DNA of 59,485 bases from the NCBI GenBank assembly GCA_029251525.1, contig JAQXDE010000053.1:1-59485 (forward strand), written 5' to 3'. The stretch comes from Saprospiraceae bacterium (lineage in GTDB: Bacteria > Bacteroidota > Bacteroidia > Chitinophagales > Saprospiraceae). Position 1 is the first letter of the stretch, and each line of letters starts with the position of its first letter. The notes beneath the pieces were generated by a model that was not told the origin of the DNA, did no database searches, and saw only the letters and a program-made list of their open reading frames with translations. Positions 1-59,485 of this stretch are shown here, in pieces. A program made the position numbers and the translations under genes.

Positions 1-1417
1 ATTCAACCTGTGTAATCGTTCCATTATTATCCGATGCATCTACATTTAAGGCTATCGGATTTAAGTTTAAAAAAAGACCTCCATTAATTGGACTTGTCCA
101 ATTGACGGTTGGTTGCCCATTTTGAATTAAGGTCAAAAAATCTTCCACGACACCATTTTTATCTAAGAACTTCACATCCATCTGACTACCATTTACTTCC
201 AAAATAGTCGATCCTACTTGATCCATTGAATAATACATTACTGGGTGGTTTCCTACCGAAGATGATCCTCCCGCAGAACCAGTTACAACGTAAACAGTAC
301 CTTCTTCACTTGAATTTTGTTGGTATGCACCACTTCCATTTAACTGACCATTTCCTCCATCTATATCATGAAGAACTGGATCGTAAGTATTTGAAAATCC
401 ATAATGTCCATTAATTAACTTGGAACGTTCGTAAGCATGACTATGTCCCGAAAGAACTAAATCCACTCCATAAGATTCACAAATCGGTAATACATTTTCC
501 CTCATTTGAATCATACGTTCTTCACTTGAATCATCGGAATCATGTGATCCTTTTGAATATGGAGGATGATGAAACATAACAATAATCCATTCCTGAGTCG
601 TTGCTGCCAAATCATTTTCCAACCAGGTCAACATAGGGCTACCTGTATTTCTATTTTCATCATGAGAATCTAAAGAAATGACATGAATATTGGCATAATC
701 AAAAGAATAATATTTCTCTGTGTTGGAAGCTAAACCTCCCGCTTCTCCACTTGTTGGAAAAGAAAAAATATCATAATATGCATTATTAAGTCCTGAGCCA
801 TAATAATCATGGTTACCGGGGCAAGACCACGATATTGCATTTTTCAACTTATCAGGATATACATCAAAAAATGCAACTTGGTACTCATTATCAAATCCAT
901 CATCATATGCATTATCTCCTAAAAACAAAACCATGTCAGTATGATTGCTTCCAACATAATTATAATAAGCATCACGAACCATTTCTTGTTCATTATTGGC
1001 AGTTCCACAATCTCCTAGTATCCATGCAGTCACGGGTTGGGAGGAACCTATCGTTGGTGCTGTTTTAAAATAAAAACTTGCGTCGCCATTACCACCTTCC
1101 ATCTGTCCACCATTATCACCTATTGCATAGTAATAAATCGTATTAGCAACCAATCCTGAAACAGTAACTTGATGATCCGTTTGGGAACCGCTGACTACTT
1201 CTGTTTGATTTAAATTATTAACATCTGTTCCATACCAAACGTGGCTATCGGTGCTATTCGATGTACGCCATTTGACTATCGTGCTCGCGGTCGTTCCACT
1301 TTGTAAATATGGGCCACGTATTACTGTCGAAGTTTGAGAAAAGGAATTAAAAGAGAAGAAGAAAGCAATTGAAAGAACAATTGTCATTTTGACAAAACGG
1401 AGGTTGTCAGTTTTCAT
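1..1417 (-). CDS. Purple acid phosphatase-like metallophosphoesterase, C-terminus cut by window edge
   Basis: The reading frame opens at base 1417 and runs off the window start after 472 codons, so the C-terminus is missing. An N-terminal export signal ends near FSFNSFSQ (residue 28); a second Met at residue 11 is an alternative start. A fibronectin-III-like domain (about 32-118) precedes a metallophosphoesterase domain whose metal-binding motifs are all present: GDC (135-137), GDNAYDDG (167-174), GNHDYYG (201-207), HHPPY (283-287) and GHSHAYER (324-331). This order is that of secreted purple acid phosphatases, which hydrolyse phosphate esters outside the inner membrane. From about residue 436 a bacterial Ig-like (Big_7-type) domain begins, so the missing part probably holds more Ig domains and perhaps a T9SS sorting domain. 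The TPR gene upstream ends 64 bases before this start and may be co-transcribed. The true substrate is not visible. Confidence 0.88.
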   Translation of the reverse strand, partial: MKTDNLRFVKMTIVLSIAFFFSFNSFSQTSTVIRGPYLQSGTTASTIVKWRTSNSTDSHVWYGTDVNNLNQTEVVSGSQTDHQVTVSGLVANTIYYYAIGDNGGQMEGGNGDASFYFKTAPTIGSSQPVTAWILGDCGTANNEQEMVRDAYYNYVGSNHTDMVLFLGDNAYDDGFDNEYQVAFFDVYPDKLKNAISWSCPGNHDYYGSGLNNAYYDIFSFPTSGEAGGLASNTEKYYSFDYANIHVISLDSHDENRNTGSPMLTWLENDLAATTQEWIIVMFHHPPYSKGSHDSDDSSEERMIQMRENVLPICESYGVDLVLSGHSHAYERSKLINGHYGFSNTYDPVLHDIDGGNGQLNGSGAYQQNSSEEGTVYVVTGSAGGSSSVGNHPVMYYSMDQVGSTILEVNGSQMDVKFLDKNGVVEDFLTLIQNGQPTVNWTSPINGGLFLNLNPIALNVDASDNNGTITQVE

Positions 1418-1481
1418 TTTGTAAAGGGAATTTAGGAACGGTTTTGGAAATAAACAAAAGGTATTCTACCTAGTGTGTTTT

Positions 1482-2342
1482 TTATTTTGATAGTACATTA
1501 ATTCGTTTTAGAGATTGCACTTCGAGTTTGATTATTTTGGAAGTCATCTGTATTCGTTTTGGTAGTTTATTAATTGCTTCCAAAGTAGCATCATAATGAA
1601 TTTTGGCGAGGTCTATTTCTCCAGCCTTTTCATAAATTGTTGCTTTTTGAAAATGCCATTTTTCTTTTCTCTGAAAATGTTCCGTAATTGTATCAATAGT
1701 CAAAATCGCATTTTCATACTGTTTAGTTCGGACATATAAATCCACTTCTTTCGATTTCAAAACAATATCAAAACCAAACTTCTCCTCCCCTTTTTTTAAC
1801 CAACTCAAAGCCTCAGAAATATTAGAATCATCAGCCAATAGCACCGCTTCAGCAATTGAAATAAAATGAGAAGGATTTGGCTCCAGTAAATTCGACAAGG
1901 CTTTTTCTAAATCCTTTTGGCACAAATCGGGCTGCCCCATTTGCTGGTTTATTTTTGCTCTCGTAATGAGTGCAATCGAATGGTTAGTATAATTTTTTAA
2001 AAATAAATTGACGTGTAAAAGAGCTGCTCTTGCTTCATTATTATCTACAAACAATTGAGCTAATAATAAATCTGTGATGAGAAGGTTTTGATCTAAATTT
2101 CGAGCAAGAAGATAATCTTGTTCTGACTTTTTAGGTTCATTGTGGTTGGCATAGAGTTGTCCTCTCTTTATATGTAAATTTGCACTATGTGGTTCTTTTT
2201 CGATCCGTTTTGAAATACGTTCAATTTGAAGATCTAGATCACCGTGAGCCGATAGAGAAGTGGTAAAGAATAGACATAAATAAAAAAACAACATAATTGT
2301 TTTAATAATGCATATTGAATTATTCCTATGAAAAGAATTCAT
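1482..2342 (-). CDS. Secreted or periplasmic TPR-repeat protein
   Basis: The 286-residue product has a long N-terminal signal (hydrophobic stretch about residues 15-32, then SAHGD) and is almost entirely helical. Tandem 34-residue TPR-like units follow (about 45-255), with recognisable signatures such as LHIKRGQLYANHNEPKKSEQDY and later pairs of helices containing AKINQQMG and KATIYEKAGEIDLAK. TPR arrays bind proteins; no catalytic motif is visible. It lies 64 bases upstream of the phosphoesterase gene on the same strand, so the two are probably one unit, and it might assist export or assembly of that enzyme (inference only). Met17 is an alternative start that would shorten the charged head of the signal. 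Confidence 0.75.
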   Translation of the reverse strand: MNSFHRNNSICIIKTIMLFFYLCLFFTTSLSAHGDLDLQIERISKRIEKEPHSANLHIKRGQLYANHNEPKKSEQDYLLARNLDQNLLITDLLLAQLFVDNNEARAALLHVNLFLKNYTNHSIALITRAKINQQMGQPDLCQKDLEKALSNLLEPNPSHFISIAEAVLLADDSNISEALSWLKKGEEKFGFDIVLKSKEVDLYVRTKQYENAILTIDTITEHFQRKEKWHFQKATIYEKAGEIDLAKIHYDATLEAINKLPKRIQMTSKIIKLEVQSLKRINVLSK

Positions 2343-2529
2343 TAGATGGGTTGTTCGGTTTTGGAAATAATCTTTTATTCTTAAAAGAAATCAAAAATAC
2401 TAATAAATTCTACATATCCTAACTGAAAATATATCGGTACTCATTATCCGAGCCTGACTATAGGGAATGAAATCGAGGATAATTTACCAAGAGTACAATC
2501 TTTTGAATAATCAACACTCAACAAGGAAA

Positions 2530-2584
2530 AACCAATATCCAACAATATAAAGAGTCTTCAGTCCTCCGACATTGGATATTGGTT
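2530..2584. repeat. Palindromic intergenic repeat, 13-bp perfect arms
   Basis: AACCAATATCCAA at 2530-2542 is exactly complementary to TTGGATATTGGTT at 2572-2584, with a 29-base loop; the pairing continues outward over nine more positions with two mismatches. It sits 25 bases downstream of the S9 peptidase stop, so it may also end that transcript. The wording resembles short palindromic repeats scattered between genes in other Bacteroidota, but no second copy was seen in this window. Confidence 0.6.
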
Positions 2585-2609
2585 ATTTCTTGTTCGATAT
2601 TCAGATATA

Positions 2610-5411
2610 TCAATCCTTCTTAAACTCCAACCCTTGCCGAATCCCTTTCTCCATCGCAGGCACTCCCCTTTCCATCCACATCGGTTTCGGTTTTCCTTGC
2701 AAGTAAAAATCAAAAAACTGTTGCATTCTCAAATTAAAATCCTTTCGATTTTGCAATTTCACCGGCCAATGTGGTTCATCATTATAATTTAACATCCATG
2801 CAGGTTTCCCCAACCTACGTAACCCATTAAAAAATTCAATTCCTTGATACCAAGGCACCGCACCATCTTTATCATTATGCAAAATCAGTAAAGGTGTTTC
2901 GATTTTATCAATAAAAAATATCGGAGAATTTTCGATATAACGAACTGGGTATTCCCATGGTGTTCCACCAATTCTACTTTGCGTATGTTCATATTGAAAC
3001 GCTCGACTCATTCCACTCCCCCATCGAATTCCACCGTAAGCAGAAATCATATTGACCACCGGCGCACCTGATTCTGCACATTTAAAAATATTAGATTTGG
3101 TCACAATATATGCAGCTTGGTAACCACCCCAACTATGTCCTTGCATTCCAATATTATCAGCATCTACAAATCCTTTTTCAATCAAGGAAGTCACTCCTGG
3201 AATCACAGCATTGTAGGCACTTTCTCCAGGATAACCTATTCGATAAGGTACATCTGGATTAAAAATCACATACCCACGATTCGAATAGTACGAATAATTG
3301 ATTGTAGAACGATGAGGGTAAGGTGCTCGATGTCGATGCAAAGTATGCGAACTTCTTTCATAAAAATTCACTAACATTGGATACTTTTTATTAGGATCAA
3401 AATTAGCCGGTTTGACTAACAAACCTGTCAATTCCTCCCCATCAAGCGAAGTCCAAGTGTATGGTTCAATGGCTCCCCAACTGTATTCATTTTGTTGTGG
3501 ATTGGCAGCACTAATTTTAATTTCTTGGTTGAAATTATTATTCTTTACCAATATCAAATCGGGAAAAAGTTGAAATGACTCTTTTGTAAATAACAAAAAT
3601 TTCACATCTTTAGCTTTTTGTGGTGAATTAGAAAACGCATAATCACCCTCTACGAGTCTTTGTATTCTTTTATTAAAAAAATTAAAACTTAAATATCCTT
3701 CTTGCTTACTTTTCTCTTTAAAAGAATGTAAAAGTGCCTCTTGTTTCAGATCAATATTTCTCTCTTCTCTATCTAATCGAATATACCGAAAAACTGTAGG
3801 GTCTACCGCCTCTCTACCTTTAGTTAATCGTGTAGGAGGTTCCTCATATTGAGGATGAATTTTCCAAATATCATATCGATCATATAATAAGAGATATTTA
3901 TCATCAGTCGTCCAACCTGCCATTCCAGTATTCCTCGGATGCATTGGGCGATCATTTAACTCATCGTAAAATTTTGAAATTTTGTTATTCGATATTTGGG
4001 TTGTTTTCTTACTTAAAAACGAATATGTGAACCATGCTGTGTCCCTCGGACTATGCCAATAAATATAATTTCCTTTTGGTGACATTTGTGGATTTCCTCG
4101 TACCTCTTTAGCAATTTGTTCCCATTCTCCACCTTCTAAATTCTTGACAAATAAATCTTTATAGGATGGCCAACCCTCCCATGATGTTCTTTCTAAATAG
4201 GGTTTGGAATTAAATCCTACAATCATGTTTGCATTCCCTTCATCACCCAAACCTATATCATCTACCTTCAAATTTGCAAGTTGATAAAACGAATGGCTAG
4301 GAATATCATAAACCGTTAAGTAGGATTTATTTTTATCTCTTTTCAAGTCACTCTCTTGCCTAGTATATAATTTTTTATCGGTGTAACTCCATACTTCCAC
4401 TTGCACAATTTCTTCTTGAAGTAAACTAGTATCTTGTAAAATTGGTGGCGGTGCAACTCCAAAAAACAATCGGTTACCATTTTCTGAGAAAAACAATCTC
4501 CTATTCTTACTAACAATCCAATTTTCATTCAATAAAGTATTTGTATTATTAAAAACCATATTGGCAGTATCAGATTTTCCGTTCCAATAATATAATTGAA
4601 AAGGAGCAACACGTAAATCAGTTGAATCAACATTGGAAAGAAAAGCTGCTTGATTACCTTTCTCATCAAATGTTAAAAATTTATACTCACCTTTTTCTTT
4701 ATAAAGTGTTTTTAATTCTTTTTGAAAAAAGTCGTAGCAGTAGATACCTTCAGAAAAAGTAGAATCATTTCCGGTACTTGAAAACAACATTTTTCCACCT
4801 TCTTCAGAGAGTGTATAATTTTTCACATAAGTAAACATTTGTTCTTCTCCTGATTCCAAGTTTCTAATTGTTAAGCGAGTTCCATTATCGTAAGTTTCTT
4901 TCTTTTTTGGTTTGATAGAAATCGTATCTCCTTTAGTAAATACTTGCTTCTCTTTTAAGTAGGCAATATGACCATTCCATTTTTCTGGTACCTTAAATGA
5001 TTTTACATTAGGAATTTTCATTAATGAATGAGTGGCTAAATTATAAATACCCAAAGTATCCTTTGGCATATCCTTCTTTCTAACCTTATTTCGTTTCATC
5101 ATTTTCACAGAATCCGCAGAAGCTGTAATCTTAAAAATAATGTACTTTGAATCGTCAGTTATCTTGGCATTTTCACCTCTTTCAAAGGTGTATTCTTTTT
5201 TATTTACTGAATTAAAAAATTTAAGCTTCATATCTCCCTCACCTGGTTTCAATTGATAAACTACCCATTCCCCATTATTTGAAATCTTTGGACTTTGAAC
5301 GGTATTCCATTTGGCATATACTGACTCATCCATCATTTTTTTGGATAGATTTTGACTAAAGCTAATATTAACAAGCGTAAAACTGATAAATAGTATTTGG
5401 ATAAATTTCAT
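2610..5411 (-). CDS. S9 family serine peptidase (prolyl oligopeptidase superfamily), exported
   Basis: The 933-residue protein starts with a signal peptide (residues 1-20, ending NISFSQ). Residues about 35-600 form a beta-propeller-like region with repeated strands (for example YIYWHSPRDTAWF). The C-terminal alpha/beta-hydrolase domain has the nucleophile elbow GHSWGG (Ser760), the acid in HNDKDGAVPW (Asp849) and the histidine in NDEPHWP (His881), so the triad is complete and the enzyme should be active. Such S9 enzymes cleave oligopeptides in the periplasm or at the surface. An unusually wide propeller region makes it longer than classic DPP-IV-type members (about 700-750 residues), a form common in Bacteroidota. 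It is transcribed alone, with a 935-base gene-free region upstream. Confidence 0.92.
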   Translation of the reverse strand: MKFIQILFISFTLVNISFSQNLSKKMMDESVYAKWNTVQSPKISNNGEWVVYQLKPGEGDMKLKFFNSVNKKEYTFERGENAKITDDSKYIIFKITASADSVKMMKRNKVRKKDMPKDTLGIYNLATHSLMKIPNVKSFKVPEKWNGHIAYLKEKQVFTKGDTISIKPKKKETYDNGTRLTIRNLESGEEQMFTYVKNYTLSEEGGKMLFSSTGNDSTFSEGIYCYDFFQKELKTLYKEKGEYKFLTFDEKGNQAAFLSNVDSTDLRVAPFQLYYWNGKSDTANMVFNNTNTLLNENWIVSKNRRLFFSENGNRLFFGVAPPPILQDTSLLQEEIVQVEVWSYTDKKLYTRQESDLKRDKNKSYLTVYDIPSHSFYQLANLKVDDIGLGDEGNANMIVGFNSKPYLERTSWEGWPSYKDLFVKNLEGGEWEQIAKEVRGNPQMSPKGNYIYWHSPRDTAWFTYSFLSKKTTQISNNKISKFYDELNDRPMHPRNTGMAGWTTDDKYLLLYDRYDIWKIHPQYEEPPTRLTKGREAVDPTVFRYIRLDREERNIDLKQEALLHSFKEKSKQEGYLSFNFFNKRIQRLVEGDYAFSNSPQKAKDVKFLLFTKESFQLFPDLILVKNNNFNQEIKISAANPQQNEYSWGAIEPYTWTSLDGEELTGLLVKPANFDPNKKYPMLVNFYERSSHTLHRHRAPYPHRSTINYSYYSNRGYVIFNPDVPYRIGYPGESAYNAVIPGVTSLIEKGFVDADNIGMQGHSWGGYQAAYIVTKSNIFKCAESGAPVVNMISAYGGIRWGSGMSRAFQYEHTQSRIGGTPWEYPVRYIENSPIFFIDKIETPLLILHNDKDGAVPWYQGIEFFNGLRRLGKPAWMLNYNDEPHWPVKLQNRKDFNLRMQQFFDFYLQGKPKPMWMERGVPAMEKGIRQGLEFKKD

Positions 5412-6346
5412 GATATAATTATTGGTTTTGAGATATAAAAATAGTAAAAAGCAATAATTATAGTACTATTTCATGAGTTTTTGAACATACCATTCAATAG
5501 GTATTTTGATTTTAACAATAATACTAAATAATATATCCAAAAAAGTTTTCCACATTCTGTATAAATGTGGATAAATATTAATATGTTTCAAAAGTTATTA
5601 TTAAGTTTGCTTTTAAGTTACTCACAATCAAATAATTAACAGATGTTGGTAACTTTTGTTAATTAAATGTTAGAAAGTGAATTTTGGGAATTGTATCTAA
5701 ATAGGTCACCTTAGAGATTATAGTCAAATCAATGTAATTTGGGTGTTTTCTTGTATTAAAATTGAGTGTTTTGTTCTTCAAAATTCATTCAAAAAGGTAT
5801 TAACCTAACAACAATTAACTTCAATAACTTTATTGTTGTTTCTCCAAAGTTTACATGAGTAAAGTAAGAATAGAATGATGCTTGCTAATTTTTTTTACCA
5901 CTTGAATCTGAAATGATAAAGTGAATTGTCCTCGGTCATCAACAAACATTAACATTTTTTAAATCAGCATTTTTAAGCATCCCATCATTCTTAACATTAC
6001 AACAATTACTGGTACTACTACAAGAAGAAGTAGAAAATAAAAGAAGATTTAGGAATTAATTTCCTGAATCTTTTTTTTTGCAACATTTTAAAATTAACTC
6101 CATAATTTTACCAGTTTTATTTTATAACCCTTATCCTTTCTTGTTCCCATGTTCAAAAGTTTATTTTCATTTAAATTGACTCATTTTATCAAATAGTTGG
6201 GTTGAAATTCTAACATAGAAACAGATAATCATTCATTCCAATACCTCTAAAAAAATCGAAATCACTCAAAATTAAAACTGAATAGAATATTTAGTTAGGT
6301 TATTAAATATCAAGTCATTAATTTTGCTTTCCAAAAAAGAAATATA
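5412..6346. other. Gene-free region between S9 peptidase and small membrane protein
   Basis: This AT-rich stretch separates divergent genes and has no convincing ORF. It contains an imperfect hairpin with 11-bp arms (AACAACAATTAA at 5807-5818 and TTATTGTTGTT at 5830-5840) and, about 200 bases later, a strong plus-strand terminator at 6045-6079. Something on the plus strand upstream of that terminator is therefore probably transcribed, but I cannot identify a start codon or a known RNA family. The promoter of the S9 gene must lie near its left end and that of the small membrane gene near its right end; I found no perfect TAnnTTTG box for either. Confidence 0.5.
6045..6079 (+). terminator. Rho-independent terminator of an unidentified transcript
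   Basis: AGATTTAGGAA (6045-6055) pairs with TTCCTGAATCT (6061-6071) through 11 bp with one G-U pair and a 5-base loop, followed by nine T (6071-6079). No ORF precedes it on the plus strand, so it implies a small RNA or a leader. Confidence 0.75.
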
Positions 6347-6646
6347 ATGTTTGAAAAAGATTCTTTAATCTCAGGGTTATTACTCGGTGTCTTTATCCCG
6401 TTTGTAGGTTATGCCCTGGTACTTGAAATTTATGATCAACTAGATGCAGCTGATATAATTAGTGGATTTGGTTCAGGAGATTTTAGACGTCGGACCTCTG
6501 CTCTGTTAGGATTATGCATCAACCTTATTCCTTTTGCATTATTTAATCGAAAAAAATTTTTCTATTCCATGCAAGGGATAATGATTCCAACTATAATTTA
6601 TGCTGGGATATGGTTTTTCTATTTTGGAATTAACATTTTAGACTAA
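6347..6646 (+). CDS. Small membrane protein of unknown function
   Basis: The 99-residue product is mostly hydrophobic, with about three membrane-spanning segments (roughly residues 8-27, 49-66 and 75-96) and a charged loop between the first two (QLDAADIISGFGSGDFRRR). No motif of known function is visible. It precedes lpxB by 117 bases on the same strand, and small membrane proteins next to lpxB are common in Bacteroidota, so a role near lipid A or the envelope is possible but not shown. Confidence 0.65.
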   Translation: MFEKDSLISGLLLGVFIPFVGYALVLEIYDQLDAADIISGFGSGDFRRRTSALLGLCINLIPFALFNRKKFFYSMQGIMIPTIIYAGIWFFYFGINILD

Positions 6647-6763
6647 TTCTATAGTAAAGAATATAGGGTCAGGAAGAAAACCTCTTTTAGACTGGCATTT
6701 GCCCTTGTGATTATTTAAAAAAATAAATTCAACTTTTTAAGAAATTAGAAAGTGTAATTAAAA

Positions 6764-7879
6764 ATGAAATATTATATAATTGCTGGTGAAGCATCGGGGG
6801 ACTTACATGCATCCAATTTAATGAAAGCATTGAATAAGGAAGATAATGAAGCTCAATTTAGATATTGGGGTGGTGACTTGATGGAGGAAATTGGTGGGAA
6901 GTTGGTCAAACATTATCGAGACTTAGCATTTATGGGATTCTTAGAGGTGCTAATGAACTTGAGAACTATTCTCAATAATTTTAAAATATGCAAAGCTGAT
7001 ATTTTAAACTACCAACCAGATGTATTGATTTTAGTAGATTACCCGGGATTCAACTTAAGGATGGCTAAGTGGGCAAAGCAACATAATATCAAAGTCTTTT
7101 ATTATATCTCACCACAGATTTGGGCTTGGAATAGTCGTCGAGTTCATAGTATCAAAAAGAATATCGACAAGATGTTTGTGATTCTACCTTTCGAAAAAGA
7201 TTTTTATAAAAAGTATGATTGTGAAGTTGAATTTGTTGGGCACCCATTATTGGATGTAGTGGCAGAAAAAGAATTAGATTCGAATTTTAGAAGTAAAAAT
7301 GGTCTCTCTGAGAAACCAATTATTGCCCTGCTTCCAGGTAGTCGAAAACAAGAAATTTCGAAAATGCTGGCAAGTATGCTAAGCATAGTGAATGACTTTC
7401 CTGATTATCAATTTATCATTGCAGGTGCTCCTTCAATTACTTTAGACTTCTATAAGTCAACTTTACAAGGCAATGATCATCAAGAGGTTAAAATTATCCA
7501 AAACAACACTTACGAACTTTTACAACATAGTTTTGCAGCCTTGGTAACGAGTGGAACGGCGACTTTGGAGACTGCTCTTTTTAATGTACCACAAGTGGTT
7601 TGTTACAAAGGAAGTCTGATTTCTTATCATATTGCGAAGCGAGTAATTAATGTAAAATATATTTCATTGGTTAATTTGATTGTTAATCATGAAATTGTAA
7701 AAGAGCTGATTCAAAGTGAGCTTAATTCTAAAAATTTAAAAACCGAATTGGGAAAGTTAATGGATGCGCAGACAGTGAAACCCGTGATAGATGGTTATCT
7801 TTTGTTAAAGGAAGAATTAGGTAATTCAGGGGCTTCGAGTAAAGCAGCAAGGAAAATGGTTAAGCTTCTAAACATATAA
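6764..7879 (+). CDS. lpxB: Lipid-A-disaccharide synthase
   Basis: LpxB joins UDP-2,3-diacylglucosamine to lipid X, forming the disaccharide core of lipid A at the inner membrane. The 371-residue length is normal. Family motifs are present in order: the N-terminal AGEASGDLHASNLM, FMGFLEVL, DYPGFNLRMAKWAK, the strongly conserved YYISPQIWAWNSRR with the basic stretch after it, FVGHPLLD, LLPGSRKQEI (donor-binding region) and SGTATLETAL near the C-terminus. The ATG at 6764 gives the conserved N-terminus. Its product should feed the same outer-membrane LPS system as the LptD-like protein at 18.4-21.3 kb. Confidence 0.96.
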   Translation: MKYYIIAGEASGDLHASNLMKALNKEDNEAQFRYWGGDLMEEIGGKLVKHYRDLAFMGFLEVLMNLRTILNNFKICKADILNYQPDVLILVDYPGFNLRMAKWAKQHNIKVFYYISPQIWAWNSRRVHSIKKNIDKMFVILPFEKDFYKKYDCEVEFVGHPLLDVVAEKELDSNFRSKNGLSEKPIIALLPGSRKQEISKMLASMLSIVNDFPDYQFIIAGAPSITLDFYKSTLQGNDHQEVKIIQNNTYELLQHSFAALVTSGTATLETALFNVPQVVCYKGSLISYHIAKRVINVKYISLVNLIVNHEIVKELIQSELNSKNLKTELGKLMDAQTVKPVIDGYLLLKEELGNSGASSKAARKMVKLLNI

Positions 7880-8075
7880 CTACCTGAATTTTTAAGACTC
7901 TGGTTTTAATGTTTTATTAAAAACTAAGTAGAGTTAGTAATAATTTTGTGTTAATTCTTTTATTTTAACTACCCTGCCTTAATCCCATCTATAACTTTCT
8001 ACTCTCTCATATGTTTCATTTTTGAATGAAGAGAACAAATACTTGAATAAGACTAAGGTTTTCTCAAATTTCCTC

Positions 8076-9224
8076 TCAGGAGCTCTTAAGGCTATGTGTT
8101 TTAAAAATAATCCGCTCTATCTCAATGGCTAATTTCTGATTAGAAAAATCAATTTCTAATCTTTCTCTTCTCTTTAATATTTCATTTTCAGAAAATTCTT
8201 TTTGGAAGATTTCATTCAAAATATTTTGAAAATCCTGCGCTGTTTCCCCTATCCAACATAAATTCTCCAGTCCAGTATTTTTTATCATAAAATCATTTAC
8301 AACACAAAACCGACCTTTGAAAAGTGCATTCAACAATTTCAATTTCATACCTGCAGATTGAAAAGATAGCAATATGTTTACGTGAGCATTTTTCATCAAA
8401 CTTTCCATTTCTATGTTAGAAACATTTGCTTTTAAGATAGCATTATTAGTCTTTGTGATGAGTGACTTAAGCTTCCCTGAGGGATTCAAACCTGATACAA
8501 CCAACTGATAATCAACACCTTGCATTATTTTCCTTAATAGAAAAATTACAGCTTGTTCGTTATCCTTTACACTCAAATCTCCATGAAATAAAATATAATC
8601 CCCTCTCCCTTCTTTGATTTCTACTTTTTCATTTGGATGAAATGCCGAAATATAATGAATTGGAATTTTCAAGAATTGTTTTTTTAAATATTCATTATCC
8701 ATTTTTGAGATCGCTAGTATCCCGTCTACATCTTTTATCTTTTTTTCAAAAAATCGAAGTTTTTTGCTTTCTAATTTAAAGTACGCTTTTTTAATATAAT
8801 TACTTTCCATTTTTGCCAAGTGAGCATAATATTGCCACTCAATATTATGCATTCGAATATATTTTTTTCGCTTTGCTAAATTTGGATGATTCAAAAAATA
8901 ACAAGTGTGTAAACCTTCAAAAAGAATTGGATAATTATCTTCTTTTAAATTTTGCAGTAACGTATTTATATCTCTAGTCTTGACGATAAATGGAAGAGTA
9001 GAAAATTGCTTAATTGGACTTAGGGACCTATGATAATAATAAACTTTACTACAAAACTCCTCTAACTCTGGAGCCTCATCTCGGCCATACTCAAAAGCAT
9101 GAAGAATGATGTTAATACCTTGATTATGAAGCCCTTTTATTTTGTAAAAAACGTCTATAACACCTCCGTAGTTAGTAGGAAACGGAATATTAAAAGAAAT
9201 GATATGGAGGATTCTGTTTTCCAA
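8076..9224 (-). CDS. Glycosyltransferase, GT4-like fold
   Basis: The 382-residue soluble protein starts with the pattern of GT-B enzymes that use nucleotide sugars: an N-terminal strand (RILHIISFNIPFP) and then NYGGV, where a glycine-rich loop typically contacts the acceptor. MHNIEW and the following basic helix, GILAISKMDNEYL, and a C-terminal domain with ILFHGDLSVKDN and VSGLNPSGKL also fit GT4/family-1 transferases. The usual C-terminal ExxxxxxxE motif is not clear, and the sugar and acceptor cannot be told. It lies downstream of topA on the same strand but behind topA's terminator, so it is probably expressed separately. Confidence 0.72.
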   Translation of the reverse strand: MENRILHIISFNIPFPTNYGGVIDVFYKIKGLHNQGINIILHAFEYGRDEAPELEEFCSKVYYYHRSLSPIKQFSTLPFIVKTRDINTLLQNLKEDNYPILFEGLHTCYFLNHPNLAKRKKYIRMHNIEWQYYAHLAKMESNYIKKAYFKLESKKLRFFEKKIKDVDGILAISKMDNEYLKKQFLKIPIHYISAFHPNEKVEIKEGRGDYILFHGDLSVKDNEQAVIFLLRKIMQGVDYQLVVSGLNPSGKLKSLITKTNNAILKANVSNIEMESLMKNAHVNILLSFQSAGMKLKLLNALFKGRFCVVNDFMIKNTGLENLCWIGETAQDFQNILNEIFQKEFSENEILKRRERLEIDFSNQKLAIEIERIIFKTHSLKSS

Positions 9225-9239
9225 TTTCTCTAAAAATTA

Positions 9240-9271
9240 AAACCTTCCAGCCCTATTGGATTGGAAGGTTT
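9240..9271 (-). terminator. Terminator downstream of topA
   Basis: AAACCTTCCA (9240-9249) and TGGAAGGTTT (9262-9271) form a perfect 10-bp stem. On the minus strand the stem is followed by TTAATTTTT. It lies 21 bases beyond the topA stop codon and ahead of the glycosyltransferase gene. Confidence 0.75.
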
Positions 9272-9291
9272 CTCATTGATAAAAAATTTAT

Positions 9292-11880
9292 TTATTTAGC
9301 TGCTTCCTTCTTCTTTTTCGGAGTTGCTTTTTTCTTAGGAGCTGCTTTTTTTCTTGTCTTCTTTTTGAAGGCATCCGGAATCTGTGAAACAATAATTTCC
9401 TTCACATACTCTAACGTAAATTCTGCTGCTTCCTCAGGAGTCACTCGGGTTCCATCTTCTTTTTTTGCAATTTTGACTTGTTTCTTTTTGAATTTAATGA
9501 TTGGTCCCCAACGTGCATTTTGGACAGAAATTTTTTCATCATCCCATCGTTGAATATATCGATTAGCTTCTTTAACTAATTTTGCTTCAATCAATTCATG
9601 CGCTTCTGCATCGCTCAAGTTTTCAGGATCAAACCTTCTTGGAATATTTACAAAGTACTCATCGTATTTCAAAAAAGGACCAAACCTTCCCTTGCCTTGC
9701 GTGTAAGGAATACCTTTATAAGTACCAACTGGGGCGTCAGCTTTTTTCTTTTCTTCAATCAATTCATGTGCTCTTTCAACTGGCAATGTCAATGCATCTT
9801 CATCTTTTGGAATCGAAATAAATGCTTCCCCCCATTTCACATAAGGACCAAATCTACCTGCTCCTATAACAACATCTTTATCTTCATACTGCCCTAACTC
9901 TCTTGGTAATTTAAATAATTCAACAGCTTCCTCAAAAGTTACAGACTCCAAAGAAAGTCCTCCTCTTAGATTAGCATATTTTGGTTTTTCATCTTCCTCC
10001 AATTCATCTGGTGCTCCAATTTGAGCAACAGGACCAAAACGAGACATTCGTACCAAAAGTGTTTTGCCAGAAACAGGATCTTTTCCTAAAATTCGCTCTC
10101 CAGTTGCCCGCTCAGCATTTTCCAATGTATGTTCAACTACTTCATGGAAAGGATGATAAAACTCGCCCAAGATCTCCGTCCAATTTCTATCTCCAGCAGC
10201 AATTATATCAAATCGCCCTTCAATCTCTGCCGTAAAACTATAGTTCATCACATCTTTAAAATGCTTATCCAAGAAATCAATAACCAAAAGTCCTAAATCT
10301 GTTGCGACCAATCGTCCTTTGTTTGAGCCTGTATTTTCAGTTTGAACTTGTTTCTTTAATCCGCCACTTTTTAACGTTAATACATTGTAATTACGAGGAT
10401 TACCCTCACTGTCACCTTTTATTACGTAACCTCTGGAGGGTTCCATAATTCTACTAATTGTTGGTGCATAGGTCGATGGACGCCCGATTCCAAGTTCCTC
10501 TAATTTTTTCACCAAACCTGCCTCTGTAAATCTAGCAGGTGGCCGAGTAAACCTCTCTGTTGCAACCATTTCATTCAAAGCTAATTCCTGCCCTAGAGTC
10601 AAGGGAGGCAAAATTCCCTTTGCATCCTCATCATCATCATCATCATCATCTTTTGCCGCCAAATAAACTTTAAGAAATCCATCAAAAATTAAAACTTCAC
10701 CTTTCGCTTTGAAAGTAGCATCACCTATGGTAGAAATACCAATATCAACAGTTGTTTTTTCCAATTCAGCCTCAGTCATTTGTGAAGCGACAGTTCTTTT
10801 CCAAATTAAATCATACAATTTTTGTTGATCATGATCATTGGTTACCACTCTTTTGTCTGCATAAGAAGGACGGATGGCTTCGTGAGCTTCTTGAGCATTT
10901 GATTTTTTATTTTTGTACTGTCGCGTACTGAGATAATTCGCTCCGTAATTTTTAGTAATTACACCAGCGATATTTTTTAATGCAGTATCACTCAAAGTCA
11001 CACTATCCGTTCTCATGTAAGTAATAAAACCTTGCTCATATAATCGTTGCGCATTTGTCATGGTTCTTTTTACTGAGAAACCTAATTTTCGACTAGCCTC
11101 TTGCTGCAAAGTTGAAGTAGTAAATGGAGCAGTTGGTTTCCGTTTTGTAGGTCGAACAGCAATATTTGTAATTGAAAAAACTGCTGATTTACATTTTTCT
11201 AAAAACGCCTGTGCATCACCTTCTGCATCGTATCTTGTCGGCAAATCAGCTTTAAGTTCTACCATTCTACCATTTTCATTTTTCACATCAAAAATGGCGG
11301 CTACTTTATAAAAAGGTGTAGTTTGATATCCTTTAATTTCTCTTTCTCTTTCAGTGATTAATTTTAAAGCAACAGATTGAACTCGACCAGCAGATAATTT
11401 TCCTTTTACTTTTTTCCAAAGTAAACTAGATAATTCAAATCCAACTAATCGATCTAAAATACGACGAGCCTGTTGTGCATCTACTAAGTTTAAATCTACC
11501 GTTCGAGGTCCTTGAATTGCTTTTTGAATAGCAGATTTTGTAATTTCTCTAAAAGCAATTCGCTTCGTTGTCTTCGGATCTAAACCTAAAACCTCACACA
11601 AGTGCCAAGAAATAGCTTCTCCCTCTCGATCCTCATCCGTCGCCAGCCATACCTCGTCTACCTTCTTCATTGACGCTTTAAGATCACTAACTACTTTAGT
11701 TTTATCAGGGGAAACTTCATAACTAGGATTAAAGTTATTCCCAATATCCACACCTTTATCACCTTTTGCTAAATCACGTATGTGCCCCATACTTGACTTG
11801 ACGGTGAAATCTTCCCCTAAAATTTTTTCTATAGTTTTTGCCTTAGCCGGGGACTCCACGATTACCAAATTCTTAGCCAT
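9292..11880 (-). CDS. topA: DNA topoisomerase I (type IA)
   Basis: TopA relaxes negative supercoils by a single-strand break through a tyrosine link. The 862-residue protein has the Toprim domain (VESPAKAKTI with Glu9; TDEDREGE at 81-88 for Mg2+), conserved SAGRVQSVAL and the active-site region GFITYMRTDS with Tyr288. Instead of the zinc fingers of E. coli TopA, the C-terminus has about four repeats of the Toprim C-terminal type, marked by RFGP or RWGP (SRFGPVAQ, GRFGPYVKW, GRFGPFLKY, ARWGPIIKF), then a Lys-rich tail (from KKKTRKKAAPKKK) likely to bind DNA. A run of seven Asp followed by Glu-Asp near residue 415-425 is a low-complexity loop. This architecture is usual for Bacteroidota. It probably has its own promoter, since the upstream gene is 346 bases away. 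Confidence 0.97.
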   Translation of the reverse strand: MAKNLVIVESPAKAKTIEKILGEDFTVKSSMGHIRDLAKGDKGVDIGNNFNPSYEVSPDKTKVVSDLKASMKKVDEVWLATDEDREGEAISWHLCEVLGLDPKTTKRIAFREITKSAIQKAIQGPRTVDLNLVDAQQARRILDRLVGFELSSLLWKKVKGKLSAGRVQSVALKLITEREREIKGYQTTPFYKVAAIFDVKNENGRMVELKADLPTRYDAEGDAQAFLEKCKSAVFSITNIAVRPTKRKPTAPFTTSTLQQEASRKLGFSVKRTMTNAQRLYEQGFITYMRTDSVTLSDTALKNIAGVITKNYGANYLSTRQYKNKKSNAQEAHEAIRPSYADKRVVTNDHDQQKLYDLIWKRTVASQMTEAELEKTTVDIGISTIGDATFKAKGEVLIFDGFLKVYLAAKDDDDDDDEDAKGILPPLTLGQELALNEMVATERFTRPPARFTEAGLVKKLEELGIGRPSTYAPTISRIMEPSRGYVIKGDSEGNPRNYNVLTLKSGGLKKQVQTENTGSNKGRLVATDLGLLVIDFLDKHFKDVMNYSFTAEIEGRFDIIAAGDRNWTEILGEFYHPFHEVVEHTLENAERATGERILGKDPVSGKTLLVRMSRFGPVAQIGAPDELEEDEKPKYANLRGGLSLESVTFEEAVELFKLPRELGQYEDKDVVIGAGRFGPYVKWGEAFISIPKDEDALTLPVERAHELIEEKKKADAPVGTYKGIPYTQGKGRFGPFLKYDEYFVNIPRRFDPENLSDAEAHELIEAKLVKEANRYIQRWDDEKISVQNARWGPIIKFKKKQVKIAKKEDGTRVTPEEAAEFTLEYVKEIIVSQIPDAFKKKTRKKAAPKKKATPKKKKEAAK

Positions 11881-12226
11881 TGTTGAATTGATTTTTTGTC
11901 AGTATTCTTTAAAAAATTAGTTTCCTGAAAAATGGAACTCATTGTATTACTTGAAATGTAGGAGTTAAGTTTCATTAAAAAATAAAAAGCATCGCATTTG
12001 GAAGCCCTAATTTTATTGGTTTTCTTCATTTCAGATAACTCAGACACACCTATTATAACTACCCTACTTTTCTTCTTTCAGATTGCAAATGTATAAATTT
12101 TAAAATAAAGTGATAAAAAGAATGCTTTTTCTACTTCTATTTTTGAAAAAAACAAAGAAAAGTAGTTTTGTATTTGACACGAAAAAGGTGTTAGTATTGA
12201 TAACACTAACACCTTTGCATACGAAA
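11881..12226. other. Intergenic region upstream of topA
   Basis: This AT-rich stretch holds the topA promoter region and, at its right end, the terminator of the next minus-strand gene (12184-12216). A 61-codon frame that overlaps the topA start has no family resemblance and is not taken as a gene. I see no riboswitch or perfect promoter box. Confidence 0.5.
12184..12216 (-). terminator. Terminator downstream of the DUF6794-like gene
   Basis: AAAGGTGTTAGT (12184-12195) and ACTAACACCTTT (12205-12216) form a perfect 12-bp stem with a 9-base loop. On the minus strand the stem runs into TTTTTC. It starts 11 bases past the stop codon of the gene at 12227. Confidence 0.85.
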
Positions 12227-12760
12227 CTAATTTTTCCTTTTCCTTTTAAAGGTTTCTAGCACTTTCCCCTTTTTCAATTTCTCCTTTTTAGCCTCTTCCC
12301 TTTTCTTTTTAAAGTCTTCCATATATCCTTTCACATCTAATTTCTTTTTATTCAAATAGCGATGATACATTAATATGGTGAACGAAGCCATCTCCTCTGG
12401 ATGGTGGATGCCTATGCTTTTCACATAATGAGAATAACGTGAACCAGGATACAAACTCCAATTATGAGTGATCCATCTTCCAAAACTAAAATGTAATTTT
12501 TTAACAGCCGCACTTTCCTCCATATTCTTGAACTTTGATTGACTACCTTTATCAATCAAAATGTTTAGTTGAACAAATGCATCTACTAAATCTTTAGGAA
12601 TATAAACACCATGCAATCGTTCTTTTTTAATATTTTGCTGATATTTTTTTTCAAACTCTTCTCCTGTTGATGGCGGTTTTGGATCTTTATCTTGGGCTTT
12701 AATCACAAATGGAGAAATGATGAAAAATATAAGAAAAGAAAAAACAGATAATGATTTCAT
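12227..12760 (-). CDS. Secreted protein with DUF6794-like domain
   Basis: The 177-residue product has a signal peptide (1-22, ending VIKAQ), a charged linker and a compact domain (about 52-140). That domain has the pattern IPKDLVDAFVQLNILI, then FGRWITHNWSLYPGSRYSHY and GIHHPEEMASFTILMYHRYLN, which I recognise as resembling DUF6794, a domain of unknown function in Bacteroidota. The tail (about 145-177) is rich in Lys and Glu and probably helical. The conserved Trp, His and Arg residues suggest a binding fold, but no role is known. It is monocistronic, with a good terminator. Confidence 0.7.
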   Translation of the reverse strand: MKSLSVFSFLIFFIISPFVIKAQDKDPKPPSTGEEFEKKYQQNIKKERLHGVYIPKDLVDAFVQLNILIDKGSQSKFKNMEESAAVKKLHFSFGRWITHNWSLYPGSRYSHYVKSIGIHHPEEMASFTILMYHRYLNKKKLDVKGYMEDFKKKREEAKKEKLKKGKVLETFKRKRKN

Positions 12761-12913
12761 ATATTTATTTTAAATGTGTATTAGTTTTGTAAGTATTTTA
12801 TATTAAGGAGTAATTTCCCTCTAGAACTTCTCTACAACTTTTAAAAAAAACAAAACGCATATAAAGGTACAGAAATTTCTATGTGACTTAAAAAAACTAA
12901 TATTTCAAACATA

Positions 12914-13195
12914 ATGCAAAAAATTAGTCTGATCGAAATATTTTTGATTGAATTTATTCTATTTTCATTACTGTGGTTATGGGACGATTATATAGGTTCA
13001 ATGATTACGATTGTTTTTTCATTTATCTTTTTTTTTATTTTAGCCATTTCTTTAATAGTTGAGATAATAGAACAATCAAAAGTACCAAGGTGGTATTTTT
13101 CCTTTATGGCAGTTTCAATTTTTGCCCCAATTGCAGCAGCATTTATCTTCATTTATTTCGTTGGAGCTGAATTTGAATGGTTGAGCCTACCTTAA
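12914..13195 (+). CDS. Small three-segment membrane protein
   Basis: The 93-residue protein is strongly hydrophobic, with segments at about residues 5-25, 30-50 and 62-84, separated by a short charged loop (EIIEQSKVPRW). It resembles the many short uncharacterised membrane proteins of Bacteroidota and has no catalytic residues that I can recognise. It stands alone, with gaps on both sides. It could be a real gene because the frame keeps an organised transmembrane pattern, but support from homologues is needed. Confidence 0.5.
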   Translation: MQKISLIEIFLIEFILFSLLWLWDDYIGSMITIVFSFIFFFILAISLIVEIIEQSKVPRWYFSFMAVSIFAPIAAAFIFIYFVGAEFEWLSLP

Positions 13196-14093
13196 AATCG
13201 TTACTAATCTTATTCAACTTTCTTATGTACATAATCACACATTACATCATTTGTAATAATTTCAAACCTATGGTCCAAAGTCAGGTTATTTTCATTATAC
13301 TCGTAATTTTATAATCCAATCAGGAAGCATTATTAATTTGTGTCAGAGAATTTTGAGCAAAATAATATTTAACATTTTTTCTAAAAAAATATACTAATCA
13401 TTGAAATACAATTAACCTTTATAATAATTACATTAAAAAAATAATGGAAAAAAACTTCTCCTTCAAAATATATTATTCACAGATTATTTACAAGGGACAT
13501 TGTAAATTTATTCACAATATTATTGAAGTATGTAAGTAAGAATTTCTCAACTTTAAAATGTTTAAAAAAATTAAAAATTCAACCTATATTCTTTCCTTGA
13601 TAAAATTTGTAAAAAAAATATTGAATGAATTTTATTAAAATGGTCTGAAAATTTAAGAATGGCTACTTTTTTCAATTTTTCTTAATAAAAACGAATACAT
13701 AACAATAAAATTACATATCACATTTTTAAGTAAAAAATTAGTAAATACATATCGTCCATAAAATCCTATTAGTATTTTTTTTTACACAAACCTAAAAAAT
13801 CATAAATATTATAAAATAATAAATCTATAAAGACTTATAAAACAATAAATTATACTTTTAATAAAATCTCCTAAATCTTAAACCAATAAATTAAACAAAC
13901 CTAATTTATTAAATTAAATAGTTAATACCCATTAATTATGTTGTCACAATTGTGAGCTAAAATTTTCTAAAAATGGAATTTGTTTCATATTTTTTGCATT
14001 AGCAGTAATGATCATATATTCAAACACCCTACCTCTAAAAAAATAAAAACATTATTTTAATTTTTAGTAGTAGACACTTAAAATCATTACCCT
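13196..14093. other. Long, very AT-rich gene-free region
   Basis: About 900 bases with no ORF worth reporting and A/T content clearly above that of the neighbours. The only ordered elements seen are a perfect 12-bp palindrome at 13944-13955 and homopolymer A or T runs. It leads into the secreted basic protein at 14094, so the right part should hold that gene's promoter and perhaps a long 5' leader. No DnaA-box cluster or repeat array was seen. Confidence 0.5.
13944..13955. promoter_or_regulatory. Perfect palindrome upstream of the basic secreted protein
   Basis: TCACAATTGTGA is a perfect 12-bp inverted repeat with no spacer, 138 bases before the start codon at 14094. It stands out in a very AT-rich region and may be a protein-binding site. 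Its half-site order (TCACA then TGTGA) is the reverse of the CRP type, so a CRP-like site is not claimed. Confidence 0.3.
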
Positions 14094-14600
14094 ATGAAGC
14101 ATCTAAGTTTATTAGTACTCTTCGCTTGCCTTTCACTCCAATTAGGATTTTCCCAAGTAAGAAAACAATTTCTTGATGATAACAGTACCAGAACCACCGT
14201 TGTCATAAAGGAGGATGCAGCTAACGATATGGCCATTCTTAATTCCCAATTTAACCTTAACTCAATTGGGATGGGGCAAGAAATTAGAATTACGACACAA
14301 GATAATCCATTTAAAAATTCTAAAGCTGCATTACCATTAGCTGAGCTACCAGAAGATATTGTAACACCAAAAGGTAATAAAATCCTAAAAAAAGCATCTG
14401 TCAAGAATGCTAAAGGAAAAAAAATTGCTGCTAGGGCTGTTGCAACTATGCCTAAAACCAAGAAAAAACCAACAGAATTTTATTACAAAGGAATTGGAAA
14501 ATCTTCTACTAACAAAGTGAAGATGAAAAAAAGGAAATTGGTTAAAAGGAAAAAAATCAAAAAAAGAAAAAGGCAAAAAATTCGTTGCTACCGATTTTAA
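14094..14600 (+). CDS. Secreted protein with strongly basic C-terminal tail
   Basis: The 168-residue product has a clear signal peptide (1-20, ending LQLGFSQ). Residues 21-95 look like a short extended or beta-rich segment, and 95-168 is increasingly basic, with dense runs such as KMKKRKLVKRKKIKKRKR before the end RCYRF. I recognise no family. An exported, highly cationic tail that ends in a single Cys and aromatic residues might bind DNA, LPS, polysaccharide or anionic matrix, but this is inference. It is monocistronic: about 900 AT-rich bases precede it and a strong terminator follows at once. Confidence 0.72.
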   Translation: MKHLSLLVLFACLSLQLGFSQVRKQFLDDNSTRTTVVIKEDAANDMAILNSQFNLNSIGMGQEIRITTQDNPFKNSKAALPLAELPEDIVTPKGNKILKKASVKNAKGKKIAARAVATMPKTKKKPTEFYYKGIGKSSTNKVKMKKRKLVKRKKIKKRKRQKIRCYRF

Positions 14601-14603
14601 AAG

Positions 14604-14638
14604 AAATCCTTGTTCAAAATTTGGGCAAGGATTTTTTT
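14604..14638 (+). terminator. Terminator of the basic secreted protein gene
   Basis: AAATCCTTG (14604-14612) pairs with CAAGGATTT (14626-14634), and the stem runs into a stretch of T to 14638. It starts three bases after the stop codon. Confidence 0.85.
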
Positions 14639-14743
14639 CTAGTCAAAAAAAAACTTGAATTTTTTTTACTTTATTCGAATAAATAATCTGGTCATATTTT
14701 TAAGTCCATATTCAATATTCTTAAAGTTTCTTAGTTTTGCCAT

Positions 14744-15652
14744 ATGTCAAAAAATAAATTTCTCATTATTGTAGGGGGGGCAACAGCTACAGGTAAAACT
14801 GCAACTGGTATTCAGTTAGCACAACATTTTGAAACTGAAATTTTATCTTGTGACTCTCGACAATTTTATCGAGAAATGACAATAGGCACAGCTAAACCCA
14901 CAGCCGAAGAATTAGCTAAAGTACCACATCATTTTATCAATTTACTTTCTATTGAAGACAACTATAATGTTGGAGATTTTGAAAGAGATGCCATTAAAGT
15001 ATTAGACAAAATTTATTTAGAGAAAAATATTGCACTGTTAGTCGGTGGTTCCGGATTATTTATTCGAGCTCTTTGCAACGGTCTAGACAAGTTTCCAAAA
15101 ATTCCAATTGAAGTGAAGAATGAAGTTCTAAATCTTTTTGAAAATGAGGGACTCAAAGCACTTCAGGAAGCTGTAAAAATAGGTGATCCAATTTATTATG
15201 AAAACGTAGATAGACAAAACCCAGTTCGTTTAATGCGAGCATTAGATGTTATAAAGTTTACTGGCAAACCTTTTTCTTCTTTTCAAAATCAACAAAAGAA
15301 ACCTCGAAATTTTATTCCAGTCTATATCAATGTTACAATGAACAGAGAGCAACTCTACGATCGAATTAACCATAGAGTTGACCTAATGCTAGAAGCAGGC
15401 TTACTCGAAGAAGCTAAACTCCTTTATCCCTACAAAGAAAAAAATAGTTTACAAACTGTTGGCTATCAAGAATTCATGAGTTATTTCGAAGGAAAAACTA
15501 CTTTGGAAGAAGCCGTAGAATTAGTCAAAAGGAATTCAAGAAGATATGCAAAAAGACAAATGACTTGGTTTAGAAAAGATCACCATTGGGCTAATTTCCA
15601 AGCTAATGAAATTGAAAAAATGATTGAATATGTTCAACAAGAAATGACTTAA
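14744..15652 (+). CDS. miaA: tRNA dimethylallyltransferase
   Basis: MiaA transfers a dimethylallyl group to N6 of A37 in tRNAs that read UNN codons. The 302-residue length is usual. The N-terminal P-loop GGATATGKT, the tRNA-binding DSRQFYREMTIGTAKPT region, GGSGLFIRAL, and the C-terminal TVGYQEF and RRYAKRQMTWFR motifs are all present. The start at 14744 places the P-loop in its usual position. A sequence matching the -7 box, TAGTTTTG (14732-14739), lies just before the ATG, which would give a nearly leaderless mRNA, but no matching -33 TTG is visible, so this promoter is uncertain. Confidence 0.96.
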   Translation: MSKNKFLIIVGGATATGKTATGIQLAQHFETEILSCDSRQFYREMTIGTAKPTAEELAKVPHHFINLLSIEDNYNVGDFERDAIKVLDKIYLEKNIALLVGGSGLFIRALCNGLDKFPKIPIEVKNEVLNLFENEGLKALQEAVKIGDPIYYENVDRQNPVRLMRALDVIKFTGKPFSSFQNQQKKPRNFIPVYINVTMNREQLYDRINHRVDLMLEAGLLEEAKLLYPYKEKNSLQTVGYQEFMSYFEGKTTLEEAVELVKRNSRRYAKRQMTWFRKDHHWANFQANEIEKMIEYVQQEMT

Positions 15653-15667
15653 TCTCAAATAAAAAGC

Positions 15668-15691
15668 CCTTCCAAAATTGATTTTGGAAGG
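15668..15691. terminator. Bidirectional terminator between miaA and the DoxX gene
   Basis: CCTTCCAAAA (15668-15677) and TTTTGGAAGG (15682-15691) form a perfect 10-bp stem with a 4-base loop, flanked by AAAAAG on the left and CTTTT on the right. It lies between two convergent genes and can serve both. Confidence 0.8.
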
Positions 15692-15722
15692 ACTTTTGGA
15701 TTATTATTAAATTAAAAAATTA

Positions 15723-17204
15723 TCATTTAATAAATTCTACTTTTACTTCATCGAAACTTGGCAATTTTTTGTAATGCCACTTCTGAATTACTTTCCCATC
15801 CTTTAACAAAACTATTCCGGGATTAGATCGAACAATCGTTTTCAATAGAATATCATCTGCCATATAAATTGGATAAGTTGCTTGTATCTCATCGCTAAAA
15901 TCTCTAATTACAGATTCCCCTGCTCCTCCGGCGATAGCATAAACTTTTACCCCTGCCTTTTGAGCAGCCTCTGAAAATGGATTTACCAAACCTTCGAATC
16001 GATTTTTATAATCAGACTTGAAAATATAATCATCAATTGTTTCTTCATGTGAAGAAATTTCATCTACCTTTTTAACCAACTGGAAATTATCAGCTCCCGG
16101 TGTTCCTATCGTATCAACCAACCATGAAGTATCAGCAACCATAATATTTTTCTCCCCTTGCGTATAACCTAATTTATAACAAACATACATTAAACTATAA
16201 CCTTCTTCTCCTAATAATTCTTGAGTAACTTCATTTCCATTAATATCTTCGACAGAAAATTCACTGATTTTCGAATGGGGAATTTCAGGATCTTCAGTCA
16301 TTTGTTTCATTTCAAATTTATCTTTTGGAAAATTTTTATACTGTTTGATATATTCTCCTTCGCTCAAACTTATCTCCTCACCTGTTTCATTATTTGTATA
16401 AACATAATTAGTCGGTGCATTCATCATTGACTCTTCCTCTAGTATTTTCTGTTCCCGAATATTAACGTCTACTCTGAATGGTCTGAAATCATTTCCTGGA
16501 ATATCCCAAACAAAATTACTCACTCCATATAGAGTGAAAATCCCAATACTAGCTACTGTTACAATGTTTCGAATTTTTGGTGAAAAAATCGAATGCATAT
16601 CATTTGTTTTGAAAAGAAAAATAAAAGCTGGAATTAGCAAAGCTAAATCCTTTTTGAAAGAAGTGAATGGTTCAAGTTTTAGGAAATCACCAAAACATCC
16701 ACAATCTTGAACTTTCATATTATTTTTGTCAAAAACTCCCCAGTCTCCAAAACTAAAAAAGTTAACTCCTTCTGGGACGTATCCTGTCAAAGCAGTAAAC
16801 CCTGTCAGAAATGTGAAGAAAACAACGATACCAAAAAACAACCAAGCTGCCAGACGATTCTTTGCCCCCATAATTAACATAATTCCTAAAACGATTTCTA
16901 AAACTATTACAGCTAATGAAACAGCTACAGAATACTCAGAGAAGAATGGAAATATTGGAGTAATAAAGGACATCCAAGTTTCCGAAAAAGTAGATTCAAA
17001 CTCCGTAAAATAATCTATTAATTTATATGACGTACCAAGTGGATCAGCAGCCTTCACCCAGCCAGAAAAAATAAAAAAGGCTCCACAAAAATTTTGTAGA
17101 TAACTTACCCAAAGGCTTTTATTTTGTTTAAAAATTTGAGAAGTGATTCCTGTTAATACAACTGAAATAGCTGCTACCCAAATTATTATCGTTGTTAAAG
17201 TCAT
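15723..17204 (-). CDS. DoxX-family membrane protein with thioredoxin-like C-terminal domain (BT_3928 type)
   Basis: The 493-residue protein has about five N-terminal membrane segments of the DoxX/MauE type (residues 1-200), with the redox-like motif DCGCFGD near residue 167 in a periplasmic loop. After a sixth segment (about 212-230) comes a soluble part (about 310-493) that looks like a thioredoxin fold without the usual CxxC: SLMYVCYKLGYTQGEK and the later NPGIVLLKDGKVIQKWHY. Proteins of this build are frequent and often single-copy in Bacteroidota and are thought to act in envelope redox processes; the substrate is unknown. The gene is convergent with miaA and divergent from the EamA transporter. 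Confidence 0.8.
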   Translation of the reverse strand: MTLTTIIIWVAAISVVLTGITSQIFKQNKSLWVSYLQNFCGAFFIFSGWVKAADPLGTSYKLIDYFTEFESTFSETWMSFITPIFPFFSEYSVAVSLAVIVLEIVLGIMLIMGAKNRLAAWLFFGIVVFFTFLTGFTALTGYVPEGVNFFSFGDWGVFDKNNMKVQDCGCFGDFLKLEPFTSFKKDLALLIPAFIFLFKTNDMHSIFSPKIRNIVTVASIGIFTLYGVSNFVWDIPGNDFRPFRVDVNIREQKILEEESMMNAPTNYVYTNNETGEEISLSEGEYIKQYKNFPKDKFEMKQMTEDPEIPHSKISEFSVEDINGNEVTQELLGEEGYSLMYVCYKLGYTQGEKNIMVADTSWLVDTIGTPGADNFQLVKKVDEISSHEETIDDYIFKSDYKNRFEGLVNPFSEAAQKAGVKVYAIAGGAGESVIRDFSDEIQATYPIYMADDILLKTIVRSNPGIVLLKDGKVIQKWHYKKLPSFDEVKVEFIK

Positions 17205-17378
17205 TTTTGTGTATTTTTTTAATCAAATTACAAACTCTCTTCCTTTCGCAAATATAATAAGAAATTGTATTGCAAGGGTAACTCCTAAACTTCGTTTTTC
17301 CATAAAAAAAGCAATAGTTCTGCTTTTCTTGAGTAGTTTTGTTCCCTCATTCAAATATCTTTAAATTAATAGATCCGT

Positions 17379-17417
17379 TTGTTAATGAGAATACAATTTT
17401 TGTTAATCACTTGTTAA
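17379..17417 (+). promoter_or_regulatory. Three in-phase TTGTTAA direct repeats upstream of the EamA gene
   Basis: TTGTTAA occurs at 17379, 17400 and 17411, that is with spacings of 21 and 11 bases, close to two and one turns of the helix. The last copy lies 28 bases before the ATG at 17445, in the gap between divergent genes. Repeats on one face of DNA are what a cooperatively binding regulator would use, but an AT-rich chance match is possible. Confidence 0.3.
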
Positions 17418-17444
17418 AACTTATAACAATCAAATTACATTTTT

Positions 17445-18320
17445 ATGCAAACGTTAATAATCTGCATTTTAACCAATACTTTAATCGGATTTATTTTTAA
17501 AATGTTTCCAAAATATGGCGTTAATACTTTGCAAGCCATCGTTGTTAATTATTTCGTTTGTGTGGCTATGGCTGGATTTGTTCTTGGAGAATTTCCTATC
17601 GTACCCAGGGTACATCAAACAGAGTGGTTTCCATTTGCCCTTTTTTTAGGATTTATATTTATCATAGGCTTTAATATTACAGCGCTTAGCTTTCAAAAAC
17701 TTGGTGTAACCTTGACCACCATTATGCAAAAAATGTCATTGCTTCTGACTGTCCCTGTTGCCATTTGGATGTATAACGAAGATATAAATACATGGAAGAT
17801 ATTTGGTTTAGTAGCTGGTTTAGTAGCTATCTATTTAACTAACCAACCTAATAAAAATGACTTAGATCAAGTAAAAAAATTACCAAAATGGATGATAATA
17901 TTGCCCATTATTGTTTGGCTAATTTCAGTTTGCATCGAAACGATTCTACAATATGTGGAAATCAAAATTTTAGGGGGAATGGGTGGATTAAATTTCGTAG
18001 CAACTCTATTTGGAATCGCAGGTACACTTGGATTAATTACAGTAATTGGTGGATTGGTAACCAAACGATTGGTTTTTTCCTATAAAAACATAATCGCTGG
18101 AATCGTATTAGGAGTGCCTAACTTCTTCTCTATTTATTTGATTATTGTGGCAATCTCTGAGGGTTGGGAAGGATCAAAGTTTTTCCCATATAATAACATA
18201 TCTATCATAGCCTTATCAGCAGTAATTGCATATTTATTTTTTAGTGAAAAATTATCACGTATAAATTTAATAGGAGTAGCTTTGGCAATTTCGGCAATAT
18301 GGATGATTTCAATGGGATAA
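17445..18320 (+). CDS. EamA/DMT-family membrane transporter
   Basis: The 291-residue protein has about ten hydrophobic segments arranged as two five-segment halves, the standard drug/metabolite transporter layout. Recognisable parts are the first segment (ICILTNTLIGFIFKMFP), TLTTIMQKMSLLLTVPVAIWM at the end of the first half, and FFPYNNISIIALSAVIAYLFFSEKLSRINLIGVALA at the end of the second half (positions about 243-282). Such carriers export metabolites or take up small solutes by proton exchange; the substrate cannot be inferred. It is divergent from the DoxX gene and convergent with the LptD-like gene, so it is transcribed alone. Confidence 0.82.
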   Translation: MQTLIICILTNTLIGFIFKMFPKYGVNTLQAIVVNYFVCVAMAGFVLGEFPIVPRVHQTEWFPFALFLGFIFIIGFNITALSFQKLGVTLTTIMQKMSLLLTVPVAIWMYNEDINTWKIFGLVAGLVAIYLTNQPNKNDLDQVKKLPKWMIILPIIVWLISVCIETILQYVEIKILGGMGGLNFVATLFGIAGTLGLITVIGGLVTKRLVFSYKNIIAGIVLGVPNFFSIYLIIVAISEGWEGSKFFPYNNISIIALSAVIAYLFFSEKLSRINLIGVALAISAIWMISMG

Positions 18321-18410
18321 TTTTAAGATTAATTTGATTTCTTTATTTTACCTAAGATTCAAATTTGACCTGTTAAAATAGTCATTACATATCTCAGAAC
18401 TATTAAAAAA

Positions 18411-21266
18411 TTAAAAGCCTCCAAATACATCTGCATTATTCTTTTTATAAGGCAACTCAATAAAATCCAAAGACGAAGGTTTTACTCTTAGAAAGAAACT
18501 ATAAGTTGTCCGTTCTGGCTGCCAACTCATTCCCATTTCCCAACAATGCAAATCTCGATAAAATGAAAAATCAGGAAATGTTACCTTTTTATCTCTAAAA
18601 TTATAACCAATTCGACCTACCGTAACTTTCCAATTATCTGTCAAATTAATATTTCCACGAGTTTCAATAGAGTGATTAGTGACTACCAAAGTATCTCTAC
18701 CCGTAGCAATAGAGGGTTCAAATTCCAAATTAAAATTGTAACTAATTCTGAAGTTTTCAAATAAATCTAAAAAACCTTCTCCTGATTTTACGCTACCTCT
18801 CGATGCGTTCACATTACCTTGTTTAGAACCAAATGATGTATTCTCTTGATTAAAATTTCCATTAGAAAAGGAAGATGCTCCTTGTCCAGTTTTTTGCTCA
18901 GATTTTCTTTTACCAAACAATTCCCTTATTTGCTTTACAGAAATACTCGTACTAGTTCTCATAACGGCATTGACGAATCGAAGGGGCTTTTTATTAGAAT
19001 CCCAATAGAACGTATTTATTTTCCTAATTCGATCTGAATCTAAAGCATAAGGACTCCAAGTTGCAGACAAATTCACATTGGTCATTCCATTAAAAAATCG
19101 AGTACTACCCGTTGCTCGCACATCACTCCATTGTAATGAATCTTTTGCTAAATTATAATCTCCATTCAGATTTATATCATTGAATAACTTGAACTTTTTG
19201 GCAGTCGAATCTTTCTTAGACCAATATTTTGCTTCAAAATTATTTCTAATTCCATAAGTTAATCTCATCTGCTTTCCTCCCGAACCAGGACTTCCATAAA
19301 CACCATTTGCAAATACATTATAAGTAGTGGTATCCATCTCTGTCAAAGGAGTCTCGGGAGAGATTACATCTTTATAGTAACCAAATTCTGGATTAGTGTA
19401 ATCAGGCGTAAAAGTAAAACCTATAGTAGGTTTTGCCACGTGTCTTATTCCACGAATCAACCCTTTTTTAAAATTCTTGGTAAAATATCTAGTTGTATTT
19501 AAATTTACACCAGCATTTAGTTGAAAATATCTAGAAAATCCATTGACTTTTTTCTCCTCAATACCGCCATATGAAGTCGTATCTGATGTGATTTCATAAA
19601 CCGTTCCATCAGGATTAAACGAGGTATCTTGGACGATAACCAAATCAGATACATATTCTTTTTCTAATTCATTACCATACCAAACATCTGTGAAGCTAAT
19701 ATTTGGAGAAACATTTATGTATTTAAAAATTTTAAAATTCAAATCTGAAGTCATTTTATGTCTCATTCCATACTGTGCACTCTCCAAAGTTTGTTTGGTA
19801 AATAAGGTTGTATCAGTTGTTGTAAATCGATTTTGAGCGTTCATATCATACTTAAATGTAATTCGCTCATACCATTTTTCTTTTCCGACTCTATCCTCTT
19901 TTTTAAATGGATAGATCCGATCCATCACTAATCCAACTGTAGGCAAATTAAAAGTCACAGAATTAGATCGAGTATTTTGAGAATGATTCATACTTGCTGT
20001 TAAGTTGAATGGGCTCCCCGGAAATGCTTGTCGGTAATTAATATTAGAGCTTAATGAATTGTCTAAAACACTATTTGCATCATTATAATTTCGACTTTGA
20101 AATCCGTTGGTCTGTATATTTACGCTAGCGCTAAACGACCTATTAGGGTGAGCAGAGCGATCTTGTGAATGAGACCATCGAAGGCTTAATGATCGATCCC
20201 TTGACTTACTTGCATCTGATAATTCTTGCACACGATCTGAAAATGACAAATTAAAATTTCCTGAATTTTTGTACCGGTATTTGTATCGAGTATTAGCATT
20301 CAAGCCCCAAGTTCCTTTGAAGTAAATATCACCCGTTACTTTGGTATCCCAGTTATCATTGATAGGGAAATACCATCCAACATTTCTCAATCCAAAACCC
20401 CAAGTTTCAGAAAATTCATAATCTCTTGGAAAGATAAGTCCTGTTCTTGCTCCTTGTTTTAATGGAAAAAAACCGAAAGGCAATGCCAAGGGAGTTGGAA
20501 TTCCGCCCAATTCAATATTTGAGGGGCCAACTACAGCAACCTCCCCTGAAATCATTTTCAACTTTTTTGCTCTAATACCAAAATGTGGATACGGATGATT
20601 ACAGGTCGTAAAAATAGAATTTCGATTATAGGCTATATCACTTTTTATCGTATCAGATGGATCCGCCTTAACCCCTTGAAAAATCTTCGACTCACTCCCA
20701 TGTATGTATAGGTCGCCCTCTTGTGTTACCGCATCATATATTTTTCCTTTCTTAGTTTTAAAATTAAATTGGATTTTTTTTGCTGAAAAATTTTGTTCAC
20801 CTTCATCAAAAACCGGATTTCCAATTCGATAACCTAAAGAATCCGACAAGCCTTCAGCAGTTACAATATTATTACCAAAATCAATTGTTATTCGCTCTGC
20901 TGTCAACTTTAGGGTATTTTGAACCACGATAGCTTCTCCAAAAAGATAGACTTTTTTATTTTTAATATCATAATTCATAGAGTCCTTACAATCATACTCC
21001 ACAGGTTCGTCTGGAGAGTCTGGAGATATCTGCACTGTTAACTTTTTTTGGCTAGAATTTGGAGGATTTACTATAGTTGGAATGGGTTGACTGAGAGAAT
21101 CCGAAAAAGTTGGTATCGTGTCAGTTATAGACTTTATTGATTTTACTGGACGATCCTGACCATTGGCAATTGTCGCCAATCCCAACAAAAAAAGTAAAAC
21201 CAAAGTAAAAAGTCTTTTCAAAGTCAAGTTTTTAATGATCAATGGGTCGTTTAAAGACAAAAACAA
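18411..21266 (-). CDS. LptD-like LPS-assembly outer-membrane protein
   Basis: LptD forms the outer-membrane barrel that inserts LPS into the outer leaflet. The 951-residue product has a signal peptide (hydrophobic residues about 18-35, ending ANGQD), a low-complexity linker, and an OstA/LptA-like beta-jellyroll (about 95-230; for example KKVYLFGEAIVVQNTLKL and KTKKGKIYDAVTQEGDLYIHG). The barrel part follows, with the conserved IELGGIPTPLALPFGFFPL and many aromatic-ended strands to the C-terminus. The LptD cysteines of Proteobacteria are not evident. The annotated ATG leaves about 16 residues before the signal core, so a later start is possible. LpxB and this protein belong to the same LPS pathway; the gene is divergent from the amidase. 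Confidence 0.88.
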   Translation of the reverse strand: MFLSLNDPLIIKNLTLKRLFTLVLLFLLGLATIANGQDRPVKSIKSITDTIPTFSDSLSQPIPTIVNPPNSSQKKLTVQISPDSPDEPVEYDCKDSMNYDIKNKKVYLFGEAIVVQNTLKLTAERITIDFGNNIVTAEGLSDSLGYRIGNPVFDEGEQNFSAKKIQFNFKTKKGKIYDAVTQEGDLYIHGSESKIFQGVKADPSDTIKSDIAYNRNSIFTTCNHPYPHFGIRAKKLKMISGEVAVVGPSNIELGGIPTPLALPFGFFPLKQGARTGLIFPRDYEFSETWGFGLRNVGWYFPINDNWDTKVTGDIYFKGTWGLNANTRYKYRYKNSGNFNLSFSDRVQELSDASKSRDRSLSLRWSHSQDRSAHPNRSFSASVNIQTNGFQSRNYNDANSVLDNSLSSNINYRQAFPGSPFNLTASMNHSQNTRSNSVTFNLPTVGLVMDRIYPFKKEDRVGKEKWYERITFKYDMNAQNRFTTTDTTLFTKQTLESAQYGMRHKMTSDLNFKIFKYINVSPNISFTDVWYGNELEKEYVSDLVIVQDTSFNPDGTVYEITSDTTSYGGIEEKKVNGFSRYFQLNAGVNLNTTRYFTKNFKKGLIRGIRHVAKPTIGFTFTPDYTNPEFGYYKDVISPETPLTEMDTTTYNVFANGVYGSPGSGGKQMRLTYGIRNNFEAKYWSKKDSTAKKFKLFNDINLNGDYNLAKDSLQWSDVRATGSTRFFNGMTNVNLSATWSPYALDSDRIRKINTFYWDSNKKPLRFVNAVMRTSTSISVKQIRELFGKRKSEQKTGQGASSFSNGNFNQENTSFGSKQGNVNASRGSVKSGEGFLDLFENFRISYNFNLEFEPSIATGRDTLVVTNHSIETRGNINLTDNWKVTVGRIGYNFRDKKVTFPDFSFYRDLHCWEMGMSWQPERTTYSFFLRVKPSSLDFIELPYKKNNADVFGGF

Positions 21267-21422
21267 AAAAGGTCAACGTTAAAACCAAAATTGTAAATAT
21301 CAATACTTTATTAACATTTTGATTTATTTCTTATCTTTATAAAGGGTTTTATTGAAATTTGAGAATAGAATATTATCCTAAAAGCTACGAAAACTCTTTT
21401 TACAAAAAACATGTGAAACATT

Positions 21423-22652
21423 ATGCGACACAACATACTCTATTCAACGTTTATTTTGCTTCTTATGTCTAGTTCTTTTCTCAACTTTAACTATAGTTAT
21501 ACCCCACATTTAGCTATTGCTAATAATATTAGCACAGCTAGTACCCCAAATTTCGGCAAAGATAACCAACTCGATCATTTCACAAAACTAGATTACCAAC
21601 TTCGTACTGTTGTTATTGATGCTGGACATGGAGGTCATGATCATGGTTGCTCAGGAAAACACTCTAAAGAAAAACATATTGCTCTCAATATTTCTAAAAA
21701 ACTTGGTAGATATATCAAAGGAAAATTTCCTAAAGTAAATGTTATTTTCACGAGAGAAACAGATATTTTCATTCCTCTTCACACCAGAGCAGAAATTGCG
21801 AATAAAAATAAAGCGGATCTTTTCATCTCTATTCATTGTAATGCTATTGGAAAACAAAAGCATCTAGTACGAGGAACGGAAACTTACGTAATGGGGTTAC
21901 ATAATGCTGATGAAAATCTTGCTGTAGCTAAGAGAGAAAATGAAGCAATACTTTTAGAAAAAGACTATAAAAAAAACTATCACGGTTTTGATCTAGAATC
22001 TCCAGAAGGACATATTATTCTGGCAATGGTTCAAAATGCGTTTCTTGAACAAAGTATTTCTTTTGCCGAGAAAGTAGAATACAACTTTAAATTTCTAGTA
22101 GGACAAAAAAGTAGAGGTGTTAAACAAGCTGGATTTTTAGTTTTAAGAGAAACAACAATGCCGAGTGTTCTTATAGAAACAGGTTATCTGACTCATAAAT
22201 CGGATGAAGAATATATGAAATCCAAACGAGGTCAAGACGAATTGGCTTTTGCTATTTTTAAAGCATTTCAATCCTACAAAAGAGAAGTTGAAGCAGATAA
22301 TGCCACCACTCCTGCAGCATTACCTACAAAAAGATTAAATCTTATCAATTCACAGAAATCAGAACAGCAAGAAGATAAAGCAAATAGGTCTAAAATATCC
22401 TCAAAATCGAAAAAAATCTTCAAAATCCAACTAGCCTCATCTAACAAATCAGTAGAAACCAACACTTCCAAATGGAAAAAGGTCAAATTTCCTATCGAAA
22501 TGAAACGAGAAAATGGAAATTTCAAGTACCTTGCGGGCGATTTCAGAACCCTTGCGGAAGCCAAGGCTGCTCGTGAAAAAATTAGAAAGCTAGGTTTTAA
22601 AGGTGCATTTGTTGTAGCCTATCGAGCAGGAAAACGAGTGAAGACGAAATGA
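21423..22652 (+). CDS. N-acetylmuramoyl-L-alanine amidase with SPOR domain
   Basis: The 409-residue exported protein carries an Amidase_3 domain (about residues 62-285): VVIDAGHGGHDHG (zinc His), the Glu of GKHSKEKHIAL, SIHCNA (second zinc His) and the C-terminal VLIETGYLTH with the catalytic Glu. It cuts the amide between muramic acid and the peptide stem, needed for septum splitting. After a charged linker, residues about 332-405 (IFKIQLASS, KYLAGDFRTLAEAKAAREKI) form a SPOR domain, which binds glycan denuded of peptides at the septum. The signal peptide covers about residues 1-35. The MCE gene follows after 70 bases and is likely co-transcribed. Confidence 0.94.
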   Translation: MRHNILYSTFILLLMSSSFLNFNYSYTPHLAIANNISTASTPNFGKDNQLDHFTKLDYQLRTVVIDAGHGGHDHGCSGKHSKEKHIALNISKKLGRYIKGKFPKVNVIFTRETDIFIPLHTRAEIANKNKADLFISIHCNAIGKQKHLVRGTETYVMGLHNADENLAVAKRENEAILLEKDYKKNYHGFDLESPEGHIILAMVQNAFLEQSISFAEKVEYNFKFLVGQKSRGVKQAGFLVLRETTMPSVLIETGYLTHKSDEEYMKSKRGQDELAFAIFKAFQSYKREVEADNATTPAALPTKRLNLINSQKSEQQEDKANRSKISSKSKKIFKIQLASSNKSVETNTSKWKKVKFPIEMKRENGNFKYLAGDFRTLAEAKAAREKIRKLGFKGAFVVAYRAGKRVKTK

Positions 22653-22722
22653 TAAAATAAGAACTGTTTTATTTTCATCCGTCATAAAAAATGTTAATCA
22701 TCTAAAAAAATACCGATAGGTT

Positions 22723-23793
22723 ATGTCTAGAGAAACAAGAATTGGAATTTTATCCATATTAGTAATTGCTGCCTCGATATGGGGATATAAGTTTATCAAA
22801 GGTCAGAATATATTTTCCTCTCAACAGTTTTTTTATATAAACTATAATGATGTTGGCCAAATGCAACAATCAAGTCCTGTTTTTAATTTAGGATTTCAAA
22901 TTGGGACTGTAACTGATATTTATAGAGAGCCTAATAGCTATGATAAAGTAGTGGTAGAAATTGAAGTAATTAAAAAATTTAAAGTACCAAAGGGAACAAT
23001 TGCTATTATTAACCAATCTGCGATGGGGGATAAATCAATTCACCTTACCTTTGATAAACCCTGCTCTGGATCTGATTGTGCGCAAAGTGGTGATTATCTT
23101 AAAGGTGAATACAAATCTGTTTTAGGTTCAATGACGAGCCCTAATGAAGTCAAGCAATATTTGGACGAAGTGGTTAAGGGACTCAAAGATGTAACTGGAA
23201 AATTAGATACAATGGTCAATGATCCAAATAACGTGATGGGTAAAACCATGAGTGATCTTCAATTAACCATGGCAAATATGAAAAATTTGACGGGTAACCT
23301 TAATAGAGAAATGGCCCGAAATGGAAAAGTTAATAATATTCTCGAGAACGTAAAAGAGTTAACCGCTAGTTTAGAAGAACAAAAGATAAAATCTATTCTT
23401 GCTAACGCAGATTCTATCTCATCAAAAGTCAATTCTATTGATTTAAAAGCGATCTCTGATAATACTAACAAAACCATGGAAGAGACTCAAACTGCTATTG
23501 CTAGGATGAAAAAAACAATGGAAGAGGCGGATAAAGCAATTCTCGAATTTAACAATCTTCTAGCTGGAGTAAATAAAGGAGAAGGCTCACTTGGCAAGTT
23601 AGTTAAAGATGATCAGCTATATGATGAGCTAAAAGAAGCAGCAGAAAAAGCTAATGTTTTAATGTTAGATATTCAACAAAGACCGGCTAGGTATATCCCA
23701 TTTAAATCAAGAAGAAAAGTGAGAAAAATTGATGAGAAAAATCCTCTTGTCATTTCTGCAAAAGAAAATACAGCAGAAAAAAAGAAGGACTAA
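22723..23793 (+). CDS. MCE/MlaD-family lipid transport protein
   Basis: The 356-residue protein has one N-terminal membrane anchor (about 8-24) and then an MCE domain (about 35-112) with the signature FYINYNDVGQMQQSSPVFNLGFQIGTVTDI and a conserved turn at MGDKSIHLTF. Such proteins form hexameric rings that move phospholipids between the two membranes. The rest (about 125-300) is a long alpha-helical region with repeated Asn/Lys/Asp-rich heptads, which may form a tunnel-like needle or stalk, and a basic end (KSRRKVRKI). The usual ABC permease and ATPase partners (MlaE, MlaF) are not in the window. It lies 70 bases after the amidase gene. Confidence 0.9.
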   Translation: MSRETRIGILSILVIAASIWGYKFIKGQNIFSSQQFFYINYNDVGQMQQSSPVFNLGFQIGTVTDIYREPNSYDKVVVEIEVIKKFKVPKGTIAIINQSAMGDKSIHLTFDKPCSGSDCAQSGDYLKGEYKSVLGSMTSPNEVKQYLDEVVKGLKDVTGKLDTMVNDPNNVMGKTMSDLQLTMANMKNLTGNLNREMARNGKVNNILENVKELTASLEEQKIKSILANADSISSKVNSIDLKAISDNTNKTMEETQTAIARMKKTMEEADKAILEFNNLLAGVNKGEGSLGKLVKDDQLYDELKEAAEKANVLMLDIQQRPARYIPFKSRRKVRKIDEKNPLVISAKENTAEKKKD

Positions 23794-23810
23794 TTTTTTC
23801 TTTTTTGAAT

Positions 23811-23855
23811 AAAAAGAGCCGATCAAGACATTAATAATCTTGATCGGCTCTTTTT
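23811..23855. terminator. Strong bidirectional terminator that overlaps the murB stop codon
   Basis: AAAAAGAGCCGATCAAGA (23811-23828) and TCTTGATCGGCTCTTTTT (23838-23855) form a perfect 18-bp stem with a 9-base loop. It ends the MCE transcript on the plus strand and murB on the minus strand; the last two bases of the right arm belong to the murB stop codon (23854-23856). Confidence 0.92.
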
Positions 23856-24861
23856 ATAAAACATTAACTTCCAATTTTAATTTAATACCAAATTTCTTCT
23901 CAACCGAATTAATAATTTTTATCGACAATCGTAGAATCTCTTTGCCCGTTGCATTTCCGTAATTTACTAGTACAAGCGCCTGCTTTGCATGACTACCTGT
24001 ATTCCCAACTCGTCTCCCTTTCCATCCGCATTGTTCAATTAACCAACCAGCAGGAATTTTGATTTTATCATTCTCTAAATGATAAAAAACGATGTGAGGA
24101 TAAGATTTTTGTACCAATTTAAATTGCCTTTTTGATATTTCTGGATTTTTAAAAAAGCTTCCAGAGTTTCCTAATTCAATAGGATCAGGTAATTTTGTAG
24201 AACGGATTTCGATTACAACTTGAGAAACATCCTTAATTGTTGGATTTTTTATTTTCTTCGCTTCAAGGCTTTGCTTAATAGAACCATAATTTAAATTGAG
24301 TTTAGGGTTTTTTGACAGTTTAAAATACACTTTAATGATGCAGTATTTATCTTTCAACTTTTTCTTAAAAATACTTTCTCGATAACCAAATTGGCAATCT
24401 TTTTTTCGAAATGTATGTATATCTCCTGTTGCCAATTCTACCGCTTCCAACTTATGAAAAACATCTTTCAACTCAACCCCATAAGCACCTATATTTTGAA
24501 TTGGAGAAGCTCCTACCCTACCTGGAATCAAGGATAAATTTTCTATGCCGCCCCACCCTTTTTTGATGCACCACAAAACAAATTGATGCCAATTTTCTCC
24601 TCCCCCGGCTGACACATAAATACTTTTGGGAAAATCTCTTTCTACTTTTTTTCCAAAAATAGAATTATGAATTACTAGTCCTTTCACCTTTTGGGTTAAC
24701 AATAAATTACTACCACCTCCTAAAATAAAAATCGTTTTTCTGTTTTTTGATAAAACATTCTGTAACTCATCCACCGACCGAACCTCAACAAAGGATTCTG
24801 CTTTGATATCGATACCAAAGGTGTTCAAAGATTGAAGTGATTTATTACTTTCATAATTCAT
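23854..24861 (-). CDS. murB: UDP-N-acetylenolpyruvoylglucosamine reductase
   Basis: MurB reduces the enolpyruvyl group with NADPH and FAD to give UDP-N-acetylmuramic acid, an early step of peptidoglycan synthesis. The 335-residue length matches the E. coli (type I) form. Visible motifs are LGGGSNLLLT (FAD binding), LSLIPGRVGASPIQNIGAYG, FGYRESIFK, GNSGSFFKNP with the catalytic Ser, AGWLIEQCGWKG and HAKQALVLVNYGNATG near the C-terminus. The ATG at 24861 gives the normal N-terminus with NTFGI. Convergent with the MCE gene, sharing its terminator. Confidence 0.96.
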   Translation of the reverse strand: MNYESNKSLQSLNTFGIDIKAESFVEVRSVDELQNVLSKNRKTIFILGGGSNLLLTQKVKGLVIHNSIFGKKVERDFPKSIYVSAGGGENWHQFVLWCIKKGWGGIENLSLIPGRVGASPIQNIGAYGVELKDVFHKLEAVELATGDIHTFRKKDCQFGYRESIFKKKLKDKYCIIKVYFKLSKNPKLNLNYGSIKQSLEAKKIKNPTIKDVSQVVIEIRSTKLPDPIELGNSGSFFKNPEISKRQFKLVQKSYPHIVFYHLENDKIKIPAGWLIEQCGWKGRRVGNTGSHAKQALVLVNYGNATGKEILRLSIKIINSVEKKFGIKLKLEVNVL

Positions 24862-25040
24862 GATGGCAAAGTTACAGAGTTGATTCTGATTTTTTAATAA
24901 AAAAACTAAGAAGTTAAGATTAATGACTGATCTTCAACATCAATCAGTAGAAAAGATGTTAGTCAACTAATTTCCAATTAGAGATCAGTTTTAAAAAAAA
25001 ATTGATAATTTTAATTTTCAAATAAAAACTAGCTTGATCA

Positions 25041-25895
25041 ATGAATAAGTTCCTCTTCATGACTTTCATCTTTTCTACTTTTATCATGTCTTGTGATAAG
25101 TCTGTTTTGGATAAACCCTTTAACCCCATCCTTTATAAAACAGCGTTTACACAGTTCTTTAAAGATGAAAATATTTCTAATAAAGATGCATTTCTAATCA
25201 ATTACTCGATCATCCGACAGCGTGAGTATTTAGGTTATGAAATAGAGAATAAATCCTACGGGGAAATTTTAGAAATGGCAAGAGTCTTTAACCAAAATGG
25301 AATCCCAGTCAAAGAGACCTATGATGAAACTGAATATGAAGACGACCTAGAAGTTACTGTCAGTAACATAAAATCTACCTTTCTTAATAAATCAGAAAAT
25401 TCAACATCTAAAGTTAAAAATTTGAAATTTAAAGTAACCTACAAAAATATTTCGAAAAATGACGTTGCCTTAAATTTAACAACTTTTATTATTAATGGTC
25501 CATTCAAGCAACACTTGATAACAGCCGGATATGAAACTAATTGCAAAATCTTAGCTAACAAAGAAATGGTAGTAAATTATGTCATCAATTCTAAAAAAAT
25601 TAAAGCCAATCTTTTGTATGGAAAAACAAATAAAATAAAAAGACTAATGATTGATGATATTATTGATAATATCGAAATCAAACTTGGAGGATTAACTGTT
25701 GATAAAGATTCACAACATTATGAGGAATGTTTTATAGAAGACCTCGTGGTAGAACCTTTTCAGTTAAGCAATTATAAAGAAATGTACCCAAATAAAAATT
25801 TCAAGGCAAAAAAAATTAATGGTATTCAAACAGTACATCGTGGACCAAGATTCTTTTCAAAAAAAGATATTGACGATGCAATAAATTATAAGTAA
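25041..25895 (+). CDS. Lipoprotein of unknown function
   Basis: The 284-residue product has a lipoprotein signal with lipobox-like FIMSC (Cys18), so it should be lipid-anchored in the envelope. The mature part has a short helical segment with charged pairs (about 30-95) and then two beta-rich parts with strand patterns such as KNLKFKVTYKNISKNDVAL, where two alternating strands suggest an immunoglobulin-like fold. No family was recognised. It starts a tight plus-strand group: the next gene follows after 10 bases. Confidence 0.72.
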   Translation: MNKFLFMTFIFSTFIMSCDKSVLDKPFNPILYKTAFTQFFKDENISNKDAFLINYSIIRQREYLGYEIENKSYGEILEMARVFNQNGIPVKETYDETEYEDDLEVTVSNIKSTFLNKSENSTSKVKNLKFKVTYKNISKNDVALNLTTFIINGPFKQHLITAGYETNCKILANKEMVVNYVINSKKIKANLLYGKTNKIKRLMIDDIIDNIEIKLGGLTVDKDSQHYEECFIEDLVVEPFQLSNYKEMYPNKNFKAKKINGIQTVHRGPRFFSKKDIDDAINYK

Positions 25896-25905
25896 AAATA
25901 AACAT

Positions 25906-26241
25906 ATGAAAAATTCATTTTACGGAATCATCTCTATTATTTTACTCGGATTATTAGTGCACCAATATACTCCTTGGTGGAGTATTGTTATTGTCGCTGC
26001 AATTGTAGGCAGTATCATTAATGAGCATGCAGGTAAAAGTTTTTTGTATGGTTTTATTGGAGTATTTCTTTTGTGGGGTATTGCAGCTTATCAGATAGAC
26101 TCTGCAAATGAAAGTATCCTTTCCACACGAATGGCAGAAATATTTGGAGCAAACATGATCATAGCTACTGCTCTTCTCGGTGGATTGATAGGTGGTTTGG
26201 GAGCTTTAACTGGAACTCTTGGCCAACGTATTTTTAGGTAA
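25906..26241 (+). CDS. Small membrane protein, four segments
   Basis: The 111-residue protein has about four hydrophobic segments (roughly 6-20, 25-38, 47-61 and 82-104), the last Gly-rich (ALLGGLIGGLGALTG). A short loop holds the charged pair DSANES and a second pair at TRMAEIFG. I do not recognise its function; similar short proteins occur in many Bacteroidota. It is 10 bases after the lipoprotein gene, so the two are very probably co-transcribed. Confidence 0.65.
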   Translation: MKNSFYGIISIILLGLLVHQYTPWWSIVIVAAIVGSIINEHAGKSFLYGFIGVFLLWGIAAYQIDSANESILSTRMAEIFGANMIIATALLGGLIGGLGALTGTLGQRIFR

Positions 26242-26294
26242 TTTTTCTTACTGTTAAGTAAAGAAATCTAAAAATTAAAGAATAAGAGGTTTAT

Positions 26295-26466
26295 TAATAA
26301 GCTAAAAAACGGTAAAAAGTCAACAAGTTATCTTTTTTTCATTTTGGAATTCACGCTGCTATAGTAGCTTTTTTATTTACCATAATTATTTAATGAACAA
26401 TCGGATAAATTAGAACTTAAAGAAATTCAAGAATTACCAAACAAACTCAATGACAGACATCTTGTT
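26295..26466 (+). pseudogene. Decayed copy of a 2TM-domain gene
   Basis: This stretch just upstream of the intact 2TM gene reads, across a frameshift, as NKLKNGKKS, then HFGIHAAIVAFLFTIII and a stop, matching NKKVKAKKG and HFGVFCATVLFLFTINF of the intact gene. After the stop, a second in-frame piece, DKLELKEIQELPNK, matches DKLELKEFKKLRNE at the end of the intact protein; the DNA there differs at only 2 of 24 bases (from 26403 compared with 26807). The middle of the domain is missing. It is best explained as a tandem duplicate that lost its second membrane segment. There is no start codon for a full product. Confidence 0.7.
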
Positions 26467-26488
26467 GATTTAAATCAAACAAAAAATT

Positions 26489-26872
26489 ATGACGGAAGAA
26501 GAAATATTTATTCGTGCCAATAAAAAGGTCAAAGCTAAGAAAGGGTTTTTTGTACATTTTGGAGTTTTTTGCGCAACAGTACTCTTCTTATTTACCATTA
26601 ATTTCTTAACTAGTCCAAAATTTTGGTGGTTTTTATTTCCTACTTTAGGTTGGGGAATTGGAATTGTAGCACATTACATCGGAGTCTTCGGCATCTCCGA
26701 TCCATCAGTTGAAGATTGGGAAAATAAAGAATTAGAAAAGGAAATGCGAAAAATAAAACGACAGTTTTTTATAGAACCTGAGAGTAAGAATGTACCGTTA
26801 CCCGATGATAAGTTAGAACTTAAAGAATTTAAAAAATTAAGAAACGAATGGGAGGATAAAGATTTTGTATAG
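26489..26872 (+). CDS. 2TM-domain protein
   Basis: The 127-residue protein fits the 2TM domain family: a charged N-terminus (EEEIFIRANKKVKAKKGFFVHF), two membrane segments (about 26-43 and 48-66, with PKFWWFLFPTLGWGIGI between and in the second) and the conserved ending VAHYIGVFG. A charged helix follows, with a C-terminal tail ending KDFV. The domain is widely found in Bacteroidota; its function is unknown, though it sometimes accompanies LytTR two-component regulators. A decayed paralogue lies directly upstream. Its last codons overlap the start of the next gene by 8 bases. Confidence 0.82.
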   Translation: MTEEEIFIRANKKVKAKKGFFVHFGVFCATVLFLFTINFLTSPKFWWFLFPTLGWGIGIVAHYIGVFGISDPSVEDWENKELEKEMRKIKRQFFIEPESKNVPLPDDKLELKEFKKLRNEWEDKDFV

Positions 26873-28772
26873 AAAATTAACTACCATCCTTTTATTAATA
26901 ATATTAAATCTACATTCTAATATTGCACAAAATATTCCATTCACTTGCAACCAAGATGCGTACTTCTCCTACCATGAATCAGGAGGAGATTATTTTTATA
27001 AATTCAACCCTTCTTTCAACTTCACTTTAATTAAACAGTTAGATTTTGGTGTAAACGGATTAGCCTATAATCCAAATGACAATTTCATCTATGCCATTAA
27101 CGAAAGTAATTCACAAATTGTAAGATTAGATAAAAATGGAGATCATATTAATCTAGGGTTCCCTATAGGGTTACCTGGAAGTAGTTATTGGGCTGGTACA
27201 TTTGATAAAAATGGGAACATGATTATTTCAGGAGGAGGAGATGCATGGGTAGTTGTTCTAGATGTCAGTATTTCTCCACCAATAATCCTCTCCTCTGTTG
27301 AAAAATATTTTGCAGATGGATCATCCGGGAATCCTATATTTGGGGATATTGCTGTAGACCCTATCTCAGGAATTTGTTATTCATTTGAAAACTCATCTAG
27401 TAGACTTGTTACAATAGATTTAAATTCTGGAGCTATTGAAAAAATAGGAACAAACTTGAGTCCTTCTGCTAATATTTTTGGAGGACTTTATTTTGATGCG
27501 AGTGGAGAACTTACTGGAATTAGTCTAAAAGACATCTATAAAATCAATAAGATTACTGGTGCCTCAACTTTGGCTGGAGAAGGATTAAATATTAATACTG
27601 GGATTGATGCATGCGGTTGTCTGAATAAGATTCAATTTAACAAATCGGTTAATTCATCTGATGTTTGTCATGGAGATACTATCAATTTCAGTTTTAAAAT
27701 CATTAATAACTCAGATAACACTTTTACTGATATCCAATTTGTCGACCCACTTCATCCTAATTTAATTTGGTTAGAAAACCCAAGTAACATTCTTGGTGGA
27801 ATAGTGGAATTTATTCCAATTACAGATAACTACAACTTACTGACAATCAACCAAATGCAAATCCCTCCAGGCATTTCTGAGTTTACTATTCAAGCATTAG
27901 CCATTGGTGATTCTTTAAGTTTTTCAACAATTTATAATCAAGCAAAAATAGATGGATTTACCCAAACTTGGGAAGGCATCATTGACTCTAATAATCCAAA
28001 TACATCGGACGAGGGAGACCCAACTCAAATAAACATCTCTCCTACTCCATCATTAGTAATGAACTTACAATCACTTGAAAACGAGTGTGATGGCGGACCA
28101 ATTTCCTTAATTGCGAATGTTCCTTTTACTGGTGAATATATTTGGGAAACACCAAACGGAAACTACCTTGAAGGACAAAATTATAATTCCCCTTTTTCAA
28201 CATTTGATGACAGCGGATTTTACAACATTACATTTACAGATAACTTTGGTTGTCAGATTGATAGTTTTTTAACCATCGAAATATCCCCAAGTCCAATTGC
28301 TGATTTAGGAAATGATTCATTGTTTTGCTTTGAGAATTCATTCTATATTTCTCCGGGAAATCATACCAATTATATCTGGGATGAAGGATCGACAACTGCA
28401 GATTTTTTAGTAGAAAATTACGGTACATATACAGTAGAAGTATGGAATGAATATGGATGTATTGCAATAGATAGTATTTCCTTTTCTACTAATTGCTCAA
28501 CTGAACTTTTTGTTCCTAATGCCTTTTCTCCTAATGAAGATAATCAAAATGATTTCTTTAAAGCCTACGGAATTGAAGTGGTCAATTTCAATCTAAAAAT
28601 TTTTGATCGTTGGGGCTCGTTCCTTTTTGAAAGTAACAATATAGAACAAGGTTGGAACGGAAAATTTAAAGGCCAATTAAAAGAAAACGGTGTTTACGTT
28701 TACTTTATTAATGCAACTTTTTTAGATGGAACAACTATCCAGAAAAAAGGAGATCTCACTTTAATGAGGTAA
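26865..28772 (+). CDS. Secreted adhesin-like protein with gliding-type (type B) T9SS sorting domain
   Basis: The 635-residue product uses a TTG start at 26865; no ATG exists before the signal peptide (residues 1-22, ending SNIAQ), so this start is forced by the frame. Domains in order: a propeller-like region (about 40-250; repeated GNMIISGGGDAWV and ITGASTLAGEG patterns), a DUF11-like stretch (about 255-375, beginning VNSSDVCHGDTINFSF), Ig/PKD-like segments (about 395-545), and a C-terminal gliding-type sorting domain (LFVPNAFSPNEDNQNDFFKA, then the strand FDRWGSFLFES). Type B domains go through the T9SS with a PorP/SprF partner. It may be an adhesin or a surface scaffold; the ligand is unknown. 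The start overlaps the 2TM gene by 8 bases, and the gene is convergent with the CotH gene, leaving a 6-base gap. Confidence 0.82.
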   Translation: MYRKLTTILLLIILNLHSNIAQNIPFTCNQDAYFSYHESGGDYFYKFNPSFNFTLIKQLDFGVNGLAYNPNDNFIYAINESNSQIVRLDKNGDHINLGFPIGLPGSSYWAGTFDKNGNMIISGGGDAWVVVLDVSISPPIILSSVEKYFADGSSGNPIFGDIAVDPISGICYSFENSSSRLVTIDLNSGAIEKIGTNLSPSANIFGGLYFDASGELTGISLKDIYKINKITGASTLAGEGLNINTGIDACGCLNKIQFNKSVNSSDVCHGDTINFSFKIINNSDNTFTDIQFVDPLHPNLIWLENPSNILGGIVEFIPITDNYNLLTINQMQIPPGISEFTIQALAIGDSLSFSTIYNQAKIDGFTQTWEGIIDSNNPNTSDEGDPTQINISPTPSLVMNLQSLENECDGGPISLIANVPFTGEYIWETPNGNYLEGQNYNSPFSTFDDSGFYNITFTDNFGCQIDSFLTIEISPSPIADLGNDSLFCFENSFYISPGNHTNYIWDEGSTTADFLVENYGTYTVEVWNEYGCIAIDSISFSTNCSTELFVPNAFSPNEDNQNDFFKAYGIEVVNFNLKIFDRWGSFLFESNNIEQGWNGKFKGQLKENGVYVYFINATFLDGTTIQKKGDLTLMR

Positions 28773-28778
28773 ATGTCT

Positions 28779-31100
28779 TTATTTAAAAAAAGAAATTTTC
28801 CCTGCCCAAAACTCTCCATTCTCCAGTTCTATTCTTAGAAAATAAATCCCCGCATTTATGTTTCTTTCCAAAAAAGAAAAAGTGTAAAATTCGCTTTCAA
28901 TATTACTTTTCACAAAAACAATTTTTCCTAACTGATCTATTATTTCAATATTCCACTTATTGTTATTTTCATTTCCTAACACAATATTCACAACATCATT
29001 TGCAGGGTTTGGGAAAATATTCACTTTCAAATTTTCAGTAAAAAAATCAACATCCAACGCCATATTCGAAGCAGCTGGAGTTGGTTCTGCAATTTGGAAA
29101 GCACCTATGCCATTGGGTAATCTTGCCAAAGATTGATCTGCCTCAACTTCTCCAAAATCATGACCGTCAATTAAAGCAAAATTATTACTTTCATCATCAT
29201 AAATCCCAATAAATTCCCCGCCTGCACTTAATTTAAAATTGGTATGATTTGTACCCTGAGTTTCATCATTATCTGCCCAGAAAATCAAAAATTCTCCTGG
29301 CTGTATACTCATATCTGGCAACTGCCATTTATCAGGGAAAGTCTGATTGTCCGATAAAAATTTATCTCCTAAATAAATTGGATCACTGCCTCCATTATAA
29401 ATTTCTATCCAATCATCATACTCGCCTGCATCATCCGCAATTGTGTTGTTATTACTTGCCATAATTTCGTTCACATAAAGTGGTAGATCAGAATCACCAA
29501 TATAAATAATATTATCAACACACTTTGGCGCACGATTTTCCAAACCTAAATTATCAACCACTTTAATAAAATAATGCACCTCTACTCCAACACCAATTGA
29601 TGGAATTTTCACACCAAAAATTTCATCATTCGCTTCCTCATCATTATGCATTCCATCATCAAACATCTCAACAACTTCATAAATAGGCTGTCCCGCTATT
29701 TGATAATGAACTTCAACAATGGAAAGATCATTATCGTCCTCAATATTTGCTTTGATTACAAGGTCTTGATTTAGATGGGGGAAATTATTTTCAACCTGAA
29801 AAATAATTGGCTCTATATTTTGTTGATCCCATTGAGAAATAGCCGCATAATATCGTTCCTGAATATATTCTTTTATTCCATACTTTACATGACTAGAAAG
29901 AAATTGACTAAATGAATCTTCATAGTCATCAAAATCATATCCATAATCTAAACCAGCCAGAGGATCGTCCATTCTCCATGGATCCATTTTTGATTTCAAA
30001 CTGTCAATATGAGCATTTAGATTATTTTCATTAAAAATATCCAGTACCGTATTTCGCAAAAAATAAGTAAAACGATTTTTATATTCAGGCACTTCCATCA
30101 GCTTTTCATAGATCGGTCGATACTCACTCGAAGGTGACCAAGAATATATATTTCGGTTCGCCCAATCCACATTATACCAATCAATTCCAAATGTGTTATC
30201 GATGTCATAAGGAATATATTCAACCAATCCATTTTCAGGATTTTCATATAAATAAAAATTGTTTTTATTAAAAATAGGCCCATCCCAATTACTTGTCAAA
30301 ATATCAAAAACTATATATTTTAAATATTGATTGACGTTAAAAACTTGCTCTAATTCACAGGATAATTCAGCCGTGGGAGTATTGTTCAATACATCTACAA
30401 AATGAGCTAATTTTGAATAATCATTTTCGCTGGTATTTGTTTTTAACTGATAAACTTGACGTCCGAAAATTTCCAATTTATATGCATCAGGATTATTTCC
30501 TAAATAATGCAAATCAGCTGGATAAAGACATTTATATAAATTCCCATCTTTGTTTCCAAACCTTAAATCCACAAATTCTTCATCTACATGTTCTACATTA
30601 ACAAATAATCCAAAGTATTCTCCATTTACATATAACCTAACATGATTACATCTCGATGCAGGTAATCCAATTTGTTTAGCAATATCCCAACCTAATTTCG
30701 AGCGAAAAATGGATGGATCATTATGTTCTCCATTAATATTCATTTTTTCCAATCCATAATAATCGCGACCAGGAACATAAGTATTGAAGGAAATTTTAAA
30801 TGAATTTTTATCTGCATTTCGAGAAGTATTTCCTCTAAGTCGAAATCCAACATCATTTAATGTATCTCTAATTGAACCATTATCAAAAATAAAAACTGCA
30901 TGAAAGTGATAATTACTTTGTGCATTATTATCATCCAAAATGTAATCTAATGAATCCGAAGGAAGAAGGATATCTATACGGGGAATAACATCATCACGAA
31001 ATATTTCTCCTGCTACTAGAGTTGAATTTTGAGCGGTACCATTAAAATTGCTGATTATTATTATAAATAATACAATAACAATCCTTTGAGCATTTAACAT
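28779..31100 (-). CDS. CotH-type surface protein with lamin-tail domain and T9SS sorting domain
   Basis: The 773-residue product has a signal peptide (1-23, ending NFNGTAQ) and a CotH-like kinase domain (about 60-430): the signature GFRLRGNTSRN with the conserved Arg, RLYVNGEYFGLFVNVEH and YIPYDIDNTFGIDW, where the DxD-like Asp pair matches the phosphoryl-transfer region of CotH. A lamin-tail domain (about 545-650, LYVNEIMASNNN and DDWIEIYNGG) and a type A T9SS sorting domain (last ~80 residues, beginning VNIFPNPANDVVNI) follow. CotH proteins phosphorylate spore-coat proteins in Bacillus; here the targets would be exported surface proteins (inference). The neighbour at 26865 is a plausible partner but there is no direct evidence. 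Confidence 0.85.
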   Translation of the reverse strand: MLNAQRIVIVLFIIIISNFNGTAQNSTLVAGEIFRDDVIPRIDILLPSDSLDYILDDNNAQSNYHFHAVFIFDNGSIRDTLNDVGFRLRGNTSRNADKNSFKISFNTYVPGRDYYGLEKMNINGEHNDPSIFRSKLGWDIAKQIGLPASRCNHVRLYVNGEYFGLFVNVEHVDEEFVDLRFGNKDGNLYKCLYPADLHYLGNNPDAYKLEIFGRQVYQLKTNTSENDYSKLAHFVDVLNNTPTAELSCELEQVFNVNQYLKYIVFDILTSNWDGPIFNKNNFYLYENPENGLVEYIPYDIDNTFGIDWYNVDWANRNIYSWSPSSEYRPIYEKLMEVPEYKNRFTYFLRNTVLDIFNENNLNAHIDSLKSKMDPWRMDDPLAGLDYGYDFDDYEDSFSQFLSSHVKYGIKEYIQERYYAAISQWDQQNIEPIIFQVENNFPHLNQDLVIKANIEDDNDLSIVEVHYQIAGQPIYEVVEMFDDGMHNDEEANDEIFGVKIPSIGVGVEVHYFIKVVDNLGLENRAPKCVDNIIYIGDSDLPLYVNEIMASNNNTIADDAGEYDDWIEIYNGGSDPIYLGDKFLSDNQTFPDKWQLPDMSIQPGEFLIFWADNDETQGTNHTNFKLSAGGEFIGIYDDESNNFALIDGHDFGEVEADQSLARLPNGIGAFQIAEPTPAASNMALDVDFFTENLKVNIFPNPANDVVNIVLGNENNNKWNIEIIDQLGKIVFVKSNIESEFYTFSFLERNINAGIYFLRIELENGEFWAGKISFFK

Positions 31101-31562
31101 ATTGTCAATCTTTAAAAAAATTTTAAAATTAATATCTCCCTCTCTACTTCAATATTAAAAATATTATTTGTAAAATATACCCTTTTCATTCATCTTTTAT
31201 ATCTTAATTATCAATATTACCCCTAACTTAAATTCCTTTTTTAAGAATAATATCATAACCCTAAAATTGGGTATCAAAAATAAAAATTCAAAAAAAATTG
31301 ATAATAAAAGAAAATCTACAAGAAAAAAATTTTGATATTTTCCATTCAGTAACTTAATATTTGGCAATCTTCTCATTTCATAAAACTCCATTTCCCTTGT
31401 AAAAAAAGCCTTAAACAATTCATTGCTATCAGCATTTTTTATTGGAAAATTCACTTCTCATTTATTAACTTCGCCCTCCAAGTAGGCTTATAATAATTGC
31501 CCTCGAAAATGATTTAATACTGATTTCCCAAAAAATAGAATAGCTCAAATAAATAAAATCCT
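31101..31562. other. Intergenic region between the divergent CotH and tex genes
   Basis: This 460-base AT-rich stretch should carry both promoters. An 85-codon minus frame in it (31197-31454) is A/T-driven, has no family resemblance and is not accepted. I see no clear box or hairpin. Confidence 0.4.
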
Positions 31563-33692
31563 ATGAATACAATTCACCTTAGCATTATATCAAAAGATCT
31601 CAACCTTCCTCAATCAAAAGTTCAAAGCACCATCAATCTGCTCGAAGAAGGTGCAACCATTCCCTTTATCGCCCGATACAGAAAAGAAGCAACTGGTTCA
31701 TTGGACGAGGTAAATATTGGTGATATAAAAACGCAATTGGAAAAACTCAAAGAAATTGAAAAAAGAAAAGACACCATTCTTAAATCTATCGAAGGACAAG
31801 GAAAATTAACTGATAATTTAAAGCGAAGAATTCAAGATACTTTTGATTCAACCGTTTTAGAGGATATTTATTTGCCCTATAAACAGAAGCGAAAAACGCG
31901 TGCAAGTGTTGCTAAAGAAAAAGGTTTAGAACCCTTAGCAGATGTGCTTTTTTCCCAAAACAATCATTCGGTGGAAGAGTTGGCTGAACAATATTTAACC
32001 GATGAAGTAAATTCAATTGATGATGCTTTACAAGGGGCTCGGGATATCATGGCAGAGTGGATTAATGAAGATCAAGTTGCTCGTCAAAAAGTAAGATTTG
32101 CTTTTGAAAGAGATGCCCAACTCTCAGCAAAATTAGTTCGAGGAAAAGAGGAAGAAGCACATAAATATAAGGATTACTTCAAGTTTGAACAACCTTTACA
32201 CAATTGTCCTTCTCATCGACTTTTAGCAATTCGACGAGCGGAAGATGAAGGGTTTTTGAGAGTAAATATTGCGCCGGACGCAGAGGAAGTTTTGTATCGT
32301 TTAGAACGCGAATTTCTAGAAAATGGAAACGGTGCTGCAACTAATCAAGTTAATCTTGCCATGGAAGATGCTTATAAAAGATTGTTGCAACCATCCATCG
32401 AAACGGAGTTTAGAAATATGTCAAAAGAGTTGGCGGATGCTGAGGCAATTAATGTTTTTACTGGAAATTTAAAACAGCTTTTACTTTCTCCTCCACTGGG
32501 GCAAAAAAGAGTTTTGGCAATTGATCCTGGTTTTAGGACAGGTTGTAAAGTCGTTTGCTTGGATGAGAGTGGAGAACTTTTAAAGTACTCAACAATCTTT
32601 CCTCATCCGCCTCAATCAAAAGAATATGAAGCGATTGCTGATGTAAAATACTTAGTGGATAAATACCAAATTGATGCTATTGCCATCGGAAACGGGACAG
32701 CTGGAAGAGAGAGTTTGACGATTTTCCAACAAGTAGATTATGGGCGCCCTGTTGAAGTTTTTATGGTGAACGAAAATGGTGCTTCGATTTATTCTGCAAG
32801 TGAAATAGCAAGAGAAGAATTCCCAGATCAAGACATTACTGTGAGAGGTTCAGTTTCGATTGGGAGACGGTTGATGGATCCTTTGGCGGAGTTAGTAAAA
32901 ATTGACCCGAAGTCAATAGGAGTAGGTCAATATCAACATGATGTGAACCAAACTAAATTAAAAGAAAGCCTTGATCGAACGGTGGAAAGTTGTGTAAATA
33001 ACGTGGGCATCAACCTGAATACTGCGAGTAAACCATTACTAACTTATGTCTCTGGTCTTGGGCCAACTTTAGCTAAAAATATCATTGAATATCGAACGGA
33101 AAATGGTTTATTTAAAAGCCGCTCAGAGTTGAAAAAGGTGAAGCGAATGGGTGATAAAGCTTTTGAACAAGCGGCAGGTTTTTTAAGAATACGTGACGCC
33201 AAAAACCCTTTGGATAATACTGCTGTTCATCCTGAAAGTTATTCGGTCGTGAAGCAAATGGCTAAAGATTTAAATTGTTCGGTGGAAGAATTAATCAAAA
33301 GTGAATCGCTCCGAAAGCAGATTGATTTGAAAAAATATGTAACTGAAAATATTGGATTACCGACCTTGACTGATATTTTTAAAGAGTTGGAAAAACCAGG
33401 ATTGGATCCTCGAGGAAGTGCGAAAGCAGTTGAATTTTCGAAGACAATCAAAACAATTGATGATGTTAATCCTGGGATGATTTTGACCGGGGTGATTAAT
33501 AATATTACCAACTTTGGAGCATTCGTTGATATTGGAATTAAGCAAGGAGGCTTGGTTCATATTTCTGAAATTGCGAATCGTTTTATTAAGAATCCAGCGG
33601 AAGTTGTATCATTGAATCAGGAGGTAAAGGTGAAAGTTTTGGAGGTGGATTTGAAACGAGGGAGGATTCAGTTGTCAATGAAGCAGGTATAA
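31563..33692 (+). CDS. tex: Tex-family RNA-binding protein with S1 domain
   Basis: Tex is a conserved cytoplasmic nucleic-acid-binding protein linked to transcription. The 709-residue product is within the normal range. The parts are a helical N-terminus (about 1-190; LEEGATIPFIARYRKEATGSLDE is a family signature), a YqgF-like RNase-H fold (about 320-450, starting RVLAIDPGFRTGCKV), two helix-hairpin-helix motifs (around residues 490-560, with NTASKPLLTYVSGLGPTLAKNII), and an S1 domain (about 635-709, GMILTGVINNITNFGAFVDIG). Convergent with the sugar transporter, separated by a GC-rich terminator-like hairpin. Confidence 0.95.
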   Translation: MNTIHLSIISKDLNLPQSKVQSTINLLEEGATIPFIARYRKEATGSLDEVNIGDIKTQLEKLKEIEKRKDTILKSIEGQGKLTDNLKRRIQDTFDSTVLEDIYLPYKQKRKTRASVAKEKGLEPLADVLFSQNNHSVEELAEQYLTDEVNSIDDALQGARDIMAEWINEDQVARQKVRFAFERDAQLSAKLVRGKEEEAHKYKDYFKFEQPLHNCPSHRLLAIRRAEDEGFLRVNIAPDAEEVLYRLEREFLENGNGAATNQVNLAMEDAYKRLLQPSIETEFRNMSKELADAEAINVFTGNLKQLLLSPPLGQKRVLAIDPGFRTGCKVVCLDESGELLKYSTIFPHPPQSKEYEAIADVKYLVDKYQIDAIAIGNGTAGRESLTIFQQVDYGRPVEVFMVNENGASIYSASEIAREEFPDQDITVRGSVSIGRRLMDPLAELVKIDPKSIGVGQYQHDVNQTKLKESLDRTVESCVNNVGINLNTASKPLLTYVSGLGPTLAKNIIEYRTENGLFKSRSELKKVKRMGDKAFEQAAGFLRIRDAKNPLDNTAVHPESYSVVKQMAKDLNCSVEELIKSESLRKQIDLKKYVTENIGLPTLTDIFKELEKPGLDPRGSAKAVEFSKTIKTIDDVNPGMILTGVINNITNFGAFVDIGIKQGGLVHISEIANRFIKNPAEVVSLNQEVKVKVLEVDLKRGRIQLSMKQV

Positions 33693-33706
33693 AAAAAGTA
33701 CTCACT

Positions 33707-33735
33707 CCGTGGCACAGCTTTGAGCTGTGCCACGG
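33707..33735. terminator. GC-rich bidirectional hairpin between tex and the sugar transporter
   Basis: CCGTGGCACAGCT (33707-33719) and AGCTGTGCCACGG (33723-33735) form a perfect 13-bp stem with a 3-base loop. The right side runs into GGTTTT. On the minus strand T stretches come only about 10 bases past the stem. It separates two convergent genes. Its base composition is much more GC-rich than the region around it, so it may be a dispersed repeat that serves as a terminator. Confidence 0.8.
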
Positions 33736-33745
33736 GTTTTGATTG

Positions 33746-35137
33746 CTATTCCGCCTGATAAGTAATCGCATTCTTATTTGTAATCAATAAATTCAACAAG
33801 CCTGCAATAATCAAACTGATCCCTGCTACAGTCATAGCATTAATCGCTTCTTCGCCCAACAATCCTGAAACAAAATTAATCCCTCCAAGCGCAGCTATAA
33901 TTTGTGGAATTACAATAAACATATTGAAAATCCCCATGATGACTCCCATCTTATTTGGATCAACAGAACTCGACAACATCGCATAAGGCATCGAGAGAAT
34001 ACTCCCCCAAGCGAATCCAATTAAAATGAAACAGTATTTTAAATTCTCCGGTGATGTGTAAGACATAAAGATGAAACCAAGTCCGCCCAACACTAACGAA
34101 ACCAGGTGAACCATCTTCCGATTGATTCTTCTTTTGGAAGTATAAAAAACCAATAACAATGCAAATACCATAGAACTTAATCCATAAACTCCCATTGCTG
34201 ATCCTACTAAATTTGATGATTCTTGAAAAACTGTATTTGCAACATTGAATGCTGCTGCCTCAGCAGGAATATCCATATTATATGCTGCATTGATTGGTGC
34301 AGGTGTTTGGAAAACATGTTCTGTCAAAGCTGGATTTGCCAAACTCCACATCGTAAAAAATGCGAACCATGAAAAAAATTGAATCAATCCTAATTTTTTC
34401 ATCGTCGTAGGCATGCTCCCAATATTTCCTAAAATATCTGAAATAAAAGTATTTTTTGATTCCCGTTTTTCTTTTTCAAATGCTTCCAAATCCTCTGGTG
34501 GATATTCTGTCGTCTTGAAAACGGTATATAAAATACTCAGTAAAAAAACTAAGGCTCCAATCGCGAAAGCAACTTTTACTGACATTGGAACAACACCTGA
34601 TTCAGCTGAATTACTCACCCCCATTTGCGTAATCATCCAAGGTAAATTACTGGCAATCCATGTCCCTATTCCAATAATTAAGGTTTGTACGACGAACCCA
34701 TAAGATCGTTGAGAGTCAGGTAATTTATCAGCAACTAATGCTCGAAATGGTTCCATCGAAATATTAATCGACGCATCCAGGACCCAAAGGCAACCAGCTG
34801 CTACCCACAACGCTGGCGAATGAGGTATAAACAATAAAACAATAGAACTCAATATTGCTCCAATCAAAAAATAAGGTCGCCTCCTCCCCCATCTTGGACT
34901 CCAAGTTTTATCACTCATGTAGCCAATTATTGGTTGAACCAATAATCCTGTTAGTGGTGCTGCAATCCATAATAGTGGAATCGATTCTTGGTCTGCACCA
35001 AGTGTCTGAAATATACGAGACATGAATCCTCCTTGCAAGGCAAAACCAAATTGGATTCCTAAAAAACCGAAACTCATATTCCATATTTGCCAGAAGCTCA
35101 GTTCATTTTTTTGATGAGTTGATTGATTTTTTTCCAT
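33746..35137 (-). CDS. MFS sugar transporter, SLC45-like (probable maltose/oligosaccharide:cation symporter)
   Basis: The 463-residue protein has about 12 hydrophobic segments and the typical start of the SLC45/SUT-like group of the major facilitator superfamily: FWQIWNMSFGFLGIQFGFALQ. The family loop between segments 2 and 3 is visible as GYMSDKTWSPRWGRRRPYFLIG, and the motif DASINISMEPFRALVADKLP follows. Relatives in Bacteroidota carry maltose or other disaccharides across the inner membrane. Here it lies at the edge of a starch locus, divergent from the NUDIX-fold regulator; it would bring in maltose made outside the cell. A -7 box TATCTTTG (minus strand, 35253-35260) overlaps a palindromic operator candidate 99-118 bases upstream. 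Confidence 0.88.
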   Translation of the reverse strand: MEKNQSTHQKNELSFWQIWNMSFGFLGIQFGFALQGGFMSRIFQTLGADQESIPLLWIAAPLTGLLVQPIIGYMSDKTWSPRWGRRRPYFLIGAILSSIVLLFIPHSPALWVAAGCLWVLDASINISMEPFRALVADKLPDSQRSYGFVVQTLIIGIGTWIASNLPWMITQMGVSNSAESGVVPMSVKVAFAIGALVFLLSILYTVFKTTEYPPEDLEAFEKEKRESKNTFISDILGNIGSMPTTMKKLGLIQFFSWFAFFTMWSLANPALTEHVFQTPAPINAAYNMDIPAEAAAFNVANTVFQESSNLVGSAMGVYGLSSMVFALLLVFYTSKRRINRKMVHLVSLVLGGLGFIFMSYTSPENLKYCFILIGFAWGSILSMPYAMLSSSVDPNKMGVIMGIFNMFIVIPQIIAALGGINFVSGLLGEEAINAMTVAGISLIIAGLLNLLITNKNAITYQAE

Positions 35138-35235
35138 TAAATTGTTTTGTTATACTAATAAAATATTTTGGAATAAATTCTATTGCATTCGCTCTTTTGG
35201 AATTTTATTTTTAATATTGTTTAAAAATTCCAATG

Positions 35236-35256
35236 TGTGTGTCACTTTGACGCAAA
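35236..35256. promoter_or_regulatory. Palindromic operator candidate overlapping the transporter promoter
   Basis: The 21-base site has arms TGTGTGTCA (35236-35244) and TGACGCAAA (35248-35256) around CTT, matching a TTTGNGTCA-N3-TGACNCAAA pattern. Read on the minus strand, a perfect -7 box TATCTTTG (35253-35260) overlaps its right end, so a bound regulator could block transcription of the transporter. No matching -33 TTG box is visible. A second copy in the same sense occurs at 47617-47637 before the large amylase; 18 of 22 bases agree. The regulator next door (35340) is the first candidate to bind. Confidence 0.55.
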
Positions 35257-35339
35257 GATAAGAGAATTATCTGTTTTTTGCCTTTTACTCCCAGACAATT
35301 TAACCACAAAATTTACTCTTTCAATAGATTTAATTCTGA

Positions 35340-36110
35340 ATGATAAATTTTGAATCCTACAACTATTCTAATATCAGAAATCACAAGACAATGACGAAAG
35401 TTAAAAATATCAATACATGGCTAACACATCTGACCAATGAATCGAAAACATCTATTTCTGTTGATTGTGTTATTTTTGGTTATGATGATGAAGGTCTAAA
35501 AGTTTTGTTGATAGATTGTAATATGCCGCCATACGAAGGCAAAAAATCTCTTTTGGGTGATCTAGTGCAACAAAATGAAACACTGGAAGATGCTGTTATT
35601 CGAGTCTTGCAAAGGAGAACTACTTTGACTGATTTATATTTTGAAGAAGTGAAAGCATATAGTGATCCTAATCGTCATCCGCTAGGTCGAGTAGTTACCA
35701 TTGCCTATTATTCTTTTATTAAAATTTCTGATTATAAAATTCATGATAGTGAGGACAAGCATCTAGAATGGATACCGATCAATGACATTGATAAATTAGC
35801 ATTTGACCATCGCTTAATCCTGGATGAGTCTTATAAATCGTTAAGAAAAAAAATTCGAAATCATCCTATTGGATTTACTTTAATGCCTGAAAAATTTACA
35901 TTGATGCAATTGCAAAATTTTTATGAAACTGTTTTGCAAATAAAAATGGATCGTCGGAATTTTAGAAGAAAATTAAACTCACTTGACTTGTTGATTGATT
36001 TGAATGAGATTCAAAATAATGTTTCTCATCGTCCTGCAAAATTATATAGCTTTGATTTTAAAAAATATAATAGACTGATGGAGATAGGAGTTTTGGATTT
36101 TGCCATTTAA
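35340..36110 (+). CDS. NUDIX-fold transcriptional regulator (NrtR/AraR-like), catalytic site lost
   Basis: The 256-residue protein has a NUDIX fold (about 38-165; VDCVIFGYDDEGLKVLLI) and a winged-helix C-terminus (about 170-245; FTLMQLQNFYETVLQ, then RNFRRKLNSLDLL) typical of NrtR/AraR-type regulators. The NUDIX box reads GDLVQQNETLEDAVIRVLQRR: the catalytic Glu pair of the REUXEE motif is replaced (Val89, Arg92, Arg93), so hydrolysis is not expected and the fold should serve as a ligand sensor. Related Bacteroidota regulators such as AraR sense sugars. Its place, divergent from a sugar transporter and upstream of SusA-like amylase, points to control of the starch locus. The real start may be the Met at residue 18. 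Confidence 0.85.
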   Translation: MINFESYNYSNIRNHKTMTKVKNINTWLTHLTNESKTSISVDCVIFGYDDEGLKVLLIDCNMPPYEGKKSLLGDLVQQNETLEDAVIRVLQRRTTLTDLYFEEVKAYSDPNRHPLGRVVTIAYYSFIKISDYKIHDSEDKHLEWIPINDIDKLAFDHRLILDESYKSLRKKIRNHPIGFTLMPEKFTLMQLQNFYETVLQIKMDRRNFRRKLNSLDLLIDLNEIQNNVSHRPAKLYSFDFKKYNRLMEIGVLDFAI

Positions 36111-36852
36111 AAAATTATCATCAATAAAAAACGCCCTCTAATCCTTATATTATTACTTTTTCTACTTGCGGTAACACCTTCAAAGAAAAACATAGTAGTC
36201 AAAAAAATATTAGCATTGCCCTTCTTATTGGCCATAACCAAGGCTATCTCCATTTTGATTAAAAAAGCTAATTTTATATTAAAACCAAAATAGATATTTT
36301 AACAACTTAAAAGAACTCTTTTCACCAGCAATCATGTTCTCAAAAATCATTATCATCCTTCTTTGTAGTATTTGATGATTGCAACATTACCAATTAATTT
36401 AAATAAAGAAATTAAAGAAAAACCATCAATCAAATTATCTAATTACAAATTCGATTCTGAAAAATCAGAAAAATCCCAAAAGACAATTTCGGTTTGATGT
36501 CATATAATACTTCAAAATTCAGCCAATGAATTATCCAAAAGACATGAAGTAATTTTCAATGTAAAAAATGGTGGATATTTAATATAAAAAATAATAAATT
36601 ACCTCTCAGCATGACGATTGGTTAGACTAAAACTAGTATAACCATGGATTTTAAAAAAGTAATTAAATTGGATAGAAAAAACCTACAAAGTCAAAAAAAT
36701 ACAGCAGAAAATTTAAAAATAATTAAAAATGAAAACATCCAAAATATAGATAAATTGTATCTTCCCTTCAACTAATACTCTTCAATATCAACTACTAAAA
36801 AATTGATAAACAGATAGTTACGCAATATTTCATTTAAAACTTAAAACAAATC
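36111..36852. other. Gap between the regulator and the SusA-like gene, with apparently decayed coding sequence
   Basis: This 742-base stretch has no intact ORF, yet several pieces translate as natural protein: about 36120-36293 (a hydrophobic stretch PLILILLLFLLAVTP, then LPFLLAITKAISILIKK, without a start codon), 36333-36373 (MFSKIIIILLCSI, signal-like, then a stop), 36373-36495 (40 codons, rich in Lys/Ser), about 36500-36590 (NELSKRHEVIFNVKNGGYLI) and 36643-36775. Each ends at a stop or frameshift, so they may be relics of one or two former genes. The right end must also carry the promoter for the SusA-like gene; no copy of the palindromic operator was found in it. Confidence 0.4.
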
Positions 36853-38691
36853 ATGAAACATTTTTTTAATTTCATTTTTTTAATTTCATTTTCCATCTCT
36901 CTCTTTTCCCAAAACAAGATAGAAAGGCTCGAGCCAGCTAATTGGTGGATTGGAATGGAACATCAAAACATCCAACTTTTAGTCTACGGTAAAAATATTG
37001 CAGACCTAGATCCAAAAATAGAATCTACTGATTTGACAATTCGACAAGTTACAAAAGTCCAAAATCCAAACTATCTTTTCCTTGACATTTTAATAAATAC
37101 AAATGCAAATGCAGGAACGATAAATATTGATTTTTATCAAAATAAAATAAAAATAACCTCCCACCCTTTTCAACTCTTAGATCGAAAACGAGGTGCTGAC
37201 GAAATCGTTGGTTTCGACTCCAGAGATGCAATATATTTAATCACTCCAGACCGATTTGCGAATGGAAATCCTTCCAATGATAATATTGAAGGGATGAAAC
37301 AAAAAGCAAATCGAAGTGATAAAGGCGGAAGACATGGAGGTGATATTCAAGGCATGAAAAACAGTTTGGATTATATCAAAGATTTAGGTTTTACCTCAAT
37401 TTGGTTAAATCCAGTTTTAGAAAATGATATGGAAGTTTATTCTTATCATGGATATTCGACTACAGATTTTTATAAAGTTGACCCTCGTTTTGGAACAAAT
37501 GAATCTTACCAAGATTTTGCAGAAACAGCTAGAGCAAAAGGATTGAAATTAATCATGGATATGATTGTCAATCATTGTGGTTCCTTTCATTGGTGGATGG
37601 ATGATTTACCTTCTGATGATTGGATTAACCAATGGGATGAAATGACATTTACAAATCACCGCAAAACCGTTTTGCAAGATCCATATGTTTCTGATTTTGA
37701 TAAAAAACAATTTACTGATGGATGGTTTGTAGAAACTATGCCTGATTTAAATCCAAGGAATCCACTCTTTGCAAAATACTTAATACAAAATAGTATTTGG
37801 TGGGTAGAATATTTAGGTTTATCTGGAATTCGGATGGATACTTACCCTTATCCTGATATGGACTTTATGACTGATTGGACTAAAGCGATGATGAAAGAAT
37901 ATCCATATTTAAATATTGTTGGAGAGGAATGGTATGAACATCCTACAATTGTTTCGTATTGGCAGAAAGGAAAAAATAATCCAAACGGTTATACTTCTGA
38001 GTTAAAAAGTGTGATGGACTTCCCTATTCAAATGTCAATGTCAAAAGCACTTAATGAAAAAGAAAATTGGAATTCTGGTTGGATTAGAGTTTATGAAATG
38101 TTAGCTCTAGATTATCTTTATCCTGACCCAATGAACTTGGTTATCTTTCCTGACAATCATGATATGAAACGAATCTTTGCTCAGGTGAATGATGATTATA
38201 ATAAATACCAACAAGCCATGATTTTTGTTGCAACGATGCGAGGAATTCCACAATATTATTATGGTACTGAAATTTTGATGAGTGGTAGTGGTGATCATGG
38301 AATTATTAGGAGTGATTTCCCTGGTGGATGGAAAAGTGATGAGGTCAATGCGTTTACTGGCAAGGGTTTAACAGTTCAACAAAAAAAAGCTAAAGATTTT
38401 ACAACAAAGCTTTTACATTGGAGACAATCAGCAACTGCCATCCATAATGGAAAATTGATGCATTTCATTCCTAAAGATGGAATTTATGTTTATTTCAGGT
38501 ATAATGATGATCAAAAGGTGATGATTATTTTTAATAAAAACCAAAATGAAACAACTATAGATTTAAGTCGATATGCTGAGATGTTAAAAGGAAAAACAAT
38601 AGGGACAGATGTCTTAGATGGAAAGGTTTTTTCCTTGGATAATAAAATTCAAGTAGCGAAAAATGGAGCCACAATTTTGGATTTAAAATAA
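36853..38691 (+). CDS. SusA-like GH13 alpha-amylase (neopullulanase/cyclomaltodextrinase type), exported
   Basis: The 612-residue enzyme has a signal peptide (1-20, ending SLFSQ), a beta-sandwich N-terminal domain (about 21-110; ERLEPANWWIGM is the cyclomaltodextrinase-type start), the catalytic barrel and a C-terminal beta domain (about 525-612). Family motifs are DMIVNHCG (235-242), GIRMD with nucleophile Asp329, GEEWY with acid Glu358 and FPDNHD with Asp437. It should cut alpha-1,4 bonds of maltodextrins or cyclodextrins. No lipobox or T9SS domain is seen, so it is periplasmic like SusA of Bacteroides. It would act on oligosaccharides brought in by the SusCD pair; products would then go to the transporter at 33.7 kb. 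Confidence 0.95.
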   Translation: MKHFFNFIFLISFSISLFSQNKIERLEPANWWIGMEHQNIQLLVYGKNIADLDPKIESTDLTIRQVTKVQNPNYLFLDILINTNANAGTINIDFYQNKIKITSHPFQLLDRKRGADEIVGFDSRDAIYLITPDRFANGNPSNDNIEGMKQKANRSDKGGRHGGDIQGMKNSLDYIKDLGFTSIWLNPVLENDMEVYSYHGYSTTDFYKVDPRFGTNESYQDFAETARAKGLKLIMDMIVNHCGSFHWWMDDLPSDDWINQWDEMTFTNHRKTVLQDPYVSDFDKKQFTDGWFVETMPDLNPRNPLFAKYLIQNSIWWVEYLGLSGIRMDTYPYPDMDFMTDWTKAMMKEYPYLNIVGEEWYEHPTIVSYWQKGKNNPNGYTSELKSVMDFPIQMSMSKALNEKENWNSGWIRVYEMLALDYLYPDPMNLVIFPDNHDMKRIFAQVNDDYNKYQQAMIFVATMRGIPQYYYGTEILMSGSGDHGIIRSDFPGGWKSDEVNAFTGKGLTVQQKKAKDFTTKLLHWRQSATAIHNGKLMHFIPKDGIYVYFRYNDDQKVMIIFNKNQNETTIDLSRYAEMLKGKTIGTDVLDGKVFSLDNKIQVAKNGATILDLK

Positions 38692-38870
38692 ATAACGTAA
38701 CAAAACAATTACATTTTAAATCTTTGTAATTATTTTATTTTTTATATTTATTTTCCGGGATATGGCTTCCGGTTTTACGAGACCAACAAATTAGGATTGG
38801 CCCAAATGTGAGGTTTTAGATAAGTTAGAATTCCTGAAAATTACCACACCTTCTAGGATATAATTCTTCC

Positions 38871-38914
38871 AAAAATAAAACCCTTCCAAAATCAATTGAA
38901 AGGGTTTTATTTTT
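38871..38914. terminator. Shared terminator between the SusA-like and SusF-like genes
   Basis: AAAAATAAAACCCTT (38871-38885) and AAGGGTTTTATTTTT (38900-38914) are exact complements over 15 bases with a 14-base loop; T-rich arms serve both strands. The plus-strand amylase gene ends 180 bases to the left; the minus-strand gene stops 14 bases to the right. Confidence 0.85.
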
Positions 38915-38927
38915 ATACTCAGAAAAA

Positions 38928-40748
38928 CTACTTCGTTACTGCAAATCTTTTCGAAATCAAGAAACCTTCTCCTCTCATTTGAATTACATAAAAGCCTGTA
39001 GGGTAATTAGCAACGTTGAAAGAAATATTGTTAGCTGATTCGTAAATTCCAGTTTGCATTAATCTACCAGTCATATCGAAAACCACTACTTGTGCATCTC
39101 CCTGCAAATCAACACCTTCGATAGTAATATTTACCAAATCAGTTGCTGGATTAGGAAATATTTTCACATCATTTACGGTAAATGGATTATTTACTCCATC
39201 CAAAATTGAAAATGAATAATCTCCATTATATTCATCGGAAATAGCAAATGGATTTGTCGTCTGCAATGAAATAAAATAATTACCAGCAGCAGCGATATTA
39301 ATATTTGGACCATCTTGAGTTGCAGCTCCCATCGGGAAATCGATACCTCCCCAGTTACGTAACCAATCATCATCTTTTCTCATTTTAAACTCACCAGCCG
39401 TTAAAGCTTGAGTCGCTGTCCATAATCCAACTGTAGTTGCATCCTGAGTAAAATCAGTATCGTCATCCCAACCCCCAGTTGGTGATGCAGGACCGATTGA
39501 TCCTAAAGAAGCAGGCGTAAAACTATAATCACCAGTTGTCGAATTAAATGCAATTGTCCATGTACCAGCAAAAACAGTAATATTTGGATCCCCATTATTT
39601 GAACCAGAACCAGTAGGAAAACCTGTATCTCCCCAGCTATTATCCCAAGCATCATCTGCACGGAATTTCAATTCTCCATCTCCAACTGTTATAGTTAGCA
39701 ACCAATCATCAGAAGCAGTAGGATCTGGATTTTTAAACATATCAATATCATTATCCCATCCTCCCACTGAACTACCTATTACTCCAATAGTCGCATAATC
39801 AACAATAGGATCTTTAAATTCATAGATACCAGAAGTATCATTGAATTCCAATAAATAGGTTCCCATTGGAGCATTAATATTTGAACCAGAACCAAATAAA
39901 GCTGTATCTATTGGGAAATCTTGAACTGCGTCAGTTCCCCAGTTATAATCCCATGAACTGTCTCCTCTGAATTTAAACTCTCCATCGAAATCACCTGTAA
40001 TCGCCCATTGATGAACATTCCCATTAATGTTTGACATGCCCATTTCCGTGTCCCAAGTTCCAGTTGGAGAACCTGCTCCGATTACTCCCATCGTTGAATA
40101 AATAGGAATAAAAGAAGAGATATTATATTCACCTGTTGCAGTATTTATTTCTACTAGATATTCCCCAGAAGAAGGAATAACAAAATTACTTCCACCTGAA
40201 GTTGCAGCTACACCACTCAATCCACCTCCACCATCAGCCCATTCGTCCATCCAAACACCATCAGCACGAAACTTACATTCACCGGCATTTAAGTCTAAAG
40301 TATCTCGGAATGTCCATGGTGCATTAGCTACAGGAGTCAAAAATATATCCGTACTCCAATCGATTCCCGCTTCTCCAATTAATCCAACTTGAGCATAGAT
40401 ACTATCCTGAAAATCAAAATTATATTCACCTGTTGCAGAATTAAATGTTACATCAAAGTTTCCACCAGGTATTGGAACATCGGCTCCACCTTGAGTTCCT
40501 GTTCCCATTGGAAAATCAGCAGCTCCCCAATTAGTTAACCATGTATCATCAGTACGGAACTTTGCAGCTCCATTTTTTAAATTAATATTAATCGTCCAAA
40601 GATCTGTATTGGTCATGTCATTTGTCATATTAGTTTGTGCACCCCAACCTTGATCAGTTGCAGAACCAATAATACCTAACGAGTCAAATTGACCAAAAGA
40701 AATTGTTACAAAAAATAGTAGTGTAATTGTTAGTAAATTTTTCATCAT
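38928..40748 (-). CDS. Five-module SusE/F-like starch-binding protein with T9SS sorting domain
   Basis: The 606-residue product has a signal peptide (1-20, ending TISFGQ) without lipobox. Five modules of about 95 residues follow (about 22-113, 118-212, 217-312, 318-411 and 415-514), each with GVIGSA or similar at the start, an aromatic turn GW or TW, KFRADD or a variant, W..NWG, FP.G and a closing TGEYNF. The same module occurs in the SusE-like and SusD proteins next door and matches the starch-binding SusE/SusF fold. The end (about 524-606; VKIFPNPATDLVNI) is a type A T9SS sorting domain, so it should be put on the surface by the T9SS instead of the lipoprotein route used by Bacteroides SusE and SusF. 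A role in binding starch is inferred. Confidence 0.87.
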   Translation of the reverse strand: MMKNLLTITLLFFVTISFGQFDSLGIIGSATDQGWGAQTNMTNDMTNTDLWTININLKNGAAKFRTDDTWLTNWGAADFPMGTGTQGGADVPIPGGNFDVTFNSATGEYNFDFQDSIYAQVGLIGEAGIDWSTDIFLTPVANAPWTFRDTLDLNAGECKFRADGVWMDEWADGGGGLSGVAATSGGSNFVIPSSGEYLVEINTATGEYNISSFIPIYSTMGVIGAGSPTGTWDTEMGMSNINGNVHQWAITGDFDGEFKFRGDSSWDYNWGTDAVQDFPIDTALFGSGSNINAPMGTYLLEFNDTSGIYEFKDPIVDYATIGVIGSSVGGWDNDIDMFKNPDPTASDDWLLTITVGDGELKFRADDAWDNSWGDTGFPTGSGSNNGDPNITVFAGTWTIAFNSTTGDYSFTPASLGSIGPASPTGGWDDDTDFTQDATTVGLWTATQALTAGEFKMRKDDDWLRNWGGIDFPMGAATQDGPNINIAAAGNYFISLQTTNPFAISDEYNGDYSFSILDGVNNPFTVNDVKIFPNPATDLVNITIEGVDLQGDAQVVVFDMTGRLMQTGIYESANNISFNVANYPTGFYVIQMRGEGFLISKRFAVTK

Positions 40749-40879
40749 ACTTATAGTTTGATTTGTGATTAAAAATTCTAGTTCGGCACTAGATTTATTT
40801 TGAAAAATATAGTTATTGAATTTGTACTTTTTTATTTATTCTAATACCGGGTACACCTCAAAGTATATCCGATTTTTAT

Positions 40880-41935
40880 TTAATTTTTTGTCAATTCAAA
40901 ATAATAATCTGATACTGTCAAGTATAAATCAACTGTATAATTACCAGCTTCTGAAATGGCTATATCATCTCCATCTAATTCCAATGTGCCGTTGGCAAAA
41001 TTATCTCCAAAGGTAAAGTCATCTGAATCGTTTGCTCTAAATCTGATACCTCCTTCTATCAAATCTAAAGTAGCAGTCAATGCTAATTTAGTTTCATCCC
41101 AAACAAAATCTACATCTGTAGTAGCACCTCCAGAAGTTGCGGAACCTAATACTCCCCAATCAGTTTTCATTTGTGCATGAGTCAACATGTTCAAATCGCA
41201 GGTTAAAAAATACATTCCGTATCCATCCGAAATTGGAATATCATTTCCTACATCTGCAAAATCTAAAGCCCAATCGATAGGATCATAATCGCCCCAATTG
41301 ACTGCCCAGCTTAACCCTTGCGCATATTTATAAACTGCACTATCTATTCCAAAGTAAATATAACCCTCATAAACTTCATCACTTCTTCTAGAGTAAACTG
41401 AGTAATTCTCATCAGAGGGATCCCATGCATTTGGTAATTGATAATCACCTGGAACAGTTAGTTTTGGATAAACAACTTCTGCTTGATATGGATTCACCTT
41501 TATAGAAACAGCATCAGAGCAAAGTTCATCTACCAAGTCGCTTACCTTTGCGCAAACACGTATTTCCAGTTCATTCTCAAAACCAAATGGAAGCCCTTTT
41601 GCCAAAAGAATATTATTTAACTTCCCTTGTGTCAATTCTTCCAAAGACAATTCAGAAGTTACTCCTAAGGTTATTGCTTCTGCAAAATCATTCCCCGCTG
41701 CATCAATTTGCAGACTATAGGTAATCCCTGCTTGATACCCAAAGTCGGCATTAGTCCAAGCAGCTCCGGGTAGTAATTCGTCAGCCATAGTTTCATCTAA
41801 AGTAAATAAGGTTCCTGATGCTGGATTTATAATTACGGGAACTGCTCCTAAGTTAATTATAGGATCTTGGTCTTTTTCATTGCAAGCTATAAAGAATAGA
41901 ACTATGCCTAAAATAGAAAAAATATATTGTTTCAT
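40880..41935 (-). CDS. SusE-like outer-membrane starch-binding lipoprotein
   Basis: The 351-residue lipoprotein has a lipobox FIAC (Cys18). An N-terminal domain (about 28-150, from DPIINLGAVPVI) matches the SusE N-terminal domain. Two C-terminal modules follow: one about 155-255 (VYEGYIYF, AVNWGDYD) and one about 256-351 (WGVLGSATSGG, IRFRANDSDD, GNYTVDLYLT). The pair closely mirrors the two modules inserted in the SusD encoded just upstream (for example VYEGFVYF and WGLIGSATADG). SusE-type proteins bind starch at the surface around the SusCD transporter. It follows susD by 173 bases in the same direction and is probably part of the operon susC-susD-susE. Confidence 0.88.
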   Translation of the reverse strand: MKQYIFSILGIVLFFIACNEKDQDPIINLGAVPVIINPASGTLFTLDETMADELLPGAAWTNADFGYQAGITYSLQIDAAGNDFAEAITLGVTSELSLEELTQGKLNNILLAKGLPFGFENELEIRVCAKVSDLVDELCSDAVSIKVNPYQAEVVYPKLTVPGDYQLPNAWDPSDENYSVYSRRSDEVYEGYIYFGIDSAVYKYAQGLSWAVNWGDYDPIDWALDFADVGNDIPISDGYGMYFLTCDLNMLTHAQMKTDWGVLGSATSGGATTDVDFVWDETKLALTATLDLIEGGIRFRANDSDDFTFGDNFANGTLELDGDDIAISEAGNYTVDLYLTVSDYYFELTKN

Positions 41936-42108
41936 TTTTAAAAAATTTTTAGAACACTTACTTTTATTTTTGAAAAAAAGTAAATAGAATATTTTTAGAT
42001 TATCTTTTTCAGTGAATTAGGTTAAGTACTAAATGTCTAACTGTATAAGTATCAAACCAAATAATCAACTTAAATATTCCTTGTACTTTATTTGATATTC
42101 ATAATTTC

Positions 42109-44316
42109 TTAGTATCCACCATTTTGATCTAGATTTGGATTCGCTCCGATATCAGCAGCAGGGATTGGAAAATAATTATATTTTGCATCAACTGCAGCTC
42201 CAGATGGATTGCCTCCTTTAAAATCCCACATATAATCACTTGTTGTCAATTGATTGTATCGAACTAAATCTGTTCGTCGGTGACATTCCCAATGTAATTC
42301 TCTTGCTCGTTCATCTAAGATAAACTGTAAATCTAAATCCGCCATTGTGATATTTCCTGCGTCTTCTCCATATGCTCTAAATCGTACGTTGTTTATATAA
42401 TCAGTAGCAGTTGTCATGTCTCCACCTAAACCTCCCCGAAGTACCGCTTCAGCATACATTAAATACGCATCAGCAAGCCGAAACATTGGAAAGTCAATAT
42501 CTACCCATCTAACATCAGAACCATTTGATCCATCGCGATTAATATTTTTAAATTTCGTAGGAGGGTAACCTTCTGTAAATTCTGCAATTTTCTCGATTAC
42601 TCTATTTTGCCCATCCACATGGAACATTGCCCTACTATCAACTGTATTAGTTTCAATTGAATAAGTGTAATCAGGTTTGTCGATGTACAGTAAAATTTTA
42701 TATGTTCCTGCATTTTCAATATTAATATCTCCTCCACCCTCTTCTAAGATAGCATCAGCTGCATCATCTCCAAAGTTCAAATCCCATGCATCGTTTGCTC
42801 TAAACTTAATAACACCAGGCTGTAGAAGTGCTGTTATCGACCAAGCTCCCTCTGCTACATTATAAGTCATATCTTGATCAGAATCCCAACCGTCAGCAGT
42901 TGCCGATCCAATCAACCCCCAATTAGCAGGTTCAAAAGAATAAGTTAAGTTAACTAAATCAACAGTCACTTTATAACCTCCTGCATCCGGAATTACAATA
43001 TTAGGACTACTATTTCCCTCGTCTAAAGTTCCATCACCTCCAATATCTCCGTAGTTAACTGTAAGGTTCGCATTTGGAGTAAATTTAATTTGGGTATTTG
43101 GATTTTCAAAATAAACAAAACCTTCGTAAACATCATTTTCTAATGGAGAGGATAATTTACTTGCATTAGTAAATTGCCATCCAGCGTAAGATCCTGCTAC
43201 AAAAATTTCTGGATAGGTATTACCTGTTTGAGGAGCTACAATTAATCCTCCAGCTCCACCAGCTATAACTGGAAATTTATTAACCAAAGCACTAGTTGCA
43301 CGAGTTCCTCCCCATCCACTTTCTACTCCAAACTCTGATGAGATCATATTACCTCCAATACTTGCTCTCAGAATAAAAGTCATTCCTCCCCAAGTCCGGG
43401 TAAATTGTCCATCAAATACAATTGGAAAAATTATTTCGTCAGATAAATAATTATCTGACAAAAATAAATCTTGATAATTTTCATCTAAATAATATCCAGA
43501 ATCAATTACTTTTTTAGTGTATGTAATCGCATCTGAGTAAGCATTTTTCCCAGCATAAACTTCTGCGTTCAAATATAATTTTGACAACAACATCCATGCA
43601 GCTGCTTGATCTGCTCGTGCATATTCATTAGTACGAGGAGCCTTTAAATCGACTTCAATTTCAAGTAACTCAGATTCAATCCATGTATATAAATCTGCAG
43701 CCTTAATTTGTTCTGGAAAAAATGAACCAACAATATCATCCTCTGTAACAAATGGAACATTTCGGAAATGATCTAAAGCATGCCAATAACTTAATGCTCT
43801 TAAAAATCTAGCCTCAGCTCTAAACGTTTGAATTTGTCCTCGAAGATCAGAATCGACTCCTCTTTCATCTAATTTCTCATCAGTTGTCTCTCTCATAAAC
43901 TCATTACAAACGGAAATTTGATAATAAATTCGGCTATAAAATGCAAAAATAAAATTGTCATTTGCATCCCAATCTTGCTCATGAAAATCACCAATTGTTT
44001 GGTCATTCCAACCAACAACCGCTTCATCTGTTGGAAATTCTTGATGATACCAAAGTGCTCTTAAATATTGGCCAAATCCCTCATCAATTCCTTCAATATC
44101 TGCCTGACCTGATGGTCCCTCTTGACCTGTAAGAGAAAGTCCTGCATATAATTTTGCTAAAACTTGCTTATATGCTTCTGGATTATCGTAAGCTGTAGCT
44201 GCTGTAATTTGGTTTTCATCTAAAGGAACTGTATCCAAATCATTAAAACAAGCAGTGAATGTAATTACCAAAACAAGGAATATGAATATTGATTTTGTGT
44301 AGAATTTATTTTTCAT
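42109..44316 (-). CDS. SusD-like lipoprotein with two inserted SusE/F-type modules
   Basis: SusD binds starch oligosaccharides and acts as the lid over SusC. The lipobox is FTAC (Cys23). The N-terminal half (about 24-355) is regular SusD: a TPR-like helical bundle with RAEARFLRALSYWHALDHFRNVPFV and RADQAAAWMLLSKLYLNAEVY. The C-terminal part (about 557-735) resumes with FPMFRLADAYLMYAEAVLRGG and ERARELHWECHRRTDLVRY. Between them, at about 360-556 (bases 42650-43240), sit two SusE/F-type modules, one starting IFVAGSYAGW with VYEGFVYF and one starting WGLIGSATADG with IKFRANDAWD. The total of 735 residues compares with roughly 500-570 for normal SusD. The insertion keeps the reading frame and is flanked by family sequence on both sides, so it is a domain capture rather than an error. 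Added starch-binding sites on the lid are inferred. Confidence 0.88.
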   Translation of the reverse strand: MKNKFYTKSIFIFLVLVITFTACFNDLDTVPLDENQITAATAYDNPEAYKQVLAKLYAGLSLTGQEGPSGQADIEGIDEGFGQYLRALWYHQEFPTDEAVVGWNDQTIGDFHEQDWDANDNFIFAFYSRIYYQISVCNEFMRETTDEKLDERGVDSDLRGQIQTFRAEARFLRALSYWHALDHFRNVPFVTEDDIVGSFFPEQIKAADLYTWIESELLEIEVDLKAPRTNEYARADQAAAWMLLSKLYLNAEVYAGKNAYSDAITYTKKVIDSGYYLDENYQDLFLSDNYLSDEIIFPIVFDGQFTRTWGGMTFILRASIGGNMISSEFGVESGWGGTRATSALVNKFPVIAGGAGGLIVAPQTGNTYPEIFVAGSYAGWQFTNASKLSSPLENDVYEGFVYFENPNTQIKFTPNANLTVNYGDIGGDGTLDEGNSSPNIVIPDAGGYKVTVDLVNLTYSFEPANWGLIGSATADGWDSDQDMTYNVAEGAWSITALLQPGVIKFRANDAWDLNFGDDAADAILEEGGGDINIENAGTYKILLYIDKPDYTYSIETNTVDSRAMFHVDGQNRVIEKIAEFTEGYPPTKFKNINRDGSNGSDVRWVDIDFPMFRLADAYLMYAEAVLRGGLGGDMTTATDYINNVRFRAYGEDAGNITMADLDLQFILDERARELHWECHRRTDLVRYNQLTTSDYMWDFKGGNPSGAAVDAKYNYFPIPAADIGANPNLDQNGGY

Positions 44317-44344
44317 CTTATTTGAATTTTCTGTCTAATTATTT

Positions 44345-47329
44345 TTAAAAATTCGCACTTACTCCTAAAAGTATTGTTCGAGTTCTTGGGTAAATATTAT
44401 TATCAATTCCACTTTGAAGTTCTGGATCAACACCTGAATAAGGTGTGATAACCAATGGATTTTGTAAAGTCGCAGAAATAGTGATAGACCCTTTGTCTTT
44501 GTAAACATTATCAAATCTGTAACTAGCTGTAATGTGATCTAGTCGAAAAAATGCAGCATTTTGTACGAAGTGGTCACTAAAATATTCAGGATTTTCAAAT
44601 TGAATGTTATCAATATCTGTTATTGAATTTGACAAAACATTTGGTGATAAAAACAATCGATTATAAAAAGTATTCGATTGTACATTGTTGTAAACATAGT
44701 TTCCTGAGTTCGCTCTAGCTGCAACTGCTAAATCAAAATTCTTATAACTTAGGTTAGATGTAAAACCAAAGAAATAATCTGGTGCTGCTTTTTCAAATCG
44801 ATATTGATCATCAGGAGAAACTACACCATCGCCATTTCTATCTACATAAAGTCCTTCGATAGGATCACCATTTTCAGCATAAACTTGCTCATAAACAAAG
44901 AATGAAAATGCAGGATAGTCCACACTATGAATTTGAATATTAGAACCAACTCCTCCAGCAATTCCTCCCACCAAAACACCTTGATAATCGGGATCATTGG
45001 TTGCAGTTAATTTCGTAATTTTATTTTCATTTCTTGTTGCATTGAATCCAAATTCCCAAAGAATATCTTTAGTCTGAACTGGTACAAAATTTAATGATAG
45101 CTCCACCCCTTTATTTTCTAAATTCCCAACATTTGTAGTTACAAAATTAGATAAGTTAGTTCCTGCTGGAACTGGAATTCTATTCAATAAATCCTTTGTT
45201 TTTCGAATATAATATTCTGCAGAACCATAAACCCGATCTTTAAAAAATCCGAAATCAACTCCCACATTATATGTAGTAGTAGTTTCCCATTTGATATTTG
45301 CATCGTATTCTTCCGGACGGAAAGTTGAAACATAAGTATTTCCAAATTGATACTGAGCACTTTCCAAACCTAAAGTATAAACTGGTAGGTAGGCATAATA
45401 ATCTAATTCTTGATGACTATCTCCTATGTCCTGTTGACCAGTTACGCCATAACCTAATCTTAATTTAAGCTTATTAAATTTACCCTCCTTGTTATCATAA
45501 ATTTTGTAAGCAAATGCAGCTGCTGGAAACATTCCAAATCGATTATCTTTTGAAAAACGAGAAGAACCATCTTGACGCAATGTAAATGTAAATAAATACT
45601 TGTCTTGCAAAGTATAATTCACACGTCCAAAAAGTGATAATAAATAATACTCTCGAGGTTCGATTCTCTCAACTGTCTCTTCAGGTGTTCCAGCCACATC
45701 TGAACGCAACGAGTAATTTTCAACAAAGAAATGTTGCCAAGAGTATCCCCCCATCACATCTAGTTTACTTTTTCCAAATTCCTTTACATAGTTTAAATAG
45801 AATTCAAGTAATTCGTTCTTTTTAGTTTGGTTATATTTATTATTTACCCCACCGCCTGTGATTGGATTAAATGAGAAAGACGCGACTGTAGGAACTTTAA
45901 CAGTACCTCTTCCTTTAGAATAGTCATATCCTAAATTCAAATTAACGCGAAGGTCTGGCAAAAACCAAAGTCGGTAATTAGCACTCACATTTGTCACATA
46001 TCTAGAAACTTTCCCAATGTCTTCTCTCATGTCCAAAAGTGCCATTGGATTTGTTGGTGACAACCTATTAGGATTTTTCATTGCATCAGCAAAGTAAGTA
46101 AAGTATCCACCGTAAGGGCTCTCGCTATCAAAAATTGGTTGAGTTGGATCAAAAGAAATAGCATTACCAATTGCACCACGGTCCGCAAAATTATTTTTTG
46201 ACCACATTCCCTTAAAGTTAAAATTAACTTGCAATTTATTTTCTAAAAATCCTGGAGAAAGATTTAAGGAAGCAGTTGATCTTTCAAATTTATCATTTTT
46301 CAAAACACCTGATTTATCGGTATATCCAAAAGATGCTCTGTAAGGTAAAATATCTCCTACCCCTCCTGATAAACTCAAACTATGGTCTTGACCAAATGCC
46401 GAACCATAAATTTCGTTCTGCCAATCGGTATCCGTATTTCCTAAAGAGGCCACTTCTGTACTTCCTTCACCATAAGTCTCAGTAATTAATGCACGATAAG
46501 AATTTGCATCAAAAACATCAATTGTATTTATTATGCTACTTGAAGAAATATTACCACTATAATTTACATCAACTTTTTTACCAAGCTTACCTTTTTTAGT
46601 AGTAATTAAAATAACTCCGTTAGAAGCTCTACTTCCATAAATAGCCGTTGCTGATGCATCTTTTAAAACTGTAAAAGTTTCAACGTCATTTGGATTAATC
46701 AAATTAAGAGAATTTCTGGAGCCTGAGATGCCTCCATTATCAACTGGTACCCCATCGATAACAATCAAAGGATCATTTGATGCATTTAAGGAAGAACCTC
46801 CACGAATTCGGATGACAGCCCCATCTCCTGGTGCACCACTATTCGTTGTTATATTAACACCAGCGATTTTTCCAGCCAATAATTCTTGAGGTGACGTAAT
46901 TGAACCCTTATTAAATGCTTTTTGATTCACTACTTGAATAGAGCCAGTTGCATCCTCTTTTTTGGTTGAACCATACCCAATAATAATAACTTCTTCAAGA
47001 ACAGATCCCACAATCATTTGAACATTGATAATGTTCGATGCTCCAATAGTAATTACTTTAGTAGTAAACCCAGTATAGCTAAAAACTAAGTTAGTTGCCC
47101 CCTCTGGAATATCAAGGGTATAAGCCCCATCAATATCAGTCGTAGTACCTGTATCTGTTCCTTCGATCAGAATATTGGCTCCTATCAAAGTTTCGCCATT
47201 CTTGGCATCAGTTAAAACTCCTGTAATTGTTCGTTGACCATTGGTATAAAAACCAACAAGTAGAAAAGCTAAAAAAAGAAGAAATCCTTTTTTGGGAATG
47301 TAAATTTTGAATTTCATATAGTTTTGCAT
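44345..47329 (-). CDS. SusC-like TonB-dependent starch oligosaccharide transporter
   Basis: The 994-residue barrel imports maltooligosaccharides across the outer membrane with energy from TonB. A signal peptide (about 1-31, ending YTNGQ) leads to a carboxypeptidase-regulatory-like domain (about 32-110, TITGVLTDAKNGETLIGANI), a TonB-dependent plug starting VLEEVIIIGYGSTKKEDATGSI, with the SusC pattern GSSLNASNDPLIVIDGVPVD and ASATAIYGSRASNGVILITTKKG, and a 22-strand-type barrel to the C-terminus (LLGVSANF). It precedes susD by 28 bases, the normal order. It is divergent from the large amylase; the intervening 500 bases hold an operator candidate. Confidence 0.95.
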   Translation of the reverse strand: MQNYMKFKIYIPKKGFLLFLAFLLVGFYTNGQRTITGVLTDAKNGETLIGANILIEGTDTGTTTDIDGAYTLDIPEGATNLVFSYTGFTTKVITIGASNIINVQMIVGSVLEEVIIIGYGSTKKEDATGSIQVVNQKAFNKGSITSPQELLAGKIAGVNITTNSGAPGDGAVIRIRGGSSLNASNDPLIVIDGVPVDNGGISGSRNSLNLINPNDVETFTVLKDASATAIYGSRASNGVILITTKKGKLGKKVDVNYSGNISSSSIINTIDVFDANSYRALITETYGEGSTEVASLGNTDTDWQNEIYGSAFGQDHSLSLSGGVGDILPYRASFGYTDKSGVLKNDKFERSTASLNLSPGFLENKLQVNFNFKGMWSKNNFADRGAIGNAISFDPTQPIFDSESPYGGYFTYFADAMKNPNRLSPTNPMALLDMREDIGKVSRYVTNVSANYRLWFLPDLRVNLNLGYDYSKGRGTVKVPTVASFSFNPITGGGVNNKYNQTKKNELLEFYLNYVKEFGKSKLDVMGGYSWQHFFVENYSLRSDVAGTPEETVERIEPREYYLLSLFGRVNYTLQDKYLFTFTLRQDGSSRFSKDNRFGMFPAAAFAYKIYDNKEGKFNKLKLRLGYGVTGQQDIGDSHQELDYYAYLPVYTLGLESAQYQFGNTYVSTFRPEEYDANIKWETTTTYNVGVDFGFFKDRVYGSAEYYIRKTKDLLNRIPVPAGTNLSNFVTTNVGNLENKGVELSLNFVPVQTKDILWEFGFNATRNENKITKLTATNDPDYQGVLVGGIAGGVGSNIQIHSVDYPAFSFFVYEQVYAENGDPIEGLYVDRNGDGVVSPDDQYRFEKAAPDYFFGFTSNLSYKNFDLAVAARANSGNYVYNNVQSNTFYNRLFLSPNVLSNSITDIDNIQFENPEYFSDHFVQNAAFFRLDHITASYRFDNVYKDKGSITISATLQNPLVITPYSGVDPELQSGIDNNIYPRTRTILLGVSANF

Positions 47330-47831
47330 TTTGTGAAAAACAAATAACCTTATTTTTCTGAGCTTGAAGGTTAGACCATTAGACAGCCGCCAACAATTAA
47401 CCTAAAAATAAACTATTGTCATGTTAAATGTGTGTATCTTTCAGTTGTTTTTTATTCCAGCAAAATCCACCGATTTATTTGATTTTGTTTCTAAACTTGT
47501 ATGACCTATGAGCGTAAGTATAAAATTTTATATTCCTTCTTCCACTGGGTTTTAATAATTCAATTTCAAATCAGTCCTTAAATTTTAATTTTGAAAGTAG
47601 GATTATTTTTCAGTACTTTGGGTCAGAATGACACAAACTTAATAATTAAAAATTAAAAATCTAAATTTTGAAGAAGAAATAAATGAAAATACTAATACAT
47701 AACTATTTTCTAATCTTCTCATTTTATGATTCATTTAAGAGTTTAGAAGTCGCAACAAACTTCTGATTTTATATGCAACTTCAACTTCCGCAAGTTTTAA
47801 ATTTTTCCGCAAACTCCAATAAAAAAAATCG
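47330..47831. other. Divergent promoter region between susC and the large amylase
   Basis: The 502-base region serves both genes. It contains the operator candidate at 47617-47637, with a near-consensus promoter over it on the plus strand (TTG at 47591-47593, then TACTTTG at 47614-47620, 20 bases apart). For susC on the minus strand I see no perfect TAnnTTTG box. The last 60 bases before the amylase ATG are pyrimidine-poor and likely a leader. Confidence 0.5.
47617..47637. promoter_or_regulatory. Palindromic operator candidate overlapping the amylase promoter
   Basis: TTTGGGTCA (47617-47625), GAA and TGACACAAA (47629-47637) form a near-perfect palindrome; the arms differ at one base. Its left end overlaps the -7-like box TACTTTG (47614-47620), for which a TTG lies 20 bases upstream. 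It is the counterpart of the site at 35236-35256, and the two match in the same orientation relative to their -7 boxes. Confidence 0.55.
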
Positions 47832-50800
47832 ATGAAAAAAATAATATTATTACCTCTTCTAAGTTTTTTATATCTCTTTACAAATGCACAAATGGTCTCC
47901 CTTTCTCCTCCCGACGCAGGAGCTGGAGATAATGCTATCTTAATTTTTGATGCCTCAGAAGGTAATGGTGAATTAATTGGAGCTAGCAAAGTTTATTTAC
48001 ACCATGGTGCCATTATAGACGGTCCAACAAGCACAAACTGGCAATATGTAATTGGCAACTGGGGAGCAGATGATGGTATTGGTGAAATGACTCCAGTAGC
48101 TGGCGAAACTGATAAATGGCAAATTGATTTTACACCTACAATTCTTGAATATTACGGAGTACCAAGCAATGAAGATATTTTTAGATTATCATTGGTATTT
48201 AGAAATGCTGATGGAACTATCAAAGCTACATTAGCTCCCGGGAATTACGGTTGGGGGACAGTAGAACCAAATTTAGATATTTATATTAATTTGAATTCAG
48301 GTGATTATGTTTCAATCAATGCACCAACAAATGATAGCGAATTTTTATCATCAGGCCAACCAGTTTCAATTTCGGGTACTGCTTCTAATGAGGTTTCTTC
48401 CATGAAAATCTGGGTGAATGAAGGAACTGGTTTTGAAGAAAAAGCAAGTGTCTCCTCTGGAACTTCTATTAATCATTCTTACTTTCCCTCTGCTAGTGGG
48501 TTGGTTCAAATAAAAATTACCGCAATTATTAATGGTGATGAATTAGAAACAGAAAAAGATTACGCAATTACTATTTTACAACCTGTGGTTGTCGAAAATT
48601 TACCTATTAATGTCAAATCAGGAATCAATTATGATACATCAGATGCCTCAAAAGTTACTTTAGTTTTGGAGGCGCCAAATAAAGATTTTGTCTTTGTATT
48701 AGGTGATTTCAATAACTGGATTGCACTTGATAACTATCAAATGAAAAAAACACCTAATAGTCAATACTTTTGGTTGGAATTAACAGGCCTCACACCAAAT
48801 CAACCCTACGTTTTCCAATATTGGATGGAAGAAGGTGTAAAAGTTGGTGATCCATATGCTGAACAAACTGCTGATCCATGGAATGACCAATGGATTGATG
48901 AGGTTACTTTTCCTAACCTTCCTTTCTATGATAAAACTGATTTTGGCTTTGCCTCCGTTTTGCAAACTGGTCAAATTGACTACCCTTGGGGACCTTCTGA
49001 AGATTCCTGGGAAAGACCTGATGTAAATCACTTGGTAATTTACGAATTATTAGTTCGTGACTTTATAGGTACCCACTCTTGGGAAGATTTGGAAGATTCA
49101 TTGGCATATATTGCAAACTTGGGTGTTGATGCAATTGAAATCATGCCATGGAATGAATTTGAAGGGAATGAATCTTGGGGCTATAATCCAGCCTATTATT
49201 TTGCACCTGACAAATATTATGGTACAAAAGAGGACCTTAAACATTTTATCGAAATTGCTCATCAACATGGTTTGGCTGTAATCATGGATGTAGTAATGAA
49301 TCATGCCTTTGGTCAAAATCCAATGGTCAAAATGTACTTCGATGAAAATACTGGAACGCCCTCCGCAATTAATCCTTGGTTCAACAAAGATTATGTTGGC
49401 CAATATCAATGGGGATATGATTGGAATCATGAATCACCTTATGTGATTGATTTCCTGGATCGATTAAATAAATTTTGGATTGAAGAATATCATGTGGATG
49501 GTTACCGATTCGATTTTACAAAAGGTTTTACAAATTACGCACCAGGTGGTAGTGTGGACGGATTTGATCAATCCAGGATTAATATAATGAAACGAATGGC
49601 TGATGAAATTTGGGATTTCGATCCAGAGTGCTACATCATATTAGAACATTGGGCTCCAAGTAATGAAGAAACAATTTTGGGCGATTATGGAATGAAAATG
49701 TGGCGAAATAAAAGTTACGATTTCGTTCCTGCAACCGTTGGAAATATAACAGGTAATTTTGGCGGGATGAATTCTCAAGACCATGTTACATTTTTTGATA
49801 GTCATGATGAAAGACGAATTGCAGAACATTGTTTGACAGAAGGTCAATCTAATGGAGCATACGATATTGGCAATCCTTTAGTTATGTATGAGCGTGTAAA
49901 AATGGCTGCTGCCTTTGGTTTCTTAAACCCAGGACCGAAAATGTTGTGGCAATTTGACGAGTTAGGTTACGATATTCATATTGATTTTAATGGTCGAGTA
50001 GGCAACAAACCTCTACCTTGGGGCTCAGGTGGATTAGGATATTATGAAGACCCTTTACGTCAATATATTTATGATGCTTATCAAGGAATTTTGGATGTTC
50101 GAAATACAATAGGAGCTGATACATTATCTTTTGCTCAGACAAATCATAAAACTAGTGGATCGACTCGACGATTAGTTTATAATAATGTTGGACAAATTGA
50201 TTTAGTGGTAATTGGAAATTTTGGCTTAGGAGACGAATCAATTAATCCAAATTTTCCATCAAGTGGAATATGGTATGATTACTTTTCAGGAGATAGCATT
50301 GATGTGAATCTCACAAGTGAAATGATTAATTTGAAAGCGGGTGAGTGGCATATTTTTACAGATAAAAAATTAAATGATGGTTTGCCAGGAGTGGTTGCAG
50401 TCTATGAAAATCCAGTTACCATCTCACCTGACCCTTTTACTAAAAATGATCAAATCACAATTACCTTTGATGCTAAAAAAGCATCACCAAATGGAACTGC
50501 AGGATTAGTTGATGCAGAAAAAGTTTACATACATTCAGGAGTTATTTTATCTGATCCATCAAGTACCACTTTAGAAAATATTGTAGGAACATTTACAGAT
50601 GATGGAATTGGTTTGATGACAGAAGTAAGTCCTGACATTTGGGAAATCACTTTAACAATAGCTGATTATTATTCACTTGGAGCAAATGATCAGCCATTCA
50701 AAATTGGTATGTATTTTAGGGATGCTGACAATATGAATGTTGGAATGGGATTTCGAAATGGAGTCATTTTTTATGATGTTGACTCTGACCAACCATTTAT

Positions 50801-51491
50801 TACTGTTGAACCAGCAGCCTACACAATTGATGATGAAATCACAATTACCTTTAATGCTAAAAAAGGAAATAGCGAGTTAATTAATGCGGATAAAATATAT
50901 ATGCACAGTAGTGTTGGCTTAATTGAAACCACAACACCTCAAAATAATGCTTGGGGGAATGTGATTGGAAATTGGGGACAGGACAATGGAGTGGGTGAAA
51001 TGACAGAGATAACTAATAGTCCTGATCTTTGGGAAATTACTTTGACTCCAAAAGATTATTTCGGACTTTCTAATGGTGATTTAGTTTACTGGTTAGCAGC
51101 AGTTTTCAGAAGCGCCGATGGAAATACGAAGGGTACTGGTCAACCTGGTTCAATTCTAAATGGATTTATCCACACTAATCAAGACTTTTTCATCCAAAAT
51201 CAAATCACAGTTTCAAATGAAAATTTTGATTTAAAAAACCAGGAAGTGGTAATCTTTCCAAATCCGGCTAAATCACAAGTAGATATTCTGATGAAAAATA
51301 TTTCTGGAAAGGTGCGAGTTGAATTATTTGATTTAATGGGAAAAAGGGTTTTACTAGATAGTTTAAAAATTGATGGTTTAGAAGAATATATTCATTCTGT
51401 AGATATAGGAAATGTTCCAAATGGAATGTATTTTGTAAAAATAGTTGGCAGTAAATTAATGATTACCAAAGAATTAATAAAAAACAACTAA
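47832..51491 (+). CDS. Large multidomain GH13 alpha-amylase with T9SS sorting domain
   Basis: The 1219-residue enzyme has a signal peptide (1-19). Domains in order: a module of about 130 residues (22-155), a short Ig-like domain (about 160-250), a CBM48-like domain (about 262-345; FVLGDFNNW), the GH13 barrel (about 400-760), a C-terminal beta domain, two more copies of the first module (about 858-985 and 992-1122) and a type A sorting domain (about 1138-1219; VVIFPNPAKSQVDI). Catalytic motifs are DVVMNHAFG, GYRFD (Asp561), ILEHW (Glu605) and FFDSHD (Asp659). The repeated module has KVYLHHG, KVYIHSG or KIYMHSS and is presumably carbohydrate-binding, but I do not know the family. It should be surface-exposed or released and would start starch attack for SusCDE. 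Confidence 0.94.
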   Translation: MKKIILLPLLSFLYLFTNAQMVSLSPPDAGAGDNAILIFDASEGNGELIGASKVYLHHGAIIDGPTSTNWQYVIGNWGADDGIGEMTPVAGETDKWQIDFTPTILEYYGVPSNEDIFRLSLVFRNADGTIKATLAPGNYGWGTVEPNLDIYINLNSGDYVSINAPTNDSEFLSSGQPVSISGTASNEVSSMKIWVNEGTGFEEKASVSSGTSINHSYFPSASGLVQIKITAIINGDELETEKDYAITILQPVVVENLPINVKSGINYDTSDASKVTLVLEAPNKDFVFVLGDFNNWIALDNYQMKKTPNSQYFWLELTGLTPNQPYVFQYWMEEGVKVGDPYAEQTADPWNDQWIDEVTFPNLPFYDKTDFGFASVLQTGQIDYPWGPSEDSWERPDVNHLVIYELLVRDFIGTHSWEDLEDSLAYIANLGVDAIEIMPWNEFEGNESWGYNPAYYFAPDKYYGTKEDLKHFIEIAHQHGLAVIMDVVMNHAFGQNPMVKMYFDENTGTPSAINPWFNKDYVGQYQWGYDWNHESPYVIDFLDRLNKFWIEEYHVDGYRFDFTKGFTNYAPGGSVDGFDQSRINIMKRMADEIWDFDPECYIILEHWAPSNEETILGDYGMKMWRNKSYDFVPATVGNITGNFGGMNSQDHVTFFDSHDERRIAEHCLTEGQSNGAYDIGNPLVMYERVKMAAAFGFLNPGPKMLWQFDELGYDIHIDFNGRVGNKPLPWGSGGLGYYEDPLRQYIYDAYQGILDVRNTIGADTLSFAQTNHKTSGSTRRLVYNNVGQIDLVVIGNFGLGDESINPNFPSSGIWYDYFSGDSIDVNLTSEMINLKAGEWHIFTDKKLNDGLPGVVAVYENPVTISPDPFTKNDQITITFDAKKASPNGTAGLVDAEKVYIHSGVILSDPSSTTLENIVGTFTDDGIGLMTEVSPDIWEITLTIADYYSLGANDQPFKIGMYFRDADNMNVGMGFRNGVIFYDVDSDQPFITVEPAAYTIDDEITITFNAKKGNSELINADKIYMHSSVGLIETTTPQNNAWGNVIGNWGQDNGVGEMTEITNSPDLWEITLTPKDYFGLSNGDLVYWLAAVFRSADGNTKGTGQPGSILNGFIHTNQDFFIQNQITVSNENFDLKNQEVVIFPNPAKSQVDILMKNISGKVRVELFDLMGKRVLLDSLKIDGLEEYIHSVDIGNVPNGMYFVKIVGSKLMITKELIKNN

Positions 51492-51503
51492 TCGAATTTT
51501 GAG

Positions 51504-51539
51504 ATAAAGGATAGTTTATAAATATAACCTATCCTTTAT
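51504..51539 (+). terminator. Possible terminator after the large amylase
   Basis: ATAAAGGATAG (51504-51514) pairs with CTATCCTTTAT (51529-51539) over 11 bp with a 14-base loop, 13 bases past the amylase stop. No T run follows, so termination may be weak or the hairpin may protect the mRNA end. Confidence 0.5.
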
Positions 51540-51855
51540 TGATTCAGTAATTATTCACTTTGTAAGTTGTGAGTCATTATTTCGAACCAAGGCAACGCTA
51601 ATGTCATGCTGCAACAAGGTGATGTGAAAAATAAGATTAAATTATAACTCTAAATTCTTTCCAAAACTTTATTAATTAAAGCTGGGTTAATAACCCATCC
51701 ACCCAATTTTAAAAAACTGCTGTGTGGATTAAAATAACTTGCCTCCAACTTTTTTATATTCCATTCTTAAAATATAATTACAGAATAGCACTCCTTACAT
51801 TTAACTACTTTGTTTACAATTAGCTTATAACTAGTGTCTATAGAATATTAATTCT

Positions 51856-51892
51856 AAGTAAAAGTATCATAAAATTTATGATACTTTTACTT
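51856..51892 (-). terminator. Long palindrome downstream of yceI
   Basis: AAGTAAAAGTATCATAAA (51856-51873) and TTTATGATACTTTTACTT (51875-51892) are exact complements around a single central base. It starts 9 bases beyond the yceI stop codon. On the minus strand the right arm carries TTTTACTT but there is no longer T run. Confidence 0.55.
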
Positions 51893-51900
51893 AATGATTT

Positions 51901-52488
51901 TTACTTAACTACTAGGTTAACAGATAAGTCAAACTCATCATAAATAGTCTTATCTCCCAAATTATCAAAGAAACTTCCTGATCCATATCTTACATTAAAA
52001 TCAGATCTATCTAAAGTAATATCAGCTTTAGCAGTTTTCAATCCATTAGCCTCAGATACAACTGCATTGAATTTAATTTCTTTAGTCACTTCTTTGATCT
52101 TTAAGTTTCCAGTAATTTTATACTCCCCTACTTTACCTCTAGATACAACTTTTGTAATATCAAAATTAGCTGTCGGAAATTTTTCAGTTCCAAAAAAGTC
52201 AGGTGATTTTAGGTGCCCTGCTAATTTGTCAGCCATTCCACCTTTTAAATCAGTAACCGCCAAACTTGCCATGTCTATTACAAAATTCCCCCCAGTTAAT
52301 TTTCCATCAGTGAAGTTTAGATCTCCACTTTTTACTTTTAAAGTTCCAGCATGTTCTCCTGTTACTTTATAACCCTTCCAAGTAATTTCACTTTTATTAG
52401 TGTCTACAGATAATGCTTCTCCAATATTATTTGGAGTGAATGCGAATGCAAAAAATACTACGAATGTTAGTGTGATTAAATTTTTCAT
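51901..52488 (-). CDS. YceI-family protein
   Basis: The 195-residue exported protein has a signal peptide (1-18, with a likely cleavage near AFAFTP or soon after) and the YceI lipocalin-like beta fold: VDTNKSEITWKGYKV at the start of the mature part, HLKSPDFFGTEKFPTANFDI as the family core motif, and ADITLDRSDFNVRYGSGSFFDNLGD near the end. YceI proteins bind isoprenoid-type lipids in the periplasm. It lies 139 bases downstream of the MarR regulator on the same strand; the gap carries the same tandem palindromes that precede marR, so a MarR-controlled promoter of its own is likely. Confidence 0.92.
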   Translation of the reverse strand: MKNLITLTFVVFFAFAFTPNNIGEALSVDTNKSEITWKGYKVTGEHAGTLKVKSGDLNFTDGKLTGGNFVIDMASLAVTDLKGGMADKLAGHLKSPDFFGTEKFPTANFDITKVVSRGKVGEYKITGNLKIKEVTKEIKFNAVVSEANGLKTAKADITLDRSDFNVRYGSGSFFDNLGDKTIYDEFDLSVNLVVK

Positions 52489-52581
52489 AATTCTTAATTT
52501 GATTTTAAAACTCCGATTTAAACATTTCTCGGAATTGTGAGTAAATATATTTCGCCAACAATTTGTACTTTAAAAGTTTAT

Positions 52582-52607
52582 ACATTAAATGTACATACAT
52601 CTATTTG
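52582..52607 (-). promoter_or_regulatory. Tandem palindromic operator before yceI
   Basis: ACATTAAATGT (52582-52592) and ACATCTATTTG (52597-52607) are arranged 15 bases apart. They match the site upstream of marR at 20 of 26 positions. The first element is an ACATT-A-AATGT palindrome. It lies 94 bases before the yceI start and 20 bases after marR ends. Confidence 0.6.
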
Positions 52608-52627
52608 TTCAAAAAAAATGAGAAGTT

Positions 52628-53080
52628 TTAATCTCTCATTTTATCTAATAAGTCATTTAGCTGTTTTGCCTCTTTTTTAGTCAAGGTAGAAAGCGCATTT
52701 TTCATTTCATTCTCAGTAACTTTTGAAGCCTGATTTATTATTTCTAATCCTTCCCTTGTAATTGCAATATCAACACTCCTTCGATCTTCAGGACACGAAG
52801 TTCTTTCCACTAATCCTTTATGCCTTAACTTTTCAACTAATCGAGAAGCATTAGACATTTTATCAATCATCCTTTCACTCAATAATTTAACAGTTGCAGA
52901 TTCAGGATGTCTGCCACGAAGAATACGCAAAATATTAAACTGCTGGATTGAAAGATTGAATTCCTTCAAAACACGCAGATGCTTTGAACTCAACCACGAG
53001 GCAGAATAAATGATATTTACACCTAATTTGTGAGTTTCATCCTTGAATTTACTTTGCTTGATTTCTTCTTCTAATCTCAT
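52628..53080 (-). CDS. MarR-family transcriptional regulator
   Basis: The 150-residue product is a winged-helix protein of the MarR type: an N-terminal helix, then LKEFNLSIQQFNILRILRGRHP (helix and turn), the recognition region SATVKLLSERMIDKMSNASRLVEKL, the wing RTSCPEDRRSVDIAITREG, and a C-terminal dimerisation helix (LSTLTKKEAKQLNDLLDKM). A Cys in the wing (SCPEDRR) might sense oxidation, though nothing proves it. The promoter (TTG, 20 bases, then TATATTTG at 53097-53104 on the minus strand) is overlapped by tandem palindromes, which suggests that the protein represses its own gene and yceI. Confidence 0.92.
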   Translation of the reverse strand: MRLEEEIKQSKFKDETHKLGVNIIYSASWLSSKHLRVLKEFNLSIQQFNILRILRGRHPESATVKLLSERMIDKMSNASRLVEKLRHKGLVERTSCPEDRRSVDIAITREGLEIINQASKVTENEMKNALSTLTKKEAKQLNDLLDKMRD

Positions 53081-53096
53081 CTCATTAATTGAATTG

Positions 53097-53137
53097 CAAA
53101 TATATACATAAACATTAAATGTAGCAACATCTAATGT
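53097..53137 (-). promoter_or_regulatory. marR promoter and tandem palindromic operator
   Basis: On the minus strand a TTG at about 53125-53127 is followed after 20 bases by a perfect -7 box TATATTTG (53097-53104), 16 bases before the ATG. Two palindromic elements, ACATTAAATGT (53112-53122) and ACATCTAATGT (53127-53137), spaced 15 bases apart, cover the -33 box and spacer. Confidence 0.65.
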
Positions 53138-53158
53138 TTATTTTTTTCTCTCTTATCA

Positions 53159-53199
53159 AAAAAAACGGTCTAGCCCTTGAAAGGCTAGACCGTTTTTTT
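53159..53199 (-). terminator. Terminator downstream of the PorE-like gene
   Basis: AAAAAAACGGTCTAGCC (53159-53175) and GGCTAGACCGTTTTTTT (53183-53199) form a perfect 17-bp stem with a 7-base loop. On the minus strand the stem ends in a T-rich arm, 38 bases past the stop codon of the PorE-like gene. Confidence 0.88.
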
Positions 53200-53236
53200 A
53201 ATTTTTATACAGAACAAGCAAAATAGTCGTTCTAAT

Positions 53237-55750
53237 TTAGAATGGACAACTTGCGCATTCATCAACTTTTGTATCAAGATTCTCTTTCGATAATGAATCA
53301 CCAATTGAACAGCTTAGACATCCAATTACTCTAAACTCAGTTCGTCGATTCATTTGATGTTCTCTTTCAGAGCATGGAATTCGATTAGCACAGTTGTTTA
53401 CATTTTTCTTTTCACCATATCCTCTTGCAACTAATCTCTCTTCAGCTATTCCACAATCCATTAGTGCACGAACAACAGATTCTGCTCTTCTCTGAGAAAG
53501 GCTTCTGTTGTACCTAAATGAACCTCTAGAATCTGTATGTGATGCAACCTCAATAATTAAATCAGAATTTTCAGTCATCATTTTACATAATTTATTAATC
53601 TCAGGTTGAGCCTCATCCCTTAAATAGGATTGATCAAAATCATAGTAAATGTGAAGCAAGTAGGCATAATAGCCCTCCTCTCCTGGTTCAGTTGGAGATT
53701 GTTCCCATGCTGAGCTTGATCCTCCATCTTTTAATTGGCCATCTTCATATGTAATGTTACCGATTGTACCAGAAAATGGTTCTTCTGAATTTGAGTCAAT
53801 GTATAAATCTTGTTCAACATCGTAAATTGGAAGATCTTGATTAATATTATCAGATGGATTCCCTTCATAACTTGGATCATATCCTTCAGAGTCAGGGTTA
53901 TTTAAATCCAATTCTACAACTGAGGCAGAAATCGGACTCAAATTAACTACAGCCTGCAATGTTGTTGGCTCAGTCAATCCACGAGTACATTGGTTTTCCA
54001 CAGGACTACCAAAATAACCCTCCTTTTTAGCTGTAATTGTGTAGCAACACTCGTCAAATAGCTCAAATGAAAGAGTTCCTGTAGAATCAGTAAAAACAGT
54101 TTCTAGCTCAGTTCCCTCACAGTCATTTGTTAAGGAAACCATTGCTCCTTCAATAGGAATACCAGAAGTTGGATCAACAACAAATACATCTAAATTAAAG
54201 AGTACTTTCTTTTTTAAAGGAATTTCAACAAAAACTTTTTGCCCCATGTCTACACTCTTAGTACATCCCTCTTTCATATTGCCTAAATATTCTTCCATAC
54301 TAGCTGAGAAATTACAGCACTGATCCATTTTCATATCCATCATGATTTTCCCCTCTGGATTCGTAAACATCTCTATTTCTGAGCAATCACTCATAACTGT
54401 TGCTCCTGGAATCGGTTCTCCAGTAACTTCATCTATTACGAGGATTTCCATTGTGGCGGCAGATTTTCTAAAAGCGTAAATATCATCACGCCCTACTCCA
54501 CCTTCTCGATCAGAAGTAAAATATCCTTCCTTTCCCTCTTCGCCAAAAATAATTCCAAAATCATCGGAAATAGTATTCAATGGATATCCCATATTAATGA
54601 CGTCACCAAACTGATCATCTCCTAGATCATCCATATAATAAATATCTAATCCACCTAAACCAACATGTCCATTCGATCCAAAATATAACTTTTCACTGTG
54701 ACTATCAAAGTAAGGAAATATTTCATTTCCCTCTGTATTAATCCTCGCTCCAAGGTTTATAGGTGGACCCCAGCTATTTCCATCCATTGATGTCATATAC
54801 AAATCCATTCCGCCAAAACCACCTGGCATGTCAGATGAAAAATACATTTTACTTCCATCAGCTGTCAAAGTTGGGTGAGCAACTGAGTATTCATCAGAAT
54901 TAAAAGGTAACCCTTTTATATCTTCCCAATCTTCACCAGAAATTCTCGCTGAAAATACTTTCAAACGAATAATTCCATCATCATCTTTTCCCACCTTTCC
55001 ATTCATAATATTATTTCTGGTAAAATAGATTATTGATTGGTCTTTGTTAAATGTTACCGCTGCATCGTGAAATTTAGAATTTAATTTTTTAGAATACTTT
55101 ACAGGTTTATTGTAAATATATTCCGCAGATTCTTTTCCCTCCTTCTGTCTTTTCACTTGGAATAATTCATTAAAAGGATTTCCTGTCCATTCTGTGGTAC
55201 GAACTACTGCAATTCCTTTATCTCTTTCCGATGCGAATACTAAACCATCATTATAATATGATGGGCTAAAATCATCTAAATTGGAATTGAAGTCAACATG
55301 CACTATTTCATATATACCTGCATTTTTAGTTCGTAATTCATCTTCATAATCACATGCTTGAACTAAATACTGTCCACGTTGATCTTGAGGAACTGCATCA
55401 ACATATGCTTGGTAATATTCTTTTGCCAAGTCGCATTTTCCATTTCGCTGGAGCATCTGTCCGTAATATAATTTATGAATTGGTTCAGCATCAGCTAACT
55501 GCACAACCTGCCCATACCAATATTCGCCATTTTCTGAATCATTGACTTTTCGGTAAGCCTCTGCAATATTAATTTTAGCTTCAGGATTATCATCCTTATC
55601 AAGAATCTGATTGTACAATTCAATTGCCCCCATATAATTGAGTTCTTCCATATACTTTCGTGCTCTTTTTTCTTTGGAAAGTTGAGCAAATGAACTACTT
55701 GAGGCTATTAAAAAAAGTAGTAAAGCTAAAATCACCTTCTTTTTTATCAT
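53237..55750 (-). CDS. PorE-like T9SS-associated protein: TPR, propeller, two CRD, OmpA domain
   Basis: The 837-residue protein has a signal peptide (1-22, ending SSSFAQ), TPR-like helices (about 25-135), a PD40/WD40-type beta-propeller (about 150-430; LPFNSDEYSVAHPTLTADGSKMYFSS is a blade), two carboxypeptidase-regulatory-like domains (about 433-515 and 518-605; VIDEVTGEPIPGATV and VVDPTSGIPIEGAMV), an acidic linker and an OmpA-type peptidoglycan-binding domain (about 695-810; VASHTDSRG and NRRTEFRV). This order is that of PorE (PG1058) of Porphyromonas gingivalis, which connects the T9SS to the wall. Unlike a lipoprotein, it has no lipobox. It is last in a three-gene minus-strand operon. 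Confidence 0.87.
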   Translation of the reverse strand: MIKKKVILALLLFLIASSSSFAQLSKEKRARKYMEELNYMGAIELYNQILDKDDNPEAKINIAEAYRKVNDSENGEYWYGQVVQLADAEPIHKLYYGQMLQRNGKCDLAKEYYQAYVDAVPQDQRGQYLVQACDYEDELRTKNAGIYEIVHVDFNSNLDDFSPSYYNDGLVFASERDKGIAVVRTTEWTGNPFNELFQVKRQKEGKESAEYIYNKPVKYSKKLNSKFHDAAVTFNKDQSIIYFTRNNIMNGKVGKDDDGIIRLKVFSARISGEDWEDIKGLPFNSDEYSVAHPTLTADGSKMYFSSDMPGGFGGMDLYMTSMDGNSWGPPINLGARINTEGNEIFPYFDSHSEKLYFGSNGHVGLGGLDIYYMDDLGDDQFGDVINMGYPLNTISDDFGIIFGEEGKEGYFTSDREGGVGRDDIYAFRKSAATMEILVIDEVTGEPIPGATVMSDCSEIEMFTNPEGKIMMDMKMDQCCNFSASMEEYLGNMKEGCTKSVDMGQKVFVEIPLKKKVLFNLDVFVVDPTSGIPIEGAMVSLTNDCEGTELETVFTDSTGTLSFELFDECCYTITAKKEGYFGSPVENQCTRGLTEPTTLQAVVNLSPISASVVELDLNNPDSEGYDPSYEGNPSDNINQDLPIYDVEQDLYIDSNSEEPFSGTIGNITYEDGQLKDGGSSSAWEQSPTEPGEEGYYAYLLHIYYDFDQSYLRDEAQPEINKLCKMMTENSDLIIEVASHTDSRGSFRYNRSLSQRRAESVVRALMDCGIAEERLVARGYGEKKNVNNCANRIPCSEREHQMNRRTEFRVIGCLSCSIGDSLSKENLDTKVDECASCPF

Positions 55751-55949
55751 TTTTCTAGTGTTTTAATCATCCCTTATAATTGGGGAGAATTATTTTTTTT
55801 GGAAAATTGTGTCTTAGGTGAATCTTGATCACCCAAATTTTACAAATTAAAGTCTAGTAGTTTTCTCATTTTGTAGTTTACGTATCTTGAGTTAAAAGGT
55901 TTTTATAAAATGAAACTACAACACTATTGAAAATCCCTAAACTAGCCGA

Positions 55950-56960
55950 TTAAAAGTAACGTGGAGTTACAATTTGTTTTGTTTTATAATTGAACTCATA
56001 CCCTAGCATAATCTCGAATGATCCATTTGCTGGACCTTGCAACTTTGTCAATGAATAATCAAACGCAGCTCCGATTCTTAAACCATTTTGTAAATAATAG
56101 GCAGCCCAAAGGTCAATAGAATCAAATGAACTAGTATCATTGAAAGCCTCTATTGCCGTTCTAAAGGAAGCTCCGATCCACAGAGTTTCATAAAATAAAA
56201 ATGATAAATCGACATCAATTTCTGTAGGTGCACCTATTTCTTCGAAGGCTTCATCCTTACTGAACCTACTCAATAACCCAACATTTTTAATTAGTAGGGA
56301 TGGTTTAAAAATAATCATATCTCCTTTAATTGGAATCGCTCCTCCAATAGAGCCATAATAGTGTCTGTATTGTCTCGCCCAAATATCTGTAGTTGCTTCT
56401 TCCCTCAAATCATACTCAATTAGGTGAGGACTTGAAAAACCAACGTAAAAATTTCGTGTATAATAATAAATTCCAGCACCAAAATTTGGCAACCAATAAC
56501 TTGGTTGTTGTTCAAAAAATGCTTCATCTATGGTGGAATTCTGATTAGCCAATGTTATTTTTGAGAAATCTGCTCTCCAATTAGTAAATCCTCCTTGCAA
56601 TCCAATAGCTAATTTTCCATCTCCATCATTACCCATAGGAATTCTATAAGCATAGCTAAAATTAGCTCCCATCTGTTGTGATGGTCCAATGACATCATTA
56701 TAAGCACTAAATCCGATACCAACTCTTTTATTTTTAAGAGGAGTATGTATTGTAAAAGTTTGTGTGACAGGTGCGCCATCAATACCCGACCATTGGTTTC
56801 TATAGAGTAATCCTATTGCTAGGTGATCCTTAGCGCCTGCATATGCTGGATTGTAATGCAAACTATTAAACATATACTTCGTAAACATCGGATCTTGCTG
56901 CAAAAAAGCAGAATGCCCAAAAAAGCAAACAAAGCACAAAAGAGTAAATATTTTTCTCAT
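55950..56960 (-). CDS. PorP/SprF-family T9SS outer-membrane protein
   Basis: The 336-residue protein has a signal peptide (1-21) and then the family start QQDPMFTKYMFNSLHYNPAYAGA, with NPAYAG, the motif NQWSGIDGAPVTQTF, and a beta-barrel-like sequence with aromatic-ended strands, such as GIGFSAYNDVIGPSQQMGANFSY and GASFRTAIEA. PorP/SprF proteins attach to the T9SS and each serves the export of one or a few type B (gliding-type) substrates. The adhesin gene upstream carries such a domain, which fits the sprB-sprF arrangement of Flavobacterium. The PorE-like gene follows 199 bases downstream. Confidence 0.93.
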   Translation of the reverse strand: MRKIFTLLCFVCFFGHSAFLQQDPMFTKYMFNSLHYNPAYAGAKDHLAIGLLYRNQWSGIDGAPVTQTFTIHTPLKNKRVGIGFSAYNDVIGPSQQMGANFSYAYRIPMGNDGDGKLAIGLQGGFTNWRADFSKITLANQNSTIDEAFFEQQPSYWLPNFGAGIYYYTRNFYVGFSSPHLIEYDLREEATTDIWARQYRHYYGSIGGAIPIKGDMIIFKPSLLIKNVGLLSRFSKDEAFEEIGAPTEIDVDLSFLFYETLWIGASFRTAIEAFNDTSSFDSIDLWAAYYLQNGLRIGAAFDYSLTKLQGPANGSFEIMLGYEFNYKTKQIVTPRYF

Positions 56961-57187
56961 TCTAAATAAGCATTTATTGTGTGATTACCATTTTTTCTTG
57001 GTTTATTTAAGTCACACGATTTAAAGACAAAAACTATGCTAGTTTAAAGTTATTTTTTTAACAGAAAAACAACATTTATACAACTTAATGATTATCAATT
57101 AATTAGCATCTCTTTTTTAACAAAAAAAAAGATCAAACATACATTATAAAAGTATCACCTACATTCTTTTTGTCTTGTCACAAAAAC

Positions 57188-59242
57188 TCAATTCTGAATA
57201 TATACATAGCCAGTGTACATTTTTCCTAAACCATCATTAAACAAATAGAAATAGGTGCCACTAATCAATCTAGCTCCATTAAAAGTTCCTTCCCAGTCAT
57301 TTTTGTAATAATCAGATTGAAATACCTCATTTCCCCAACGATTAAAAATACTTAGAGAATTATTAGGATAATTCTCCGCCCCTTGAATTTCAAAAAATTG
57401 ATTTACTTCATCTCCATTTGGTGAAAACCCATTTGAAAAAATAAGATTGACTCCTTCGATTGGTTCACACTCAAGTGAGATTGTTACTAAAGCTGTATCA
57501 CACCCAACATTATTGCAAATAACATACACAAAACTATCAATTACACCGCATTCAATTCCATCAGGGGTATAATTAATATTACATTCACTTGCAAAAGATA
57601 CTGTCCCAAATTTGGTATCCATACCTCCTGCTACTTTCGGCAAAATAAAATAATCTGTCAAAGATTGATTATTTGGAATCACGTCGTTAAAACAAACATC
57701 TAAAGTTAAATTTCCAGTATATAAAACAAATTCATTATCATCTGCTGCATGTAAAAACATTGGGGCCGTTTCAGTGATATTTATAACCAAGATCGTAGTA
57801 TCACATATTCCAAAATTATCACAAACAATAATGCAAGCGCTTTCTTGACCAATCTGACTTGCAATTACCTCTGTACAATAAGTCAATGTATCAAGTGAGA
57901 AATTAACTATCCCTCCTATGTTTTCACAAATATTATTGATCAAAATTAGATCTCCTCCAAGTTGAGTAGAATCCATACAAGCTATTAGAGTATCACCCAA
58001 AACCAAATTTTGAATTATGGTATCAATTGACGGATTAGAAACACAAGCCACGATATAAGTTGTATCTACAAATCCTAAATCATCTACAATAAATATACAA
58101 GCAGTATCTTTTCCTATATCTACCGCAGTGTAATCAACACAATACGTCAAAGGATTAATTGAAAAAATTACATATTCTCCAGACTGAGTAGGACAAGCAT
58201 TATAAATACCATTAACGGTTCCAGGTAAGTTTGACGTATCAATACAAATTTGTTCTGATGTATTAGAAAAAATAGTTTCAAAAATCCATTCTTGACCTAT
58301 TTCTAATGGAGCTGATTCAATAATAACGTTTATAAACGTAGTATCACAAAATCCATATTCATCGCAAAAAACATAACAAGCGGTATCTTGACCTACACTT
58401 AACGCAGTTATTTCTAAACAAGAATTTCCGCCTATTAAATTAAATTCAGCAGGGGATGGACCTGTACTAGGGCAAAGAATTTGCGTTGATACAGGCTGAC
58501 CTATTAACTCACTATGATCAAAACAAAAAATATGAATAGAATCTTCAACAAGTGTAAAATCTTCAATATTTGTTTGTATACAACGGACATCTACAAAAAA
58601 TGAATCAACACATAGCCCACCACCATTATCTATTACTTGAATCCAGTGAGTACCTACTGATAAATTTATTGAAGTACCTTCAAAGGAATTTGTGGAAACT
58701 AATGGAATGATATATGGCAAATTAATAGAAACTGAGGTTACATCCATTGGAAAATATTCAAAACTAGAATCTCCTCCATTAATTGTTTTATTGCTTACAT
58801 CTTCTGTCCAATTTCCAGTTGGATCCCAAAGGTTCATAGAGTCAACCAAATCAGAAATATTTGCAAATATCCCCGTAAACTCTATCCCTTCTACCTCCCA
58901 TGAATCTAACATGTATGGTCCAATATTTCCTTGCCCATACAATTGCCCATAGTCGTAGCTAGACGTTACTGATTCCATACATCCTATATAGCCATTCAAA
59001 TACATATTTCCGCCTTCGGAAAAAATGTAATTACCTATCTCAATAAATGAAATATCAATACAAACATCTCCATTTAAGAGACAATCAGAGGTTTGAACAT
59101 AAAATGTGTCTTGAGATACTAAATCATTAAGTATTGTTGGAATCACCAACGGAGATATTTTAGATCCTTTTTCCCCGTTAATTGAAAAAAGAGAAAACGA
59201 AGACAAAAAAATTAATATGGTTTTTAGAAAAATTCTTTTCAT
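57188..59242 (-). CDS. Gliding-type (type B sorting domain) adhesin with Cys-patterned repeats
   Basis: The 684-residue exported protein has a signal peptide (about 1-20). After a domain of about 200 residues (starting with the Cys-rich VQTSDCLLNGDVCIDIS), three repeats of about 90 residues occur at about 225-310, 320-400 and 410-495. Each contains a C(L/V/T)E(I/Y/V) start, G(Q/K)(D/E)(T/S)AC and (F/L)GFCDTT or FGICDTT. A cadherin-like stretch (about 505-590) and a C-terminal gliding-type sorting domain (about 600-684; SNGFSPNGDEVNQFF and FNRWGNEVFQS) follow. It is likely a surface adhesin or matrix protein that depends on the PorP/SprF protein 227 bases downstream. Function beyond that is not shown. 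Only about 240 AT-rich bases lie upstream before the window end, without a clear promoter. Confidence 0.85.
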   Translation of the reverse strand: MKRIFLKTILIFLSSFSLFSINGEKGSKISPLVIPTILNDLVSQDTFYVQTSDCLLNGDVCIDISFIEIGNYIFSEGGNMYLNGYIGCMESVTSSYDYGQLYGQGNIGPYMLDSWEVEGIEFTGIFANISDLVDSMNLWDPTGNWTEDVSNKTINGGDSSFEYFPMDVTSVSINLPYIIPLVSTNSFEGTSINLSVGTHWIQVIDNGGGLCVDSFFVDVRCIQTNIEDFTLVEDSIHIFCFDHSELIGQPVSTQILCPSTGPSPAEFNLIGGNSCLEITALSVGQDTACYVFCDEYGFCDTTFINVIIESAPLEIGQEWIFETIFSNTSEQICIDTSNLPGTVNGIYNACPTQSGEYVIFSINPLTYCVDYTAVDIGKDTACIFIVDDLGFVDTTYIVACVSNPSIDTIIQNLVLGDTLIACMDSTQLGGDLILINNICENIGGIVNFSLDTLTYCTEVIASQIGQESACIIVCDNFGICDTTILVINITETAPMFLHAADDNEFVLYTGNLTLDVCFNDVIPNNQSLTDYFILPKVAGGMDTKFGTVSFASECNINYTPDGIECGVIDSFVYVICNNVGCDTALVTISLECEPIEGVNLIFSNGFSPNGDEVNQFFEIQGAENYPNNSLSIFNRWGNEVFQSDYYKNDWEGTFNGARLISGTYFYLFNDGLGKMYTGYVYIQN

Positions 59243-59485
59243 ATTCCTGTATTTGGAAAGATTTCCTTTTATTAATCCACCCTTAATCTAACGAACTTGT
59301 TTGTTGGATGGAAAAATTTTGGCCTTTAGTAATATTTTTTTACTGTTTATTAGGAGAGTAACTGGTTATAAAGCCTTGAAAAAATTTATCAATTATTTGA
59401 ACATAAAACTAAAAAAAATTAATTTTCCAACTATTGGATTATCATATTATCTTAAATTTATATTAAATATTATTGAATATTATTA

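Follow-up and report, generated by a model that had tools for sequence, protein, structure and literature searches.

The SusD-like lid protein encoded in the window (the whole stretch of 59,485 nucleotides analysed here, contig JAQXDE010000053.1 of the Saprospiraceae bacterium assembly GCA_029251525.1) is 735 residues long, and it raises the question of what the additional part of this protein is, how it came to be there and what it may do for glycan uptake. An earlier note on this DNA had proposed that the surplus lies between two normal SusD halves and consists of two starch-binding modules of the SusE/SusF type, resembling the two C-terminal modules of the SusE-like lipoprotein whose gene comes next. 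Our results bear this out: the lid is a SusD of the alpha-glucan type, one loop of which holds two inserted beta-sandwich modules of the SusE/SusF type. The best overall explanation, to which we give a probability of roughly 0.7, is that the inserted modules add glycan contacts to an alpha-glucan SusD lid and that such modules have been captured at least twice.

The lid gene (42109-44316, minus strand) lies directly 3' of the gene for its partner, a SusC-like TonB-dependent transporter of 994 residues encoded on the same strand (44345-47329; TIGR04056 above cut-off). Both Pfam SusD families, PF14322 and PF07980, match the lid above their cut-offs, the sequence offers Cys23 as the lipobox cysteine of a lipoprotein, and the NCBIfam SusD exception model NF033071 matches with E 2.1e-124 and 415.8 bits, short of that model's own cut-off of 725. 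A PF07980 search of the same genome found three SusD places, the lid being the longest frame (741 residues vs 566 and 513). The neighbouring SusE-like surface lipoprotein (40880-41935, minus strand, 351 residues) has PF14292 at its N-terminus, followed by a free pair of modules (residues 154-259 and 260-351); because PF14292 is found in this neighbour and is absent from the lid, the lid is not classed as a SusE. On the plus strand lie an alpha-amylase family protein with DUF4961 and a type IX secretion (T9SS) sorting domain, all recognised by Pfam (47832-51491), and a further frame that we take for an amylase from its sequence alone (36853-38691). The flanking alpha-amylase family gene suggests that the locus may be directed at alpha-glucans. 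Next to the SusE-like gene, a SusF-like protein (38928-40748, minus strand) has four PF16411-type modules by Pfam, or five by our module profile, and ends in a T9SS C-terminal sorting domain, so starch-binding modules may here leave via the type IX system and not as a lipoprotein. Four other loci (L038, L039, L041 and L047) encode multi-module proteins similar to it by module profile.

The limits of the insert are well defined. Searches with phmmer against solved structures aligned lid residues 42-348 and 560-735 to the B. vulgatus SusD homologue 3jys, and the match to B. thetaiotaomicron SusD (3ck7) covered residues 25-348 and 560-735; in neither case did residues 349-559 find a counterpart. 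Over both parts, these proteins and the ligand-bound form 3ck9 have the same SusD fold. The loop between the aligned parts has about 14 residues in 3jys and about 46 in B. thetaiotaomicron SusD, neither with a module, whereas here it has 211 (42640-43272), and the interval of 42650-43245 given in the earlier note was right to within about 30 bases. Reading along the protein, i.e. down the coordinates of the minus strand, the SusD N-terminal part (residues 1-348, 43273-44316, placed by alignment to solved SusDs) is followed by a Gly/Ala-rich linker recognisable in the sequence (residues 349-365, 43222-43272), by module 1 (residues 366-465, 42922-43221), which has the first tryptophan of its motif and a leucine in place of the second, by module 2 (residues 466-559, 42640-42921), which falls under PF16411 and has the W, R, W motif intact, and by the SusD C-terminal part (residues 560-735, 42112-42639, placed by Pfam and the alignments). 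Three SusDs of the same family, L117, L118 and L119, have no insert and are 57-60% identical to the lid in the N-terminal and 55-62% in the C-terminal part. In L119 the sequence runs straight through as LVAKF-DGRAMF where the lid reads LVNKF348 and then, after the insert, D560-SRAMF, a clean cut.

Several comparisons establish the kinship of the insert with SusE modules. Pfam matches PF16411 (SusF_SusE) at residues 468-567 with 44.2 bits against a cut-off of 27.5, and pairwise alignment to the neighbouring SusE-like protein gives 69 identities in 196 aligned positions (35%; BLASTP E 7e-33). The Smith-Waterman score of this pair is 261, far above those of 500 shuffles (mean 38.2, s.d. 6.9, maximum 62). 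Profiles of inserted and free pairs (A3 and A4, made from 30 inserted and 24 free pairs drawn from 38 and 54 listed, the window's own included) align over 189 columns with probability 100 and E 9.7e-93. Among solved structures, the dextran surface binding protein BT3088 was matched by the inserted-pair profile at E 9.8e-8 and by the free-pair profile at E 8.9e-7; neither sequence profile matched SusE or SusF there, and a sequence search with the window's insert alone returned one chance-level match (E 0.47). In our alignment A1 of 33 SusDs (23 inserted, 10 uninserted), 18 matched PF16411 at E 0.001. At the same threshold 14 of the 33 also matched PF22058, the pullulanase X25 domain, which suggests a possible link between SusE/SusF modules and X25.

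The architecture is widespread in the family to which the genome belongs. The lid was matched at E 1e-80 in 192 of 398 sampled genomes, and by hand count at least 109 of the 398, the window's included, have an end-to-end SusD of this length; to be counted, a match had to start no later than residue 16 and reach at least residue 723 within a single frame longer than 700 residues, and shorter matches where contigs end, among them some that span the insert, were left out. In a sample of the phylum, 84 of 395 genomes matched and the full-length two-module form was seen in three, all of the same family as the window. Sampling of the class (395 genomes, E 1e-110) gave 16 matches, five with the two-module form, and two of these five genomes, G787 and G859 (the latter covered from residue 136 onwards), belong to another family. 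Scanning genome contigs yielded 39 loci; the record titles of 12 name Saprospiraceae, Saprospirales or Lewinella. Two-module SusDs were also present in metagenome-assembled genomes labelled Bacteroidales (L054, L061), Draconibacterium (L053) and Chlorobiota (L058), labels that may be wrong; those in L053 and L058 reflect either horizontal transfer or mislabelling. The nearest contig outside the genome itself (L047), titled uncultured Saprospiraceae bacterium, is 88% identical over the SusD.

The clean junction and the kinship with SusE modules refute the view, very improbable to us, that the extra stretch is merely the fold of a known larger SusD subgroup or an assembly error. Long SusD homologues do exist among solved structures (7bll, 7nek and 5cjz, of 603-615 residues), but the insert is homologous to SusE modules and is missing at a clean junction in the 57-60% identical relatives, and it recurs in at least 109 genomes and in a sister genome at 88% identity.

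Structure prediction agrees with this picture. Our AlphaFold2 model of the lid, computed from the 33-row alignment, has a mean pLDDT of 83.5, and in it the insert forms two successive strand-rich modules over residues 370-556 (block pLDDT 74-93); linker residues 351-356 fall under 50. The SusD core of the model matches 3jys with a TM-score of 0.90 of the target, and the match to the maltoheptaose-bound SusD 3ck9 has a TM-score of 0.81-0.82. The neighbouring SusE-like protein was modelled with a pLDDT of 86.1, and its best structural match is B. thetaiotaomicron SusF (4fe9, E 1.9e-9), with a whole-chain TM-score of only 0.26.

The lid's own putative starch site is largely kept. In B. thetaiotaomicron SusD we take eight positions to contact starch: D73, R81, W96, W98, N101, D103, Y296 and W320. 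Counterparts in the lid, all in its N-terminal part, are D78 for D73, R86 for R81, W103 for W98 and W335 for W320, with W309 in place of Y296; W96 is replaced by valine, D103 by threonine, and N101 falls in a gap. The last three positions are mostly absent from uninserted relatives too. Equivalents of D73, R81, W98 and W320 occur in all 68 two-module SusDs that we collected, as does an aromatic residue at Y296. The insert starts 14 residues past W335.

The same loop holds different contents in different SusDs. From loci chosen by score and odd length, partial proteins being dropped, we obtained 122 distinct SusDs: 68 with two modules, 41 without insert and 13 with an insert of 100-163 residues. 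As the loci were picked and partial proteins dropped, these figures are not prevalences. Eight SusDs, all of family f24, have a single module of the first type at the site, and these group with a SusD from a record titled Aliifodinibius (Balneolaceae); three, of family f5, have a single module of the second type, one of them recognised at only 30 bits. Inserts of differing content thus occupy one junction. Two further SusDs from a single genus (L107:2786-4624 and L108:1317-3155) have about 100 extra residues there that match neither module profile, and in L107 Pfam finds SusD families only; these residues are possibly a different insert.

To follow the history of the insert, we built a SusD tree from alignments stripped of the insert, using 101 of the 122 rows after removal of near-copies. 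Module presence and absence needs seven changes on this tree by parsimony, which does not distinguish gains from losses. Placing the 59 inserted SusDs in a single clade is rejected, with a log-likelihood lower by 374, the group having been chosen for testing once the tree was known. Uninserted SusDs sit within two-module groups, hence losses occur. In the tree of module 1, the eight single inserts form one group (support 97) apart from the two-module inserts, and this group joins next with four free SusE modules from f24 and Balneolaceae (support 91). Furthermore, a small indel (SGY..DW) is found in all eight single first-type inserts and in four of five free modules of such loci, compared with one of 52 two-module inserts; among free modules elsewhere it occurs in 3/18 at uninserted loci, 4/26 at two-module loci and 0/3 at loci without a complete SusD. 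A single clade of all 60 inserted copies of module 1 is not rejected (p-AU 0.357). The module trees are based on few columns, and that of module 2 is poorly resolved, the three single second-type inserts finding no firm place in it.

The earlier note had suggested that the pair moved within this very operon. This did not hold: the two copies are only 35% identical and the architecture is shared by the at least 109 family genomes, which rules out a recent transfer. Nor would "moved" be the right word, since a free SusE of the same pair type still adjoins the lid here and, by hand count, adjoins 40 of the 68 SusDs with two modules (for a few of the remaining 28 the available sequence is too short to judge), so the insert is a copy. 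We propose that modules would have been copied from SusE genes in operons of this kind on at least two independent occasions and later lost in places: the pair in the window's Saprospiraceae-like lineage, and a single first module in the family whose SusDs group with a Balneolaceae SusD. We hold the view of at least two captures with moderate confidence, and recurrent capture appears to be the best reading of the trees, gain and loss being incompletely separated.

A single ancient insertion of the pair, followed by loss of one or both modules and by horizontal spread, would explain why the inserts share a junction; it also draws on the module 1 test, which leaves one insert clade unrejected, and on the uninserted SusDs nested in inserted groups, which show that losses happen. 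We nevertheless regard it as improbable. Rejection of one inserted-SusD clade counts against a single gain without losses, while the SGY..DW indel ties the single first-type inserts to the SusE of their own family and not to the two-module inserts, and the nesting of these inserts among f24 free modules does likewise. Recurrent capture admits a stronger form, which we put forward tentatively and at slightly less than even odds: the lid loop may be a recurrent landing site, at which families have independently copied the first, the second or both modules of their own SusE to one junction, making the lid a glycan-binding protein as well.

How likely the inserted modules are to bind glycan may be gauged from their aromatic motif, whose W, R and W residues we take to be binding residues. 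Free modules at two-module loci keep it in most or all cases: both tryptophans of module 1 are present in 38/38, and module 2 has W12 in 36/38, R41 in 37/38 and W46 in 33/38 (the window's free SusE, read elsewhere as locus L002, is outside these counts, its locus having been skipped here as a duplicate). Inserted copies of module 1 keep it less often than free ones (W15 in 47 and W54 in 41 of 67), and in inserted module 2 W12 is present in 53, R41 in 57 and W46 in 52 of 67. In the window's free SusE, module 1 has both tryptophans and module 2, which reads GGATTD and NDSDD, has neither; the sister genome's second module (GGTSTD, NDSDD) likewise has neither. For the window, this hints at a possible division of labour between the inserted module 2, with its motif tryptophans, and the second module of the free SusE, without them. 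As a side observation, GH53 genes (a galactanase family) lie directly downstream of two inserted alpha-glucan-type SusDs that keep the module 2 motif (L034:3786-5165 and L144:656-2062), an unexpected pairing.

A lid with its own modules was also suggested earlier to replace free SusE/SusF in part. Among 44 non-redundant two-module SusDs for which 900 or more downstream bases were available, 23 have a pair-type SusE (the window being assigned to this class by hand), and module 2 is intact in 22 of them; of the 21 without one, nine have an intact module 2 motif, and in four of the 21 (L017, L053, L054 and L058) the neighbour is SusE-like but more divergent. SusDs without an adjoining pair-type SusE have therefore more often lost the motif, which is contrary to simple replacement, although this association follows the tree and is not significant over four independent pairs. 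Simple replacement is also set aside by the free SusE that is often still there. The losses include 13 SusDs in one clade of 18 rows (L126-L129, L131-L137, L139 and L145), which retain the insert and the four SusD contact residues but have lost the motif from both modules; next to these 13 we found no pair-type SusE, L128 having only 639 bases downstream. Retention of the insert in these relatives points to another purpose, or another binding mode, in some species. Genes downstream in this clade include GH13 members at L127 and L133, where the motif is lost, the two GH53 genes mentioned above (L034 and L144), and unrelated ones at L137 and L140.

One such purpose would be docking or spacing, the SusE-type pair touching SusC, SusE or a surface amylase and holding the complex together, with glycan binding incidental or lost. 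The 13 motif-less relatives, which keep fold, site and SusD contacts, speak for it, as do the surface binding proteins of the levan and dextran utilisomes, which sit on SusC according to PMC7618045. For the insert in general we think it possible but unlikely, as most inserted second modules, the window's included, keep each of W, R and W, and as no indel of more than two columns distinguishes the SusC partners of inserted (16) from those of uninserted (8) SusDs. Strong differences in filling are confined to five columns in this comparison, from which the partner of one SusD with an unrecognised insert was left out. A special SusC partner for inserted SusDs was accordingly rejected.

In the explanation that we prefer, glycan binding by the insert is the likely function in the window, as judged from the modules it carries. 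They sit at a length-tolerant loop shortly after W335 and would project from the lid, an orientation deduced from sequence position only. Through its intact motif, module 2 would provide glycan contacts next to the lid's own site, and a chain would be held by the lid itself near the transport site and not only by a separate SusE. Homology, motif and position are the grounds on which we infer this enlarged glycan-holding surface.

The inserted modules are of the same family as those of the SusE/SusF lipoproteins (SusF 4fe9; PF16411), and the protein with the free pair resembles SusF by fold. In those systems the modules form a separate lipoprotein, whereas here they are also inside the transporter lid. 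A 'looped' alpha-glucan SusD is described for marine Flavobacteriia in PMC11093988, where such SusDs are classed by a stretch of some 17 residues close to the binding site and their loci include SusE; this is a short loop, in contrast to the folded modules seen here. Utilisomes are the subject of PMC7618045. There, the levan surface binding protein docks near SusD and the enzyme, and such proteins act close to the SusD lid in the levan and dextran systems, as we propose here, but as separate lipoproteins with a mobile binding domain, whereas our modules are covalently part of the lid. The same paper regards the starch complex as probably more dynamic than these utilisomes. Among the matches listed from the open-licence literature (CC-licensed PubMed Central articles), no title or opening of an abstract deals with a SusD that has SusE/SusF modules. 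The constituent families are known; their arrangement, apparently a new one, would be visible in Pfam as co-occurring domains.

For the cooperation of SusE and SusF with the starch importer SusCD, PMC7618045 sets out two views, one of a stable and one of a transient complex. Covalent SusE modules in SusD, widely kept and apparently gained more than once, suggest that placement on the lid is useful. If the loop is indeed a recurrent landing site, SusE would work close to the lid during import, and the inserts would be a natural covalent record of where. On a practical matter, domain-based calls of 'SusD' and 'SusE/F' can fall on one protein, and SusDs with zero, one or two modules provide natural constructs for testing what placement on the lid does.
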